Shown piece by piece: positions 1 to 64,000 of a stretch of DNA of 64,000 nt (positions are counted from its first letter, which is position 1; each line of letters begins with the position of its first letter). This stretch comes from Luteimonas sp. JM171 (lineage in GTDB: Bacteria > Pseudomonadota > Gammaproteobacteria > Xanthomonadales > Xanthomonadaceae): the NCBI RefSeq assembly GCF_001717465.1, contig NZ_CP017074.1, positions 553,162-617,161 on the forward strand. Direction: 5' to 3'. The notes beneath the pieces were generated by a model, which worked only from the letters and a program-made list of their open reading frames with translations, searched no databases and was not told where the DNA came from. The translations under genes were made by a program, and so were the position numbers.

Positions 1-2343
1 ACGGGCCGGGTGCAGGTGCAGGCCCGGCCCGGCGAAGCGCCGGATGTGGCGGCCCTGGTGCGCGCCATCGAGAAGACCGGCTACCGCGTGCCCGCCGGCA
101 GCATCGAGCTGGCGGTCGAGGGCATGACCTGTGCGTCCTGCGTGGGCCGCGTCGAGCGCGCACTGCAGGCCGTGCCGGGGGTCGAGCGCGCGGCGGTGAA
201 CCTGGCCACGGGGCGTGCCACCGTGCAGGGCCATGTCGCGGAGCAGGCGCTGGTGGATGCCATCGCCGGCGCCGGCTACCGCGCCGCGCCGCTGGATCCG
301 CTCGCGCCCGCAGGCGTGGACGAGGCGACCGAACGCCGTGACGCCGAGCGCCGGGCGCTGGGCCGCGACGTGCTGGTCGCGGCCGCCCTGGCCCTGCCGG
401 TGTTCCTGCTGGAGATGGGCACGCACCTGGTCCCGGGCATGCACGCCTGGGTGGACCAGGCAATCGGCATCCAGCGCAGCTGGCTCCTGCAGTTCGTGCT
501 GACCACGCTGGTGCTGGTGTTCCCGGGCCGCCGCTTCTACACCACCGGCTTCCCCGCCCTGTTCCGGCTGGCGCCCGACATGAACTCCCTGGTGGCCGTG
601 GGCACGCTGGCTGCGTGGGGTTATTCGGTGGTCGCCACGTTCGCGCCGGGGCTGCTGCCCGCCGGGACCGTGAACGTGTACTACGAGGCCGCCGCGGTCA
701 TCGTGGTGCTGGTGCTGCTCGGCCGCTGGCTGGAAGCCCGGGCCAAGGGACGGACGTCCGAGGCCATCAAGCGCCTGGTGAGCCTGCAACCGGCGGTTGC
801 GCAGGTGGTACGCGACGGTCGAACGGTGGAAGTGCCGGTGTCGGACGTCGTTGCCGGCGACCTGGTCGCGGTGCGGCCGGGCGAGCGCGTTCCCGTGGAC
901 GGAGAGGTGACCGAGGGCACGAGCTGGGTCGACGAATCCATGATCACCGGCGAGCCGGTGCCGGTGGAAAAAGGCCCCGGCAGCGAAGTGGTCGGCGGCA
1001 CGGTGAACCAGAAGGGCGCGTTCACGCTGCGCGCGACCGCGGTCGGCGGACAGACGGTGCTGGCGCAGATCATCCGCATGGTGGAACAGGCCCAGGGCTC
1101 GAAGCTGCCGATCCAGGCCGTGGTCGACCGGGTCACGCTGTGGTTCGTGCCGGCGGTGATGCTGGCGGCGCTGCTGACCTTCATCGTGTGGCTGGTGTTC
1201 GGGCCCGAGCCGGCGCTCACCTTCGGCCTGGTCAACGCGGTGGCGGTGCTGATCATCGCCTGCCCCTGCGCCATGGGCCTGGCCACGCCGACCTCGATCA
1301 TGGTCGGCACCGGCCGCGGCGCCGAGCTGGGCGTGCTGTTCCGCAAGGGCGAAGCACTGCAGCTGCTGCGCAATGCCCGGGTGGTGGCGGTGGACAAGAC
1401 CGGCACGCTCACCGAAGGCCGCCCGGCGCTGACCGACCTGGACGTGGCGGGAGACTTTGAGCGCGCCCAGGTGCTGCGGCTGGTGGCCGCGGTGGAGTCG
1501 AGCTCCGAGCACCCGATCGCCCGCGCCATCGTGGACGCCGCCCGGGACGAAGGCATCGAGGTCCCGGGGCCGCAGGATTTCGAATCCATCACCGGCATGG
1601 GCGTGCGCGCCAGCGTGGATGGCCGCAGGGTGGAAGTCGGCGCCGACCGCCACATGCAGTCGCTGCGGCTGGACGTGGGCGCATTTGCCGCCACGGCCGA
1701 ACGCCTGGGCAGCGAAGGCAAGTCGCCGCTCTACGCCGCCATCGACGGCCGCCTGGCCGCGATCATCGCCGTGTCCGACCCGATCAAGGCGGATACCCCG
1801 GCTGCCATCAGGGCCCTGCACGGCCTCGGCCTGAAGGTCGCCATGATCACCGGCGACAACGCCCACACCGCGCAGGCGATCGCAGAGCGCCTGGGGATTG
1901 ACGAGGTCGTGGCCGAGGTCCTGCCCGACGGCAAGGTCGAGGCCGTGCAGGCGCTGCGGTCAAACCACGGCCCGGTGGCCTTCGTCGGCGACGGCATCAA
2001 CGACGCGCCGGCGCTGGCCGAGGCCGAGGTGGGCATTGCCATCGGCACCGGCACCGACATCGCCGTGGAGGCGGCCGACGTGGTGCTGATGTCGGGCAGC
2101 CTGCAGGGCGTGCCGACCGCGATCGCGCTGTCCAAGACCACCATCGGCAACATCCGCCAGAACCTGTTCTGGGCCTTTGCCTACAACACTGCGCTGATCC
2201 CGGTGGCCGCGGGCGTGCTGTACCCGGCGTTCGGCATCCTGCTCTCGCCGATCCTGGCCGCCGGCGCGATGTCGCTGTCGAGCGTGTTCGTGCTGGCCAA
2301 CGCGCTGCGGCTGCGCCGCTTCCAGCCCCCGGAGGCGGCATGA
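1..2343 (+). CDS. copA: Copper-translocating P1B-type ATPase (5' end outside window)
   Basis: This is an inner-membrane pump that exports Cu(I) from the cytoplasm at the cost of ATP. The frame is open from base 1, and its first residues (TGRVQVQ...KTGYRVP) look like the end of a first heavy-metal-binding HMA domain, so the real start lies upstream of the window. A second, complete HMA domain follows with GMTCASC. Then come the transmembrane region, the actuator motif TGEP, the ion-binding CPC (IIACPCAMG), the phosphorylation site DKTGTLT (Asp near codon 465), the nucleotide-binding SEHP, and the hinge [11 protein letters not shown]. An AFAYN motif in the last membrane helices is the usual copper ligand. 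The stop overlaps cueR by 4 bp (ATGA), so the two genes are almost certainly co-transcribed. Specificity for Cu(I) (rather than Zn or Cd) rests on CPC plus YN and the CueR neighbour. Confidence 0.96.
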
Positions 2344-2780
2344 CCGCGCGGCGTGAGATGACCATCGGCGAGGCGGCCGCGGAGTCGGGCGTCTCGGCCA
2401 AGATGATCCGTTATTACGAAGAGGCCGGCCTCATCCCCGAAGCCGGACGCACCGCCAGCGGCTACCGCATTTACGGCGAGGCCGACGTGCACCGCCTGCG
2501 CTTCATCCGCCGCGCCCGCGACCTGGGGTTCTCGGTCGCCGAGATCAGCGAGCTGCTGGACCTGTGGAACGACCGCTCGCGCCGCAGCGCCGACGTCAAG
2601 CGCCTGGCCCAGGCCCACATCGACGACCTGGAGCAGCGCATCGCCAAGCTCCGGCAGATGGCCGACACCCTGCAGGAGCTGGCCGACTGCTGCGCCGGCG
2701 ACCACAGGCCGGACTGCCCGATCCTGGCCGGTCTGGAGTCCTCGACCACAAACCAGGCCGGCACGGAACGAAGCACCTGA
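2340..2780 (+). CDS. cueR: MerR-family copper-responsive regulator
   Basis: This is a Cu(I)-sensing transcription activator of the MerR family, 146 residues. The N-terminal winged helix-turn-helix begins at [20 protein letters not shown] and is followed by the dimerisation helix. The C-terminal loop holds [10 protein letters not shown]. The second and last cysteines form the C-x7-C pair that binds Cu(I) in CueR. The ATG at 2340 overlaps the copA stop and has GGAGG just upstream; an internal ATG at 2358 is the alternative start. The 4-bp overlap with copA suggests autoregulated co-expression of pump and sensor. Its operator would lie upstream of copA, outside the window. A few residues after the metal loop look unconserved. 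Confidence 0.93.
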
Positions 2781-2820
2781 TACGCTCGCCAGTCCCCGGG
2801 CAGGCAAGGGAGCGCCTGGC

Positions 2821-3306
2821 ATGTATCAACTTCTCATCGCCGCTGCTGTACTGGGGCTGGCATCCGATCCATCCCACGCTGCTGCCCCATGGACGCACTG
2901 TCGCTCCGAAGGCGAGGATGCAACCAGCCATCACTACTACTTCTTCGTTGACAGGGGCGCAGGGATAGAGCGGGTGAGGTGGGTCTGGAACGGCGGTTGC
3001 TGCAACCCGCCGAAGGTCACGGATTACACGCTACGGCTGCCCGGCCAGCCCGGAACGATCCAGGTGCGCCACCTGACCGGAGAACGAGAGGATGCTCCGA
3101 CGCTGGTCACAAGCGCAAACGCCCCCCTGGCTCTGGTTCGCGAATATACCTTGACCCTCTCCCGAACCGGGCCGGGCGCACAGGGCCTGACACTTGACGC
3201 CCACCAGGCCACCGATGTGTACAACCTGCTCAACCTGCTGGGCGGCGAACGGCCCGAGCAGTCAACAGAGGACTGCCAACCCATGGGGTCGGAACTACAA
3301 CCCTAG
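2821..3306 (+). CDS. Putative secreted protein, no family recognised
   Basis: The reading frame encodes 161 residues with a plausible signal peptide (MYQLLIAAAVLGLASDPSHA, cleavage before APW) and an AGGGAG ribosome site about 8 nt before the ATG. The mature part has four cysteines, including an adjacent pair in GGCCNPP, which fits a disulfide-bonded periplasmic or secreted protein. I do not recognise a family. Codon use is less GC-biased at third positions than in the flanking copA, cueR and the facing gene, so it may have been acquired recently or be weakly constrained. Its stop (3304-3306) directly abuts the stop of the facing gene (3307-3309), giving a zero-gap convergent pair. It could follow cueR in the same transcript (40-bp gap), but a copper role would be a guess. 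Confidence 0.6.
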   Translation: MYQLLIAAAVLGLASDPSHAAAPWTHCRSEGEDATSHHYYFFVDRGAGIERVRWVWNGGCCNPPKVTDYTLRLPGQPGTIQVRHLTGEREDAPTLVTSANAPLALVREYTLTLSRTGPGAQGLTLDAHQATDVYNLLNLLGGERPEQSTEDCQPMGSELQP

Positions 3307-4710
3307 CTAGTCCGCCGGCTCACGCAGCACCAGCAAGTTGGTCTCCACTTCCTCCCGGCCGCCAAAGCGCTTGGTCGACACATGTTCCATGCGGTGCACG
3401 ATGCCGGTGGCGGCGTCGATGCGGTAGCGGACGGTGGTGGTGAACGCGGCGTCTTCGCCAAGCTCGGCCATGGCCTGCTCCAGCTGCTCCCCGGCTTCGG
3501 TGTCGTCGGCGGCCATGTTGCCCAGCAACTGTCTGGCCGCGCCGTCGATGGCCCCCCACATCGCGTCCGGATCCGGCAGCAGCGTCCATTCCATTTCATA
3601 GTGGCCGGGGACTTCGCTGGAGGGGCGCAGCAGCATCGAGTTGTTCATGGGAATCACGTCGCCGCCCAGCGGGCTGGTGCCCTCGTCCTGGTAGGCATAC
3701 TCCCGGCCCGGCACCAGCCCGCCGCCGGAGGGAAAGTTGTACGCGACCGGCAGCTCGGCCAGCTGCCGCCCCAGCACCTGCGGGGAGGCGAGCAGGTCAA
3801 GCATGCCGGAGACATCAACCTCGCCGGATCCGGCCCCGCCCTCGACCGGCAGCGAGGCGTTGATGTCGTCGAACATGACCTGCACCACCTGGCGATAGGC
3901 GAGGGCAACCTGGTCCAGGTTGGCCAGGCTGACGAAATGGCCATCCTGATCGAGCCGGGCTTCCAGCACGATCCCGTCCATCGCCGTGATCGCGCCTTCG
4001 AACGCCGCCGCGGCTTCCGGCGGCAGCCCGTTCAGCTCAACCTGCGTATCGCTTGAACTCCAGCGCTGCAGGAAGCCGCCCTCGCCGTCCTCCTCGACCG
4101 CGATCCGGGCCAGGCCAGTGGCACTGATTTCGGCGGACTGGTCGCTCCCGTCATGCGTCACCGAGGTATACGTGGAGTCGTACGCCAGAAACGACCCGAG
4201 CTGCGGCGCGACCGGCCAGGCGACCCTGTCGCGATCCCCGGCCAGGTCTTCTCCTTCCTGCCGGAATCCCACCGCCAGCGTGAACGCATCCAGCAGATCT
4301 TCCCAGATCCCCAGATGGGTATTGAACTGGGCGGAGTGGTCGGCGTGGGTCATCTCCACGTCCATCAGCAGGAACGGATCGGCCTCCTCGTCCAGGAAGC
4401 TGCGCACGTAGCGATAGCCCCGGTTGAACTCGTTGATCACCTCGTGGGTGGTGCCGTTTTCCAGATCCAGGCCGATGCGGAACTGCAGGGCCTCGCAGGC
4501 GTCGTCGCTGCAGTCGTAGAAATAGATGGCGTAGTCCAGCCCCCCGGCCCGCGTGAGCACCAGCGGATCGCCGGCACCGTCGCGATCCAGTTCGGCGCTG
4601 TAGCCCAGGCCCTCGAGCATCGACACCACCGCCGGCCCGGTGACCGGGCCATCCGCCGCCACCGCGGCGCCGACCGGCGCCAGCAGCGCCAGAAGCAGTA
4701 CGTTCCTCAT
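3307..4710 (-). CDS. Exported protein with YbjN-like N-terminal domain
   Basis: This 467-residue protein starts with a signal peptide (MRNVLLLALLAPVGAAVA, cut before ADG) preceded by a GGGGAGA ribosome site. Residues of roughly 25-150 resemble the YbjN fold: a short N-terminal helix (VVSMLEGLGYSAEL), paired strands, then NEFNRGYRYVRSFLDEEADP followed by an acidic strand and a helix. YbjN proteins are often called sensory transduction regulators, but the biochemical role is unclear. The remaining 300 or so residues, rich in beta-strand-like segments, match nothing I recognise. It is a single gene, convergent with the small secreted protein on the other strand and 86 bp away from nrdJb. Export to the periplasm is the main thing the sequence supports. 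Confidence 0.7.
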   Translation of the reverse strand: MRNVLLLALLAPVGAAVAADGPVTGPAVVSMLEGLGYSAELDRDGAGDPLVLTRAGGLDYAIYFYDCSDDACEALQFRIGLDLENGTTHEVINEFNRGYRYVRSFLDEEADPFLLMDVEMTHADHSAQFNTHLGIWEDLLDAFTLAVGFRQEGEDLAGDRDRVAWPVAPQLGSFLAYDSTYTSVTHDGSDQSAEISATGLARIAVEEDGEGGFLQRWSSSDTQVELNGLPPEAAAAFEGAITAMDGIVLEARLDQDGHFVSLANLDQVALAYRQVVQVMFDDINASLPVEGGAGSGEVDVSGMLDLLASPQVLGRQLAELPVAYNFPSGGGLVPGREYAYQDEGTSPLGGDVIPMNNSMLLRPSSEVPGHYEMEWTLLPDPDAMWGAIDGAARQLLGNMAADDTEAGEQLEQAMAELGEDAAFTTTVRYRIDAATGIVHRMEHVSTKRFGGREEVETNLLVLREPAD

Positions 4711-4796
4711 GTTCTCCCCTGCGCGCCCGCCCCAGGGCAGGACTGCGGGCCCCTTCCCCGGTGGGCCCGTCCCCGGTGTTCAGCGAGCGCGGCGCA

Positions 4797-5600
4797 TCAG
4801 CCGCACTTCGAGTATCCGCAGTTCAGGCAGGTCGCGCAGCCATCCATGATCACCACCGCCTTGGTGCTGCACTTGTGGCACATGGTGGCCGAGGGCGGGA
4901 AGCTGGTGCCGTCACCGGTGACGGCGACGTCCTCGCCGGCGCCGTCGCGGCCCTGGTCGGCCAGCAGCTCGCCTACCGGGCCGGCGTCTTCGGCGCGGGC
5001 GGCGGCGTCAGCGTTTTTTTTTGAGCGATCCTCGTACTGCTGCCGCTTTTCGGCGATCAGCGCGCGCTGCTCGTCGCTCATGTCCGGGTCGTGGAGCATG
5101 CCGATGGTCTTGAGGTGATCCTCGATGATTGAGCCCAGCTCGGCCACCAGCGAAGGCATGTACACGCCGCCGGCCTTGAAGTAGCCGCCGCGCGGGTCGA
5201 ACACCGCCTTCATCTCCTCCACCAGGAAGGTCACGTCGCCGCCCTTGCGGAACACCGCGCTCATGATCCGGGTGAGCGCCACGATCCACTGGAAGTGCTC
5301 CATGGATTTGGAGTTGATGAAGATCTCGAACGGCCGGCGCTGCTCGTGCTCGGTCCCGCCGTTGAGGACGATGTCGTTGATGGTCACGTACATCGCGTGC
5401 TCCACCAGCGGCGACTTGATCTTGTAGGTGCTGCCGATCAGCACGTCCGGGCGCTCGATGCGCTCGTGCATCTGGATCACGTCGGCGCTGGCCTTGCGCG
5501 CGGGTTCGGCCGCCGCGGCGGCGCCCGCCTTCCCTTCCTTGCTCTCTTCGGGGGTGGCAACGGAGTAGCCGACGATCTTCTTCTGGATCCTGACGGTCAT
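4797..5600 (-). CDS. nrdJb: Class II ribonucleotide reductase small component NrdJb
   Basis: NrdJb is the second half of a split adenosylcobalamin-dependent (class II) ribonucleotide reductase, which reduces ribonucleotides to deoxyribonucleotides for DNA synthesis. The 267-residue protein carries conserved central blocks (IKSPLVEHAMYVTIND, IFINSKSMEHFQWIVALTR) and ends in a cysteine-rich tail, MCHKC...GCATCLNCGYSKCG. This tail is the swinging-arm/zinc-ribbon end needed to re-reduce the active site. A GAGAG ribosome site precedes the ATG. The catalytic half NrdJa is encoded upstream on the same strand, but a histone-like gene sits between them. A run of nine A on the coding strand (plus-strand T at 5014-5022) falls in the variable linker RSKKNAD and is striking in this GC-rich genome. 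Confidence 0.92.
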   Translation of the reverse strand: MTVRIQKKIVGYSVATPEESKEGKAGAAAAAEPARKASADVIQMHERIERPDVLIGSTYKIKSPLVEHAMYVTINDIVLNGGTEHEQRRPFEIFINSKSMEHFQWIVALTRIMSAVFRKGGDVTFLVEEMKAVFDPRGGYFKAGGVYMPSLVAELGSIIEDHLKTIGMLHDPDMSDEQRALIAEKRQQYEDRSKKNADAAARAEDAGPVGELLADQGRDGAGEDVAVTGDGTSFPPSATMCHKCSTKAVVIMDGCATCLNCGYSKCG

Positions 5601-5691
5601 TGCAGTCTCTCGGTAATGCGTGTCTTGTCGATGTTGAACCGGCCTGGCTGAGGGCTGCCCCCTCCCGGGTCACGGGAGGGGGCGGGCTGCT

Positions 5692-6225
5692 TCAGCCGGC
5701 ACCCTTGCCGGACGGTCCGGCACCGGTCTTGCCGGTGGATTTTTTCCCGGCGGTGGGCCCGGGAGCGGTCTTTGTTGCCGCCGCCTTCTTCGCCGCCTTC
5801 TTCGCCGCCTTCTTCGCCGCCTTCTTCGCCGGCGCCTTCGTGGCAGCCGCGGCCGATGACGTCTTCAGGGCTGCCTTTTTCGGCATCACCTGCTTGCTGG
5901 CCGGCTTGCCGGCGCTGGCCCTGGAGGCGCTCTTCTTCGCCGCCCTGCCCACGCCCTTGCGCTTGAGCTCCTCGGCTTCGGCGCGCGCACTGTCCCTGGT
6001 GGCAGTGAGCTTCTGCCTGGTCCGGTCGATGCCCTTGCTGGCGGCCTCGCTGACCTTCTTGGCCCGCTTGCTGACGGTGCCGGCCGCCTTCTTCGCCGTG
6101 CCCTGGACCCGGCTGGCCGCCTTGCGCGCGCGGCCGGCCACGGTCGCACCGACCTTCTTCGCCTTGGCCGCCGCGGTCTCCGCGGTTCCCGCCACCGTCG
6201 CCGTCACTCCATTACCGTTGCTCAT
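5692..6225 (-). CDS. Lysine/alanine-rich histone H1-like protein
   Basis: This is a highly basic 177-residue protein made mostly of Ala, Lys, Thr and Arg, resembling the AlgP/histone H1-like nucleoid proteins of Pseudomonas and Xanthomonas. The chosen start (MSNGNGVTATVAG) has GAGGA 8 nt upstream; the frame stays open further 5' but without a better start. The C-terminal part holds the repeated unit KKAA, encoded by four perfect 12-bp direct repeats at 5780-5827. The likely role is DNA binding and compaction, probably not sequence-specific; no catalytic motif is present. It lies between nrdJa (76 bp) and nrdJb (91 bp) on the same strand, so it may be co-expressed with deoxynucleotide synthesis. 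Low-complexity composition makes detailed homology unreliable. Confidence 0.8.
   Translation of the reverse strand: MSNGNGVTATVAGTAETAAAKAKKVGATVAGRARKAASRVQGTAKKAAGTVSKRAKKVSEAASKGIDRTRQKLTATRDSARAEAEELKRKGVGRAAKKSASRASAGKPASKQVMPKKAALKTSSAAAATKAPAKKAAKKAAKKAAKKAAATKTAPGPTAGKKSTGKTGAGPSGKGAG
5780..5827. repeat. Four perfect 12-bp tandem repeats inside the histone-like gene
   Basis: The plus-strand unit GCCGCCTTCTTC occurs four times head to tail, with a partial fifth. It encodes the repeated KKAA of the histone-like protein. Because the unit is a multiple of three, slippage would change the length of the basic tail without breaking the frame. Confidence 0.9.
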
Positions 6226-6300
6226 CGGTATGTCCTCGTCTGGGATCCGGGCCCCGTGCCCGTGTCGCGAATCTAGCGCGAACCGGAGCCCTGCGCGCAA

Positions 6301-8454
6301 TCAGAATTTCCCGTAGTAACCCTCCTTGAGGGCGTCGAAGAGGTTGGCGGCGGTGTGCACCTCGCCGTCGTACTCGATCTCCTGGTTGCCCTTGACCTCC
6401 ACGACCTCGCCGTCCTCGAGTTCGAAGCGGTAGGCGGTGTTCTCCAGGTCCTTTTCCTTCACCAGCACACCCTGGAAGGCGGCCGGGTTGAAGCGGAAGG
6501 TGGTGCAGCCCTTCAGGCCCTGGCGCCAGGCGTAGGTGTAGATGTCCTTGAAGTCCTCGTACGGGTAGTCGGTGGGGACGTTCGCGGTCTTGGAGATCGA
6601 GCTGTCCACCCACTTCTGCGCCGCCGCCTGCACGTCCACGTGCTCCTTCGGCGAGATGTCGTCGGCGGAGATGAAGTAGTCGGGCAGCTGCGCGTCGGGA
6701 TCCTCCGAAAACGGCATGGCCTCCGGATTGACCATCTGGCGGTAGGCGAGCAGCTCGAAGGAGTACACGTCCACCTTTTCCTTGCTCTTGCGGCCCTCGC
6801 GGATCACGTTGCGGCTGTAGTGGTGGGCAAAGCTCGGTTCGATGCCGTTGGAAGCGTTGTTGGCCAGGCTCAGCGAGATCGTGCCGGTGGGCGCGATCGA
6901 GGTGTGGTGGGTGAAGCGCGCGCCGGTCTCGGCCAGCTGCTCCACGAGCTCCGGGGCCACCGCGGCCACCTGCTGCATGTAGCGGGAATAGCGGGCGTGC
7001 AGCACCTTGCCGGGGATCTCCTGGCCGGTCTTCCAGCCGTCCTTCTTCATCTCCGGGCGCTTGCGCAGCATCTCCGCGGTGACGGTGAAGCGCTCCTCCA
7101 TGATCGGCGCCGGGCCCTTCTCCTGGGCCAGCGCCAGGCCCGTTTCCCAGCCGGCGATGGCCATGTCGCGGGACACGCGCTCGGTGAACTCGCAGCTTTC
7201 CGCCGAGCCGTACTTCATCCGCAGCATGGTCAGGGTGGATCCCAGCCCCAGGAAGCCCATGCCGTGGCGGCGCTTGCGCATGATCTCCTGGCGCTGCTGC
7301 TCCAGCGGCAGGCCGTTGATCTCCACCACGTTGTCGAGCATGCGGGTGAACACCCGCACCACCTCGCGGTACTCCTCCCAGTCGAAGCTGGCCTGGTCGG
7401 TGAACGGGTTGCGCACGAACTTGGTGAGGTTGATCGAGCCCAGCAGGCAGGCGCCGTAGGCCGGCAGCGGCTGCTCGCCGCAGGGGTTGGTGGCGCGGAT
7501 GTTCTCGCACCACCAGTTGTTGTTCATCTCGTTGACGCGGTCGATCAGGATGAAGCCCGGCTCGGCGTAGTCATAGGTGGACACCATGATCATGTCCCAC
7601 AGGTGCCGGGCCTTGATGTGGCCGTACACCTTGCACGCCACCAGGCCGTCATCGCGCACGATGTAGCCCTCGTGCTGCGGCCACTCGCGCCACGCCACCG
7701 CGGAGGCGTCGCCCAGGTCGATGTCCCCGCTCTCCTTCTTGCTGATGGGGAACACCAGCGGCCACTCGCCGTCGTTCTCCACCGCCTCCATGAAGCCGTC
7801 GGTGATCAGCAGCGACAGGTTGAACTGGCGCAGGCGGCCGTCCTCGCGCTTGGCGCGGATGAAATCCTTCACGTCGGGGTGGGACACGTCGAACGTGCCC
7901 ATCTGCGCGCCGCGGCGGCCGCCGGCGGACGAGACGGTGAAGCACATCTTGTCGTAGATATCCATGAAGGACATCGGACCGGAGGTGTAGGCGCCGGCGC
8001 CGGCCACGAACGCCCCGCGCGGGCGCAGGGTGCTGAACTCGTAGCCGATGCCGCAGCCGGCCTTGAGCGTGAGCCCGGCCTCATGGACCTTCTCCAGGAT
8101 CCCGTCCATCGAGTCCTCGATGGTCCCGGACACGGTGCAGTTGATCGTGCTGGTGGCGGGCTTGTGCTCCAGCGCGCCGGCATTGGAGGTGATGCGGCCA
8201 GCGGGAATGGCCCCGCGGCGCAGCGCCCACAGGAACCGCTCGTGCCAGTACTTGCGCTTGGATTCGTCCGCCTCGGCGTCGGCCAGGGCGCGCGCCACGC
8301 GCTGCCAGGTGCCATCGACGTCGGCGTCGATGGCCTCGCCCTGCTTGGTCTTGAGGCGGTACTTCTTGTCCCAGATGTCCAGCGATGCGGGCTGGAGCGG
8401 AATCTCCATGGCCTTTTCCTGCTGCTTGACCGCCTCCAGGCGAACGGTACTCAT
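6301..8454 (-). CDS. nrdJa: Class II (adenosylcobalamin-dependent) ribonucleotide reductase catalytic component NrdJa
   Basis: NrdJa is the catalytic half of the B12-dependent ribonucleotide reductase, acting in the cytoplasm to make deoxyribonucleotides with or without oxygen. The 717-residue protein shows the family blocks TINCTVSGTIEDSMDGIL, GAGAYTSGPMSFMDIYD, the active-site loop RATNPCGEQPL and the glycine/serine-rich SIAPTGTISL. It ends at KEGYYGKF without the C-terminal cysteine tail, which is supplied by NrdJb. The start MSTVRLEAVKQQ was chosen because AGGAGA lies 9 nt before it; an upstream ATG in the same frame lacks such a site. A promoter and an NrdR-box candidate lie 230-290 bp upstream. 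No second class of reductase is visible in this window. Confidence 0.95.
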   Translation of the reverse strand: MSTVRLEAVKQQEKAMEIPLQPASLDIWDKKYRLKTKQGEAIDADVDGTWQRVARALADAEADESKRKYWHERFLWALRRGAIPAGRITSNAGALEHKPATSTINCTVSGTIEDSMDGILEKVHEAGLTLKAGCGIGYEFSTLRPRGAFVAGAGAYTSGPMSFMDIYDKMCFTVSSAGGRRGAQMGTFDVSHPDVKDFIRAKREDGRLRQFNLSLLITDGFMEAVENDGEWPLVFPISKKESGDIDLGDASAVAWREWPQHEGYIVRDDGLVACKVYGHIKARHLWDMIMVSTYDYAEPGFILIDRVNEMNNNWWCENIRATNPCGEQPLPAYGACLLGSINLTKFVRNPFTDQASFDWEEYREVVRVFTRMLDNVVEINGLPLEQQRQEIMRKRRHGMGFLGLGSTLTMLRMKYGSAESCEFTERVSRDMAIAGWETGLALAQEKGPAPIMEERFTVTAEMLRKRPEMKKDGWKTGQEIPGKVLHARYSRYMQQVAAVAPELVEQLAETGARFTHHTSIAPTGTISLSLANNASNGIEPSFAHHYSRNVIREGRKSKEKVDVYSFELLAYRQMVNPEAMPFSEDPDAQLPDYFISADDISPKEHVDVQAAAQKWVDSSISKTANVPTDYPYEDFKDIYTYAWRQGLKGCTTFRFNPAAFQGVLVKEKDLENTAYRFELEDGEVVEVKGNQEIEYDGEVHTAANLFDALKEGYYGKF

Positions 8455-8687
8455 TCTGCGCTTTCTCCTGATTTCACCGGCCCGGTCATCCCGGGCGCTG
8501 GTTCTCGTCTGATCCGCCACCCGGTTTCGCCGGACGGCGATGCCTCGCCGCCGGGCTCCGTGGAGCGGCAGTCAAGGCTTGGCAAATGTGTTCCCCGTCA
8601 CACCGGACATGCTGCAGGGACGTGCCCTGCACGCCCTGGGAGCCGTCGGGCAAACCCCCATCACTTGGGTTGCTCTCATTCCAGAAA

Positions 8688-8703
8688 CCCCAAGATGTAG
8701 TGT
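8688..8703 (-). promoter_or_regulatory. NrdR-box candidate upstream of nrdJa
   Basis: Read on the minus strand the site is ACACTACATCTTGGGG. It matches most positions of the NrdR box (ACACWATATATWGWGT) bound by the nucleotide-sensing repressor NrdR in front of ribonucleotide reductase genes. NrdR normally binds two boxes about three helical turns apart; the expected second position downstream holds only a weak match. The site lies just downstream of a candidate -10, where binding would block transcription. Confidence 0.55.
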
Positions 8704-8716
8704 CGAGCGGCTCTCA

Positions 8717-8745
8717 ACGCTACGCCCGGCCCTGGGATAAGTCAA
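8717..8745 (-). promoter_or_regulatory. Candidate sigma-70 promoter for nrdJa
   Basis: On the minus strand TTGACT (plus-strand 8740-8745) and TAGCGT (8717-8722) are separated by 17 bp. The -35 is strong and the -10 is weak. This would give a leader of about 250 nt before nrdJa. I looked for, and did not see, a B12 box or the branched layout of a cobalamin riboswitch in that leader. Confidence 0.4.
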
Positions 8746-9202
8746 CCGCGCCCGGCAATCCGCGGCACGGCGCGTTTGCTTGGCCGGCGGTCGGCCCTTC
8801 TACGTCGGAATTGCGCGGGAACAGGCTTTGGCGCGCAGACATCGACGTGAGCCCGCAGACCACCCCGCCCGGCGTACCGGGCAGCCGCAGGTGCGTTCGT
8901 TCGGCCTTGGCACATGGGAGACACCGCCTACGGGCCCGTGGTCGCCACCCGGTACTCGGCCAATGGCACCGTGCTCGCGAAGCTCTGCGGCAAGGGCATC
9001 TCGCATCGCCTGTGAGTCATCGCACCGGCGCCGGTCGCCTCCAGCCACAGATGGCCGGCGCGGCGACGAGGGCACGCCGCCGCGGGCCGGGATGGCGTGG
9101 CAGCGGCGTGCTCACGCCCTGATTACGGTAACTTAGGCACTTCTTCCAGGCAGCGATCCGAACCCGTCGGTCGATGCATCCTGCAGTGGCCGCCCGATAT
9201 CC
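8746..9202. other. Largely empty intergenic stretch between nrdJ and the protease gene
   Basis: These 457 bp hold no convincing full-length gene on either strand. The only coding-like signal is the short frame at 8914-9015, listed separately. No tRNA, hairpin terminator or repeat was seen. The promoter of the downstream protease gene must lie in the last part, but no clear -35/-10 pair or extracytoplasmic-stress (RpoE-type) promoter was found. Confidence 0.6.
8914..9015 (+). CDS. Possible small ORF or remnant of a decayed gene
   Basis: A 33-codon frame starting MGDTAYGPVVATRYS and ending LCGKGISHRL has G or C at about 30 of 33 third positions, a coding-like signature. The same frame upstream is interrupted by a TGA at 8848 and loses that bias. 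It could be the 3' remnant of a lost gene or a small protein. I recognise no family, and there is no good ribosome site before the ATG. Confidence 0.25.
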   Translation: MGDTAYGPVVATRYSANGTVLAKLCGKGISHRL

Positions 9203-10690
9203 ATGAAGAGCCCCGCGCGACTTGTCCTTGCCCTGGTGGCCGCCGCCGCGTTTGGCGGCCTGGTGGCGACCGGCCTGCACCTGGGCCTGCAATCGCAGGC
9301 CCAGGCGGAAACCCCTGCACAGGCAGATGCCCTGCCGCCCCTGTTCCACACCGCCGCCAGCGATGTGGCCGTCTCCGGCTTGCCCGCGGCGGTGGATGGC
9401 CAGCCGCTGCCGTCGCTCGCGCCGATGCTCGAGCGGGTCATTCCGGCAGTGGTCAGCGTGCACACCCGCCAGCGCGTGCGCACGCGCAGCCCGTTCGGCG
9501 ACGACCCGTTCTTCCGCCGCATGTTCCCGGAGCTGTCGCAGGAGCGGATCGCCGAATCGCTGGGATCGGGGGTGATCGTGGATGCGGCGCGCGGGCTGGT
9601 GCTCACCAACCACCACGTGATCGAGGTGGCCCAGGGCGCGGAGTCGGCGACGGTATCGGTGACGCTCAGCGACGGGCGCACGCTCGACGCCGAGTTCATC
9701 GGCTCCGATCCGGAAACCGATGTCGCCCTGATGCGCATCCCTGCCGAGGACCTGACCGCCGTGCCGCTGGCCGACAGCCGCACGCTGCAGGTTGGAGACT
9801 TCGTGGTGGCGGTGGGCAACCCGTTCGGCTTCAGCCAGACCGTCACCTCGGGGATCGTGTCGGCGGTGGGGCGCAGCAACGTGCCGGGCGTGGGCTACCA
9901 GAATTTCATCCAGACCGACGCCTCCATCAACCCGGGCAATTCCGGCGGCGCCCTGGTCAACCTGCGCGGCGAGCTGGTGGGCATCAACACCGCAAGCTTC
10001 AACGTCCAGGGCAGCATGGCCGGCAACATCGGGCTGGGGTTCGCCATCCCCTCCAACCTTGCGGGCAGCGTGATGCGCCAGCTCTATGCGACCGGAGAAG
10101 TGCGACGCGGCACGCTGGGCGTGGACACCCAGACCCTGGACGAACGGATTGCGCGCGGCCTGGGCCTGGACGCGAACACCCGCGGCGCGGTCATCACCCG
10201 CGTGCACCCGGGCTCGTCCGGTGCCGAAGCGGGGCTGCGCCCAGGGGACGTCATCGTTGCCGCGAACGGCCAGCGCATCGACAACAGCGAATCGCTGCGC
10301 AATTTCCAGGGCCTGCAGCCGGTGGATACGGCGGTCTCGCTGGAGGTACTGCGCGAAGGCGACACGCTCACGGTGAGCGCCAGCCTGCGCGAAATCCCCC
10401 GCGATGGCGCGAGCTATGACCCGCGGCTGGCCGGCGCGGTGCTTGCCGACCTGCCGGAGGCGCTGCGCCGCAGCGCCGGGGACCGGGTGAGCGGGGTCCG
10501 GATCGAGAGCGTGGAACCCGGCAGCCGCGCCGCCCGCAACGGCCTGCGCGCCGGCGACCTGATCCTGGCCTCCTCGGGCGGCCCGTTCCGGGATCTCGCC
10601 GGCTTCCGCGCGGCCCTGTCCGAGTCACCCGACGATCTGATCCTGGTGATCCAGCGCGGCTCCAGCCGCGGGCCGGTCCGGCTGCAGTAG
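9203..10690 (+). CDS. degP: Do-family periplasmic serine protease/chaperone (DegP/HtrA type)
   Basis: This 495-residue protein belongs to the HtrA family, which degrades or refolds misfolded envelope proteins. An N-terminal signal sequence (MKSPARLVLALVAAAAFGG, ending near AQAE) sends it to the periplasm. The trypsin-like domain shows the full catalytic triad: His138 in TNHHVI, Asp173 in ETDVAL and Ser247 in NPGNSGG. Two PDZ domains follow: one near residues 290-390 (RGTLGVDTQTL...) and a second, shorter one near 420-490 (VSGVRIESVEPGSRAARNGL). The gap before the gene is long, and the ribosome site before this ATG is weak. The gene stands alone; the next operon starts 81 bp downstream. Confidence 0.95.
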   Translation: MKSPARLVLALVAAAAFGGLVATGLHLGLQSQAQAETPAQADALPPLFHTAASDVAVSGLPAAVDGQPLPSLAPMLERVIPAVVSVHTRQRVRTRSPFGDDPFFRRMFPELSQERIAESLGSGVIVDAARGLVLTNHHVIEVAQGAESATVSVTLSDGRTLDAEFIGSDPETDVALMRIPAEDLTAVPLADSRTLQVGDFVVAVGNPFGFSQTVTSGIVSAVGRSNVPGVGYQNFIQTDASINPGNSGGALVNLRGELVGINTASFNVQGSMAGNIGLGFAIPSNLAGSVMRQLYATGEVRRGTLGVDTQTLDERIARGLGLDANTRGAVITRVHPGSSGAEAGLRPGDVIVAANGQRIDNSESLRNFQGLQPVDTAVSLEVLREGDTLTVSASLREIPRDGASYDPRLAGAVLADLPEALRRSAGDRVSGVRIESVEPGSRAARNGLRAGDLILASSGGPFRDLAGFRAALSESPDDLILVIQRGSSRGPVRLQ

Positions 10691-10771
10691 GCGCACGCTC
10701 GCATGCCCTGCACATGGGCTGCGGCACGCTCTGGCTTCCCTCCTCCCATCCACCCGACAGGAGATCCGTTG

Positions 10772-11131
10772 ATGAACACCCCTTCTTCCACCGAATCGGT
10801 CAAGTCCAACCTCGGCGAAGCCGGCAGCCATCTCAAGCAGGCGGCCCACGACGCGGGCGATGCGGTGCGTGGCGCCGCCAGTGCCGCCAGCGAGGAACTC
10901 AAGCTTGGCCGCGCCAACGTCAAGGGTGACCTCGCCGACAGCGCCCTGTCGGGCCTGGGCGCGATCGAGGACCTGGGCCAGGCGGGCCGGGAGCAGCTCG
11001 ACCAGGTGATGGACAAGAGCCGCGACCTGGTGGACAGCGCCGCCGACCTGATCCGCGAACGCCCGCTGGCCTCTTTCGGCGTTGCCTTCGCCGCCGGCTG
11101 GATCATCGCCAAGCTGGCCCGCAGCCGGTAA
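10772..11131 (+). CDS. DUF883 family membrane protein (YqjD/ElaB-like)
   Basis: This 119-residue protein has the layout of the DUF883 family: a charged, mostly helical N-terminal region rich in Ala, Lys and Glu, then a C-terminal hydrophobic segment (RERPLASFGVAFAAGWIIAKLA). In E. coli the relatives YqjD, ElaB and YgaM anchor ribosomes to the inner membrane in stationary phase; that role is inferred here. ACAGGAG lies 8 nt before the ATG, which favours this start over a longer upstream frame. It is the first gene of a three-gene cluster whose next member starts 9 bp downstream, the same arrangement as yqjD-yqjE. Confidence 0.85.
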   Translation: MNTPSSTESVKSNLGEAGSHLKQAAHDAGDAVRGAASAASEELKLGRANVKGDLADSALSGLGAIEDLGQAGREQLDQVMDKSRDLVDSAADLIRERPLASFGVAFAAGWIIAKLARSR

Positions 11132-11140
11132 CCGGGTGCC

Positions 11141-11653
11141 GTGACCGATACGCAGCCCGACAACGCCGGCGACGCCGGCGTGGATCAGGGGCCGCCGCCG
11201 CATCTGGATGAAAGCGTCCGCAGGGTCGCCGCGGCCGGCCGCGAGACCCTCGGCGCCAACCGCGACACCCTGCGCGCCCTGCGCCTGCTGGTGGGCGCAG
11301 ACCTGGCGCTTGCACGCGGCGCAGTCGCGCGCGCGCTGCCGTGGGCCGCGATGGCGCTGGTGTTCGCGCTGTCGACCTGGCTGTCCCTGCTTGCAGTCCT
11401 GGTCACTGCCTTCAACGCAGCGGGCCTGGGGTGGCTGGCGTCCACCGCACTGGCAGCGGTTGTTTCGCTCGTGGCCACCGGCCTGGCCGCCTGGCGCATG
11501 GCCGCCTATCTCAGGCATGCCGGGCTGCAGGCCACCCGCAGGCAGCTGTCACGCCTTCGCCTGCGCACGGATGACGGCAGCGGTGATGGCGACGACGGTC
11601 AGGACCACGGGACCCGGCCGGTGCCGGCCCGCCCCGAGGGGGTATCCACATGA
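11141..11653 (+). CDS. Phage holin family / YqjE-like inner-membrane protein
   Basis: The 170-residue protein has a hydrophilic N-terminus, two adjacent hydrophobic helices (LPWAAMALVFALSTWLSLLA and STALAAVVSLVATGLAAW) joined by a short loop, and an acidic tail. This is the profile of the YqjE/holin-X family, small membrane proteins of unknown function usually found beside DUF883 genes. The start is a GTG 9 bp after the previous stop, with no strong ribosome site, suggesting translational coupling. Its stop overlaps the next start (ATGA). No lytic role is implied, as there is no phage context. Confidence 0.8.
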   Translation: MTDTQPDNAGDAGVDQGPPPHLDESVRRVAAAGRETLGANRDTLRALRLLVGADLALARGAVARALPWAAMALVFALSTWLSLLAVLVTAFNAAGLGWLASTALAAVVSLVATGLAAWRMAAYLRHAGLQATRRQLSRLRLRTDDGSGDGDDGQDHGTRPVPARPEGVST

Positions 11654-12081
11654 GCTTTGCCCATCTCAAGCGACGCGTCGAACGCGGCGAGGCGCTGGTT
11701 GAAGGCCGGGTGCAGCAGGCCAACGAGACCCAGGCGCGGCTGAAACGCGAATGGATCGCGGCGTGGACGCCGCTGCGCATCGTCGCCGCGGGCCTCGGTG
11801 CCGGCCTGGTAACAGGCCGCCTGCATCCGGAGAAGGCGATCAGCAGGATCGGCAAGGTTGCCGGGCCCGGTTCGATCCAGTTCCTCACTTCCGCGGTCGG
11901 CCTGGTCGGGTCGATCCAGGCGGCCATGGCTGCAATGGCCACCAGCGGCGCGGTCAAGGCCGCGGCGGACACCGCCGATGAAGCGGTCGGGGAAGCGGCG
12001 CAAACCGCCGGCCAGGCCGCCGATGCAGCGCGCGCCAAGGCTGGGACCGAAGGGGCTGCCCCCGAAGTTCCCGAACGCTGA
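11650..12081 (+). CDS. Small membrane protein, third gene of the yqjD/yqjE-type cluster
   Basis: The frame encodes 143 residues and starts within the stop of the preceding gene (4-bp ATGA overlap), so translation is likely coupled. A basic N-terminal helix (HLKRRVERGEALVEGRVQQ) precedes a glycine/alanine-rich weakly hydrophobic middle (LRIVAAGLGAGLVTG and FLTSAVGLVGSIQAAMAAM) and an Ala-rich acidic tail. Its position corresponds to yqjK in enterobacteria, but sequence similarity is not evident and I do not assign a function. It probably acts at the inner membrane with the two preceding proteins. Confidence 0.75.
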   Translation: MSFAHLKRRVERGEALVEGRVQQANETQARLKREWIAAWTPLRIVAAGLGAGLVTGRLHPEKAISRIGKVAGPGSIQFLTSAVGLVGSIQAAMAAMATSGAVKAAADTADEAVGEAAQTAGQAADAARAKAGTEGAAPEVPER

Positions 12082-12089
12082 GTCCGGCC

Positions 12090-13184
12090 ATGGGCACGCC
12101 GGCCGCGCACCACCCTTCCACCGACGGCCCCGCATCCGAGCCGGAGCGCCCGCGGGCCTCACTGGCCGTGGTGGTGCTGGCGACGCTTGCCATGCTGTTT
12201 GCCGCGTGGGCGGCGCGCGAGGTGCTGGTGCCGGTGCTGCTGGCAATGTTCCTCGCCCTCATTGCCAGCCCGCTGATCCGCGGCCTGCGCCGGCTGCACA
12301 TCCCCATCTTCGTGGGTGCCGCGCTGGTGCTGGTGGCCGGCCTGGCCCTGGCGGTCATGCTCGGCCGCCAGCTGGTCGCGCCGGCCGCCGAGTGGATGCA
12401 GCAGCTGCCCAGCGAACTGCAGCTGCTCACGCCCAAGCTGCAGCAGGTCACGGCCCCGATGCAGCAGGCCAGCGAGGCCGCCGCCAGCGTCGCCCGCGCA
12501 GCGGCCGACGGCGACGGTCCGCAGCTGGAAGTGGTGGCGGTGCGCGAGGAAGACCCGTGGGAGCGGCTGGCGGCCACCCCGCGCATGGCGCTGTCGGTGC
12601 TGGCCGTGGTGCTGCTGACGTTCTTCTTCATGGTGTATGGCGAACGGTTGCAGCGCCACGCCATCGCCCTGATGCCGCACCGCTACCAGAAGCGGGTGAC
12701 GCTGGAGATCCTGCAGGGGCTTGAGCGCGAGGTCTCGCGCTACATCCTCACCATCACCATCATCAATACCGCCCTGGGCCTGGCCGTGGCCGGCGCGCTG
12801 TACCTGATCGGGCTGAGCCTTCCCAATGCGCTGCTGTGGGGCACGCTGGTGGGACTGCTCAACTATGCGCCGTACGTGGGCGCGTTCCTGGCGGCCAGCG
12901 CGCTGCTGCTGATGGGCCTGATCGTCTGGGACGACCTCGGCCAGTCGCTGTTGCCGGTGGCGTCCTATCTGGTGCTGCAGGGCATCGAGGGCCAGCTGGT
13001 GACGCCAATCGTGGTGGGTCAGCGGATGGCGCTCTCGCCCCTGCTGCTGGTGCTCTCACTGATGCTGTTCGGCTTCCTGTGGGGATTCGTGGGCCTGCTG
13101 CTGGCGGTGCCGCTGCTGGTCTGCGCCAAGATGGTGCTGGGCCGGATCGAAGGGCTGGAGCGCTGGGCGCGGCTGCTGGAATGA
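12090..13184 (+). CDS. AI-2E family transporter (PerM/YdiK-type membrane protein)
   Basis: This 364-residue polytopic membrane protein belongs to the AI-2E/PerM family. Members have been linked to autoinducer-2 export or Na+(Li+)/H+ exchange, and the substrate here is unknown. Hydrophobic helices occur near residues 28-80, 170-190 and 215-355, with a soluble stretch around residues 85-165. Characteristic blocks include FMVYGERLQRHA, LWGTLVGLLNYAPYVGAFL and the late motif QGIEGQLVTPIVVGQRMALSP. It starts 8 bp after the preceding small gene with no clear ribosome site, so it probably belongs to the same transcript. About 50 bp separate its end from the HAD gene. Confidence 0.9.
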   Translation: MGTPAAHHPSTDGPASEPERPRASLAVVVLATLAMLFAAWAAREVLVPVLLAMFLALIASPLIRGLRRLHIPIFVGAALVLVAGLALAVMLGRQLVAPAAEWMQQLPSELQLLTPKLQQVTAPMQQASEAAASVARAAADGDGPQLEVVAVREEDPWERLAATPRMALSVLAVVLLTFFFMVYGERLQRHAIALMPHRYQKRVTLEILQGLEREVSRYILTITIINTALGLAVAGALYLIGLSLPNALLWGTLVGLLNYAPYVGAFLAASALLLMGLIVWDDLGQSLLPVASYLVLQGIEGQLVTPIVVGQRMALSPLLLVLSLMLFGFLWGFVGLLLAVPLLVCAKMVLGRIEGLERWARLLE

Positions 13185-13232
13185 TCCGTTGCGGCGGCCT
13201 GGGACATGCGGGGCCTTGCGTAGAATGGATGC

Positions 13233-13952
13233 ATGCACTTCCCCATCCGTGCCGTCACCCTCGACCTGGACGACACCGTGTGGCCGTTCGCGCCCATTGG
13301 CGAGCGGATCGAGCAGGCGCTCGACGCATGGCTGCGCCTGCACGCGCCGCGCACGGCCGAGCGTTTCCCGATCCCGGCCATGCGCCGGCTGCGCGACCAG
13401 GTATATGCCGGGCATCCGCACCTGGCCCATGACATGTCCGCCCTGCGCCGGCTCACCATCGAGCGCGCACTGCGCGAGGCCGGCGACGACCTCGGCCACG
13501 TCGAGGCCGCCTACGAGGCGTTCTTCGCGGCGCGCAACCAGGTCGACCTGTATCCCGACAGCGAGGACGCGCTGAAGCGGATCGCAGCGCGGGTGCCCAT
13601 CGCCGCCGTCACCAACGGCAATGCCGATCTGGGCCGGATCGGCCTGCGGCACCATTTCGCCTTCCAGCTGGGCGCGGGCGAACACGGCAAGGCCAAGCCC
13701 TCGGCCTGCATCTTCCACGCCGCCTGCGAGCGGCTGCACTGCGAGCACGGCCACGTGCTGCACGTCGGCGACCACATTGAATCCGACGTGGCAGGCGCCG
13801 CGCGCGCGGGCCTGCGCACCTGCTGGATCAATCGCGACGGACGCACGTGGCGGCATGACCACATCACCCCGGACCTGGAGTTCGACAGCCTGGCCGGCCT
13901 GGCCGACTGGATCGAAGCCCGCTCCCCACAGGACAGGAGTACCAACGCATGA
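13233..13952 (+). CDS. HAD-superfamily phosphatase (YigB-like)
   Basis: The 239-residue protein carries the four HAD motifs: DLDDT near the N-terminus (nucleophile aspartate), the threonine of AVTNGNAD, the lysine of GKAKPS, and GDHIESD with its metal-binding acidic residues. It most resembles the YigB group, whose E. coli member dephosphorylates the riboflavin intermediate 5-amino-6-(5-phosphoribitylamino)uracil; the true substrate here is not proven. A TAGAAT -10 box at 13221-13226 ends only 6 bp before the ATG, so the message may be leaderless or nearly so. The gene overlaps the following aminopeptidase by 4 bp (ATGA). Confidence 0.88.
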   Translation: MHFPIRAVTLDLDDTVWPFAPIGERIEQALDAWLRLHAPRTAERFPIPAMRRLRDQVYAGHPHLAHDMSALRRLTIERALREAGDDLGHVEAAYEAFFAARNQVDLYPDSEDALKRIAARVPIAAVTNGNADLGRIGLRHHFAFQLGAGEHGKAKPSACIFHAACERLHCEHGHVLHVGDHIESDVAGAARAGLRTCWINRDGRTWRHDHITPDLEFDSLAGLADWIEARSPQDRSTNA

Positions 13953-15322
13953 CCCTTCCCCCCGCCCTGACCGCCAGCGGCGACGCCAGCGCGGCCCGCC
14001 CGCTCCACCTGCTCGATCGCGACGCCCTGCCCGACTGGCTCGGAAAGCAGCCGCAGCAGGTGCGCGACTGGGTGGCGGCGCACGCCTTCGACGCCTCGCC
14101 CGGCGCGTGGCTCACGCTGCCCGGCGACGACGCCGGCCCCGCGGCGATCCTGGGTGTGGGCGATCGGCTGGACCCGTTCTCCTATGCGCACGCCCCATTC
14201 TCGCTGCCCGCCGGCGACTGGCGGCCGGCGGAAGCCCTCAATGGCGACGAGCAGGCGGCGCTGGCGCTGGGCTGGGGCCTGGGCAGCTACCGCTTCGACC
14301 GCTACTGCAAGGCCCCGCGCGATCCGGCCCGGCTGGCGATCGATGTGGACGCCGATACCACCGCGGTGATCAGCGCCTGCCGGCGCGTGCGTGACCTGGT
14401 CAACACCCCGACCCAGGAGATGGGCCCGGCGGAGCTTGAGGCCGCCGCGCGCGAACTGGCCGACGCCCACGGCGGGCAGCTGGAGAGCATCGTTGGCGAG
14501 GAGCTGCTGGAGCGGAACTTCCCCGCCATCCACGCGGTGGGCCGCGCCTCGCACCGCGCCCCGCGGCTCTTGCACCTGACCTGGGGCAAGCAAGGCGATC
14601 CGCTGCTGGCGCTGGTGGGCAAGGGCGTGTGCTTTGACACCGGCGGTCTCAACATCAAGCCCTCCGAGGGCATGCGCAACATGAAGAAGGACATGGGCGG
14701 CGCTGCCCACGCGCTGGCGCTGGCCGGCCTGGTCATGGCGCGCGGCCTGCCAGTCAGGCTGTCGCTGCTGGTTCCCGCCGTGGAAAACGCGATCGGCCCG
14801 GACGCCTTCCGCCCGGGCGAGGTGGTTGCAACGCGCAAGGGCATCAGCGTGGAGATCGACAACACCGACGCCGAGGGGCGCGTGGTGCTGGCCGACGCCC
14901 TCGCCTATGCGGGCGAATCCTCGCCCGACCTGCTGATCGACTTCGCCACCCTCACCGGCGCCGCCCGGATCGCGCTGGGCCCGGACCTGCCGGCGCTCTA
15001 CAGCAACGACGACGCGGTGGCCGCGGCCTGGCTCAAGGCGGGCAACGACCACCGCGATCCTGTTTGGCGGATGCCGCTGTGGCGCCCGTACCTGCGCTAC
15101 CTCACCAGCCGCGTGGCCGACATCGCCAACGCGGGCTCGCGCATGGCCGGCTCGGTGACCGCGGCGCTGTACCTGGAGCGGTTCGTCCCGGAGGCCACCC
15201 CCTGGGCGCACCTTGATGTCTTCGCCTGGAACGACAGCGAACGTCCCGGGCGCCCGGTCGGCGGCGAGGCGCAGGGGCTGCGGGCGGCCTGGGCGATGCT
15301 CAAGGCGCGCTACGGAGGCTGA
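13949..15322 (+). CDS. Leucyl aminopeptidase family (M17) metallopeptidase
   Basis: This 457-residue cytosolic enzyme releases N-terminal amino acids from peptides using two metal ions. The C-terminal catalytic domain has the M17 signature NTDAEGRV, the metal/lysine block VGKGVCFDTGGLNIKPS, and KKDMGGAAHALALAG. The N-terminal region (about residues 1-140) is the variable macro-like domain. It is shorter than PepA and closer to the short M17 paralogues often annotated only as leucyl aminopeptidase family. AGGAG lies about 9 nt before the ATG, which overlaps the HAD stop. Peptide turnover is its probable role; DNA-binding functions known for PepA should not be assumed. Confidence 0.93.
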   Translation: MTLPPALTASGDASAARPLHLLDRDALPDWLGKQPQQVRDWVAAHAFDASPGAWLTLPGDDAGPAAILGVGDRLDPFSYAHAPFSLPAGDWRPAEALNGDEQAALALGWGLGSYRFDRYCKAPRDPARLAIDVDADTTAVISACRRVRDLVNTPTQEMGPAELEAAARELADAHGGQLESIVGEELLERNFPAIHAVGRASHRAPRLLHLTWGKQGDPLLALVGKGVCFDTGGLNIKPSEGMRNMKKDMGGAAHALALAGLVMARGLPVRLSLLVPAVENAIGPDAFRPGEVVATRKGISVEIDNTDAEGRVVLADALAYAGESSPDLLIDFATLTGAARIALGPDLPALYSNDDAVAAAWLKAGNDHRDPVWRMPLWRPYLRYLTSRVADIANAGSRMAGSVTAALYLERFVPEATPWAHLDVFAWNDSERPGRPVGGEAQGLRAAWAMLKARYGG

Positions 15323-15326
15323 AGAC

Positions 15327-16412
15327 ATGATCCGGGAAAGGGACTTCCCACGGCGCGCAATCTTCACCGGGCTCGCCTGCCTGGCGGTCCTTGCCAGTGC
15401 CTGCACCAGCCTGGAAACCCGCATCACCCGGCCCGGCAACCGCGCGCTCCTCGACGCCGGCCCGCTGGGGCAGATGGAATCCGCCCTGGGCATTGAGCGC
15501 CGGAGTTTCCAGGTGCCGGACGGGCCCGAGCTGTTCTACCGGGTCGTCGAGCCCATGGACTACGGTGCGCGATACCGCTTCACGCGCACCGGCGACAGCG
15601 TGCATTTCCGCTTCAACTTCGCCAATTCGCCGGACCGGCGGACGCCGGTGGATCCGGTCGGCACGGCGGTACTGCTGCACGGCTGGAGCATGGAGGGCAG
15701 TTCCATGCTGCCCTGGGCACTGGGCCTGGCGGGACACGGGTGGCGCGCGGTGGTGGTGGACCTCCGCGCGCATGGCGCGTCCAGCCCCGCGCCCGTCGGG
15801 TACGGACCGCGGGAAGGTGCCGATGTGGCGGCCCTGGTCGACGCGCTGCGCGAACGCGGGGAGGCTCCCGGTCGCCTGGTGCTGTTCGGTGTCTCCTACG
15901 GTGCCGTCGCGGGACTGTATGCGGCCGCGCTTTCCGACACCGGCACGTCGGATGCGGTGATTGCCATGTCACCCTTCACCAATGCCGCCAGCGGCATCCG
16001 CGGAATGATCAACGGCATCACCACCGAGCCCGGGCTCAGTCTCCGCAGCCGACTCGCCCTGGCCTATGCCCGAAGGCGCTATGACGACGCGCGGATTGAT
16101 CACGCCATCGCCGGAGCGGGCGAGCGGCTGGGGATTGACCTGGCCGGGATCGACGTCCGCCAGGCTGCCGCCGCGGTCGAAGCCTGCACGCTGCTGCTGC
16201 ACGGGACGGAGGACGGTTTCTTCCCGATGGAATCAGTGCAGTCGCTGGCCGATGCCGCGCCGCGCGGACAGCTGGTGGCGCTGCCCGGCGAAAGCCATTT
16301 CACCGCGCCCATGCGCATGGACTGGCTGGTTGAACCGCTCGCCCGGTGGCTGGAGCAAGTGGCCGATGCGCGCTGCCCCGGCTTCAACCTCCCGCCGGTG
16401 CCACAGGCGTAG
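15327..16412 (+). CDS. Lipoprotein alpha/beta hydrolase
   Basis: The 361-residue protein begins with a basic n-region and a lipobox-like CLAVLASAC, so it is probably lipid-anchored in the envelope. The hydrolase fold is supported by the oxyanion-region LLHGWSMEGSS, the nucleophile elbow GVSYG, a candidate acid in HGTEDGFFP and the catalytic histidine in PGESHF. Substrate is unknown (esterase, lipase or peptidase are all possible). The start was set at ATG 15327, preceded by GGAGG; the longer frame running back into the aminopeptidase gene is an artefact. It follows the aminopeptidase by 4 bp, and its end is 1 bp from the stop of the convergent pirin gene. Confidence 0.85.
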   Translation: MIRERDFPRRAIFTGLACLAVLASACTSLETRITRPGNRALLDAGPLGQMESALGIERRSFQVPDGPELFYRVVEPMDYGARYRFTRTGDSVHFRFNFANSPDRRTPVDPVGTAVLLHGWSMEGSSMLPWALGLAGHGWRAVVVDLRAHGASSPAPVGYGPREGADVAALVDALRERGEAPGRLVLFGVSYGAVAGLYAAALSDTGTSDAVIAMSPFTNAASGIRGMINGITTEPGLSLRSRLALAYARRRYDDARIDHAIAGAGERLGIDLAGIDVRQAAAAVEACTLLLHGTEDGFFPMESVQSLADAAPRGQLVALPGESHFTAPMRMDWLVEPLARWLEQVADARCPGFNLPPVPQA

Positions 16413-16413
16413 C

Positions 16414-17124
16414 TCAGCGCGGAAGGTCGAAGAGCAGGATGTCGGCCAACGGGCCAGCGCTCCCGGTGATCCGCAGTTCGCAGGATTCATCCGAGTAGCC
16501 GATGGCATCACCGCCGGCCAGAGCCTGGTCGCCGGCGCGGACCTGGCCCTGCACCACCTGGAGCCAGTAGCGACGGCCGGGCTGCAGCGGCAGGGCCGCC
16601 GATTCACCGTCGCCCAGCTGCACGCCCAGCAGCCTGGCGTCCTGCCGGATCGCCAGGCTGCCCTCGGCGCCGTCGGGTGAGGCCAGCAGGCCCCATTGCT
16701 CACGGCGCGCGGCCGGATCAAAAGCTTTCTGGGCGTAGTCGGGGGCGGCATTGAGGCGATCGGGCTGGATCCAGATCTGCAGGAAGTGCACCGGCTCGCT
16801 GTCCGACGCGTTGTACTCGCTGTGCTCGATGCCGTGCCCCGCGCTCATCCACTGCAGTTCGCCGGGGCGCAGGATCCCTTCGCTGCCGGTGCTGTCGCGA
16901 TGCGCCAGGCCGCCGGAGATGACGTAGCTGATGATCTCCATGTTGGCGTGCCCGTGCGGCGGGAAGCCGCCGCCGGGGGCGACCCGGTCCTCGTTGATCA
17001 CGCGCAGCGGCCCCCACCCCATCCACTGCGGGTCGTGGTAATGGCCGAAGGAGAAGCTGTGGCGGCTGTCGAGCCAGCCGGTGCGGACGTGGCCGCGCTC
17101 GGCGGCCGGACGGAGAACTTTCAT
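16414..17124 (-). CDS. Pirin family protein (YhhW-like)
   Basis: Pirins are bicupin metalloproteins; the E. coli relative YhhW has quercetin 2,3-dioxygenase activity in vitro, though the physiological substrate is unknown. The 236-residue protein shows the metal-binding signature in the N-terminal cupin: PPHGHANME supplies two histidines, and GHGIEHSE supplies the remaining His and Glu. Typical blocks include RTGWLDSRHSFSFGHYHDP at the start. The C-terminal cupin (residues about 140-236) lacks a metal site, as usual. It faces the lipoprotein hydrolase convergently, and its start is 84 bp from the end of the yceI gene. Confidence 0.92.
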   Translation of the reverse strand: MKVLRPAAERGHVRTGWLDSRHSFSFGHYHDPQWMGWGPLRVINEDRVAPGGGFPPHGHANMEIISYVISGGLAHRDSTGSEGILRPGELQWMSAGHGIEHSEYNASDSEPVHFLQIWIQPDRLNAAPDYAQKAFDPAARREQWGLLASPDGAEGSLAIRQDARLLGVQLGDGESAALPLQPGRRYWLQVVQGQVRAGDQALAGGDAIGYSDESCELRITGSAGPLADILLFDLPR

Positions 17125-17175
17125 CGTGGGGATATCGGTGGCGGGAGCGCGCGTGACGCGGCCCCGCGAGGGAGG

Positions 17176-17200
17176 CGGCCGGCGGGATTCCCGCCGGCCG
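17176..17200 (-). terminator. Strong hairpin after yceI (no U-tract)
   Basis: A near-perfect palindrome with 12-nt arms around a single central T (CGGCCGGCGGGA on the left) lies just downstream of the yceI stop and before the pirin gene on the minus strand. It lacks a T-run, so it may stabilise the yceI message or attenuate read-through rather than terminate cleanly. Confidence 0.4.
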
Positions 17201-17208
17201 GCGTTGGA

Positions 17209-17814
17209 TCAGCCCTCGTCGCCGCTGGCGATCGGAGCCTCGGTGGTGATGTGCAATTCGATCTCGTCCGGAACATTCGGGACGTACAGACCGAGATCGA
17301 AATCACTGCGCTTGATCGTCGCCTCGGCATCAAAGCCGGCGGTCTGCTTGCCCGTTGCCGGGTGCTCACCGATCAGGTTGATGTCCGCCTCCAGCACCAC
17401 TTCCTTGGTGATGCCCTTGATGGTCAGCTCGCCGGTGATCTTGAGCTCGTCACCGTCGTCGCCGTCGACCTCCACCGAAGTGCTGCGGAAGGTGGCCTCG
17501 GGAAACTGTGCGGCGTCGAAGAAGTCATCGCTGAGCAGGTGGTCGTTGAACGCCTGCACGTTCGACTCCAGGCCCGACAGTGGCAGCGTCACTTCAACGC
17601 TGGAGGCGGAAACGTTGTCGGCGTCGTAGACGATGCGGCCGTCGATGTCGCCGAACAGTATCACCGGGTTGGAAAAGCCGAAGTGGTTCCACTTGGCAGC
17701 CACGGTGGTGTGGTCAGGATCCATCTCGTAGGTGACGGGCTCGGCGATCGCGCCGGTGGCAAAGACGGAAAGCGCGGCGGCAAGCGCCAGGGTGCGGAAG
17801 TTGCGGTGCTTCAT
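17209..17814 (-). CDS. YceI family periplasmic protein
   Basis: This 201-residue protein has a clear signal peptide (MKHRNFRTLALAAALSVFA, ending AIA before EPV) and the lipocalin-like YceI fold that binds isoprenoid-type lipids such as ubiquinone-8 in characterised members. Family features are YEMDPDHTTVAAKWNHFGFS near the mature N-terminus, HLLSDDFFDAAQFPEATF in the middle and a late TIKRSDFDLG. The ATG at 17814 has AAGGAG upstream; the longer frame is not used. It lies 53 bp downstream of the RutE-like gene on the same strand, so both probably share a transcript. Its exact ligand is unknown. Confidence 0.92.
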   Translation of the reverse strand: MKHRNFRTLALAAALSVFATGAIAEPVTYEMDPDHTTVAAKWNHFGFSNPVILFGDIDGRIVYDADNVSASSVEVTLPLSGLESNVQAFNDHLLSDDFFDAAQFPEATFRSTSVEVDGDDGDELKITGELTIKGITKEVVLEADINLIGEHPATGKQTAGFDAEATIKRSDFDLGLYVPNVPDEIELHITTEAPIASGDEG

Positions 17815-17867
17815 GGGAATCTCCTTGTAAACGGGGGTGTCGGGGCCCGGGCCGGGGGCCGGCTCAC

Positions 17868-18455
17868 TCACTCGATGCGGCAGGCCTCGTCAAACGGCAG
17901 CCTGGGCGAACGCTCGAAGATGCTCGACGGATCCCCCTTGCCCAGGTTGACGAGGAAGTTGGAACGGATGGACGTGCCCTTGAAGAAGGTGTCGTCCACC
18001 ATCGCCGCGTTGAAACCGGTCATGGGGCCGGTGTCCAGGCCGAGCGCGCGCGCGGCGATGATCAGGTACGCGCCCTGCAGTGTGCCGTTGCGGAAGGCAT
18101 GCTCCTCGCGCCCCTCCTGGGGGCCGTCGAACCAGGCCTTCGCATCGGTGTGGGGGAACAGGTAGGGCAGCTTTTCGTGGAACTCGAGGTCGTGCGCCAC
18201 GATCACCGTGACCGGCGCTTCCATGGTCTTGGCCCGGTTGCCCTCGTCCAGCGCCGGCTCCAGCTTGGCCTTGGCCTCCGGCGAGCGCACGAACACGAAC
18301 CGTGCCGGGGACTGGTTGGCGCTGGTCGGCCCCCACTTGAGCAGCTCGTAGAGCTGGTGGATGGTGGCGTCATCGATCTCGCCGCTGAACCGGTTGTAGG
18401 TCCGGGCAGTGCGGAAGAGCTGGTCGAACGCTGGATCGGACAAGGGTTGGCTCAT
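17868..18455 (-). CDS. Nitroreductase family protein, malonic semialdehyde reductase (RutE-like)
   Basis: The 195-residue protein belongs to the FMN-dependent nitroreductase family, subgroup RutE/HadB, which reduces malonic semialdehyde or related aldehydes/quinones using NAD(P)H. Recognisable segments are [33 protein letters not shown] (FMN site), [14 protein letters not shown] and the final [22 protein letters not shown]. No pyrimidine-degradation (rut) genes lie nearby, so its role may be general detoxification. The start [11 protein letters not shown] fits the usual length of the family, with GGGAG 11 nt upstream; an alternative ATG lies seven codons earlier. Confidence 0.88.
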
Positions 18456-18562
18456 CTGGAAAGTGTCTCCCTGCATGTGGGTGGCGCATGTGAACAGGAC
18501 TCCAGTGTAGAGTCCGCGTGGCGCAGTGGCGCCTCGGTTTCCGGAACGGAAGGTCGGTTTTC

Positions 18563-19567
18563 GTGGAACAATCAGGCACAAATAGCAACTACGGTCCCAT
18601 TATTGGAACAGCTTGGACGCTGACCGACGGGCATGCCGGCAACCTCAGGCAGGCGCTATCGCTTGCCGTCGCCCTGGGCCACGAATCCGCCCGCAACTGG
18701 CTGCTGGCGCCGCGCGCGCCTTGGCGCTGGGCGGCGCCGCGTCGCGTCCCCGGCGCATCCGCTGCGTTTGGCCGCGGCTTCGCCACCGCCCTGCGACAGG
18801 AACCACCGGCGCTGGCGATCGGCTGTGGCCGGCAGGCCGCGCTGGCAACGCGGCTGGCCCGGGAAGCGGGCGCGAGGGCGGTGCAGATCCTCGATCCGCG
18901 CATTGATCCCGCCCACTGGGACCTGGTGATCGCGCCGGAGCACGACGGCCTGTCCGGCGCCAACGTGCTTACCCCACTGGGGAGCCTGAACCCCGTGGAC
19001 GAAGGCTGGCTCGCAGCCGGGCGCGCCGACTTCCCCCAGCTGGCGATGCTGCCGCGCCCGCGCATCGCCCTGCTGCTGGGCGGCAGCAGCCCGCATGCGC
19101 GCTTCGACCGTGCCGCCTTCGATGAGATGGCCGAGACGGTCTCCGGCGTGCTGGCCGACGGCGGCAGCGTGCTGGCTACGGCCTCGCGCCGCACCGATCC
19201 GGAAGTCTCGGCCGCCCTGCGCGCGCGCATGGACGCGGGCGACGGAAGCGGCTGGGCCGGCGTGGCCTGGACCGGCGAAGGCGATGGCCCCAACCCCTAC
19301 CCCGGCCTGCTCGGCTGGGCTGACCGCATCGTGTGCACGCCGGACTCGGTGAACATGATTTCCGAGGCCTGTGCCACATGGGCTCCGGTATTCGTCTTTG
19401 ATCCCAAAGGCACCCGCGGCCGCCCGCGCCGGTTCCTCGATGCGCTGCTTGCGCGCGGGCGCATCCGCCCGCTGGACGCGAGCCTGGCCCCGTTCGAGGC
19501 CGAGCCCCTGCGGGAAACGGCGCGCATCGCCGCGCAGGTGCGCGAGCGGCTCAGCGCGTCGGGCTGA
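18563..19567 (+). CDS. ELM1 family protein (DUF1022), glycosyltransferase-like fold
   Basis: This 334-residue protein belongs to the family named after the plant mitochondrial fission factor ELM1; bacterial members are uncharacterised. The conserved start is [19 protein letters not shown], followed by [20 protein letters not shown] and [14 protein letters not shown] near the C-terminus. The overall layout resembles two-domain nucleotide-sugar-binding folds, suggesting a sugar-related role in the envelope, which is inference. The GTG at 18563 has GGAAGG about 9 nt upstream; a GTG at 18518 is possible but would overlap the divergent promoter region. It is divergent from the RutE-like gene and convergent with the LysM gene (10-bp gap). 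Confidence 0.85.
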
Positions 19568-19577
19568 TCACCGCGGG

Positions 19578-21245
19578 TCAGCCGTGGACGCTGACCCGGG
19601 CCTCAACGGGCGCGAAGTCGCGGTCACCAAAACCTTCCACGGTGCTGCCATCGGAGATGGTGAAGAGGCGCTGGCTCAGGCCGTAATCGTCATTGCCAAG
19701 ATTGCGGCCAAGCGCCAAGGCGAAATCCCAAGCATCAGGCTCCGGATAGCTGCCGTCCGGCTCCATGTAGCCAAGCAGGTGGCCGAGGTCCATGTGGGCC
19801 CCGTTTTCCACCGCCGAGAGGGTCTGGCCAGCCAGGGCGGCCATCTGCTCTTCGGTGAACGACAGCGTGATCGTCTGGCCGGATTCGACCGGGCCGCTGT
19901 CCGCCTGCGTGACGCCGCCCGTCAGCGCGGCGTTGAGCAGCTGCTCGTTCTGCCCGTCCACCTGGATGTCGTAGCTGTAGATGCGCTCGCTGGCGATCTC
20001 GTTGCCCTCGGCGTCCCAGCGCTGGCTGATGTTCATCGGCACGTTGCCCGAGTACTGCAGGTCCACGCTGCGCTCCACGGTGCCGTCGGCATGCGTGGTC
20101 ATCACCATGTTGCCGGTGTTCTCCGCCCCGTCCAGGGTCAGCTTGAGCGGCCCGAGCTTGCCCGAGAGCTGCGACTGCGAGCTGTAGTCGAGCTTCTCGA
20201 TGGTGGCCACGCCATCCACGCCGTCGCCGTTGTCGGACGGCAAGGTCCCGGTGGCGAGGAAGTCGTTGTAGGCGGCCAGGCCTTCCGCGGTGGACAGGTC
20301 GAACTCGGCGGTCTTGAGGGTCGCTTCCGACAGGCTGTCGTTGCGGCCGAGCATCACGCTGGCCACCTTGAAGTCCACGCCCACGCCGTTGTACGCCTTG
20401 ATGGCCTCGGTCGGACCGGCGGTCACGCGCACGGTGTCCTCGCCGGTGCGCTCGATCGCGGTGCTCACCCCGGTCTCGTCGGTGACCCTGGTCTCGGCGG
20501 CCAGCTTCTTGAAGGTCGCCTTGAATTCATTGGTGGTGTACTGCGAGCCGTCCATGGTCACCACGGTGCCTTCGGGCATCGTGGAGGGATCGAAGGGATT
20601 GATCGACAGCGGATCGACGGCGCTGTCCTCGGGCATGGCCACCGAGTACGACGTGCGGATGCCTTCGGTACGCCCGATCTCCAGCCCCGCCTGCGGCGTG
20701 TTCACCCCGCCCTTGATGAAGATCGAGACGTCGGAGGAGAGCTGCCAGGTGGTCACCCCGTCTTCGGTGTTGCCGCCCCCGGTGACCGAAGCGTTGCCGC
20801 CGGCGCTGAAGCTCACGCCATAGCCCTTGGCGTTGGTGACCGACTCGCTGAAGGACAGACCGCCCGAGAGGGTGATGGTGCCCTTGTCGGGGTTGACGCT
20901 GATGCCGCCGCTGGCCGAGGTGGAGGACTTGTCGACGGTGCCGTTTTCCGACGTCGTGGTGGTGGTTTCCGTGGTGCGGTTGGAGACCCCGATGCTGCCG
21001 TCGTTGGAGACGCTCACGCTCGGATCGTCGCTGACCCGCGGCGGGATCGTCAGCTCCTGCTGCGGGTACACCATGTCCGGGTTCTGGATCGACGGATTGG
21101 CCTTGATGATGTCCTGCACGCCCACCCCATAGCGGTTGGCGATGTCGGTCAGGCTTTCGGCCGGTGCAACGGTGTGGGTGCTCTCGTTGCGCGAAGGCTG
21201 CGGCAGCGAAGCGTAGCCGCCGTCGTGGATGGCGTGGATGGTCAT
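19578..21245 (-). CDS. Large orphan protein with an N-terminal LysM domain
   Basis: The 555-residue protein has a LysM peptidoglycan-binding domain near residues 23-70 (HTVAPAESLTDIANRYGVGV, then NPDMVYPQQELTIP). There is no signal peptide or membrane helix before it. After a Ser/Thr-rich linker (residues 75-110) comes a long region rich in Gly, Ser, Thr and short strand-like stretches that matches no family I know. A leaderless protein with a cell-wall-binding module could be released by a contact-dependent or specialised secretion route, or act on lysis; this is inference. It stands alone between the ELM1-family gene and the amidohydrolase gene, with no immunity-like neighbour visible. Confidence 0.75.
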   Translation of the reverse strand: MTIHAIHDGGYASLPQPSRNESTHTVAPAESLTDIANRYGVGVQDIIKANPSIQNPDMVYPQQELTIPPRVSDDPSVSVSNDGSIGVSNRTTETTTTTSENGTVDKSSTSASGGISVNPDKGTITLSGGLSFSESVTNAKGYGVSFSAGGNASVTGGGNTEDGVTTWQLSSDVSIFIKGGVNTPQAGLEIGRTEGIRTSYSVAMPEDSAVDPLSINPFDPSTMPEGTVVTMDGSQYTTNEFKATFKKLAAETRVTDETGVSTAIERTGEDTVRVTAGPTEAIKAYNGVGVDFKVASVMLGRNDSLSEATLKTAEFDLSTAEGLAAYNDFLATGTLPSDNGDGVDGVATIEKLDYSSQSQLSGKLGPLKLTLDGAENTGNMVMTTHADGTVERSVDLQYSGNVPMNISQRWDAEGNEIASERIYSYDIQVDGQNEQLLNAALTGGVTQADSGPVESGQTITLSFTEEQMAALAGQTLSAVENGAHMDLGHLLGYMEPDGSYPEPDAWDFALALGRNLGNDDYGLSQRLFTISDGSTVEGFGDRDFAPVEARVSVHG

Positions 21246-21343
21246 CGGTCGATCCTGGATACGCGGTTCTGGGACCGCGCCATGCTAGTCGGCGCACGCC
21301 GGGCGGGCAGCTGGGGTTTTCCCCAGTTGACTGCATCGCGGCT

Positions 21344-22774
21344 TCACTCCGCGGTCGCCGCGATCCGCTCCAGCCGCGCCTGGATCTGTGCTTCAGGCAG
21401 CCATTGGCCGCGCACCATCACCCCGACGCGGCGCTGCACGTTGGCCACGTCCTCCAGCGGGTTGGCCTCCAGCAGGACCAGGTCGGCGCGACGCCCCGGC
21501 TCGACCGTTCCGAACGCCCCGGGCGTGCCGAAGTAGTGCGCCGGCGCGCGCGTGCCGGTGACCAGCACTTCGTAGGGCGTCAGGCCCGCGGCCACCATCA
21601 TCCGCAGCTCGTGATGGATCGAGAAGCCGGGCACGTTGAAGAACTGCGGGGCGTCGGATCCCAGTGCGATCGGCGCGCCGGCGGCGTGCAGCGCGCGGGT
21701 CAGCTCCCGGCGCAGTTCCACCAGGGCCTGCGCCGCACCAGGCTGGAAGTCGTCGCGGGCCTGGAAGCGGTGCTTGGCCTCCACCCAGCCGTCGCGCACC
21801 CGGCGCGGCATGTAGCGCATTTCCGGCCAGGCGATCATCTCCTCCGCGGGCGTGTCCGAGGCCAGATGCTCGACCAGGCTCAGCGTGGGCACGTTCCAGG
21901 TGTCCGCCGCGAGGGTGCGTTCGATGGCTTCGGGGATGCGTCCACGATCGGCCAGGTGAACCCAGCCGCTGCCGAAGAAGCCCGGCTCGGCGTCCCCGGT
22001 ATCGGCGTCGTCGGGCACCAGGAATTCCACATAGCGGTCGTAGTGGTCGATCGAGGTCTGGCGGGCATCCAGCGCGCCCACCAGGCCGACTTCGGCCGGG
22101 ATGTGGCCGCCGAAGGGCATTCCGACTTCATGCGCGGCCTCCGCCATCGCCGCGTAGGAAGCCGGGTTGATCGTGCCGATCTTGAGCAGGTCGAAGCCCT
22201 GCGCCTGGTAATCGCGCACCGCCTGCGCGGCGGCTTCCGGCGTGCCGGCAGTCTCCGGGGTGAGCCACGGGCTCGCCGCGAACAGCGTCGGGCCCATCAG
22301 GTCGCCGGATTCGATGCGTTCGCGCAGCTCCAGGTGGTACGCGTGGCCAGCCATGTTGCGCACGGTGGTCACGCCGTTGGAGACGTACAGGAACAGCATG
22401 TCCCCGGCGTATTGCGGATCGTCCGGGCCGGGCACGTGCCCGTGCATCTCGGCCAGGCCCGGCATCAGCCAGCGCCCTTCACCGTCAATGCGCTGCGCGC
22501 CGGCAGGCACCTGCGACGCATCCCCGGCCACGGACTCGATGCGTCCGTTGCGCACCACCACCGTGTGGTCCTCGAGCACGCGATGGCTGTCCATCGGCAC
22601 GACGTTGACCCCCACGAAGGCAATGGCGTCGGTCCCGGTGACGGCAGGCACGGGCGCCTGGCCCGCGGGGAGTTCGGCCCGGGTGCCGCAAGCAGCCAGG
22701 ACCAGTCCGAGCAAGGCCGCCACCATGCGGACTCCCGGGTGTCGCGCCGCGCCTTCCAGGAGGGATGGGTGCAT
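21344..22774 (-). CDS. Lipoprotein metal-dependent amidohydrolase
   Basis: The 476-residue protein is an amidohydrolase-superfamily enzyme (imidazolonepropionase-like subgroup). A lipobox (LLGLVLAAC) about 30 residues in indicates an envelope lipoprotein; either ATG 22774 or the internal MVAALLG could be the start. The first metal motif is HGH in GLAEMHGHVPG, other ligands are in FGGHIPAE and TSIDHYDR, and the catalytic aspartate is in ALGSDAPQF. The substrate is unknown; relatives act on cyclic amides, peptides or organophosphates. The protein ends in the usual composite domain (GRRADLVLLEANPLEDVANV). It sits downstream of glnE on the same strand, with a 127-bp gap. Confidence 0.88.
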   Translation of the reverse strand: MHPSLLEGAARHPGVRMVAALLGLVLAACGTRAELPAGQAPVPAVTGTDAIAFVGVNVVPMDSHRVLEDHTVVVRNGRIESVAGDASQVPAGAQRIDGEGRWLMPGLAEMHGHVPGPDDPQYAGDMLFLYVSNGVTTVRNMAGHAYHLELRERIESGDLMGPTLFAASPWLTPETAGTPEAAAQAVRDYQAQGFDLLKIGTINPASYAAMAEAAHEVGMPFGGHIPAEVGLVGALDARQTSIDHYDRYVEFLVPDDADTGDAEPGFFGSGWVHLADRGRIPEAIERTLAADTWNVPTLSLVEHLASDTPAEEMIAWPEMRYMPRRVRDGWVEAKHRFQARDDFQPGAAQALVELRRELTRALHAAGAPIALGSDAPQFFNVPGFSIHHELRMMVAAGLTPYEVLVTGTRAPAHYFGTPGAFGTVEPGRRADLVLLEANPLEDVANVQRRVGVMVRGQWLPEAQIQARLERIAATAE

Positions 22775-22901
22775 GTCGTCGTGGCTCCAGCGCCGGCCGG
22801 CAGTGGTCTGGCTCGACCCTAAACCCCGGCAGGATGGCGGGCAACCAGGCCGGTGCCCACGCTCCAGCGTGCACCACGGCTCAAGCCGCTGGCACGCGGT
22901 T

Positions 22902-25715
22902 TCAGTCGAACACCAGCCCGTGCGCCCGGCATGCCTCGCCGATGGCGGCCCTGGCGGTCCGCAGGGGCGCGGTGTCGGGCACCAGGCGCGAACGCCGGTC
23001 CAGGCTGCAGGCCAGGGCGAGGCCCGACAGGGTGGCGTGGGCATCACGCAGCCCCTCCACGCAGTCCGGGCCGAGCAGGCCGGCCGCGCCCGCCGCGTCC
23101 AGCAGGGCCGGCGTGGCGCGCGGCACAAGCAGCCCAGGGTGGACATAGGCCTGCCAGAGCACCAGGTACTGGAGCAGGAATTCCAGGTCGGTGAGACCCC
23201 CGGCTCCGTGCTTGAGGTCGAAGCGGCCGTCCTGGCTCCGATCCAGCTCCGCGCGCATCCTCGCGCGCATCCCGGAGATGTCCTCGCGCAGGCGGTCCCG
23301 GTCGCGCCGCCGGGCAAGCGCGCGCTCGCGCACGCGTTCGAAGTCCGCGCACAGGCTGTGGTCCCCGGCCACGCAGCGCGCGCGAACCAGCGCCTGGTGC
23401 TCCCAGGTCCAGGCACGCACGCGCTGGTATTCGTCATAGCTGGCAAGCGAGGACACCAGCAGGCCGCTGGCGCCGTCGGGGCGCAGCCGCACGTCGACCT
23501 CGTACAGGCGGCCAGGCCCGGTCACGGTGCCCAGCAGCGACACCAGCTTCTGCGCCAGGCGCGCGAACCAGCGCTGCGCATCCAGCGGCCGCTCCCCGTC
23601 CGACTGCGCACCGGGCGGCGCATCGTAGAGGAACACCAGGTCCAGATCGGAGCCGACGCTGAGCTCCTCGCCCCCCAGGCTGCCGTAGCCGATCACGGCA
23701 AAGCGCGCGCCCGCGAGGTCGCCGCGGGTCGCCCGCAGTTCGCGGCGGGCCAGCTCCACCACGACCTCCACCACCGCATCGGCCAGCCACGCCAGCTGTC
23801 GCGCGGCCTCGCGCGCCGGCAGCCGCGCATCCAGCACCGCCAGTCCGATCCGGAAGCTCAGGGCCTGCCGGGTCTCGTTGAGCACGAACAGCGCCTGCTC
23901 CAGGTCCTGGTGGCGCAGGGCCGGCGCGCAGGCGCGTGAGAACAGCGCCCGGTCAGGCAGCGGGCCTTCGGCCCTGGCATCGAGCAGCTCGTCGAGCAGC
24001 AGCGGGTGGGAAGCCACCCGCTCGGCCAGGAACGCGCTGCGGGTCACCAGGTCGATCAGTCGCTCCAGGGCGCTGGGCTGCTCGTCCAGGAGCGCCAGGT
24101 AGGCTGTGCGGCGCAGGATGTTCTGCACCACGGCAAGCAGTCGCCGCACCGCCTGCAGCGGGCGGTCGGCGGGCGCGCTGGCCTGCAGCAGCACCGGCAT
24201 CACCCGGTCCAGGCGTGCACGGGCCTGGTCGGAAAGATCGCGCACGCTGGGCGAGCGCACGAAATCACGCAGCGCCGAATCCACCGCCGCGGCGTCTCCG
24301 AACCCGGCTGCCGCAAGCACCTGGGCGTCACCGGCTTCAGGCAGCGCCCGCCAATAGGCGCTGATGTCGCTGTCCACCCGCGGCTTCTCGCTGCGCTGGG
24401 CAAGCAGGGCATCGAACTCGTGCGCTACCGCGGCCCGGTGCCCGTCCAGTTCGGCCACCAGCGGCTCCCAGCCCGCATGGCCCAGCCCGGACGCGATCCG
24501 CAGCCGCTCCAGCGGATCGCGCGGAAGCTCATGCACCTGCGCGTCGCGCAGCATCTGCAGGCGGTTTTCCAGCCGGCGCATGAAGCGATAGGCCTGGCAC
24601 AGCGCATGCGCGCTGTCCCGGGGAATGTGCCGCGCCGCCGCCAGCGCCTCCAGCGCCGGCTGCAGGCGCGGCTCGCGCAGGGCGGGTTCGCGGCCGCCGC
24701 GGATCAGCTGCAGCACCTGGGCCAGGAACTCCACCTCGCGGATGCCGCCGCGTCCGCGCTTGATGTCGTCGTCCAGGTCCTTGCGCGCCACCTCCGCCGC
24801 GATCGAGGCCTTCATGCCGCGCAGGCCGTCGAGCGCGCCGTAATCGAGGTAGCGACGGTAGACGAAGGGTTCGAGCTGCCTGAGAAACGACTCCCCGGCG
24901 GCGATGTCACCGGCCACCGGCCGCGCTTTCTGCCAGGCGTAACGCTCCCAGTCGCGCCCTTCGGTGTGGAAGTAGTGCTCCATGGCGGCGAAGCTGAGTA
25001 CGATCCTCCCGGCGCCGCCAAAGGGACGCAGGCGCAGGTCCACCCGGTGGCAGAAACCGTCGGCGGTGGCTTCGTCCAGCAGCTTGGCCAGCGCCTGCCC
25101 GAGCCGCGTGAAGTATTGCTCGGCGGCCAGCGGGCGCGGGCCATCGCTCTCGCCGGCCCGCGGATACGCATAGACGAGGTCGACGTCGGAACTGAAGTTC
25201 AGCTCCTGGCCGCCGAGCTTGCCCAGCGCGAACACCACCATCCGCACGCCGTGACCCTCCGCGTCCCGCACCACGCCGTGGCGCCCGGCGAACTGCGCTT
25301 CAAGCGCGTCGTGCCCCAGGCGCAGGCAGGTGTCGGCCAGCCGCGTGCTCCCCTCCAGGGTCGCGTCGATCCCGTCCAGGCCCAGCACGTCGCGCCACAC
25401 CAGGCGGGTGGATTCAGCGGTGCGGTACAGGCGCAGCAGGCGCGGCCACTCCTGGGCCGCGCCGGGCTCCAGGTCCGGGGCGGGCCGGCGCCTGGCTCCG
25501 TCGTCCGCCAGCAGATCAAGCAGCAGGGCGGGCTGGCGGACCAGGGTGTCAACGGCGAAATCGCTGGCAATCGCCACCCGGCGGACCCGGTCGGCGGCAT
25601 CGGGGGCGTCCAGCGCGCCGGCCTGGTCGCCAAGCGCCGCGCGCAGGCGCTCCAGCGCGCGCGCGGCCAGGGTTTCAAGCGTGGCTTCCGGGCGGTCCTG
25701 CTCCATGCGGGCCAT
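22902..25715 (-). CDS. glnE: Bifunctional glutamine synthetase adenylyltransferase/deadenylylase
   Basis: GlnE adds AMP to, and removes it from, glutamine synthetase in response to PII, setting nitrogen assimilation. The 937-residue protein has two nucleotidyltransferase domains separated by a helical regulatory region: the N-terminal deadenylylase with [17 protein letters not shown] and the C-terminal adenylylase with [20 protein letters not shown]. GlnD-like helical segments follow each. The start [11 protein letters not shown] was chosen because a strong terminator hairpin (25748-25785) lies just upstream; the longer open frame would run through it. Length is normal for the family. The gene seems to have its own promoter in the 180 bp behind the terminator or to depend on read-through. 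Confidence 0.95.
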
Positions 25716-25747
25716 TGTGGCACCGGCCGGGCAAGTGGCGCGGACAT

Positions 25748-25785
25748 AAAAAAAGCCCGCTGCCGGAATCCGGTAGCGGGCTTTT
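25748..25785 (-). terminator. Rho-independent terminator upstream of glnE
   Basis: A 12-bp stem (plus-strand GCCCGCTGCCGG with its complement, one G-T wobble) around a 3-nt loop is flanked by seven A on the left and four T on the right of the plus strand. On the minus strand it reads as a stem followed by seven T, ending transcription of the FAD oxidoreductase gene or of a short RNA starting at 25800-25890. Confidence 0.9.
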
Positions 25786-25894
25786 GCTCCCTCCCCCACG
25801 TCGGGTGCAGGGAGATCGTGAACGAAGTGTTAGGACTGTGCACGCTGCAGTGCAAAACGATACTGGCGGGTTTACAAACAGTTTGCTATGCGAT

Positions 25895-27514
25895 TCATGA
25901 CGATGGCCGCGGTCGACGGCCGAGGTCGCGCAGGATCGCCCCAGCGGCGTTCCGGCCCGGCAGGCCGGTGACCCCACCCCCGGGATGGGTGCCCGAGCCG
26001 CACAGGTAAAGACCCTGCAGCGCGCCGCGATAGCTGCCCTGCCCCAGCACCGGGCGGGCGGAGAACAGCTGGTCGAGCGCGAGCGCGCCGTGGAAGATGT
26101 CGCCGCCCAGCAGGCCGAAGCGGCGCTCCAGGTCGAGCGGCGAAAGCGCCTCCCAGCCCAACACGCTGGCGGCGAAGTTGGGCGCCACCTGGTCAACGGT
26201 GTCGATCATCAGCCTGGCGACGGTGTCGCGGTGGGCATCCCAGCCGCCATCGACGTCCGGGTGCACGTGCTGGCAGAACAGGCTGGCCACGTGCTGTCCC
26301 GCAGGCGCCAGGGTGTCATCCAGGGTCGAGGAGATCACCAGTTCCACCACCGGCTCGCGGGCCCAGCCGGGGTTGTGCTCCTTCGACTTCGCGTCGAAAT
26401 ACGCCTGCTCGAAGTAGCGCAGCGAATGGCCCACCAGGATCCCGCTCTGGTGATGCGGCTGCAGCGCAGTGCCCGGCGCGGCGGTGAAATCCGGCAGCTC
26501 CGACAGCGCCACGTTCATGCGGAAGGTGCCCGAGCCGCAGCGGTAGCGCTCGATCCGCCGGGCGACGTCGTCGTCCAGGTGGGCGCGATCCACCAGCCGG
26601 GTGTACAGGAGCTTCGGGTTGAGATTGGAAACGACGGTCCGCGCCTGCAGCTCGCGCCCGTCCTCCAGCACGACGCCCACCGCGCGGCCCTGCTCGACCA
26701 GCACCCGCGCAACCGCGGCATCGGTCTCAATCACCACCCCGCGGGCGAGGCACTCCTTTTCCATTGCCCGGGTGATCGCGCCCATGCCGCCGATCGCATG
26801 GCCCCAGGTGCCGGACTTGCCGTTGACCTCGCCGAACACGTGGTGCAGCAGCACGTACGCCGAACCCGGCGTGTAAGGACTGGAGAAGTTGCCGACGATC
26901 GAATCCCAGCCCAGCGCCGCCTTCAGCGGATCGGATTCGAACCAGGCATCGAGTATCTCGCCCGCGGATTTGGTGAACATGTCGAGGAGGTCGCGCCGAC
27001 CCCGCATGTCCAGCCCCTTCAGCTGCCGGGCCACCGCGTACGAGGCCAGCCAGTCGGCGAGCACGAAGCGGTCGGACACGTTGGGCGGCGCACGGGTCAT
27101 CAGCACGCGCAGCACCGCCACCACCCGCTCGAGCATGGCGAAATAATCCGGCAGCCGCCCGGCGTCGCGAGTGGACCATTTGGCCATCTCGGCCTGCGTG
27201 CCATCGCCGCCCAGGCGGAACGCCTGCCCGCCCGGCAACGGCAGGAAGTTGGCGAACGGCCGTTCGACCACCTGCAGGCCGTGTTCGGCCAGGCGCAGGT
27301 CGGCGATCACCTGCGGATTGAGCAGGCTGACGGTGTAGCTGGCGATCGAGTTGCGAAAGCCCGGATGGAACTCCTCCGTCACCGCCGCGCCGCCGACGAT
27401 CCCGCGCCGCTCGAGCACCCGCACCCGCAGCCCCGCGCCGGCCAGGTAAGCGGCGCAGACCAGGCCGTTGTGGCCGCCGCCAATCACCAGCACATCGTCG
27501 CGGGGCGCGCTCAT
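25895..27514 (-). CDS. FAD-dependent oxidoreductase (phytoene desaturase/PYROXD2-like)
   Basis: This 539-residue flavoprotein opens with the dinucleotide-binding motif VIGGGHNGLVCAAYLAGAG. It shows typical blocks of the phytoene desaturase/PYROXD2-like amine oxidase superfamily: GGAAVTEEFHPGFRNSIASY, a mid-chain VSNLNPKLLYTRL and the C-terminal FAD site YLCGSGTHPGGGVTG. PYROXD2-type proteins occur widely, but their reaction is uncertain; carotenoid synthesis should not be assumed, because no phytoene synthase is nearby. The ATG overlaps the stop of the upstream MurG-like gene by 4 bp, so both are co-translated. It ends 109 bp before a strong terminator. Confidence 0.87.
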   Translation of the reverse strand: MSAPRDDVLVIGGGHNGLVCAAYLAGAGLRVRVLERRGIVGGAAVTEEFHPGFRNSIASYTVSLLNPQVIADLRLAEHGLQVVERPFANFLPLPGGQAFRLGGDGTQAEMAKWSTRDAGRLPDYFAMLERVVAVLRVLMTRAPPNVSDRFVLADWLASYAVARQLKGLDMRGRRDLLDMFTKSAGEILDAWFESDPLKAALGWDSIVGNFSSPYTPGSAYVLLHHVFGEVNGKSGTWGHAIGGMGAITRAMEKECLARGVVIETDAAVARVLVEQGRAVGVVLEDGRELQARTVVSNLNPKLLYTRLVDRAHLDDDVARRIERYRCGSGTFRMNVALSELPDFTAAPGTALQPHHQSGILVGHSLRYFEQAYFDAKSKEHNPGWAREPVVELVISSTLDDTLAPAGQHVASLFCQHVHPDVDGGWDAHRDTVARLMIDTVDQVAPNFAASVLGWEALSPLDLERRFGLLGGDIFHGALALDQLFSARPVLGQGSYRGALQGLYLCGSGTHPGGGVTGLPGRNAAGAILRDLGRRPRPSS

Positions 27515-28626
27515 CCGGGCAGCAGGCGCTCCACCGCATCAGCCAGCAGCGCGGCCGCGTCCGGCCTGCCCAGGGCAGCCGCCGCGCGAGCGGCCTGTGG
27601 GAGCCGCGTGGGTGAGGCAAACAGCTCCGCCAGCAGCCCCGTCAACGCTTCGGGCGTCAGCTCCGGCTCGGGCACGCACCAGCCAACCCCTGCGGCAGCG
27701 AGGGTTTCCGCGTTGCGCCGCTGCTCCTCACGCGAACCTCCGTGCGGGATCGGCACGAAGATCGCGGGCCGCCCCACCACCAGCAGGTCGGCCGCGGTCG
27801 TTGCCCCCGCGCGCGCGATCAGCAGGTGCGCAGCGCGCAGCCGCGCGCCCATGTCCTCGAAGAACGGGCGCACGTCGGCATCGATGCCGGCCAGCGCCAG
27901 GCGCGCGCCGATTTCGCCGGCGTCCTCGCCCCGGTACTGCAGCGAGACCTGCAGCCGCCGGCGCACGCCCGGGTCCAGCGCCAGCAGCGCCGGCGGCACC
28001 ACCTCCCCGAACACCTGGGCGCTCTGGCTGCCTCCCACCACCAGCAGCCGCAGCGGTTCGCCCTCGCCAAACGGCGGATAGTCCCCGCGGGCATCGAGGA
28101 TCGATTGGCGCACCGGGTTGCCCGTCTGCCAGACCTTGGCCGGATCAAAGCCCTCCAACCCGGCAACCTCCGCAAACGAGGTGGCGACGCCATCGGCCAT
28201 GCGCAGCAGCTGCCGGTTGGCCATGCTCAATCGCGTGGCCTGTTCGTGCAGCAGCAGCGGCAGGCCCAGCGATTTGGCCGCCAGGGCCGGGGCGAAGCTC
28301 GGGTAGCCGCCAAAGCCCACCATCAACGCCGCGCCGCGCCGGCGCAGGTCCGTCCGCGCCCGCGATGCCGCCAGGCCGATCGCCAGGGCCGCCTTCGCCT
28401 TGCCGGCCACGCCGCCGGCCAGCGAGCGGGCCGGCAGCACCACGTGCTCGATGCCCTGGAGCGCCGACGCGTAGGCGGCGCCGCGGCGCTCGGTGTGGAT
28501 CACCACCGGATGCCCGCGCGCCATCAGTTCGCGCGCCAGGGCCTCGGCCGGGAACAGGTGGCCGCCGGTGCCGCCGGCCGCCAATGCAATGGTGCCGCCG
28601 CGGCGGCTGTCGTCTGAGCCGGTCAT
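27511..28626 (-). CDS. MurG-like glycosyltransferase (GT28), probably a diverged paralogue
   Basis: The 371-residue protein matches the MurG family, which transfers GlcNAc to lipid I in peptidoglycan synthesis: GGTGGHLFPAEALA at the N-terminus, GFGGYPSFAPALAA, LLLHEQ, WQTGNPVRQSIL and VVGGSQSAQVF. Several positions usually fixed in MurG differ here: HEQN becomes HEQA, GGSQGA becomes GGSQSA, and the donor-site RSGA...E becomes RAGA...D. No other cell-wall (dcw) genes lie nearby, and it is coupled to an oxidoreductase gene instead. It is therefore more likely a paralogue with a different acceptor, although the main MurG cannot be excluded without the rest of the genome. Start ATG 28626 lies about 21 nt after a likely transcription start. 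Confidence 0.8.
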   Translation of the reverse strand: MTGSDDSRRGGTIALAAGGTGGHLFPAEALARELMARGHPVVIHTERRGAAYASALQGIEHVVLPARSLAGGVAGKAKAALAIGLAASRARTDLRRRGAALMVGFGGYPSFAPALAAKSLGLPLLLHEQATRLSMANRQLLRMADGVATSFAEVAGLEGFDPAKVWQTGNPVRQSILDARGDYPPFGEGEPLRLLVVGGSQSAQVFGEVVPPALLALDPGVRRRLQVSLQYRGEDAGEIGARLALAGIDADVRPFFEDMGARLRAAHLLIARAGATTAADLLVVGRPAIFVPIPHGGSREEQRRNAETLAAAGVGWCVPEPELTPEALTGLLAELFASPTRLPQAARAAAALGRPDAAALLADAVERLLPG

Positions 28627-28653
28627 CGCCGCTCGCGTGCAGGAGGGACCGCG

Positions 28654-28682
28654 ACTATAGCCACGCCCGCCGGGCACCGGAA
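28654..28682 (-). promoter_or_regulatory. Candidate promoter for the MurG-like / oxidoreductase pair
   Basis: On the minus strand a -10 box TATAGT (28654-28659) lies 17 bp after TTCCGG (28677-28682). The -10 is good and the -35 weak. Transcription would start near 28647, giving a leader of about 21 nt before ATG 28626 and excluding the longer open frame. Confidence 0.35.
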
Positions 28683-28773
28683 CCGCGGGCCGGGCGGGAA
28701 CACTCCGCCGCCGCCGCTATCCAACCCCCTCCCCCGCGGGCATGCGTGGCCGCCTGCCGCCCATGACTTCCGG

Positions 28774-28804
28774 CCAACGTACCGTCACGTTGGACCGGTA
28801 AAAT
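28774..28804 (+). promoter_or_regulatory. Inverted-repeat operator and -10 box upstream of mdtA
   Basis: A perfect inverted repeat, CCAACGT - 6 nt - ACGTTGG (28774-28793), ends 5 bp before a -10 box TAAAAT (28799-28804). The repeat occupies the space where a -35 would be, and no good -35 is visible. This layout suits a repressor that blocks the polymerase or an activator that replaces the -35. The likely target is the mdtABC operon 113 bp downstream. No regulator gene is adjacent. Confidence 0.5.
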
Positions 28805-28916
28805 GGCAGGTTGCGGCAATCCGCCGCCCCGCCCCCACCCCTTCCGGACCGGGCCGGCCTGCGCCGCCGGCGCGCCCCGCCGCGCGGGGGCTCGACGCAA
28901 CCCCACGGACAACCTG

Positions 28917-30131
28917 ATGAAGCCAGTATCCCGCCGCTCCAAGACCATCCTCGTCGTCATTGCCGCGCTGGCGGCGGTGCTGCTGCTGTGGCGCGGCTGC
29001 GCGGGCGGCGAGGAAGCCGCCATGCCGGCCCCGGGCGGCGGCTGGGGCGGTTTCGGCCCGGGCGGGCCGCCGACGCCGGTGCGCGTGGCACCCGCGGCCC
29101 GGGCGCCGCTGTCGGTGGAGCTGCGCGCGCTGGGCACGGTGACCCCGCTGCACGAGGTCACGGTGCGCTCGCGGGTGGACGGCGAGCTGCTGAGCGTGGA
29201 GTTCGAGGAAGGCGAGCGGGTGGAGGCCGGCGACCTGCTGGCGCAGATCGACCCCGCGCCCTACCGCATCCGCCTGGCCGAGGCCGAAGGCCAGCAGCGA
29301 CAGAACCTGGCCGAACTTGAGAACACCCGCATCCAGCTGCGGCGCTTCCGCGACCTGGCCGAAAGCGATTTCGTCGCCGCCCAGGACGTGTCCGACCTGG
29401 AAGCCCGCGTCCGCCAGCTGGAAGCGCGGCGCGAGATCGACCAGGCCGCCGTCGACGAGGCGCGCCTGCAGCTGGGCTACACCCGCATCACCGCGCCGGT
29501 GTCCGGCCGCGTCGGCCTGCGCCAGGTGGACGCCGGCAACCTGGTGCGCAGCGGTGATCCGGAGGGCATCGTCACCATCACCCAGACCCGGCCCATTAGC
29601 GCCCTGTTCTCGATTCCCGAGACCGCGGTGCCCTCGCTGATCGAAGCCGTGCGCCGCAACCGCGAGCTGCCGGTGGAAGCCTGGGACCGCGAGGAACGCC
29701 GCCTGCTCGCCACGGGCACCCTGTCGAGCATCGACAACCGCATCGACACCCAGACCGGGACCCTGCGCCTGCGCGCGATCTTCGAGGACGACCGCCTGTT
29801 CCCCAACCAGTCGGTCAACATCCGCCTGCAGCTGGGCAACGAGGAAACCCTGTCCATCCCCGACGCCGCGGTCCAGTTCGGCAGCCAGGGCACCTACGTG
29901 TACGTGATCGACGAGGAGGACACCGCCCACGTGCGCGATGTCGTGCTGGGCGCATCGAGCGATGGCCGGGTGGAGGTGCTGGAAGGCCTGGAGGAAGGCG
30001 AGCGGGTGGTGCTCGAGGGCATCGACCGCCTGCGCGACGGCGCCAGCGTGGAAGTGGTGAGCGTTGACGGCGAGGCTGCGCCTGCCGCCGACGCCCCGGC
30101 GGCGGCTGACGGGGCCGGCCCGGGCGCATGA
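28917..30131 (+). CDS. mdtA: RND efflux periplasmic adaptor subunit (MdtA-type)
   Basis: The 404-residue protein is the membrane fusion protein that links the inner-membrane pump to an outer-membrane channel. After an N-terminal membrane anchor ([17 protein letters not shown]) come a beta-barrel/lipoyl half-motif ([20 protein letters not shown]), an alpha-hairpin (residues about 115-190), the second lipoyl half ([20 protein letters not shown]) and a membrane-proximal domain with [18 protein letters not shown]. The ATG at 28917 gives the usual short anchor; the frame upstream is low-complexity. It overlaps mdtB by 4 bp. An inverted-repeat operator lies about 110 bp upstream. Drug or bile-salt/heavy-metal export is typical for MdtABC; substrates here are not known. 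Confidence 0.93.
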
Positions 30132-33100
30132 ACCTCTCACGCCCCTTCATCCTGCGCCCGGTGGCGACCACGCTGCTGATGCTGGCGCTGCTGCTGTCGG
30201 GCCTGTTCGCCTACCGGCTGCTGCCGGTGGCGGCGCTGCCCCAGGTGGACTACCCCACCATCCAGGTGCTGACCTTCTACCCCGGTGCCAGCCCGTCGGT
30301 GACCACCAGCGCCGTGACCGCGCCGCTGGAACGCCACCTGGGGCAGATCCCGGGCCTCAACCAGATGTCGTCCACCAGCTCGGGCGGCGCCTCGGTGATC
30401 ACCCTGCAGTTCTCGCTGGAGGTGGACCTTGGGGTGGCCGAGCAGGAGGTGCAGGCCGCGCTCAACAGCGCCAGCAACCTGCTGCCCAACGACCTGCCGA
30501 TGCCGCCGGTGTACCGCAAGGTCAACCCGGCTGATGCCCCGATCCTGACGCTGGCGGTGACCTCCGCCACCATGCCCCTGCCCGAGGTCTACGACCTGGT
30601 GGACACGCGCATGGCCCAGCGCCTGTCGCAGCTGCCCGGCGTGGGCCTGGTGAGCCTGGCCGGCGGCCAGCGCCCGGCGGTGCGGGTGGAGGTGAACCCC
30701 AACGCGCTGGCCGCGGCCGGCTTGGGCATGGGCGACATCCGCGCCGCAATCTCGGCGGCCAACGTCAACATGCCCAAGGGCAGCTTCGACGGCCCGACCC
30801 GGGCGATCATGCTCGACGCCAACGACCAGATGCGCTCGCCCCAGGAGTACCGCGACCTGGTGATCGCCTGGCGCGACGGCGCGCCGCTGCGCCTGGGCGA
30901 CGTGGCCGAGATCGGCCAGGGACCGGAGAACCGCCAGCTGGCGGCCTGGTCGGGCGAGACGCCGGCGATCCTGATCAACATCCAGCGCCAGCCGGGTGCC
31001 AACGTGATCGAGGTGGTGGACGCGGTGCACGCGCTGCTGCCGCGCCTGCAGGCGGCGATGCCGACCGCCGTGGACGTGACCGTGCTCAGCGACCGCACCG
31101 AGTCCATCCGGGCTTCGATCAAGGGCGTGCAGCACGAGCTGCTGATGGCGATCGGGCTGGTTGTGCTGGTGACCTTCGTGTTCCTGCGCACCATCCCGGC
31201 CACCATCATCCCCAGCCTGGCGGTGCCGCTTTCGCTGGTGGCCACCTTCGGCTTCATGCTGCTGGCCGGCTATTCGCTCAACAACCTCACCCTGATGGCG
31301 CTGACCATCGCCACCGGCTTCGTGGTGGACGATGCGATCGTGATGCTGGAGAACGTGGCCCGGCACCTGGAGGAAGGCAAGCCGCGGCTGCAGGCGGCGC
31401 TGGATGGTGCGAAGCAGATCGGCTTCACCCTGATCTCGCTCACCGTCTCGCTGATCGCGGTGCTGATCCCGCTGCTGTTCATGGGCGACGTGGTGGGCCG
31501 GCTGTTCCATGAGTTCGCCATGACCCTGGCGGTGGCCATCGCGATCTCGCTGGTGGTCTCGCTCACGCTCACGCCGATGATGTGCGCGCGCTTCCTCAAG
31601 GCCGGCCGCGACCACGGGATCGTGGTGGAAGACGGCGCGCGCGCCGCCGGCGCCGAAGGCGACATGTTCGACCGGGTGATCGCGCTTTACGACCGCGCGC
31701 TGGGCTGGACCCTGGCCCGCCAGCCGCTGATGCTGGGGCTGGTGGTGGCCACCCTGGCCCTGACCGCGGCGCTGTACGTGCTGGTGCCCAAGGGCTTCTT
31801 CCCATCGCAGGACGCCGGGCTGATCCAGGGCATCAGCGAGGCGCCGGCGCAGGTGTCGTTCCAGGCCATGTCCGAGCGCCAGCAGGCGCTGGCCTCGGCG
31901 ATCCTGGAGGACCCGGACGTGGCCTCGCTGTCATCGTTCATCGGCGTGGACGGCACCAATCCCACGCTCAACACCGGCCGCCTGCTGATCGAGCTCAAGC
32001 CGCACGCCGAGCGCGATGCCGGCGCGCACGCGATCATCGCCCGCCTGCAGGAGCGCGCGGCGCAGGTGCCGGGCATCGCGCTGTTCATGCAGCCCGTGCA
32101 GGAGCTGTCGATCGAGGACCGGGTGAGCCGCGGCCAGTACCAGTTCTCGCTCAGCAGCCCCGACCGCGCCGAGCTGTCGCTGTGGACCGGACGCCTGATC
32201 GACCACCTGCGCGCTGCGCCGGCGCTGGCCGACGTGGCCGGCGACCTGCAGGACCGCGGGCTGCAGGCATGGGTGGACATCGACCGCGACGCCGCGGCGC
32301 GGCTGGGCATCCGGGTGTCCGACGTGGCCGATGCGCTGTACGACGCGTTCGGCCAGCGCCAGGTGTCCACCATCTTCACCCACGCCAACCAGTACCGGGT
32401 GGTGCTGGAGGTGGACCGCCGCTTCCAGCTGGGCCCCGACGCCATCGGCCGCATCCACGTGGCCACCGCCGACGGCCGCCAGACCCCGCTGTCGGGCATC
32501 GCCACGGTGGAGACGCGGACCGCGCCGCTGATGGTCAGCCACATCGGCCAGTTCCCGGCGGCCTCGGTGTCGTTCAACCTCGCGCCGGGCGCGTCGCTGG
32601 GCGAGGCGGTGGAGCAGATCGAGGCCGCGCGCGCCGAAATCGGCCTGCCGGCGGCGGTGGAGCTGCGCCTGCAGGGCGCCGCGCAGGCGTTCCGCAACTC
32701 GCTCTCCAGCACCCTGTGGCTGATCCTGGCCGCGGTGCTGGTGATGTACATCGTGTTGGGCGTGCTCTACGAGAGCTTCATCCACCCCATCACCATCCTC
32801 TCCACCCTGCCCTCGGCCACCGTGGGCGCGCTGGCGGCGCTGCTGCTGACCGGGCGCAGCCTCGACATGATCGCGGTGATCGGCATCATCCTGCTGATCG
32901 GCCTGGTGAAGAAGAACGGAATCATGATGGTGGACTTCGCGCTGGAGGCCGAGCGCGAGCAGGGCATGAAGCCGCGTGACGCGATCCACCAGGCGGCGCT
33001 GCTGCGGTTCCGGCCGATCCTGATGACGACGCTGGCGGCGCTGTTCGCCGCGATCCCGATGATGCTTGCCTCCGGCTCGGGCGCGGAGCTGCGCCAGCCA

Positions 33101-33238
33101 CTGGGCCTGGTGATGGTGGGCGGCCTGCTGGTGAGCCAGGTGCTCACCCTGTTCACCACGCCGGTGATCTACCTGTTCTTCGACCGCCTGTTCCATCGCC
33201 GCCGGACGGCGCCCGCCGGGGCGGAGCCGGCGCGCTGA
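30128..33238 (+). CDS. mdtB: RND multidrug efflux permease subunit (MdtB-type)
   Basis: This 1036-residue inner-membrane pump uses the proton gradient to export small molecules. It aligns by eye with E. coli MdtB from the start ([20 protein letters not shown]) through [19 protein letters not shown] and [19 protein letters not shown]. The proton-relay aspartates lie in [20 protein letters not shown], and the two large periplasmic loops flank that central membrane block. MdtB and MdtC normally assemble as a heterotrimer, in which MdtC does most of the drug transport. The gene overlaps mdtA (4 bp) and touches mdtC (1 bp), showing one operon. No outer-membrane channel gene follows, so a TolC-type protein encoded elsewhere must complete the complex. 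Confidence 0.95.
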
Positions 33239-36200
33239 TGGAGCCGGGCCGGTTCAACCTGTCGCGGCCGTTCATCGAACGGCCGGTGGCGACCATCCTG
33301 CTGGCGGTGGCGGTGGTGCTCTCGGGCATCCTCGCCTACCGCATGCTGCCGGTGGCACCGCTGCCGCAGGTGGACTACCCGGCCATCCAGGTCTCGGCCA
33401 GCATGCCCGGGGCCAGTCCGGAATCGATGGCCGCCAACGTCGCCACGCCGCTGGAGCGGGCGCTGGGCACCATTCCGGGCGTGGACCGGATCACCTCCTC
33501 CAACAGCCAGGGCTCGACCCGGATCCACCTGCAGTTCGCGCTCGACCGCAACGTCGACGAGGCCGCGCGCGAGGTGCAGGCGGCGATCAACGCGGCCCGC
33601 TCACAGCTGCCCTCGGGCATGCCGGGGATGCCGCAGTACCGCAAGATCAACCCGTCGCAGGCGCCGATCATGTCGCTGGCGCTCAGCTCCGAGACCCTGT
33701 CGCCGGGCGAGCTTTACGACGTGGGCTCGACGATCCTGGCGCAGAAGATCGCCCAGATCCCGGGCGTGGGCCAGGTGGAGGCCGGCGGCGCCTCGCTGCC
33801 GGCGGTGCGGGTCTCGCTCAATCCCAACGCGCTCAACCAGTACGGCATCGCCCTGGACGAAGTGGCCGGGGCCATCCGCAACGCCAACGCCCTGCGCCCG
33901 CTCGGCCACGTGGCGACCGACGAGCGCCAGTGGCAGGTGGAGGCCAACCTGCAGCTGCGCACCGCCGACGAATACCGTGACCTGATCGTGGCCTGGCGCA
34001 ACGACACCCCGGTGTACCTGCGCGACGTGGCCCAGGTGGCCGAGGGCACCGAGAACCGCTACGCCGCCGGTTTCCACAACGACCGTGACGCGGTGCTGCT
34101 GGTGATCAGCCGCCAGCCCAACGCCAACATCATCGAGACCGTCGACGCGATCCACGCGCAGATGGACCAGCTGCGCGCGCTGCTGCCGGCGGGCGTGGAC
34201 ATGGAAGTGGTGATGGACCGGTCGCCGGTGATCCGCGCCACCCTCGGCGAGGCCGAGAATACGCTGATGATCGCGGTCGGCCTGGTGGTGCTGGTGGTGC
34301 TGGCGTTCCTGGGCAGCTGGCGCGCGGCGCTGGTGCCCACCCTCGCCATCCCGGTCTCGCTGCTGGGCGCGCTGGCGATCATCTGGCTGCTGGGCTTCTC
34401 CCTCAACACCATGTCGCTGATGGCGCTGATCGTGGCGGCGGTGCTGGTGGTGGACGATGCGATCGTGGTGCTGGAGAACATCGCCCGCCACATCGACGCC
34501 GGCCTGTCGCCGTGGAAGGCGGCGATGCGCGGCGCCGGCGAGGTCGGTGCCACCCTACTGTCGATGAACATCGCGCTGGCGGTGGTGTTCGTGTCGATCC
34601 TGTTCCTTGACGACTTCGTCGAACGCCTGTTCCGCGAGTTCTCGCTGACCCTGGTGGCGGCGATGGGCATCTCGCTGCTGGTCTCGCTGAGCCTCACCCC
34701 CACGCTCTCCGCGCGCCTGCTCGGGCGCAAGGATCCGGGCCGGGTGGTCGGTCCCTGGCAGCGGCTGGGCACGATGGCGTTCGAGGGCGCGCGCGGCGGG
34801 TACCTGCGCTCGCTGGGCGGGGTGGTCCGCCACGTGCCGCTGGCGCTGCTGGCACTGGCCGCCGCCATCGCGCTGAGCGTGTGGCTCTCGGGCCAGGTTC
34901 CGCGCGGCACCGTGCCGCAGCAGGACACCGGCCAGCTGCGCGGCTTCGCCCGCGGCGACGACGGCCTCTCCTTCCAGGTCATGCAGCCCAAGATCGACGC
35001 CTACCGCGAGCTGCTGATGTCCGACCCGGCGATCGAACACATCTCCGGCTACATCGGCGGCGCCAGCGGGGTCAACAACGCCTTCATCATGATCCAGATG
35101 AAGCCGCTGGAGGAGCGCGGCGTCTCCAGCCGCGAGGTGATCGACCGCCTGCGCATGCAGATGCCGTCCATCCCGGGCGGCCGCATGGGCCTGTGGGTGG
35201 ACCAGGACATCCGCATCGGCGGTGGCGGCGGCGGCGACGAGGAGACCTACCGGCTGGACCTGCTCTCCGGCGACATCGCGCCGCTGCGGCAGTGGACGCC
35301 GCGCATCCGCGACGCCCTGCAGGCGCTGCCGGAACTCGTGGACGTGGATTCGCGCGGCGACGAGGGCAGTCGCCAGGTGGTGCTGGACATCGACCGCACC
35401 GCCGCCGCCCAGCTGGGCGTGGACATGCGTATGGTCGCCACCGTGCTCAACAACTCCTTCAGCCAGCGCCAGGTGGCCACCCTCTATGACAGCCTCAACC
35501 AGTACCGGGTGGTGATGGAGCTGGACCCCCGCTACACCCAGAGCCCGGACACGCTCGACCAGGTGTACGCCATCGCGTCGGACGGCCGGCGCGTGCCGCT
35601 TTCGGCCTTCGCCAGCTGGTCGTACGGCATGGCGCCCGACCGCATCCAGCACCGCGAGCAGTTCATCGCCACCCGCATCAACTTCGCCCTCGCCCCGGGC
35701 GTGTCGCTGGGCGATGCGGTCGAAGCGATTGACCGCGCGATGGCCGGCATCATGCTGCCCAACGAGGTGCAGGCCAAGCTGAGCGAGGACGCCGGCAGCC
35801 TGCAGGACATGGGCCAGCGCCAGCTGTGGCTGATCCTGGGCGCGGTGCTGGCGGTGTACCTGGTGCTGGGCGTGCTGTACGAAAGCTTCCTGCTGCCGCT
35901 GGCGATCCTCTCGATCCTGCCGTCGGCCGGCGTGGGCGCGCTGCTGGCGCTGATGCTTTTCGACACCGACCTGGACCTGATCTCGCTGCTGGGCCTGTTC
36001 CTGCTGGTGGGCGTGGTGATGAAGAACACCATCCTGATGGTGGACTTTGCGCTGGCCGCCCAGCGAGAGCGCGGGCTCACCCCCGAGGCGGCCATCCTGG
36101 AGTCGGCGCGCCTGCGCTTCCGGCCCATCGTGATGACCAGCCTGGCCGCGCTGCTGGGCATGCTGCCGCTGATGCTGGCCACCGGCGAGGGCTGGGAGAT

Positions 36201-36354
36201 GCGCCGGCCGCTGGGCATCGCCATCGTCGGCGGCCTGCTGGTGAGCCAGGTGCTGACCCTCTACACCACCCCGGCGATCTACCTCGCGCTGGCGCGGCTG
36301 CGGGCGCGGTTCGTGCGTGAGGCGCCTGCGCCCGCCGCTTCGGCCGGCGCCTGA
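33238..36354 (+). CDS. mdtC: RND multidrug efflux permease subunit (MdtC-type)
   Basis: The 1038-residue partner of MdtB begins GRFNLSRPFIERPVATILLA and shows MdtC-specific segments such as ATPLERALGTIPGVDRITSS and QVDYPAIQVSASMPGASPE. Proton-relay residues are in VLVVDDAIVVLENIARHIDA. A glycine-rich insertion (GGGGGGDEE, near residue 660) sits in the second periplasmic loop. Its start ATG shares one base with the mdtB stop (TGATG), so translation is coupled. The operon ends here; 81 bp separate it from the sigma-factor gene, with no hairpin terminator visible. The MdtB/MdtC assignment rests on sequence resemblance and gene order. Confidence 0.94.
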   Translation: MEPGRFNLSRPFIERPVATILLAVAVVLSGILAYRMLPVAPLPQVDYPAIQVSASMPGASPESMAANVATPLERALGTIPGVDRITSSNSQGSTRIHLQFALDRNVDEAAREVQAAINAARSQLPSGMPGMPQYRKINPSQAPIMSLALSSETLSPGELYDVGSTILAQKIAQIPGVGQVEAGGASLPAVRVSLNPNALNQYGIALDEVAGAIRNANALRPLGHVATDERQWQVEANLQLRTADEYRDLIVAWRNDTPVYLRDVAQVAEGTENRYAAGFHNDRDAVLLVISRQPNANIIETVDAIHAQMDQLRALLPAGVDMEVVMDRSPVIRATLGEAENTLMIAVGLVVLVVLAFLGSWRAALVPTLAIPVSLLGALAIIWLLGFSLNTMSLMALIVAAVLVVDDAIVVLENIARHIDAGLSPWKAAMRGAGEVGATLLSMNIALAVVFVSILFLDDFVERLFREFSLTLVAAMGISLLVSLSLTPTLSARLLGRKDPGRVVGPWQRLGTMAFEGARGGYLRSLGGVVRHVPLALLALAAAIALSVWLSGQVPRGTVPQQDTGQLRGFARGDDGLSFQVMQPKIDAYRELLMSDPAIEHISGYIGGASGVNNAFIMIQMKPLEERGVSSREVIDRLRMQMPSIPGGRMGLWVDQDIRIGGGGGGDEETYRLDLLSGDIAPLRQWTPRIRDALQALPELVDVDSRGDEGSRQVVLDIDRTAAAQLGVDMRMVATVLNNSFSQRQVATLYDSLNQYRVVMELDPRYTQSPDTLDQVYAIASDGRRVPLSAFASWSYGMAPDRIQHREQFIATRINFALAPGVSLGDAVEAIDRAMAGIMLPNEVQAKLSEDAGSLQDMGQRQLWLILGAVLAVYLVLGVLYESFLLPLAILSILPSAGVGALLALMLFDTDLDLISLLGLFLLVGVVMKNTILMVDFALAAQRERGLTPEAAILESARLRFRPIVMTSLAALLGMLPLMLATGEGWEMRRPLGIAIVGGLLVSQVLTLYTTPAIYLALARLRARFVREAPAPAASAGA

Positions 36355-36435
36355 TCCCGCCCGCGGCGCCGGGCCGCGATTGCGCGCCCCGGCCCGCCCT
36401 GCTAGCGTCCGCGCGAGAAGGGAGGGGACGCCAAG

Positions 36436-37002
36436 GTGGGCGGAGAAGACATCACGCAGCTGCTGGCCAGGGCCCGGGAGGGCGGGCCGGAACGGCTGTC
36501 GGCGGTATTCGAGGCGCTGTATCCGGAGCTGGTGCGGCTGGCCAACTCGCGCCTGCGCGGCGGCGAGGGCACCCTCTCGCCCACGGTGCTGGTGCATGAG
36601 CTGTTCCTGCGCATCACCCAGGGCAACGCCCTGCCGCTGAACGACCGCAACCACTTCTTCGCCGCCTCGGCCAAGGCCATGCGCTGGATCCTGGTGGAGC
36701 ATGCCCGCGCCCGGGCCACCGCCAAGCGCGGCGGCGGCCAGGTGATGGTGGAGTTGGACGACCAGGTGGCGGGCGCGGATCCGGCCCTGACCAACGTGCT
36801 GGCGCTGGACAAGGCCCTGGAGGCGCTGGAAGCGATCAGCCCGCAGCGGCGCCAGGTGGTGGAGCTGCGCTGGTTCGGCGGCCTGGAGTTCTCCGAGATC
36901 GCATCCTTGCTGGATGTCTCCGAACGCACCGTCTACCGCGACTGGGAGCGCGCCCGCGCGTTCATGCAGGCCATGCTCGACGGGGACGGCGATGGATCCT
37001 GA
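36436..37002 (+). CDS. ECF-type RNA polymerase sigma factor (TIGR02999/ECF43-like)
   Basis: This 188-residue protein has the two ECF sigma domains: sigma-2 near residues 20-90 and sigma-4 near 125-180, with a typical helix-turn-helix (FSEIASLLDVSERTVYRDWERAR). It belongs to the group with SPTVLVHELFLRI where most ECF factors have an acidic DAED-like helix for core binding. In sigma factors of this type studied in Vibrio (EcfP) and Xanthomonas (EcfK), a threonine in that helix is phosphorylated by a neighbouring kinase to switch the factor on; Thr50 is the equivalent candidate here. No anti-sigma gene is present. The start is GTG, with GGAGGGG upstream, and the end overlaps the kinase gene by 11 bp. 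Confidence 0.92.
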   Translation: MGGEDITQLLARAREGGPERLSAVFEALYPELVRLANSRLRGGEGTLSPTVLVHELFLRITQGNALPLNDRNHFFAASAKAMRWILVEHARARATAKRGGGQVMVELDDQVAGADPALTNVLALDKALEALEAISPQRRQVVELRWFGGLEFSEIASLLDVSERTVYRDWERARAFMQAMLDGDGDGS

Positions 37003-39610
37003 CCAGCTCGCGCACTGGCAGGCCGCCGATGCGCTGTTCGACCAATGGCTGGATCTTCCCGCCGCGCAGCGCGCCGCCTGGCTCGCGGGACAGGACGCAG
37101 AGCCACCCGTGCTCCGGCGTCTGCAGCAGCTGATCGCCGCCCACCAGCGCCCGCGCGCCGGCATGGATCCTGCGGGAAGCGATCTTTCCGGCTGCCAGCT
37201 GGGCACCTGGACGCTGGAGTCGGAGCTGGGCCGCGGCGGCATGGCAGTGGTGTACCGGGCGTCGCGCGAGCAGGGCATGGCCCGCCAGCACGCCGCGGTG
37301 AAGATCCTGACCCTGGGCGCGCTCGGCGCCACCGGCCGCGAGCGCTTCCACCGCGAGGCCGCGATCCTGGCCCGCCTCAACCATCCCAACGTCACCGCGC
37401 TGGTGGATTCGGGCGTGGCGGAGGACGGCACCTGCTGGCTGGCGATGCCGCTGGTGGATGGCCGGCGCATCGACGACTGGTGCGATGCGAAATCGCTTGA
37501 TGCCCGCGAGATCGTGCGCCTGTACCTGCAGGTCTGCGACGCAGTGGCCTATGCGCATCGCAACCTGGTGATTCATCGCGACCTCAAGCCGTCGAACGTG
37601 CTTGTGGACCAGGACGGCCACGTGCGCCTGCTTGATTTCGGCATCGGCCAGTTCGCCGACGACGAGGACGAGCGCACCCACACCATGTGGCGCGCGCTGA
37701 CCCCCGGCTACGCCGCGCCCGAGCAGCTGCGAGGCGCCCCGCCGACCACCGCGATGGACATCTACGGGCTGGGCGCCCTGCTGCACCGCCTGCTCACCGG
37801 CCGCACGCCGGGCGCCGATGGCACCACCCACAGCACCCGCCCCTCGCTGCTGGTGCGCGACGCCGGCGACGCCTATCACCGCCACTATGTCCCGCTGAAG
37901 ACGGATTTGGACCGCGTCCTCCTCAAGGCCCTGGCCGAGGAACCGGATCAGCGCTACGCCACCGCGGAGGCGCTTGCCGGCGACCTGCGCCGCTGGCTGG
38001 ATGGGCGGCCGGTGTTGGCTGAAAAGCCGAAGCTGGGTTACCGGGCACGGAAATTCCTCGCGCGTAACAAAGTTGGGGTTGCGGCCGCCGGGCTTCTGGT
38101 TCTTGCACTGGCCGGAGGAGTCTCAGCGACGCTGTGGCAAGCGCGCGAAGCACGCCGGGAAGCGGAGAACGCGCGAGCGCAGGCCCAGCGGGCGATCCTG
38201 GTGAGGGAGTTCCTGCAGCGTGTCTTCTACTCGACGCAACCGGCCGTCGGCGGTGTTCCGGACGCCCTCGAACTGCTGGAAGAAGGCGCACGGCGGGCCC
38301 GGTCCGAGGTCCTGCAGTCCGATCCCCTGGCCGCAGCCGACATCCTGATGTTGACGGGCAGCGCCAGGGCCGGCCTGGGAGAATATGCGCTGGCGCAGGC
38401 GGACCTTGAGCAGGCCTCCTCCATTCTCCGCGACTCCCAGCCGCGGGCCTATCCGGAACGCGTGCAGATTGAAGGCTACCTGAGCCAACTGGCGCGCTAT
38501 CACGGTGAAAACACGAAAGCGCAGCAGCATGGCCGCGCAGCCGTTGGGCTCGGGGAGCTTGCCCTCGCGGAAGATGGCGACGCTCAGCCGCTGCTGGATG
38601 CACAGGTCAGCTGGGGGATGAGTCTTTTCGTCGATGATCCGGCAGCCGCCCTGGAAGTGTTCGAGGAAGTGTATGCCGCGCTTCCCGATCACGGTTTGAC
38701 GGACACGCAGCTCCATATCAGCGTCCTCGACGGGCTTTCCGCCGCGCTGATGGCGGTATCACCGGAGGACACCGGAAGGCTCGCCGAATTGGCGGAAGAA
38801 CAGATGCGCCTCTCCCGCGAGATCGACGGACCCGGGTCCAGCCAGTACGTGAGCACGCTCTCCGACCAGGTGCCTGTCTTCAGTCGCATCGGCGACCTTG
38901 AGCGGGCGGCGGAAGTCGCCTGGGAAGCCGTGCGCATCGCGGAGCAGGCGTTCACCGGCCCCCACCGGAACAAGGCGGGGGCCCATTGCCAACTGGCTGC
39001 CAACCTGCACTGGCAAGGAGACTACGCGCAGGCGGTGGAGCATTACAGCATCGCCAACGGCATGTATTCGGAGCTCGGGCTGAGCGACCTCCACGTGCAG
39101 GCTTGCTTCATGTACGCCGGCTACGCACGTGCCGCCCTGGGTGACTATCACTCCGCCCTGGAAGACCTTGAACACGCCTGGGCGGTCCTGGGTGACCACG
39201 ATTATCGCGCTACGCCGACCGGATACTCCAACTGCGGTACCAAAGCCGCGGTATACATCCGGCTTGGCGATGCCGATTCGGCCGAACGGCTCCTCGATGG
39301 CTGCCAGCCTGCCGAGGGCCACGATTCCCCGCTGATGTATTCCCAGGCAAGGGCAGAACTCCACTTCTCGCGCGGCGAACTCGACCATGCCGCGAACATC
39401 GCGGCCGGCTTGCGTCGGGACCGTCCTCCAGAAGCGGATGACCGATACTGGATGCGGCCCTGGATGCTGTCCATCCTGCTCGCTGGGGAAACCGGTGACA
39501 CTGGGCTGGTGGCGGATCTGGAACAGGAACTTGGCGGGTTCGCCGCTTCGCCGCCCCTGTCCATGTGCCTGCAGCACCCGTCCAGGGAACACTGCCTGGC
39601 GCTGCCATAA
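36992..39610 (+). CDS. Membrane-anchored Ser/Thr protein kinase with C-terminal TPR region
   Basis: The 872-residue protein has a cytoplasmic kinase domain (about residues 65-345): glycine loop GRGGMAVVY, Lys104 in AAVKIL, catalytic HRDLKPSN with Asp197, DFG Asp215 and APE. A single membrane helix follows at about residues 361-382 (VGVAAAGLLVLALAGGVSA). The remaining 490 residues are helical repeats of TPR type that would lie in the periplasm and could sense a signal. Its gene overlaps the sigma-factor gene, so the likely substrate is that sigma factor. The domain order matches PknS/PknT-type kinases paired with ECF43 factors. Third-position GC seems lower after the membrane helix than in the kinase domain, hinting at a mosaic gene. 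Confidence 0.92.
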   Translation: MDPDQLAHWQAADALFDQWLDLPAAQRAAWLAGQDAEPPVLRRLQQLIAAHQRPRAGMDPAGSDLSGCQLGTWTLESELGRGGMAVVYRASREQGMARQHAAVKILTLGALGATGRERFHREAAILARLNHPNVTALVDSGVAEDGTCWLAMPLVDGRRIDDWCDAKSLDAREIVRLYLQVCDAVAYAHRNLVIHRDLKPSNVLVDQDGHVRLLDFGIGQFADDEDERTHTMWRALTPGYAAPEQLRGAPPTTAMDIYGLGALLHRLLTGRTPGADGTTHSTRPSLLVRDAGDAYHRHYVPLKTDLDRVLLKALAEEPDQRYATAEALAGDLRRWLDGRPVLAEKPKLGYRARKFLARNKVGVAAAGLLVLALAGGVSATLWQAREARREAENARAQAQRAILVREFLQRVFYSTQPAVGGVPDALELLEEGARRARSEVLQSDPLAAADILMLTGSARAGLGEYALAQADLEQASSILRDSQPRAYPERVQIEGYLSQLARYHGENTKAQQHGRAAVGLGELALAEDGDAQPLLDAQVSWGMSLFVDDPAAALEVFEEVYAALPDHGLTDTQLHISVLDGLSAALMAVSPEDTGRLAELAEEQMRLSREIDGPGSSQYVSTLSDQVPVFSRIGDLERAAEVAWEAVRIAEQAFTGPHRNKAGAHCQLAANLHWQGDYAQAVEHYSIANGMYSELGLSDLHVQACFMYAGYARAALGDYHSALEDLEHAWAVLGDHDYRATPTGYSNCGTKAAVYIRLGDADSAERLLDGCQPAEGHDSPLMYSQARAELHFSRGELDHAANIAAGLRRDRPPEADDRYWMRPWMLSILLAGETGDTGLVADLEQELGGFAASPPLSMCLQHPSREHCLALP

Positions 39611-39658
39611 CACTTGCGGCGTCCTGCCGGTGCTGGCGCCTGGCAGTTTCCACCAGGT

Positions 39659-39692
39659 GATCTCGTTGATTGGGGGGTGCCGGGGCGAAACC
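39659..39692 (+). promoter_or_regulatory. Shared upstream motif, copy A (before the secreted protein gene)
   Basis: GATCTCG - 4 nt - TTGGGGGGT - 8 nt - GAAACC lies 45 nt before the ATG at 39738. The same blocks occur with 3 nt and 8 nt spacing before the adhesin gene at 42303. The pairing suggests a promoter or operator shared by the two genes, perhaps read by the adjacent ECF sigma factor. A 7-bp-stem hairpin (CGGGGCG...CGCCCCG, 39681-39704) overlaps its right end. Confidence 0.5.
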
Positions 39693-39737
39693 CGGCTCGC
39701 CCCGGGTCACGCCGACCCGACTGCACGGGACCCTGCA

Positions 39738-40907
39738 ATGCGCATCCGAACCTCTCTCTCCGCACTTGCCGTGACCCTGGCCACGGCGCTGTCCACGCCC
39801 GCCCACGCCCGCGAACCCGAAGCCGAGCTCTACATCGACGTCGCCACCCATGCCATGCCCGGCATGGGCGGGATGGGCGCGCTGGGACGATTTGCCGGTG
39901 CCATGACCGGCGGCAACGCGCAGTACGGCATGGCCCGGCATCCCGGCATGCACGGAAACTACATGGACGTCGCCCTGCACAGCCGCAGCCAGCCCGGCGC
40001 ACCGGCCACCCAGGCCGTACCGAAGGGCCTGCGCCTGGGCAACGAAATCGACCTCCTCACTCCCGCCGCCTGGGAACCCTCTCCCGATGCAGGCACCGAC
40101 GGCCAGGCCACCCCGCTTGCCGTCACCGACGGCGGGCCCTACACGATCCGCTATTACTGGGGCTGCGGCGAACAGGTCCGGTCCGGCCAGCCGGCCACGT
40201 TCACCACCAGCATCCGCGACGGCAGGCCGGTGTACAGCGGCAGCGCCATGACCCCGCGCAGCGTCCCGCAGGACGGCATCAGCGCCGGTCCGGAATATTC
40301 GCTCTGGCCCAACCCCTCCAGCCGGCGGTCCGTATCCCGCAAGGCTTCACTTGCGGGCACGCACCGCGTCGCCGGCAACGGGGTGCCGGAGTCGATGCAG
40401 TTCGACCTGGGTGCCGAGCATGACTTCCTGCCCGCACTGGAACTGGGCAGCGAGGACCACGACCACGGCACCTTGCTGAGCTGGAACGGCTTGGACGGCG
40501 CGCGCGCCTACTTCATCCATGCCACCGCGATGGACGGGGACACGGTGGTGATGTGGAGCAGCGCCACCGATGGCTACGCCGGCCCGGAGCTGCTCGATTT
40601 CCTGCCCGAGGACCTGGTCACGCAGTGGACCTCCCAGGGCACGCTGCTCGACAGCGGCCAGCGCAGTTGCCAGATCCCCGCTGAAGTCTTCGGCGATGCC
40701 GCGCCCATGGTGCAGATGATCGCCTACGGCAACGTCCGCACGCTGGAGGCGCCTGGAACCAGCCCGGCATGGCGCGTGCGCGTGCGCACCAAGTCCACGG
40801 CCATGCTGATGCCTTCCGGGTTCGCCGCTCCCTCGGCGCGGGAGGCCGGCGAGGATGCAGCCCGCTCCACCGGCAAAAACCTCCTGCGCGGACTGTTCCA
40901 CCGCTGA
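39738..40907 (+). CDS. Secreted protein of unknown function
   Basis: The 389-residue protein has a signal peptide (MRIRTSLSALAVTLATALS, ending AHA before REP). The mature N-terminus is rich in Gly and Met (HAMPGMGGMGALG and HPGMHGNYM), which might bind metal or interact with membranes. A conserved-looking core has YTIRYYWGCGEQVRSGQP, later LLSWNGLDGARAYFIHA, and a C-terminal basic tail. Similar YWGCGE-type exported proteins exist in other proteobacteria, but I know no function. It lies 127 bp after the kinase and carries upstream motif copy A. The start was set by the signal peptide; the open frame continues far upstream without meaning. Confidence 0.75.
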   Translation: MRIRTSLSALAVTLATALSTPAHAREPEAELYIDVATHAMPGMGGMGALGRFAGAMTGGNAQYGMARHPGMHGNYMDVALHSRSQPGAPATQAVPKGLRLGNEIDLLTPAAWEPSPDAGTDGQATPLAVTDGGPYTIRYYWGCGEQVRSGQPATFTTSIRDGRPVYSGSAMTPRSVPQDGISAGPEYSLWPNPSSRRSVSRKASLAGTHRVAGNGVPESMQFDLGAEHDFLPALELGSEDHDHGTLLSWNGLDGARAYFIHATAMDGDTVVMWSSATDGYAGPELLDFLPEDLVTQWTSQGTLLDSGQRSCQIPAEVFGDAAPMVQMIAYGNVRTLEAPGTSPAWRVRVRTKSTAMLMPSGFAAPSAREAGEDAARSTGKNLLRGLFHR

Positions 40908-40976
40908 TCACAACCGGGCTTCCGTCCGGACCCGGGTGGGGTCCGGGCGCCCCCGCCCACGCAACCCTGGATCAAC

Positions 40977-41720
40977 ATGACCACGATGAAGTTGTACCTG
41001 CCCCTCCTCGCTGCCCTGGCGCTGCCTGCCCTCACCGCCTGTGGAACGGACGCGCCGGCGGCGCGGCAGGAAACCGGCTACGCCACCGGCCTGGTCATGG
41101 ACACCAACGGCAAGCCGGTTGCCGGCGCCCGCATCCTGCTCGACAACACCGTCTTCTATGCCTCCTACATCAACGGCTCCACCGGCGCGGACGGCACCTA
41201 CCGGCTCAAGGTCCAGCCGGGCGCATGGCGCGCCTACGCCACGATCCAGAAGGAATACAACGGCCGGACCTACTCGCTCGACCTGCACCCCGACAGCGCT
41301 GATTCCTTTGACGACAGCGGCGCCGTGCGCAACTTCACCTGGAAGCTGGAAGGACGCAAGCCGGACAACAACTGGGGCTATTACGGCGGCCTGGTGAAGG
41401 TGTTCAACGAATCCGGTTTTTACGAGATGGAAAACGTGGAGATCACCCTGGAGCCGGCCGGCCCGCTGATCGACGGATCCGAAGGCAGGATGCTGGTCCT
41501 GCGGTTGGGCGACAACTACTGGCGCGACCTTGCTTACCTGGAAGACATCCCGATCGGCCGCTACACGGCCAGCGCGGTGCTCGTGGACGGCGGCGCCCCG
41601 CGGGCGCTGCGGGTCCGGGACTACCCCGATGGCGACCTTGCCGGCCGGATGCAGCTGGACTTCATTCCCGACGCATCCGGCACCCCGGACAGCACGGCGT
41701 CCATTTCCATCGGGTATTGA
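40977..41720 (+). CDS. Lipoprotein with a carboxypeptidase-regulatory-like domain
   Basis: The 247-residue protein carries a lipoprotein signal ending LPALTAC, so it should be lipid-anchored. Residues about 33-90 (ATGLVMDTNGKPVAGARILL...GADGTYRLKVQPG) resemble the transthyretin-like carboxypeptidase regulatory domain, a beta-sandwich common in surface and adhesion proteins. The remaining part, with ENVEITLEPAGPLIDG and GRYTASAVLVDG, may be a second beta-sandwich. No catalytic motif is present. It follows the secreted protein by 69 bp and precedes another lipoprotein by 9 bp, all on one strand. An ATG at 40986 is an alternative start. Confidence 0.75.
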   Translation: MTTMKLYLPLLAALALPALTACGTDAPAARQETGYATGLVMDTNGKPVAGARILLDNTVFYASYINGSTGADGTYRLKVQPGAWRAYATIQKEYNGRTYSLDLHPDSADSFDDSGAVRNFTWKLEGRKPDNNWGYYGGLVKVFNESGFYEMENVEITLEPAGPLIDGSEGRMLVLRLGDNYWRDLAYLEDIPIGRYTASAVLVDGGAPRALRVRDYPDGDLAGRMQLDFIPDASGTPDSTASISIGY

Positions 41721-41729
41721 GGAAGTCCC

Positions 41730-42179
41730 ATGCGTACCGGGCCCGGCCCGTCCATCGAAATCCCTCGCGCCTGCCTGGGCGCGGCGTTCGCCGCCCTCAT
41801 GGCATCGGCGTGCTCCCCGCCCCCGCACGCGGCGGTGGTGGCGTGCACCGGCACGAACGTCATGGACTATCACGTGGAAAAGGATTGCACGGTGACCGTG
41901 GAGCGGTTCAAGCAGTCAACCACGGCAACCATCCAGACCGACACCCGCAAGCGCAAGGCGGTGGTGACCGGGCAGTTCACCGTACGGGAGGGAACGGTGC
42001 GGGTCGAGTTGCGCAGCAGCGCGGGATCCGCGGCTGAAGCCGTTATCAGCCCCGGCAACCCTGGCACGGTCGAGGGCACCCTGCCCCTGCGCCGCCACAA
42101 CAACGATATCCACATCCGTTTCCACCCCGAAGGCGAAGCGGTCGGGGTGGAGGGCAGCGTGCATTTCGAAGCGCGCTGA
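41730..42179 (+). CDS. Small putative lipoprotein of unknown function
   Basis: The frame encodes 149 residues. A hydrophobic stretch with a lipobox-like FAALMASAC near residue 28 suggests a lipoprotein, although the n-region is long and lacks clear basic residues beyond Arg2 and Arg13. The mature part has a possible disulfide pair (VACTGTNVMDYHVEKDC) and a strand-rich, positively charged body. I do not recognise a family. It starts 9 bp after the preceding lipoprotein stop (GAGGAAG ribosome site), so both are co-expressed. The adhesin gene follows after 123 bp with its own upstream motif. Confidence 0.65.
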   Translation: MRTGPGPSIEIPRACLGAAFAALMASACSPPPHAAVVACTGTNVMDYHVEKDCTVTVERFKQSTTATIQTDTRKRKAVVTGQFTVREGTVRVELRSSAGSAAEAVISPGNPGTVEGTLPLRRHNNDIHIRFHPEGEAVGVEGSVHFEAR

Positions 42180-42215
42180 CGCGGAGGCCAGGCGGGCTGT
42201 CAGTCGCCGCCGTCC

Positions 42216-42248
42216 GATCTCGTGTTTGGGGGGTCCAGCGTTGAAACC
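42216..42248 (+). promoter_or_regulatory. Shared upstream motif, copy B (before the adhesin gene)
   Basis: GATCTCG - 3 nt - TTGGGGGGT - 8 nt - GAAACC lies 54 nt before the adhesin ATG. It matches copy A at 39659 block for block, while the bases between blocks differ, as expected of a conserved protein-binding site rather than a recent duplication. Confidence 0.5.
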
Positions 42249-42302
42249 TGCGACGACAGGAAGCGGCGCGTCTGGACCAGTCCAACCTCACGGAGAACCA
42301 CC

Positions 42303-44426
42303 ATGAGCAACATCATTCCCAACGGCCTGAAGCTGGTGCCCCTGGCGCTTGCGCTCGGCCTCGCGATCGCCGGTCCGGCCAAGGCGGACCCCAACGGCCC
42401 CAACTGCTGGGTCCTCGACCCCGCCACCGGGGAGTGGGTACAGGACAGCAGCCTGGACAAGACCCTGGGCGATGAGCACGGCAGCGCCAACAGCAGCTGC
42501 CATGCCAACGCAGTCGCCTATGGCAGCGGCAACAATGCCAGCAGCAACTGGTCCAGCGCGGTTGGCAGCGGGAACATCGCGCGCGGCGACCACAGCTCGG
42601 CGATGGGCCGGGGCAACACTGCCAGCTCGGTGCGCACCAGCGCGTTCGGATACGACAACAGCGCAACGGCGACTGACGCGAGCGCGTTCGGACGAAGCAA
42701 TACCGCGGGCGCCCAGAACGCCAGCGCATTCGGCTTCACGAATACCGCAAGCGGCACCGACAGCACGGCGGTCGGTCGCTCCAATACCGCGGCGGGCATC
42801 GCGACCGTCGCCGTCGGCGAGCGCAACGTCGCAACGGCAGACGGCTCCGTCACGGTGGGCCGCTCCAATGCCGCGAGCGGCAGCTCATCCAACGCGGTCG
42901 GCAACGGCAACCGCACGGAGGCAACCACGGCCAATGCCTTCGGTGGCGGCAATGTCGCCGGTGGCGGATCCAGCAATGCCTTTGGAGGCGGCAACACCGC
43001 GGCAGGCGCACAGTCCAGCAGCTTTGGATTCGGCAACGAAGCGAGCGGACAATACGCCAACGCCTTCGGGCGGCTCAACGCTGCCGAAGGATCGGCAAGC
43101 ACGGCGTTTGGCTACTCAAACGAAGTCGAGGGCGCCAGCAGCAATGCGTTCGGCGACAACAACACCGTCGCAGGCGACTATGCGAACGCGTTCGGCAAGA
43201 ACAACATCGCCAGCGGCAACAGCAGCGTTGCGTTCGGCCTCGCCAATACGAGCGGCGGGACGCAAAGCGTGGCGATCGGCAACGACAACCTCGCCAGCGG
43301 GTCTCAGGCGAATGCGATCGGCACCAGCAACACTGCGGAGGGCGAGTACAGCTCGGCATTCGGGCGTGGAAACTCCGCGACCGGTGCCCGCGCCAATGCG
43401 TTCGGGTACGGCAACACGGCTGCTGGCGCGCGCAGCACCGCCCTGGGGTACGCGGCCGCCGCGGGCGGCGAAAACAGCATCGCAATGGGAATGGAGGCCA
43501 GTGCGGCCGGGCTGGACGACATCGCCATCGGTACCGGCTCCGCGGTCCTGGCCGATACCAGCGTGGCGCTGGGCGCGGGCGCCAGCGTCAGCGCCGAGGC
43601 CGCCAACGCGGTGGCCCTGGGCGCCGGTTCGGTGGCCGATGCCGCCAACACGGTGTCCGTCGGCAGCGCGGACAGCCTGCGCCGGATCACCAACGTAGGT
43701 GACGCCACCGGCGATACCGACGCGGTGAACCTGCGCCAGCTGCAGGCCGCGCTGGACGGAGTGGTTGGCGGCGGCGGCGTGACCGAAGCGCGGGTGCGCG
43801 AAATCGCCGATGCCGGCGATGCCGCGACCCTCACCGCCGCCAACGACTACACCGACGCCCAGATCGCCGAACTCGATCTGGTCAGCGAAGCCCGCGTACA
43901 GGAAATCGCTGACGCCGGTGACGCTGCCACCCTGTCTTCGGCCAACGGCTATACCGACACCCGGGAAGCCGCCATCCGTGCCGACATGGCTGACGGCGAC
44001 GAGGCCACCCTGGCCGAGGCCAACCAGTACACGGATGCGCGCAGTTCAACCACGCTGTCCTCGGCCAACGCCTACACCGACCAGGCCATCCAGGCACTGG
44101 TGGGCTTTGACGCTGGCGGCCTCAACGACCGGCTCAACATGCTCGAAGACCGCTTCGAAGACTTCGACCACCGCCTGCATCGCCAGGACCGCCGGATCGA
44201 CCGCATGGGCGCCATGAGCTCAGCCATGCTCAACATGGCCATCAACGCCGCCGGCACCCAGAGCCCGCGCGGCCGCATCGCGGTGGGCGCCGGCTTCCAG
44301 GGCGGCGAGCAGGGCCTGTCGATCGGCTATGGCAAGCGCATCGGCCGCACCGCGTCCTTCTCCATCGGCGGCGCCTTCAGCAGCGGCGAGCGTTCGGCCG
44401 GCATCGGCTTCGGCGTGGATCTGTAA
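42303..44426 (+). CDS. YadA-like trimeric autotransporter adhesin
   Basis: This 707-residue protein is a type Vc surface adhesin. A signal peptide ends AKA before DPN. The passenger head (about residues 60-450) consists of left-handed beta-roll repeats of 14 residues, such as SNAFGGGNTAAGAQ and SSAFGRGNSATGAR. A neck (GDTDAVNLRQL) follows, then a coiled-coil stalk with repeated EIADAGDAATL...ANDYTD units, and a C-terminal membrane anchor of about 65 residues starting MLNMAINAAG and ending with the aromatic-poor GIGFGVDL. Three copies form the barrel through which the passenger exits. GGAG precedes the ATG. A strong terminator follows. Upstream motif copy B links it to the sigma/kinase locus. 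Confidence 0.93.
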   Translation: MSNIIPNGLKLVPLALALGLAIAGPAKADPNGPNCWVLDPATGEWVQDSSLDKTLGDEHGSANSSCHANAVAYGSGNNASSNWSSAVGSGNIARGDHSSAMGRGNTASSVRTSAFGYDNSATATDASAFGRSNTAGAQNASAFGFTNTASGTDSTAVGRSNTAAGIATVAVGERNVATADGSVTVGRSNAASGSSSNAVGNGNRTEATTANAFGGGNVAGGGSSNAFGGGNTAAGAQSSSFGFGNEASGQYANAFGRLNAAEGSASTAFGYSNEVEGASSNAFGDNNTVAGDYANAFGKNNIASGNSSVAFGLANTSGGTQSVAIGNDNLASGSQANAIGTSNTAEGEYSSAFGRGNSATGARANAFGYGNTAAGARSTALGYAAAAGGENSIAMGMEASAAGLDDIAIGTGSAVLADTSVALGAGASVSAEAANAVALGAGSVADAANTVSVGSADSLRRITNVGDATGDTDAVNLRQLQAALDGVVGGGGVTEARVREIADAGDAATLTAANDYTDAQIAELDLVSEARVQEIADAGDAATLSSANGYTDTREAAIRADMADGDEATLAEANQYTDARSSTTLSSANAYTDQAIQALVGFDAGGLNDRLNMLEDRFEDFDHRLHRQDRRIDRMGAMSSAMLNMAINAAGTQSPRGRIAVGAGFQGGEQGLSIGYGKRIGRTASFSIGGAFSSGERSAGIGFGVDL

Positions 44427-44450
44427 TCCCCCTGTTCCAGTCCCGCCAGG

Positions 44451-44484
44451 AGGCCCCCGCAGCAATGCGGGGGCCTTTTTTGTT
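44451..44484 (+). terminator. Rho-independent terminator after the adhesin gene
   Basis: A perfect 9-bp stem (GGCCCCCGC with its complement) around AGCAAT is followed by six T. It lies 25 bp after the adhesin stop and ends the 36.4-44.4 kb block. Confidence 0.92.
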
Positions 44485-44496
44485 GCGCCTTCGCGA

Positions 44497-46158
44497 CTAT
44501 TCCGCCTCGTACACCACCTGCCCGTCCACCACGGTCAGCAGTGCGCGGGTGTTCCGGATGACGTCGGGTTCGACTTCAAAGATGTCCTGTGACCAGACCA
44601 CGAAATCGGCCAGCATGCCCGGTGCAAGCGTGCCCTTCTCGTACTCCTGGAACTCCGCATAGGCCGAGCCAACGGTGTAGGCCCGCACCGCCTCTTCCAC
44701 CGTGAGCTTCTGCCCGGGGAACCAGCCGTCCGGGTGTTTTCCGTCCAGCGTCGCCCGGGTGACCGCGGCGTGCACCGTCAACATCGGATCGAGCGGCGCC
44801 ACGTACCAGTCGGTGCCCAGCGCCAGCCGCACGCCGGCTTCGAGCATGTCGCGGAATGGATAGGTGCCCGCCAGCCGCGCCGCATCCAGCCGCAGGTGCG
44901 CCCAGCGGCCATCATCGATGGCGTGGTACGGCTGCACCGAGGCGATGACATCCTGCTCCGCGAAGCGCCGGATCAGCCCGTCGTTGAGGTGCTGCGCATG
45001 CTCCACCCGGAACCGTCGGTCACGCTCCCCGTGCCTGGCCGCGACCTGGCCGAACACCTCCAGCACCTCGTGGTTCGCCCGGTCACCGATCGCGTGGATC
45101 ATCACCTGCAGTCCCGCCGCGTCGGCGCCGGTGACATCATCCGGATGCCGCTGCGCCTGCTCCAGCGCAAGCCCGGTGGAATCCGGCTGGTCCAGGTACG
45201 GCTCGAAGAACCACGCCGTGGTCGAGCCCAGGCTCCCGTCGGTGAACCCCTTGAGCCCGCCCACCCGCAGCATCGGTCCGCCGAAAGCGGCACGCACCCC
45301 CGCCCGTACCCAGCGCTGGTAATCCGCCAGCGGCGACACCGCATAGATCCGCGTTTTCAGTTCGCCGCGCCGCGCGAGCTCCTGATACACCCCCGGCCGG
45401 TTCGGCCCCATGTCCTGTACGCTCGTCACCCCGAGCGACGCCGCATGCTCCGTCGCCGCCCGCGCCACCGCCAGCGCCTGCTCGAAGCTGCGCTCCGGGA
45501 TCACCGCCGACACCGCCCCCATCGCATCGTCCTTGAGCACGCCAGTTGGCTCCCCGTCCGCATCGCGCACGATCTCCCCGCCTGGCGGATCCGGCGTCTC
45601 CCGCGTGATCCCCGCCAGCTCCAGCGCCACGCTGTTGGCCAGCGCCATGTGCCCGTCCAGCCGCTGCACGAACACCGGGTTCTCCGGCGTCAGCGCGTCG
45701 ATCAGCTGCCGCGTCGGCAGCGCGTTGGGACTCCAGTTCTCATGGTCCCAGTTCCCGTTGAGCACCCACTCCCCCGGCGCCAGCCCCGCCACGAACTCCC
45801 CGATCCGCCGCGCGAACTCCTCCTGCGACGGCGCATCGCGCAGGTCCACCGAAGACAGCCCCTGGCCCCCATCCATGAAATGCACGTGGCTGTCGTTGAA
45901 CCCCGGCAGCACCAGCCGACCCCCCGCCTCGATCACCCGGGTCGAATCACACACCAGCCCCCGCACATCCGCCTCATCGCCCACCGCCACGACGCGCGAT
46001 CCCATCGTCGCAAGCGCACTTGCCCGCGGCACGTCCGCGGCCAGCGTGCGGATATTCGCGTCGACCACCACCACGTCCGCACAGACGGGCGCTGCCAGCG
46101 CCGCAACGGGGAATGTTCCCGCGGCGAGCACCGCGGCAAGAGGCAGGATTCGTTTCAT
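44497..46158 (-). CDS. Exported amidohydrolase (YtcJ-like, Amidohydro_3)
   Basis: The 553-residue protein has a signal peptide (MKRILPLAAVLAAGTFPVAA, ending ALA before APV) and is expected in the periplasm. The metal-binding and catalytic motifs of the YtcJ-like group are present: LPGFNDSHVHFMDGG near the N-terminus, GNWDHENW, MIHAIGDRANHEVL, RVEHAQHL and the aspartate of LALGTDWYVAPLDP. Relatives hydrolyse N-acyl or formyl amides; the substrate here is not known. GGAG lies 7 nt before ATG 46158. It is separated from groEL by a terminator and one REP-like element, and faces the adhesin terminator, so it appears to be a single-gene unit. Confidence 0.9.
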   Translation of the reverse strand: MKRILPLAAVLAAGTFPVAALAAPVCADVVVVDANIRTLAADVPRASALATMGSRVVAVGDEADVRGLVCDSTRVIEAGGRLVLPGFNDSHVHFMDGGQGLSSVDLRDAPSQEEFARRIGEFVAGLAPGEWVLNGNWDHENWSPNALPTRQLIDALTPENPVFVQRLDGHMALANSVALELAGITRETPDPPGGEIVRDADGEPTGVLKDDAMGAVSAVIPERSFEQALAVARAATEHAASLGVTSVQDMGPNRPGVYQELARRGELKTRIYAVSPLADYQRWVRAGVRAAFGGPMLRVGGLKGFTDGSLGSTTAWFFEPYLDQPDSTGLALEQAQRHPDDVTGADAAGLQVMIHAIGDRANHEVLEVFGQVAARHGERDRRFRVEHAQHLNDGLIRRFAEQDVIASVQPYHAIDDGRWAHLRLDAARLAGTYPFRDMLEAGVRLALGTDWYVAPLDPMLTVHAAVTRATLDGKHPDGWFPGQKLTVEEAVRAYTVGSAYAEFQEYEKGTLAPGMLADFVVWSQDIFEVEPDVIRNTRALLTVVDGQVVYEAE

Positions 46159-46272
46159 CAGGCACTCCATGACAGCGCTACCGGTCCCCACGACCGGCAG
46201 CATCCGCCCAAGGTAGCCGCTCTCCACCCACCCACAAAGCCCGCGAGCGATCGCCGCACGCAACGGAGCCGA

Positions 46273-46378
46273 GCCCCGCCGCGGCCGGGAGGCCTCTTCG
46301 CGTAAGTAAAGGAGGAGGCCGGAGCGCAGCGCAGGCCGGGGGACATGGAGCGAAGAGGCCTCCCGGCCGCGGCGGGGC
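46273..46378 (+). repeat. REP-like hairpin element, copy 1
   Basis: A perfect 29-bp inverted repeat (left arm 46273-46301 starting GCCCCGCCGCGGCCGGGAGG, right arm 46350-46378) encloses a 48-bp centre containing GTAAGTAAAGGAGGAGGCC. It sits between the groEL terminator and the amidohydrolase start. A closely similar element occurs upstream of groES at 48718. It contains no credible gene. The rest of the 341-bp gap (46159-46499) holds only the groEL terminator. Confidence 0.9.
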
Positions 46379-46445
46379 CCATCAGGTCAGGTCGCCATCG
46401 ATCGACGCGACAAGCATCCCTGTGAGATCACGAAGGCCCAAAAGA

Positions 46446-46471
46446 AAACCCCGCCAGATGGCGGGGTTTTC
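46446..46471 (-). terminator. Rho-independent terminator after groEL
   Basis: A perfect 11-bp stem (AAAACCCCGCC with its complement) around AGAT, with A and T runs at both ends, lies 29 bp after the groEL stop on the minus strand. It can act in either direction. Confidence 0.9.
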
Positions 46472-46499
46472 CGTGAAGCAACAACAGGTGGAAGCAGGA

Positions 46500-48149
<1,650 letters not shown>

Positions 48150-48207
48150 CTAACTCCGGAATGTGATGTCTAGTGGATGGGGTTTGTCTGGATCGGACGG
48201 ATCGGGA

Positions 48208-48498
48208 TCAGCCCAGCACCGCCAGGATGTCGTCCTCGCGGACCACCAGGTACTCGGTCCCGTCCAGCTTCACCTCGGTGCCGCTGTACTTGCCGAACAA
48301 CACCTGGTCACCGACCTTCACCTTCGGCGCGCGCACCTCGCCGTTGTCCAGCGCCTTGCCGTCACCCACGGCCACGACTTCACCCTTGATGGGCTTTTCC
48401 GTCGCCGAATCCGGGATCACGATCCCGCCGGCAGACATCTTTTCTTCTTCGGTACGCTTGATGACCACGCGGTCGTAAAGCGGCTTGATGTTGCTCAT
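48208..48498 (-). CDS. groES: Co-chaperonin GroES (10 kDa)
   Basis: GroES caps the GroEL ring. The 96-residue sequence begins [19 protein letters not shown], includes the mobile loop around [18 protein letters not shown] and ends [21 protein letters not shown] lies 5 nt before ATG 48498. The frame stays open for 170 codons further upstream through the operator and repeat elements, but this is an artefact of high GC. Heat-shock control by HrcA is indicated by the CIRCE element 48 bp upstream. Confidence 0.98.
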
Positions 48499-48542
48499 GT
48501 CGATCCTCTCAAGTGATTGATCGGGTTGAAAAAGGGACGGCG

Positions 48543-48572
48543 ATCTTAGCACTCCCGCCTGGAGAGTGCCAA
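48543..48572 (-). promoter_or_regulatory. Sigma-70-type promoter of groESL
   Basis: On the minus strand TTGGCA (48567-48572) and TAAGAT (48543-48548) are separated by 18 bp. Both boxes overlap the arms of the CIRCE element, so HrcA binding would directly block the polymerase. Confidence 0.65.
48546..48572 (-). promoter_or_regulatory. CIRCE element (HrcA operator)
   Basis: The plus strand reads TTAGCACTC - 9 nt - GAGTGCCAA, the CIRCE consensus TTAGCACTC-N9-GAGTGCTAA with one mismatch. The repressor HrcA binds it and is released when GroEL is busy with unfolded proteins. Confidence 0.95.
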
Positions 48573-48717
48573 AGCCGCGGAGGGCAAAGACCCGGTAACC
48601 CGGGCGTCCCCAGAACATGGGACCCCTTTTCCAGCTTTCAAGCCCCCACCGCGAACCCGATCTCGCCTCCTCTGGAACGCACGCACCCCCACCCGCAGCC
48701 CCCCCACCCGGAGCCGA

Positions 48718-48825
48718 GCCCCGCCGTGGCCGGGAGGCCTTTTCGCGTAAGTAAAGGAGGAGGCCGCAGCCGCAGGCGGAGGCCGGGGGACATGAAGCGA
48801 AAAGGCCTCCCGGCCGCGGCGGGGC
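48718..48825 (+). repeat. REP-like hairpin element, copy 2
   Basis: A 29-bp inverted repeat (arms 48718-48746 and 48797-48825, one G-T wobble) surrounds a 50-bp centre sharing GTAAGTAAAGGAGGAGGCC and AGGCCGGGGGACATG with copy 1. One arm position that differs from copy 1 (CTCTTCGC against CTTTTCGC) is matched by a compensating change in the opposite arm, so pairing is conserved. The 145 bp between the CIRCE element and this repeat (48573-48717) show no gene or signal. Confidence 0.9.
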
Positions 48826-48983
48826 CCATCCGCCCCACCGGCAACCCGAGTGCCCACCCCGAGACCCATCCGCCCGTCCGGCAACCCCGGTGCCCACCCG
48901 AGGCCCATCCGCCGCGCCGGCAACCCCAGTGGCCACCCCAAGGCCCATCCACCCTTCCTGCAACCCGCGTGGCCACCCCGGGG
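48825..48983. repeat. Four imperfect 39-40 bp tandem repeats
   Basis: Units start at 48825, 48865, 48904 and 48944, each opening CCCATCC, with GCAACCC in the middle and TGGCCACCCC or TGCCCACCCC near the end. They begin on the last base of REP-like copy 2. They are contiguous, without spacers, so this is not a CRISPR array. Length is not a multiple of three throughout, which argues against a coding repeat. Confidence 0.88.
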
Positions 48984-49020
48984 AACCCACACGGAGCCGC
49001 CCCACTGCTCCCGGGCCGGC

Positions 49021-49494
49021 CTACTCCGCCACCGGCAGCTCCAGCGTCTCCTTCACCTCCTCCATCACGATATAGCTCTTCGACTCCCGCACATTCGGCA
49101 GCGTCAGCAGCGTATTCCCGAGCAGCTTCCGGTACGACGCCATCTCGGAAATCCGCGCCTTGATCAGATAGTCGAAATCCCCCGACACCAGATGGCACTC
49201 CAGCACATGCGGCAGCTTCAGCGCCGCCCGCCGGAACTCCTCGAAGATGTCCCCCGACTTGTACGCCAGGCTGATGTGCACGAACACCAGCAACCCCACC
49301 CCCGCCGCCTCCGGGTCCACCCGCGCGTGGTAACCCGTGATCACCCCGTCCCGCTCCAGCCTGCGCACCCGCTCCGCGCAGGGCGTCGTCGACAGCCCCA
49401 CCCGCTCGCCAAGCTCCGTGAACGGGATGCGCCCCTCGCGCTGCAGGATGCGCAGGATCCTGCGGTCGATCCGGTCCAAGCCCCGTTTGGCCAC
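49021..49494 (-). CDS. Lrp/AsnC-family transcriptional regulator
   Basis: The 157-residue protein has an N-terminal helix-turn-helix (LDRIDRRILRILQREGRIPF, then LGERVGLSTTPCAERVRRLE) and a C-terminal RAM ligand-binding domain (VHISLAYKSGDIFEEFRRA through YLIKARISEMASYRKLL). It closely resembles Lrp itself, the leucine-responsive regulator. The start is GTG, with GGAG 7 nt upstream. It is divergent from dadA and alr, which in other bacteria are controlled by an Lrp-type protein in response to alanine or leucine, so local control is likely. Confidence 0.92.
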   Translation of the reverse strand: MAKRGLDRIDRRILRILQREGRIPFTELGERVGLSTTPCAERVRRLERDGVITGYHARVDPEAAGVGLLVFVHISLAYKSGDIFEEFRRAALKLPHVLECHLVSGDFDYLIKARISEMASYRKLLGNTLLTLPNVRESKSYIVMEEVKETLELPVAE

Positions 49495-49628
49495 CTGCTC
49501 ACTCCAAAATCCGGAAAAACAGGATTATCTCCCGAGCAGCGGCCCTCAAACAAAGAATAAAACTGCCTGATCAAAAATATACTGGATGATCCAACTGCTT
49601 CCCGCCCCCAGACCGTGAGTTGAAGCCC
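49495..49628. promoter_or_regulatory. AT-rich divergent promoter region lrp / dadA
   Basis: This 134-bp stretch is markedly richer in A and T than its surroundings. For dadA a -10 box TATACT lies at 49578-49583 with no good -35, suggesting activator dependence. Candidate regulator sites are the inverted repeat TGGAT-G-ATCCA (49583-49593), directly behind that -10, and AATCC...GGATT (49508-49526) nearer lrp. Both resemble half-site arrangements of Lrp-family proteins, but the match is loose. Confidence 0.5.
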
Positions 49629-50966
49629 ATGCGCATCCTTGTCCTTGGATCCGGCGTCGTCGGCGTCACCACCGCCTGGTACCTGCGCCAGGCCGGCCAC
49701 GACGTCGTCGTCGTCGACCGTCAGCCCGAACCCGCCATGGAGACCAGCTTCGCCAACGCCGGCCAGGTCTCCCCCGGCTACGCCTCGCCCTGGCCCGCGC
49801 CCGGCATCCCGCTCAAGGCCGTGAAGTGGCTGCTCTCGCGCCACGCCCCGCTGGCCATCCGCCCCACCGCCGACCCGGCCCAGTACCGCTGGATGTGGCA
49901 GATGCTGCGCAACTGCACCAGCGCCCGCTACGCCGTGAGCAAGGCACGCATGGTGCGCCTGGCCGAATACAGCCGCGACTGCCTGGAGGAACTGCGCGGC
50001 GAGCTCGGGCTGCAGTACGAGCAGCGCACCCTGGGCACCACCCAGCTGTTCCGCACCCGCGCCCAGCTCGACGCCGCCGCGCGCGACATTGCCATCCTCG
50101 AACAGTACGGGGTGCCCTACGAGCTGCTCGACCGCCAGGGCCTGATCCGCGCCGAGCCGGCGCTGGCGAAGGTCCAGGACGACCTGGTTGGCGCCCTGCG
50201 CCTGCCCGGCGACGAGACCGGCGACTGCCACATGTTCACCCTGCAACTGGCCGCGCACGCCGCGCGCCAGGGCGTCGAGTTCCGCCAGGGCGCCACCGTG
50301 GAGGCGCTGGAAGCCGACCGCGGCCGCATCACCGGCGCGCGCATCGACGGCAGGCTGGAGACCGCGGACCGCTACGTGCTGGCAATGGGCAGCTGGACCC
50401 CGCGGCTGCTGGCGCCGCTGGGCATCCGCCTGCCGGTGTATCCGCTCAAGGGCTACTCGCTCACCATCCCGATCCGCGATCCGGAAATGGCGCCCATCTC
50501 CACCGTGCTCGATGAGAGCTACAAGGTCGCCATCACCCGCTTCGACGACCGCATCCGGGTGGGCGGGATGGCCGAGGTGGCCGGCTATGACCTGTCGCTG
50601 CCGGCGCGCCGGCGCGAGACGCTGGAGATGGTGGTGCGCAGCCTGTATCCGGAAGGCGGCGACCTGGCGGCGGCCGAATTCTGGGCCGGCCTGCGCCCGT
50701 CCACCCCGGACGGCCCGCCGGTGATCGGCGCCACGCCCTACAGCAACCTGCTGCTCAACACCGGCCACGGCACCCTGGGCTGGACCATGGCCTGCGGCTC
50801 GGCGCGCTACCTGGCCGACCTGGTGGATGGCCTCACGCCGGCCATCAACCCCGAGGGCCTGGACATCTCCCGCTACGACCGCCCGTGGCCGTCGGCGCCG
50901 GCCACCTCGCGCCAGGCGCCCGCCTCCGAACCGGCCATCGCCACATGCGTCCCGTCCAGGCACTGA
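49629..50966 (+). CDS. dadA: D-amino acid dehydrogenase
   Basis: DadA oxidises D-alanine and other D-amino acids to keto acids and ammonia, feeding electrons to the respiratory chain at the inner membrane. The 445-residue flavoprotein starts [20 protein letters not shown] (FAD-binding GxGxxG). It continues with the family block [22 protein letters not shown] and ends with [19 protein letters not shown]. The ATG at 49629 is preferred over a TTG three codons earlier. The end overlaps the alanine racemase gene by 22 bp, the classic dadAX arrangement for L-alanine breakdown, and an Lrp-type regulator is divergent. Confidence 0.96.
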
Positions 50967-52021
50967 TAGACCTCGACGCGCTTGTCCACAACTACCGCCA
51001 TGCCCGGCGGCTGGGCGGTGGACGGGCGCTGGCGGTGGTCAAGGCCGACGCCTACGGGCACGGCGCGGTGCGCTGCGCGCGCGCGCTCGACGGCGAGGCC
51101 GACGGATTCGGCGTGGCGTGCATCGAGGAAGCCCTGGAGCTGCGCGAGGCCGGCGTGCGTTCGCCCATCCTGCTGCTGGAAGGATTTTTTGAAACCGCGG
51201 AGCTGGCGCTCATCGAACGCCACGACCTGTGGACCGTGGTCGCCTCGCCCTGGCAGGTGGAGGCGCTGGAGCGGCATCGGCCGGCCCGGCCGTGGACGGT
51301 GTGGCTGAAGCTCGACACCGGCATGCACCGCCTGGGACTGCCGCCGGAAGCGTACGCGGATGCGTGGCGGCGGCTGCAGGCGCTCGGCTGGGTCCAGGAC
51401 ATGGTGGCGATGACGCACTTCGCCCGCGCCGATGAGCTGGGCGAGGCGCGCACCGAACAGCAGCTGGATGCCTTTGATGCGGCGCTCGCAGGGCTTCCCG
51501 CCGGCACCGCCGCCAGCGTCGCCAACTCTGCCGGGCTGATGGCCTGGCCGCGCGCGCGCCGCGAATGGGTGCGCCCGGGTCTGATGCTTTACGGCACCCA
51601 TATGCTGGACGCACCGTGCGAGGCCGCCGCTGCGCTGCGGCCGGTGATGCAGCTGCAGTCGCAGGTGATCGCAGTGCGCGAGCTGGGACCGGGCGAGCCG
51701 ATCGGCTACGGCGGCGGCTTCATCACCGACGGCCCCACCCGCGTGGGCGTGGTGGCCATGGGCTATGCCGATGGCTACGCGCAGTACGCGCCCGCGGGCA
51801 CTCCGGTACTCGTGGGCGGCGCGCGCACCCGGCTGATCGGCCGGGTGTCGATGGACATGCTCACGGTCGACCTCTCCGGACACCCCGATGCAGGCGTGGG
51901 CACGCCAGTGGAACTGTGGGGCCCGGGCCTGCCGGTGGCCGAGGTCGCCGCGCACTGCGACAGCAGCCCTTACCGACTGCTGTCAGGCCTCAAGCGGGTG
52001 CGGCGCGAGTACGGGCCGTAG
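50945..52021 (+). CDS. alr: Alanine racemase (catabolic DadX type by context)
   Basis: This PLP enzyme interconverts L- and D-alanine, both supplying D-alanine for peptidoglycan and feeding DadA. The 358-residue protein has the PLP lysine in [15 protein letters not shown], the block [11 protein letters not shown], and the late [14 protein letters not shown] and [14 protein letters not shown] regions carrying active-site residues. The start [17 protein letters not shown] inside the end of dadA is typical of the family; the longer frame upstream is not. Context with dadA and lrp favours the catabolic role, but without the whole genome it cannot be shown that a separate biosynthetic racemase exists. 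Confidence 0.94.
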
Positions 52022-52032
52022 CCCACATCGCG

Positions 52033-52521
52033 TCAAAAGCGCCAGGCCGCCACCAGCATCGTCTCGCCATCGTTGGGCTGCTTGATGCTGGCGTTGGAGA
52101 TGTGCCGGGCCAGCAGCGAGAACCGGTCCCAGCGCCAGCCCACGGTGCTCACGAACTGGGGGTTGCCCGACAGCGCATCGGTCTCGCCCACCTGCAGGCC
52201 GGCGCCAAAGCCGGCAGTGAACCCGTTGGGGCGGTCGTAGCGCACACCGCCGTGGAACACGCCGACGTTTTCATCCAGGTCCAGGCGGGTGCCGGAGCGC
52301 CCGTGTACGTAGATCGCGCCCACCTCCCAGCGCAGGGTGCCGCCGTAGGCCTGCCGCCACTCCGGCATCCAGGCCACCGAGGCAATGCCGGTGGTTTCCG
52401 AGTCGCGCGTCACCGAGACGCCGCCCGCCACTTCCACCTGGGCCTGGGCACGGGCCTGGGACAGCGGGACCACCGCCAGGACGAACGCGGCGGCGAAGGA
52501 GAGGAGCACGGATCTGGTCAT
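52033..52521 (-). CDS. PagL-like lipid A 3-O-deacylase (acyloxyacyl hydrolase)
   Basis: The 162-residue protein has a signal peptide (ending ARA before QAQVE) and an outer-membrane beta-barrel pattern of alternating strands. Near its end is RHISNASIKQPNDGE, containing the catalytic His-x-Ser-Asn motif of PagL, and it finishes with the terminal aromatic strand (VAAWRF) recognised by the barrel assembly machinery. PagL removes the 3-O-linked acyl chain of lipid A in the outer leaflet, altering envelope charge and immune recognition. The gene is convergent with alr (11-bp gap) and divergent from cutA. Confidence 0.9.
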   Translation of the reverse strand: MTRSVLLSFAAAFVLAVVPLSQARAQAQVEVAGGVSVTRDSETTGIASVAWMPEWRQAYGGTLRWEVGAIYVHGRSGTRLDLDENVGVFHGGVRYDRPNGFTAGFGAGLQVGETDALSGNPQFVSTVGWRWDRFSLLARHISNASIKQPNDGETMLVAAWRF

Positions 52522-52721
52522 GGAAAATCACACCTGGCAGGAGGGGAAAAGCGGGGCCGGCGGGCTGGGCCCTGTTCAGCGCGCTGAAAGCTTAGTCGGT
52601 GCGACCTGCAACGCCGCGTTAACAAGGGTCGGAACGCCCGGGACAAACCGTTCCAGCCGCGATTCGCCGCGGGCCGTCGGATACCCTATGCGATCGCCCT
52701 GTGCGGACCCGAGGTCCATCC

Positions 52722-53060
52722 GTGTCCACCGAACACCCCCTGCTCTGCCTCATCACTGCCCCGGACCGCGAAGCCGCCGACCGCATCGCGCGGGCGCTGG
52801 TGGACGAGCGGCTGGCTGCCTGCGTCAACATCCTGCCGGGCATCACCTCCGTCTACCGCTGGGAAGGCGCGGTGGAGACCGGCGAGGAAGTGCTGCTCAT
52901 GGCCAAGACGATGCGCGCGCGTCTCGACGCACTGACCGTCCGGATCAAGCAGCTGCACCCCTACGATGTGCCTGAAGTGATCGCCGTTGGGGTCGAAGGC
53001 GGCCTGCCCGCATACCTGGACTGGATCGCCGCTGAAACCGCAGGGAGTCCCCGGGCTTGA
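52722..53060 (+). CDS. cutA: Divalent-cation tolerance protein CutA
   Basis: CutA is a small trimeric cytoplasmic protein linked to tolerance of copper and other divalent ions, with an unclear biochemical role. The 112-residue sequence shows the family blocks ARALVDERLAACVNILPGI, SVYRWEGAVETGEEVLLMAKT and IKQLHPYDVPEVIAVGV. The GTG start at 52722 has GAGG 7 nt upstream and gives the standard length; a GTG seven codons earlier is less likely. Its stop shares one base with the dsbD start, reproducing the cutA-dsbD order of other gammaproteobacteria. Confidence 0.95.
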   Translation: MSTEHPLLCLITAPDREAADRIARALVDERLAACVNILPGITSVYRWEGAVETGEEVLLMAKTMRARLDALTVRIKQLHPYDVPEVIAVGVEGGLPAYLDWIAAETAGSPRA

Positions 53061-55405
53061 TGCGGTTCGCGCGCATTCGCAGTCTCGTGGTCCTCGCCGC
53101 CGGGCTGTTGGCGGGTACGGCCCACGCGCAGGGCATCAGCCCCGACGACCTGCTGCCGATCGAGCAGGCCTTCCAGCTGCAGGCCACCGCGCCTTCGCGC
53201 GACCGCATCGAGATCAGTTTCCAGGTCGCCGACGGCTATTACCTCTACCGCCATCGCATGGGCGCGAGCGCCGAGGGGTTCGACGCCGGGGAACCGGAGT
53301 GGCCCGCCGGCATTCCCCACGTCGACGAGTTCTTCGGCGAGGTTGAAACCTACCGCGGCCAGGTCACCGGCGTGCTCGAGGGCCGCGCCGGGCCAGGGGT
53401 CGACATGCTTGAGCTGAAGGTGCGCTACCAGGGTTGCGCCGACATCGGGGTCTGCTATCCGCCCGATACGCGCACCGTGCGGGTGGCGCTGCCCGACGCG
53501 GCTCCCGCGGGCGGCCTCGACGGCCTGGCGGCCCTGGGTCGCGCGCTGCAATCGGGCCCGGGCGCGGGCATGGGCTTTGGCGCCGATGGCTCGGCGCAGG
53601 CACTGCCGCTGCCGGAAGAACAGGCCTTCGGCTTCGAGGCCATCGCCCAGGACGGCAACACCATCCTGGTGCGTTTGACCCCCGCCCGCGGCTATTACCT
53701 GTACCGCGACCGCAGCAGCTTCCTCATCGAAGGCGACGCCGGGATCGCCGCCGGCATTCCTGACTGGCCCGACGGCACCGCGCACGAGGACCCGTATTTC
53801 GGCAACACCGTGGTGTACTTCGACCAGGTGCACGTGGCGCTGCCGGTCATCCGCCGGCACGACCGGCCCGCCGAGGTCACCCTCACCGCCGGCTTCCAGG
53901 GCTGCCAGGACGAGGGCATCTGCTATCCGCCGATGACGCGCAGCGTGCAGGTCGCGCTGCCGAAGGGCGTGGTGACCGCATCGGCGGAGGATCCTCTCCC
54001 GGCCGGGGACCCCGCGGAGGCCGCGCTGCCCCCGCCCGGGGAAGCGGCAGACGGAAGCGCTCCCGCACCCGCCTCCACCCCCCCGGCCAATGGCGCGCCG
54101 CCGCCAGCCGGCGACGCGCCGGATGCATCAGTTCCGGTGGCAGACGCTTCGGCGGACAACGCCGTTCGCAGCCGCGCGCCGGCGCTGCCCGCCGGCGGGC
54201 TGGTGGGGGCGCTGGCGTTGGGCCTGCTGGGCGGCCTGCTGCTCAACCTGATGCCGTGCGTGCTGCCGATCCTCTCGCTCAAGGTGGTCGGCCTGGCGCA
54301 AAGCGGCGAAAGCCGTGCGGCCGCCCGCTTGCACGCCATCTGGTACACGCTGGGCGTGCTGTGCGCGTTTGCTGCAATCGGGGCGCTGGTGCTGGGGCTT
54401 CGCGCCGCGGGCCTCGCGCTGGGCTGGGGCTTCCAGCTGCAGCAGCCCTGGTTCGTGGCGCTGCTGGTCTACCTGATGTTCGCCGTCGGCCTGAGCCTGT
54501 CGGGCGTCTTCAGCGTCGGCGGCAGCGTGGGCGCGGCCGGCCAGCGGCTGGCGTCCCGGGACGGGCGCATGGGCGATTTCTTCACCGGGGTGCTGGCGTG
54601 CGTGGTCGCCAGCCCCTGCATCGCGCCGTTCATGGGCGGCGCGCTGGCGTTCGCGTTCACCGCTTCGGCGCCGCTGGCGATGAGCGTGTTCCTGGCGCTG
54701 GGCCTCGGCCTGGCGCTGCCCTTCCTGCTGATCGGGTTCGTCCCGGCGCTGGCTTCGCGGCTGCCCAGGCCGGGCCGGTGGATGGAGACGCTCAAGCAGT
54801 TCATGGCCTTCCCCATGTACCTGACCGCGATCTGGCTGGCCTGGGTGCTGGGGCGCCAGCATGGGGTGGACGCGATGGCCCTGGTGGGCATCGGCCTGGT
54901 GCTGCTGGCGCTGGGGCTGTGGTGGTACGAACGCAAGCGCTGGACCGGCTCCAGGGCCGGGCGCGCCCTGGCGGTGGCGGTGCTGCTGATGGCCATGCTG
55001 CCGGTGGTGGCGGTGGCGCGGCTGGAGCCCGCGCCCGTGGATGCCCCGCAGGCCGACGCCATCGGCACCACATGGTCGCCCGAGCGGCTGGCCGCCCTGC
55101 GCGCCGAGGGCCGGCCGGTGTTCGTCAACATGACCGCCGACTGGTGCGTGACCTGCAAGGCCAACGAGCAGCGCGTGCTCGGGCGCGAGCCGTTCAGGGC
55201 CGCCCTGGCGGAAACCGGCGCCGCCTACCTCGTCGGCGACTGGACCAACGTGGACCCGGTGATCAGTGCTTTCCTCGAAGAGCACGGCGCGGTGGGAGTC
55301 CCGCTGTACGTGGTGTATCCGGCCGGCGGCGGCGAAGGCGAGGTGCTGCCGGCGCTGTTGACCGACGACATCGCCATTGGCGCGCTGCACAGGGCAACGC
55401 AATGA
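53060..55405 (+). CDS. dsbD: Thiol:disulfide interchange protein DsbD with duplicated N-terminal domain
   Basis: DsbD carries electrons from cytoplasmic thioredoxin across the inner membrane to periplasmic proteins such as DsbC. The 781-residue protein has a signal peptide (ending AHA before QGI), then two consecutive DsbD-alpha domains: residues about 30-150 with Cys126 and Cys132 (YQGCADIGVCYPP), and about 195-310 with Cys282 and Cys288 (FQGCQDEGICYPP). A Pro/Ala-rich linker (about 315-370) leads to the membrane domain with LMPCVLPILSLKV and VVASPCIAPFMGG. The C-terminal thioredoxin domain has Cys696-Val-Thr-Cys699. The usual protein has only one alpha domain. The gene overlaps the TlpA-like gene by 4 bp. 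Confidence 0.95.
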   Translation: MRFARIRSLVVLAAGLLAGTAHAQGISPDDLLPIEQAFQLQATAPSRDRIEISFQVADGYYLYRHRMGASAEGFDAGEPEWPAGIPHVDEFFGEVETYRGQVTGVLEGRAGPGVDMLELKVRYQGCADIGVCYPPDTRTVRVALPDAAPAGGLDGLAALGRALQSGPGAGMGFGADGSAQALPLPEEQAFGFEAIAQDGNTILVRLTPARGYYLYRDRSSFLIEGDAGIAAGIPDWPDGTAHEDPYFGNTVVYFDQVHVALPVIRRHDRPAEVTLTAGFQGCQDEGICYPPMTRSVQVALPKGVVTASAEDPLPAGDPAEAALPPPGEAADGSAPAPASTPPANGAPPPAGDAPDASVPVADASADNAVRSRAPALPAGGLVGALALGLLGGLLLNLMPCVLPILSLKVVGLAQSGESRAAARLHAIWYTLGVLCAFAAIGALVLGLRAAGLALGWGFQLQQPWFVALLVYLMFAVGLSLSGVFSVGGSVGAAGQRLASRDGRMGDFFTGVLACVVASPCIAPFMGGALAFAFTASAPLAMSVFLALGLGLALPFLLIGFVPALASRLPRPGRWMETLKQFMAFPMYLTAIWLAWVLGRQHGVDAMALVGIGLVLLALGLWWYERKRWTGSRAGRALAVAVLLMAMLPVVAVARLEPAPVDAPQADAIGTTWSPERLAALRAEGRPVFVNMTADWCVTCKANEQRVLGREPFRAALAETGAAYLVGDWTNVDPVISAFLEEHGAVGVPLYVVYPAGGGEGEVLPALLTDDIAIGALHRATQ

Positions 55406-56001
55406 AACTGACGACGACCAAAGTGATCGTGGTGGCAGTCGCCGCCGGGCTGCTGGGCGTGGTGGCCAGCATGCTGATGACCGGCCCCGGCCCGCTGCTC
55501 CGCACCGAGCCCGGGCAGCGGCTTGCCCAGCAGATGCTGCAGGCCAACGCGCCGCCCGCGCCGGAAGGCGTGGAGGTGGCCGAGCGCGGCGGGCCGGTGC
55601 CGCAGTTCGAAGTCGCCAGGCTCGACGGCGGCCAGTGGACCCTGCCCGAAGACTTCGCCGGCCAGCCGGTGCTGATCAACATCTGGGCCAGCTGGTGCCC
55701 GCCGTGCATCGAGGAAATGCCGGAGCTCGACCGTTTTGCCCGGGCCCAGGGCGCGGATGGGATCCAGGTCCTCGGCATCGCCCTGGACGAACCGGAGGCG
55801 GTACGCGAATTCCTGCAGAAAGTGCCGGTGGGGTATCCGCAGGGGATCGATGCACCGGGCCGCGCCGACGCCGGCGTGCGCCTGGGCAATCCGCGCGGGG
55901 TCCTGCCCTACTCCGTGCTCGTGTCCGCGGACGGGGTGGTGCTGAAGCAGCGCATCGGTCCGTTCGAGCACGGCGAGATCGACGGCTGGGCGCGCCACTG
56001 A
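55402..56001 (+). CDS. Membrane-anchored thioredoxin-like protein (TlpA/ResA type)
   Basis: The 199-residue protein has an N-terminal membrane anchor (KVIVVAVAAGLLGVVASML), a short linker and a redoxin domain with the active site WASWCPPC. It then has LGIALDEPEAVREFLQKV and the cis-proline loop GVLPYSVLVSADG. It is expected to act as a periplasmic reductant, for example in cytochrome c maturation or repair of protein thiols. It overlaps dsbD by 4 bp, so it is probably reduced by DsbD; that pairing is inferred from context. The presence of two DsbD alpha domains next to a dedicated thioredoxin-like partner is suggestive. Confidence 0.9.
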   Translation: MKLTTTKVIVVAVAAGLLGVVASMLMTGPGPLLRTEPGQRLAQQMLQANAPPAPEGVEVAERGGPVPQFEVARLDGGQWTLPEDFAGQPVLINIWASWCPPCIEEMPELDRFARAQGADGIQVLGIALDEPEAVREFLQKVPVGYPQGIDAPGRADAGVRLGNPRGVLPYSVLVSADGVVLKQRIGPFEHGEIDGWARH

Positions 56002-56113
56002 GCGCGCCGCCGGCGAAACTCAAACAACCGCTTAAAATCCGTGAATATCGGCGAACTGGACAGCAATATCCGCTTTGCCCCAGACTGCGCGACTGATTTT
56101 TGATGCGGTCCCC

Positions 56114-56563
56114 ATGGCAAGACTCCTGCTCCTGCACGGCCCCAACCTCAACCTGCTCGGCGAGCGCGAGCCGGAGGTCTACGGGCGCATGACGCTGGCG
56201 CAGATCGACGCCAGCCTGCAGCAGCGGGCGGCCGCGGCCGGTCACGCGCTGGAGAGCTTCCAGGCCAACGCCGAGCACGCGCTGGTCAAGCGCGTCCAGG
56301 CGGCGGCGCGGGACGGCACCGATTTCATCCTCATCAATCCGGCTGCTTTTACCCATACTTCGGTGGCGATCCGCGATGCCCTGGCAGCGGTGGCGATCCC
56401 CTTCATCGAGGTGCACCTGTCCAACCCGCACGCGCGCGAGCCGTTCCGCCGCAACAGCTACTTCAGCGACCTGGCGGTGGGCGTGGTGTGCGGCTTCGGG
56501 CCGGCCAGCTACGAGCTGGCGCTCACCGCGGCGCTCGACCGGCTGGGCGCCACCGGCGCCTGA
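56114..56563 (+). CDS. aroQ: 3-dehydroquinate dehydratase, type II
   Basis: AroQ converts 3-dehydroquinate to 3-dehydroshikimate in the shikimate pathway. The 149-residue protein has the standard blocks: [20 protein letters not shown] (with the reactive Tyr and Arg), [19 protein letters not shown] and [16 protein letters not shown]. It forms dodecamers in characterised species. ATG 56114 gives the usual N-terminus although its ribosome site is weak; the frame opens earlier at a TTG. It lies 41 bp before accB, the aroQ-accB-accC order seen in many gammaproteobacteria. Confidence 0.96.
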
Positions 56564-56604
56564 AACCCTTCCTTCCCTTTCAACGAACACAGCACGAGGC
56601 CACC

Positions 56605-57108
56605 ATGGACCTTCGCAAGATCAAGAAGCTCATCGACCTGCTCGAGGAGTCCAACCTTTCCGAAATCGAGATCCGGGAAGGCGAGGAGTCCGTCCGGCTC
56701 TCGCGTACGCCAGCGCCCACCACCGTGCACATGCAGGCGCCCGCCGCGGTGGCCCCGCAGCGCGGCGAGCAGGTCATGCCGATGCAGTCTCCGGTGCAGG
56801 CAGCCACCGGCGGGCGCGCGCAGCCGCCGGCGGCCGAGCAGGCCGGTGACGCCGGCGCGTCCGAGCTGCCCCCCGGGCACGTGGTGGCCTCGCCCATGGT
56901 CGGCACCTATTACTCCTCGCCGGCGCCAGACAAGCCGCCGTTCGTCACCGTCGGCCAGACCGTGGCCGTGGGCGACACCCTGGGCATCGTCGAGGCCATG
57001 AAGATGTTCAACCCCATCGAGGCCGACCAGGCGGGCACCGTGGTCGCGATCCTGTGCGAGAACGGGCAGCCGGTTGAATTCGACCAGCCGCTGTTCGTGA
57101 TCGGCTGA
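56605..57108 (+). CDS. accB: Acetyl-CoA carboxylase biotin carboxyl carrier protein
   Basis: BCCP carries carboxylated biotin between the two halves of acetyl-CoA carboxylase, the first step of fatty-acid synthesis. The 167-residue protein starts [20 protein letters not shown]. It has an Ala/Pro/Gln-rich flexible linker (residues about 38-85) and a C-terminal biotinyl domain with [19 protein letters not shown] and the biotinylated lysine in [16 protein letters not shown] lies about 7 nt before the ATG. It is followed 9 bp later by accC. Confidence 0.97.
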
Positions 57109-57117
57109 GGCCAGGCG

Positions 57118-58485
57118 ATGCTGGATAAAGTCGTCATCGCCAACCGCGGCGAAATCGCGCTGCGCATCCTGCGCGCGTGCCACGCCCTGGGCATCCGCAC
57201 CGTCGCCGTGCACTCCACGGTGGACCGCAACCTCAAGCACGTGGCCATGGCCGACGAGTCGGTGTGCATCGGCCCGGCACCCTCCAACCGCAGCTACCTG
57301 GACATGCCGGCGATCATCGCCGCGGCCGAGGTCACCGATGCCCAGGCCATCCACCCGGGCTACGGGTTCCTGGCCGAAAGCGCCGACTTCGCCGAGCGCG
57401 TGGAGCAGTCCGGCTTCATCTTCATCGGCCCCAAGGCCGACACCATCCGCCTGATGGGGGACAAGGTGGAGGCGATCCGCGCCATGAAGGAGGCCGGCGT
57501 GCCCTGCGTGCCCGGCTCCGACGGTCCACTGGGCGACGACGCCGCGACCAACGCCAAGCTGGCGCGGGAGATCGGCTACCCGGTGATCGTCAAGGCCGCC
57601 GGCGGCGGCGGCGGGCGCGGCATGCGCGTGGTCCACACCGAGGCGGCGCTGGCCAACGCCATCGCCACCACCCGGCAGGAGGCCAAGGCGGCCTTCGGCA
57701 ACGACATGCTGTACATGGAGAAGTTCCTGGAGAACCCGCGGCACATCGAGATCCAGGTGCTCGCCGACGGCCAGGGCAATGCAATCCACCTGGGCGAGCG
57801 CGACTGCTCGATGCAGCGCCGCCACCAGAAGGTGGTGGAGGAAGCCCCGGCCCCGGGCATCAGCGACGAGCAGCGCGCGGAGATCGGCCGGGTGTGCACC
57901 GAGGCCTGCATCCGCATCGGCTACCGCGGCGCCGGCACCTTCGAGTTCCTGTACGAGGACGGGCGGTTCTACTTCATCGAGATGAACACCCGCATCCAGG
58001 TCGAGCACCCGGTCACCGAGATGGTCACCGGCATCGACCTGATCCGCGAGCAGCTCTCCATCGCCGCCGGCCGGCCGCTGTCGATCCGCCAGGAGGACGT
58101 GGTGCTGCGCGGGCATGCGATCGAGTGCCGCATCAACGCCGAGGACCCGGAGAGCTTCATGCCCTCACCCGGGCTGGTGCAGCACTTCCACGCCCCGGGC
58201 GGGCCGGGCGTGCGGGTGGACACGCACGTGTATGCGGGCTACCAGGTGCCACCCAACTACGACTCGATGATCGGCAAGCTGATCGTGCATGGCGCGGACC
58301 GCGAGCAGGCCATCTGCCGCATGCGGGTGGCGCTGAGCGAGATGGTGATCGACGGCATCAAGACCAACATCCCACTGCAGCAGCGCATCATGCGCGACGT
58401 CGGCTTCCAGCAGGGCGGGCAGAACATCCATTACCTGGAGAAGCGCCTGGCCGAGCGCCGCGACAAGTCGCTGTCGATCAGCTGA
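57118..58485 (+). CDS. accC: Acetyl-CoA carboxylase biotin carboxylase subunit
   Basis: This enzyme carboxylates the biotin of AccB using ATP and bicarbonate. The 455-residue protein shows the whole biotin carboxylase fold: [37 protein letters not shown], the glycine loop [34 protein letters not shown] and [20 protein letters not shown]. Length is normal. It is the last gene of the aroQ-accB-accC group; the next gene is on the opposite strand with its stop 8 bp away. Confidence 0.97.
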
Positions 58486-58492
58486 GGCCGGC

Positions 58493-58921
58493 TCAGTCGC
58501 GGCGGGCCCGGCCTTCGCCGGCCACCGGCACCAGCTCCAGCTCGCCCGAGGGCGTCATGGCGTCCGGCGCACCCATCTGGGTGCCCGGGAGCAGGCGCAC
58601 GCCGGCCGGGGAGGACTGGCTGACCACGGTGACGTACTCGCTGGAGCCGTCGGGCCAGATCACCTGGAAGGTGCTGCCCGGCGGCAGGCTGGAGAACGGC
58701 GCCCCGCTCTGGGCGCGGTAGACGGCGGCCAGCTGCGCCGCGCCGCCGATGCGCGCCTCGGGCGGGGACTCCACCGTGGTCACCGTGACCTGCGACAGCT
58801 CGCCATGGTCGGCGCCCACCAGGGCGTGGATCATCACCCCCGCGGCGGTGACCGAATAGGTCGCGAACAGCAGGGCCCAGAACCAGAACCTGAGCCTGGG
58901 CAGGAATTTTTTCCCGGTCAT
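58493..58921 (-). CDS. Putative membrane-anchored periplasmic protein of unknown function
   Basis: The 142-residue protein has a basic start ([13 protein letters not shown]) and one membrane helix (FWALLFATYSVTAAGVMIHAL), leaving a periplasmic part of about 105 residues with GSTFQVIWPDGSSEYVTVVS. I do not recognise a family. It overlaps the preceding gene by 4 bp on the same strand, so the two form a pair. They are convergent with accC and divergent from prmA. Codon use is in line with neighbours. Confidence 0.7.
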   Translation of the reverse strand: MTGKKFLPRLRFWFWALLFATYSVTAAGVMIHALVGADHGELSQVTVTTVESPPEARIGGAAQLAAVYRAQSGAPFSSLPPGSTFQVIWPDGSSEYVTVVSQSSPAGVRLLPGTQMGAPDAMTPSGELELVPVAGEGRARRD

Positions 58922-59895
58922 CGCAGTACTCCCTCGCCCAACAGCGAGTCAGACAGTTGTTTGATCGTTTCCGCCCCGCCCTGCGGCGGGTCCGCGGCGT
59001 GCAGGGCCGCTTCGAAATCCTGATTCGCCCCCGGCGGACACACCCCGCCGTGCGCGCACCAGGCGGTCATCAGCGCGCCCTGCGCGCTGCAATCCATGCC
59101 CAGGCGGCAAGCGGCCAGCTGCCAGGCCAGCTCGGCCTGGCGGGTACCGGCCACCTGACCGGCATGGGCCGGGTCGCCGCTGGCGGCCAAACCCATGGCC
59201 GGGGCCAGCGCGGAGAACGCTTCCGCGTCGGCTGACGCGCGCACGCGTTCGACCAGCGCGCTGCGATAGCCGGCGTCGTCCTCGAGCGGTTCACCCATGG
59301 CCAGCAGCGAGGCCTCGGCGGCCAGGCTGCCGGCTTCGGCCGCCTCCAGCCGCTTGACGATCACCAGGCCCGCGCCCAGTCCGTCCGCGGGGACGAACTG
59401 GCGGCAGCGGCCCGCCACGCGTTCGCGCGCGGCGACCATGGATGCAGACCCGGCCAGCCCCATCCGCGCCAGGGCCTCCGTGTCACGCGCGTAGCCCGCG
59501 GGATCAGCCGCGTGCGCGGCGCAATAGTCGTACACCCGGCTGACGAACCAGGCGGCCTCGGCGTCCCCGGCATGGGCGGCCGGCAGCAGGCGCTGCAGGT
59601 AGGCGTGGAGGTCATCGGCCCGCTCAAAGCCTTCGGCGAGGCTGGGCAGCCGGTCGCCCGCGTCCGCAGGGCGGAGGGATGTGGACTGCCAGGGCCTGGC
59701 TGCGCCCGCGCGCGTTGCACCGGGCTGCCGTGCACTCACCGCCAACGGGCTCCCGGCAACGTCGCGCTGTTCCTCCTGCTCCGGGGATCGCGCTTCCTCC
59801 ACGGCGCCACCGCCGCGCATGCCTGCCAGCAGCGCGAGCACCAGCGCCGCAAGCAGCGCCAGCATCCACATTGGTCTGGAAAGCGCCCTGTCCAT
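58918..59895 (-). CDS. Putative membrane-anchored protein with helical periplasmic domain
   Basis: The 325-residue protein starts [20 protein letters not shown], a single N-terminal membrane helix. An Ala/Arg/Pro-rich linker follows, then from about residue 85 an alanine-rich helical region ([30 protein letters not shown]) reminiscent of Sel1/TPR-like repeats. Several cysteines (near DYCAAH, CRLGMDC and [10 protein letters not shown]) might form disulfides. No family is recognised. ATG 59895 was chosen for the anchor; the frame is open further upstream. It pairs with the following small membrane protein and is divergent from prmA. Confidence 0.65.
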
Positions 59896-60019
59896 CCCGA
59901 TCGCCGCCGCGCGGCCGGTTGCCCACCTTGAGAGACCGGATGGTAAAGCAAAGCCGTCGCGCCCTTTACCGCGCCAGCCCGGCGCCGCAACATGCCTGTC
60001 CCCGAGATGGATGAGATCC

Positions 60020-60943
60020 ATGCCGTATCTGGAACTGTCGCTGCGCTGCAGCGAGGCCGACCAGCCGCGCTACGAGCGGGCCCTGGATGACGTGGGTGCC
60101 CTGGCGGTGACCCTGCTGGACGCCGATGCCGATACCGGCAACGAACACGCGATCCTGGAGCCGGGCGTGGGCGAGACGCCGCTGTGGCGCAGCGTGGTGC
60201 TGAGCGCGCTGTTTCCGCACGACGCAGACGGGCTGATGCTGCTGGCGGCGCTGGATGCGTTCGACCCCGGGCTGGACTGGTCGCGCGTGAGATTTCGCAG
60301 CGTGGAGGACGAGGACTGGGAGCGCGCCTGGATGGATGACTACGCGCCTCTGCAGTTCGGCCGCCGCACCTGGATCGTGCCCTGGAACCAGGAGCTGCCG
60401 GAGGCGGCCCAGGGGGACGACGCCGCGGTGATCCGGCTTGATCCGGGGCTGGCGTTCGGGTCCGGCACCCACCCCACCACATCGCTGTGCCTGCAGTGGC
60501 TGGACGGCCTCGCCGATGCCGGTGCGCTGGACGGACGGCGGGTGCTGGACTACGGCTGCGGCAGCGGCATCCTCGCCCTGGCCGCGCTGCGGCTGGGCGC
60601 CGCCCATGCCACCGGGGTGGACAACGATCCGCAGGCGCTGGCGGCCAGCCGCGACAATGCCCAGCGCAACGGCCTGGCCGGTTCACTGAGCGTCTGCGCC
60701 CCGCATGAAGCACCGGCAGACACCTGGCCGGTGGTGGTGGCCAACATCCTGGCTTCGGCGCTGGACGAGCTGGCCGACAGCCTGGCGGCGCGCACCGCGC
60801 CCGGCGGGCGCATCGCGCTGTCGGGCATCCTGCACGGCCAGGAAGCGGCGCTTGTCGAGCGCTACGGCCGCTGGTTCGAAGGGCTGGCAATTGCCCGGGA
60901 AGGTGACTGGGTGCGCATCGACGGCGTGCGCCGTCGTGATTGA
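60020..60943 (+). CDS. prmA: Ribosomal protein L11 methyltransferase
   Basis: PrmA trimethylates ribosomal protein L11 using S-adenosylmethionine. The 307-residue protein has the N-terminal L11-recognition domain starting [20 protein letters not shown], the linker block [20 protein letters not shown] and the methyltransferase domain with [20 protein letters not shown] and [11 protein letters not shown]. The gene is followed 9 bp later by a zinc ribbon protein and then fis, the same order as in other Xanthomonadaceae and similar to prmA-dusB-fis in enterobacteria. The upstream open frame is ignored because the family N-terminus fits ATG 60020. Confidence 0.95.
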
Positions 60944-60952
60944 ATAGGCGCC

Positions 60953-61825
60953 ATGTTCATCAATTGCCCGAGCTGCAGCGCATTGGTGGCCACCAACCTG
61001 GCGACCGGGCTGCCGCCCGAACGCTGCGCGCAGTGCGGGTTCGGGCCGCTGGCGCCCGACGCCAGCGCCGTCCCGGCCTTCCCCCCGTCACCGCTGGCCC
61101 CGACGCCGGAACCCGCGCCGCTGCAGGCGCAGGCGGCCCCGGTCTTCATCCCGCTCACCCCGTCCGGGCCGCGGCGCGATGACGTCGCCGAACCGGCGCC
61201 CGAAGCCGATGACGTTGACCCGGATGCCGCGCACGCACCGCCCGGGCCCGCCGAACGGCCGGCGCCGGATCAGGCGCAGCACGCCACCGGCGATGCCCCC
61301 ACGGCATCCGCGCGCCCCGCCCCGCGCTTCCTGGCCCGTCGCAGCGGCATGGCCGCCGGGGGACTGGACCGTCGCGAAGTCGCCCTGGCTGCCGGCCTGG
61401 CGGTGTTGCTGGTGGTCCAGCTGCTGCTTGCCGACCGCGAGCGGCTGGCGGGCATCGCCGCCTGGCGCCCGGTAGTCGCCGCGCTCTGCACGCCGCTGCC
61501 GTGCAGCGTGCCGCCGTGGCGCGAGCCTTCCGCCATCGGCGTCGCCCAGCGCGACGTGCGCCCGGTGCCGGGGCGCCCCGGCGTGCTGCAGGTGAGCGCC
61601 ACCATCCGCAACGAAGCCCGCTGGGCACAGGCCTGGCCGCGCCTGGTGCTCACGCTCTCGGACCTGGATGGCCGCGCCCTGGGCATGCGCGCGTTCGAGC
61701 CCGCGGAGTACCTGGCGGCGCCGCCAACGGACATCACCATCGCCAGCGGCCAGGAGGCCGCGATCCGCATGGAGATCGTTGAACCCTCGCCGCGCGCGGT
61801 GGCTTTCAACTTCGATTTCCGCTGA
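60953..61825 (+). CDS. Zinc ribbon/DUF3426 membrane protein
   Basis: The 290-residue protein starts with an MJ0042-type zinc ribbon (FINCPSCSALVAT...ERCAQCGFG), passes through a Pro/Ala-rich low-complexity linker and has one membrane helix (EVALAAGLAVLLVVQLLLA, about residues 142-160). It ends in a DUF3426 periplasmic domain (VLQVSATIRNEARWAQAWPRLVLTL). Proteins of this layout occur next to prmA and fis but have no known function; the cysteine pairs suggest metal binding or redox sensing in the cytoplasm. It starts 9 bp after prmA, so both are co-transcribed. Confidence 0.88.
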   Translation: MFINCPSCSALVATNLATGLPPERCAQCGFGPLAPDASAVPAFPPSPLAPTPEPAPLQAQAAPVFIPLTPSGPRRDDVAEPAPEADDVDPDAAHAPPGPAERPAPDQAQHATGDAPTASARPAPRFLARRSGMAAGGLDRREVALAAGLAVLLVVQLLLADRERLAGIAAWRPVVAALCTPLPCSVPPWREPSAIGVAQRDVRPVPGRPGVLQVSATIRNEARWAQAWPRLVLTLSDLDGRALGMRAFEPAEYLAAPPTDITIASGQEAAIRMEIVEPSPRAVAFNFDFR

Positions 61826-61853
61826 TTTTGCGCGCGCCCTGGCGCGTCGCACA

Positions 61854-61883
61854 TTGGCACCCGCGGGCCCGGCGCGATAGACT
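61854..61883 (+). promoter_or_regulatory. Promoter of fis-purH
   Basis: TTGGCA (61854-61859) and TAGACT (61878-61883) are separated by 18 bp. The stretch after the -10 is a C/T-rich run (CGCTTCCCCC), which could make start-site choice sensitive to CTP and growth rate, as known for fis in E. coli; the latter is inference. Confidence 0.6.
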
Positions 61884-61973
61884 CGCTTCCCCCTTCCGCC
61901 GCACTCCCGGCCGCGTTCCCGCGACCGCACACGCTGGCGGTCGGGCGCAGCAACGCACCACGGGGAAGAATCC

Positions 61974-62246
61974 TTGAACGCCACCGAACGCACCGAAGCC
62001 GCCCCCCGCCCCGGTTCGCGGACGCCTCTTCGCGAACACGTGGCCAGGTCGGTCCGGCGCTACCTCGGCGACCTCAACGGCAGCGGTACCGACGAGCTTT
62101 ACCAGATCGCCCTGCGCGAGCTGGAGATCCCGCTGTTCGTGGAAGTCCTCAACCACTGCGATGGCAACCAGAGCCGCGCCGCCGCCATGCTCGGCATCCA
62201 CCGCGCCACCCTGCGCAGGAAGCTGCGCGACTACGGCCTGAGCTGA
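61974..62246 (+). CDS. fis: Fis family DNA-binding protein
   Basis: Fis is a small nucleoid protein that bends DNA and boosts rRNA and growth-related promoters. The 90-residue protein has the two N-terminal helices ([16 protein letters not shown]...[15 protein letters not shown]) and the C-terminal helix-turn-helix with [20 protein letters not shown]. The start is TTG at 61974, preceded by GGGGAAG. It lies 5 bp before purH, so the two are co-transcribed from the promoter at 61854. Confidence 0.94.
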
Positions 62247-62251
62247 ATCCC

Positions 62252-63841
62252 ATGACCGCCGATCGACTGCCCGTGCGCCGGGCGCTGCTGTCCGTTTCCG
62301 ACAAGACCGGGCTGGTTGAACTGGCCCGCGCCCTGGCGGCCCGCAACATCGAGCTGCTCTCCACCGGCGGCACCGCCAAGGCGATCCGCGACGCCGGCCT
62401 GGCTGTGCGCGACGTGTCCGAAGTGACCGGCTTCCCCGATTTCATGGACGGCAGGGTCAAGACCCTGCACCCGAAGGTGCACGGCGGGCTGCTCGGCCGG
62501 CGCGGGGTGGACGACGCGGTGATGGCCGAACAGGGCATCGAGGCGATCGACCTGCTGGTGCTCAACCTGTACCCGTTCGAGAAGGTCTCGGCCGATCCGG
62601 CGGCGAAGTTCGCCGACATCATCGAGAACATCGACATCGGCGGCCCCGCGATGCTGCGCGCGGCGGCCAAGAACTTCGCCTTCGTGGCCGTGGCCACCGA
62701 TCCATCCCAGTACCAGGGCCTGCTGGCCGAACTGGACGCAAACGACGGCACGCTGTCTGCGCAGACGCGCTACGCGCTGGCGGTGGAAGCGTTCAACCGC
62801 GTGGCGCAGTACGACGCGCGCATCAGCGACGTGCTCTCGTCGATCCAGGCGCCCTCCGACGACGGCGCGGCCGCGCGCAGCGCATTCGCCGGCCAGGCCA
62901 ACGGCAACTTCATCAAGGTCATGGACCTGCGCTACGGCGAGAACCCGCACCAGCAGGCCGCCTTCTACCGCGACCTGCAGCCGGCCCCGGGCTCGCTGGC
63001 GACCTTCGAACAGCTGCAGGGCAAGGCGCTGAGCTACAACAACATCGCCGACGCCGACGCCGCGTGGGAATGCGTGCGCCAGTTCGACGCCCCCGCCTGC
63101 GTGATCGTCAAGCACGCCAACCCCTGCGGGGTGGCGGTGGGCAGCGGCTGCGGCGAGGCGTATGCGCGCGCGTTCGATACCGATCCCACCAGCGCGTTTG
63201 GCGGCATCATCGCCTTCAACCGCACCCTGGATGCGGCCACGGCGAAGGCCATCCTCGACCGCCAGTTCGTCGAGGTGCTGCTGGCGCCCGACTACGAGGA
63301 CGGCGCGCTGGCCTATGCGGCGAAGAAGGCCAACGTGCGCCTGCTGCGCATTCCCGCCGCACCGCCCGCGCCCGGCTTCATCGACGTGAAGCGGGTTGGC
63401 TCGGGCCTGCTGATGCAGACCGCCGACGACCGCGTGGTGACCCGCGACGAGCTGCAGGTGGTGACCAGGCTGGCTCCGACCGAAGCCCAGGTGGACGACC
63501 TGCTGTTTGCGTGGAAGGTGGCCAAGTTCGTCAAGTCCAACGCCATCGTCTATGCGCGGGACCAGCGCACCATCGGCGTGGGCGCCGGGCAGATGAGCCG
63601 GGTGTACTCGGCCCGCATCGCCGGCATCAAGGCGGTTGACGCCGGGCTCGAAGTGGGAGGCTCGGTGATGGCCAGCGATGCGTTCTTCCCGTTCCGCGAC
63701 GGCATCGACGCGGCGGCGGAAGCCGGGATCAAGGCCGTGATCCAGCCCGGCGGCTCCATGCGCGACGCCGAGGTGATCGCCGCGGCCGACGAGCACGGCA
63801 TCGCCATGGTGTTCACCGGCGTGCGCCACTTCCGGCACTGA
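62252..63841 (+). CDS. purH: Bifunctional AICAR formyltransferase / IMP cyclohydrolase
   Basis: PurH performs the last two steps of purine synthesis, forming IMP. The 529-residue protein has the N-terminal cyclohydrolase ([36 protein letters not shown]) and the C-terminal formyltransferase ([19 protein letters not shown], the catalytic [12 protein letters not shown], ending [10 protein letters not shown]). All landmark residues seen are intact and length is normal. It follows fis by 5 bp and is followed by purD, the usual purH-purD neighbourhood. Confidence 0.97.
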
Positions 63842-63849
63842 GCCGGCGA

Positions 63850-64000
<151 letters not shown>

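Follow-up and report, generated by a model that had tools for sequence, protein, structure and literature searches.

A putative ECF-type promoter before a secreted-protein operon and a YadA-type adhesin gene in Luteimonas sp. JM171

The window, a stretch of 64,000 nucleotides from Luteimonas sp. JM171, contains two sites that are very probably promoters read by RNA polymerase with the adjacent ECF43-like sigma factor (36436-37002), driving the SEC1 operon and the adhesin gene; by analogy, the sigma factor would be phosphorylated on Thr50 by the neighbouring kinase. Each site is best explained as an ECF-type promoter, TGKCAGT-N15-(T/G)CGTGGATG, that is, TGKCAGT-N15-KCGTG(GATG). The first-pass annotation had proposed the two copies as targets of this sigma factor, and the proposal is supported by co-occurrence, by position in the locus and by co-variation with the sigma-4 helix. 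What the sequences show is a conserved promoter, concentrated in loci with the ECF and changing together with its sigma-4 helix; from sequence and analogy, we infer where transcription starts, that the sigma factor binds directly, how the operon is built, and both the phosphorylation and its signal.

In the proposed mechanism, the external part of the kinase would sense an envelope or contact signal. The membrane kinase, encoded beside the sigma gene, would then phosphorylate Thr50 in region 2.2, as in the EcfK and EcfP systems, and the negative charge of phospho-Thr50 would let the sigma factor bind core polymerase. At each promoter, the holoenzyme would read a -35 element TGKCAGT and, separated from it by 15 nt, a -10 element beginning (T/G)CGT. 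Promoter 1 would thereby serve the secreted-protein/lipoprotein operon and promoter 2 the YadA-type adhesin.

The genes and sites of the locus, in window coordinates, are as follows.

36436..37002, +, ECF sigma factor (TIGR02999 / PF07638), ECF43-like
36992..39610, +, Ser/Thr protein kinase (Hanks type); its start overlaps the ECF gene
39641..39647, +, promoter 1, predicted -35 element, TGGCAGT, kept in relatives
39663..39671, +, promoter 1, predicted -10 region, TCGTTGATT; its TCG lies inside the GATCTCG block 39659-39665
39670..39678, +, promoter 1, TTGGGGGGT block, predicted start-site region with +1 near 39677; not conserved
39679..39696, +, promoter 1, predicted 5' leader hairpin GCCGGG-GCGAAA-CCCGGC; GAAACC lies within the loop and 3' arm
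39738..40907, +, SEC1, predicted secreted protein, first gene after promoter 1; relatives have orthologues
40977..41720, +, LIP, predicted lipoprotein with a CarboxypepD_reg-like stretch below the Pfam gathering score
41730..42179, +, SM, small predicted exported protein, last in the presumed SEC1-LIP-SM operon
42198..42204, +, promoter 2, predicted -35 element, TGTCAGT
42220..42228, +, promoter 2, predicted -10 region, TCGTGTTTG; its TCG lies inside the GATCTCG block 42216-42222
42226..42248, +, promoter 2, TTGGGGGGT (start-site region, predicted +1 near 42234) and GAAACC (leader)
42303..44426, +, ADH, YadA-type trimeric autotransporter adhesin, gene of promoter 2

The window ECF has SPTV as its sigma-2.2 motif, with Thr50 replacing the acidic DAED motif, and SERTVYRDWERAR as its sigma-4 helix. 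Among ECF relatives in named records, it shares 86% identity with that of Candidatus Luteimonas excrementigallinarum. In the kinase, the kinase domain is followed by a segment that by eye is hydrophobic, and the C-terminal part matches TPR weakly. SEC1 has no Pfam or NCBIfam match.

Promoter elements and the three-block motif

The two sites were originally described as a three-block motif, GATCTCG-N3/4-TTGGGGGGT-N8-GAAACC. Exact matches are present at 39659-39692 and 42216-42248, a pattern search of the window finds no further copy, and the start codons (39738, 42303) and gene order are as described. None of 100 dinucleotide shuffles of the window reached two matches (mean 0.00). A genome-wide search had been suggested as a check; in the single-contig genome of 2,992,253 bases, the only exact matches to TTGGGGGGT-N8-GAAACC are the two window copies, with two more matches at 2 mismatches and 1 for the reversed pattern.

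The conserved unit is not the three blocks as first drawn, and starts 18 nt further upstream. TG(G/T)CAGT, 18 nt before GATCTCG in both copies, belongs to the best-conserved part. The first-pass annotation, which missed this -35 element, had left the -35/-10 assignment unclear; the upstream element resolves it. The -35 is followed by exactly 15 nt and then by TCGTTGATT (promoter 1) or TCGTGTTTG (promoter 2), and GATCTCG straddles the 3' end of the spacer and the first bases of the conserved -10. The predicted +1 of promoter 1 (39677) is counted from the -35 position only. The -10 of sigma-E is TCTGA, from which the KCGTG of the window promoters differs.

The analysis covered 32 loci around ECF relatives, each up to 19.5 kb long. 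A regex search was run over all 32 and the window, and in 15 of the 32 the DNA preceding secreted-protein, lipoprotein and adhesin genes was compared. The class A list, whose sites were picked by near-match to the promoter pattern, comprises 29 sites from 15 loci including the window. All 29 contain TGKCAG-N16-KCGT, and the seventh base is T in 28. None of them departs from TG.CAG or from the CGT of the -10. Both elements stand at fixed spacing and are oriented towards the gene, as in ECF-type promoters. In L043-L051, nine loci whose ECFs are close orthologues (69-77% identity), the site consists of TGTCAG(T), a fixed gap, and (T/G)CGTGGATG or a near match.

The relatives keep the promoter, including the -10 that GATCTCG overlaps, and do not keep the other two blocks. 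Of the 29 class A sites, two contain TTGGGGGGT and two contain GAAACC, and in each case these are the window pair. At no more than 1 mismatch, TTGGGGGGT-N8-GAAACC is found in nine of 247 family genomes, the JM171 genome included (reversed pattern in 2), and in none of the nine other genomes with a close ECF orthologue. The G-run/GAAACC half is rejected as a conserved unit on account of this absence. The adhesin promoter of the sister species is TGGCAGT-N15-TCGTGGTTGGAGAGTCCAGCGTTGAAGCC, with TTGGAGAGT and GAAGCC where the window has TTGGGGGGT and GAAACC; thus, the promoter is kept there and the G-run and GAAACC are not.

These results make it extremely unlikely that GATCTCG, TTGGGGGGT and GAAACC together form a separate protein binding site conserved as a whole, despite the two exact copies and a second half with no other exact copy in the genome. 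Besides the missing half in the other close-orthologue genomes and the restriction of the G-run and GAAACC to the window pair, the sister promoter has changed both blocks yet keeps TGGCAGT-N15-TCGTG.

The extra likeness of the two copies could instead reflect partial gene conversion between the genome's own promoter regions, which is compatible with their being promoters. The G-run and GAAACC do match within this genome and not in the sister, but the spacer and flanks differ between the copies, and GAAACC of copy 1 is the loop and arm of a predicted hairpin with an equivalent in the sister SEC1 leader. Coincidence is therefore sufficient, and conversion is rather unlikely.

An RNA element was considered and rejected as an explanation. 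There is no Rfam match between 36000 and 45000, and the 40 nt that follow the sites do not fold at lower energy than an upstream control (mean z -0.46 vs -0.52, 29 sites each).

A 5-bp hairpin lies near the predicted start in 17 of the 29 sites (500 shuffles: mean 6.4, maximum 13). This is a side observation and is not taken as function because the sites are related by descent.

Distribution among the family genomes

At no more than 1 mismatch, TGTCAGT-N15-TCGTGGATG has 21 sites in 12 of the 247 family genomes, and the reversed pattern has none. Ten of the 247 have an ECF that matches at 68% identity or more (among the matches listed, with at most 13 candidates scored per genome). The promoter occurs in eight of these 10 genomes and in four of the 237 others (Fisher p=7e-11, which takes genomes as independent and, as the genomes are related, is a guide only). 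Seventeen of the 21 sites fall in those eight genomes. All 17 are on the ECF strand, approximately 8 kb or less downstream of the ECF gene, and stand before SEC1, adhesin or lipoprotein-like genes.

The two close-orthologue genomes without a site at this threshold are that of JM171 and G133. The adhesin site of G133, seen in locus L051, has more than 1 mismatch. The JM171 sites are 2 and 3 mismatches from the consensus, promoter 1 being the one at 3. Up to 3 mismatches, the JM171 genome contains 20 matches vs 7 for the reversed pattern, and those at 3 are mostly noise. Promoter 1 is for this reason identified by orthology and not by score.

The promoter is also found outside the eight genomes, in L116, L119, L120, L202 and before the adhesin gene of the sister species. 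Of six loci beyond the first set, L116, L119 and L120 have a site before like genes, and L124, L125 and L127 have no class A site at up to 3 mismatches. L202, from a further genome of the genus, has three sites. In more distant loci, an adhesin match is present in L070 and L073 and a secreted-protein match in L074; no site precedes these genes (by regex, and in L070 and L073 also by eye).

Four sites lie in genomes that have no close ECF orthologue. The G047 site stands before an adhesin gene; a second adhesin gene follows, as does an orthologue of the kinase (66% over 440 residues). No ECF was found on this 12.4-kb stretch, nor in the 81%-complete genome at E<=1e-30, and G047 is an unexplained exception to the pairing of ECF and promoter. 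The sites in G195, G237 and G245 are taken for chance matches.

The genome encodes a second TIGR02999-like sigma factor (G000:C1:1275879), and the sites might in principle serve this or the housekeeping sigma factor. The probability of this is minimal, as the sites follow the adjacent ECF's close orthologues and neighbour them in every one of the 17 cases across eight genomes. Autoregulation of the adjacent ECF was also considered and is rejected: by regex, the ECF gene has no promoter site before it in any of the nine loci L043-L051.

The class B pattern has 38 sites in 35 of the 247 genomes, compared with 13 for the reversed pattern, and seven of the sites are within approximately 4 kb of an ECF gene (by coordinates). 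Taken alone, this pattern is weak because of the 13 reversed matches and because only seven of 38 sites are near an ECF gene.

A candidate distal target lies at 522866 of the JM171 genome, in a gene that we take to be CsgG-like. TGTCCGT-N15-TCGTG begins 75 nt before its start codon. Among 10 upstream regions, JM171 included, three match a pattern (L213, L215 and L217, the last with the AQ-type only) and seven do not (L214, L216, L219-L222, L224). This gene is an unproven distal target.

Co-variation of the -35 element with the sigma-4 helix

The -35 element changes with the recognition helix of the neighbouring ECF. Helices with VY or VH accompany TG(T/G)CAG, AQ accompanies TGGCGG in three of three loci with a SEC1 gene, and AR accompanies TGGCCA in three of three loci. 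Regex searches gave the sites except those of the AQ and AR types and some of class B, which were identified by eye.

The three AQ loci are L124, L125 and L127. Their ECF recognition helix is SERTAQR in place of SERTVYR, and TGGCGGT-N15-(T/C)CG(A/T)(A/T)A precedes the secreted-protein gene (by eye). The stretch of L203, a fourth AQ locus, contains no homologue of these genes. A second clade, with 60-64% ECF identity for the loci given below, has TGKCAG-N15-(T/G)(G/A)CGGATG before its adhesin genes. Within this clade, the element is TGTCAG with helix VH in L052 and L053 and TGGCAG with helix VY in L058 and L207; in L057, L205 and L206, where the helix is STRTARR, TGGCCA replaces TGKCAG. A second split among the promoters concerns the -10 and spacer, with TGKCAGT-N15-KCGTGGATG in one form vs TGKCAGT-N14-TGCGGATG in the other.

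In a tree of 36 ECFs, built from an alignment that included the helix columns, the AQ and AR types form two separate, well-supported clades. As each type is a single clade, only two independent shifts are represented.

A seven-ECF profile gives a weak match to sigma-E domain 4 (2h27; E=0.27) that spans 48 residues of each. From this weak, equal-length match, with a chain offset, we infer that the variable second helix residue is positioned at sigma-E R171. VY of the window ECF is then set against V-R171, the sigma-E residue before R171 being V. With the G of the -35 element numbered -35, the two changing bases would be -32 and -31. In passages of PMC6713349, R171 of sigma-E is reported to contact positions -31 and -32.

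The co-variation suggests that the neighbouring ECF43-like sigma factor recognises the element directly. It also bears on whether TGKCAGT-N15-KCGTG is instead an operator to which an activator or repressor binds. In favour of an operator, the leader in some loci also contains a palindrome of the CCGG-N5-CCGG type. The element itself has two half-sites, a fixed 15-nt spacer, a uniform orientation to the gene and a distance to the start codon that fits a -35/-10 pair, and it varies with the sigma-4 recognition helix of the adjacent ECF. An operator is accordingly very unlikely, and a sigma-factor promoter is the preferred reading of both sites.

On balance, the Luteimonas-type ECF43-like sigma factor appears to have undergone two or more rewirings of its -35 specificity. 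In one, VY would have become AQ as TGKCAG became TGGCGG; in another, VY would have become AR as TGKCAG became TGGCCA. The helix residues concerned can be positioned over the bases that differ. In each locus, the neighbouring target promoter examined would have moved along, and the second split would lie in the -10 and spacer.

Relationship to known kinase-associated ECF systems

In passages of PMC8999054 and PMC13147305, ECF43 is defined by a region 2.2 that lacks the acidic motif and has a conserved phospho-acceptor threonine. The window ECF scores 170.5 bits against TIGR02999 (cut-off 126.15) and 164.8 bits against PF07638. Region 2.2 reads (S/T)PT(V/M/I) in 25 of 25 aligned sequences, the acidic DAED motif being replaced and the threonine kept. 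The kinase gene, which overlaps the ECF gene, matches PF00069 (E=2e-41), and a kinase match lies beside the ECF in nine of the nine loci L043-L051. On these features, the window ECF is filed as ECF43-like, and control by phosphorylation would follow by analogy with the ECF43 papers.

Kinase-associated ECF sigma factors are already recognised as a group, and a defined promoter makes their regulons searchable. Through the promoter described here, surface adhesins would come under a kinase-sigma switch. The co-variation leads to a specific residue-to-base prediction, with two residues for two bases; if the rewiring is true, these loci provide naturally occurring sets of a sigma factor and its matching promoter, within a sigma family activated by kinases. 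No ECF43 target promoter is given in the passages covered of PMC13147305, PMC8999054, PMC6653060 and PMC8103513, and the motif may already be published.

The locus resembles that of EcfK/PknS of Xanthomonas citri (ECF43), where, in passages of PMC13147305 and PMC6653060, a transmembrane Hanks-type kinase gene lies beside the ECF sigma gene and EcfK has a region 2.2 threonine (T51), as the window ECF has Thr50. The targets of EcfK/PknS are likewise encoded in the neighbourhood, but they are T6SS genes, whereas here they would be a secreted protein, a lipoprotein and a YadA-type adhesin. The local region 2.2 motif also differs (SPTV in the window ECF vs QATE in EcfK). EcfP/PknT of Vibrio parahaemolyticus (ECF43) has a similar region 2.2 without the acidic motif, and threonine phosphorylation of EcfP is reported as activating in passages of PMC8999054, PMC8103513 and PMC13147305. 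The EcfP/PknT regulon described there is polymyxin resistance, unlike the surface-protein genes of the window. In the promoters of sigma-E and SigW, which are likewise of the ECF type, the sigma-4 recognition helix reads the -35; according to passages of PMC6713349, that element is GGAACTT for sigma-E and GAAACCT for SigW, compared with TGKCAGT here.

Predicted transcript start and adhesin leader

A small hairpin of the CCGG-N5-CCGG type lies at the predicted start of many class A promoters (TGKCAGT-N15-KCGTG, ascribed to the ECF43-like sigma factor). It is present at 17 of the 29 class A sites, compared with 6.4 in shuffles.

Window 39679-39696, and class A sites in relatives: small hairpin, right at the predicted start

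A general folding test of the class A promoter sites was negative. The hairpin at the predicted start could protect the 5' end.

Between the window and the adhesin locus of the sister species (L212), the adhesin leader (window 42233-42269; GTCCAGCGTTGAA.CCTGCGACGACAGGAAGCGGCGC) shows 1 difference across 37 bases, whereas the 15-nt spacer of the adhesin promoter keeps just 8 of 15 (both counted by eye). Given this disparity, the leader may be subject to a constraint of its own.

Local and distal promoter copies

In some relatives, additional promoter copies precede further lipoprotein-like genes (L045, positions 6789 and 7737; L202, positions 7000 and 11489), which suggests that the size of the local regulon differs among relatives. 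In L208 (G047:C61:20000-32408), a class A promoter lies upstream of an adhesin, with another adhesin plus a kinase orthologue farther downstream. No ECF gene was found near this promoter or elsewhere in G047, an incomplete genome.

In Luteimonas mephitis, the kinase gene occurs twice in tandem (L120, 10560-15958), with a weak promoter-like site immediately upstream of the second copy.

Outside the window, TGTCCGT-N15-TCGTGTACG begins 75 nt upstream of the start codon of a predicted secreted-protein gene in the same genome (G000:C1:522791-522866; L080, L213). The protein encoded at G000:C1:522866 is presumably CsgG-like. Among upstream regions of the CsgG-like gene, 3 of 10, counting this genome, fit one of several patterns tried. 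This gene is a possible distal target.

Promoters of more distant ECF relatives

Several more distant ECF relatives have a promoter of the type TGKCAG-N15-TGCGGATG or a near variant (L052, L053, L055, L056, L058, L060, L062, and L207). Relative to class A, the -35 element is identical, the -10 element differs, and the gap is shorter.
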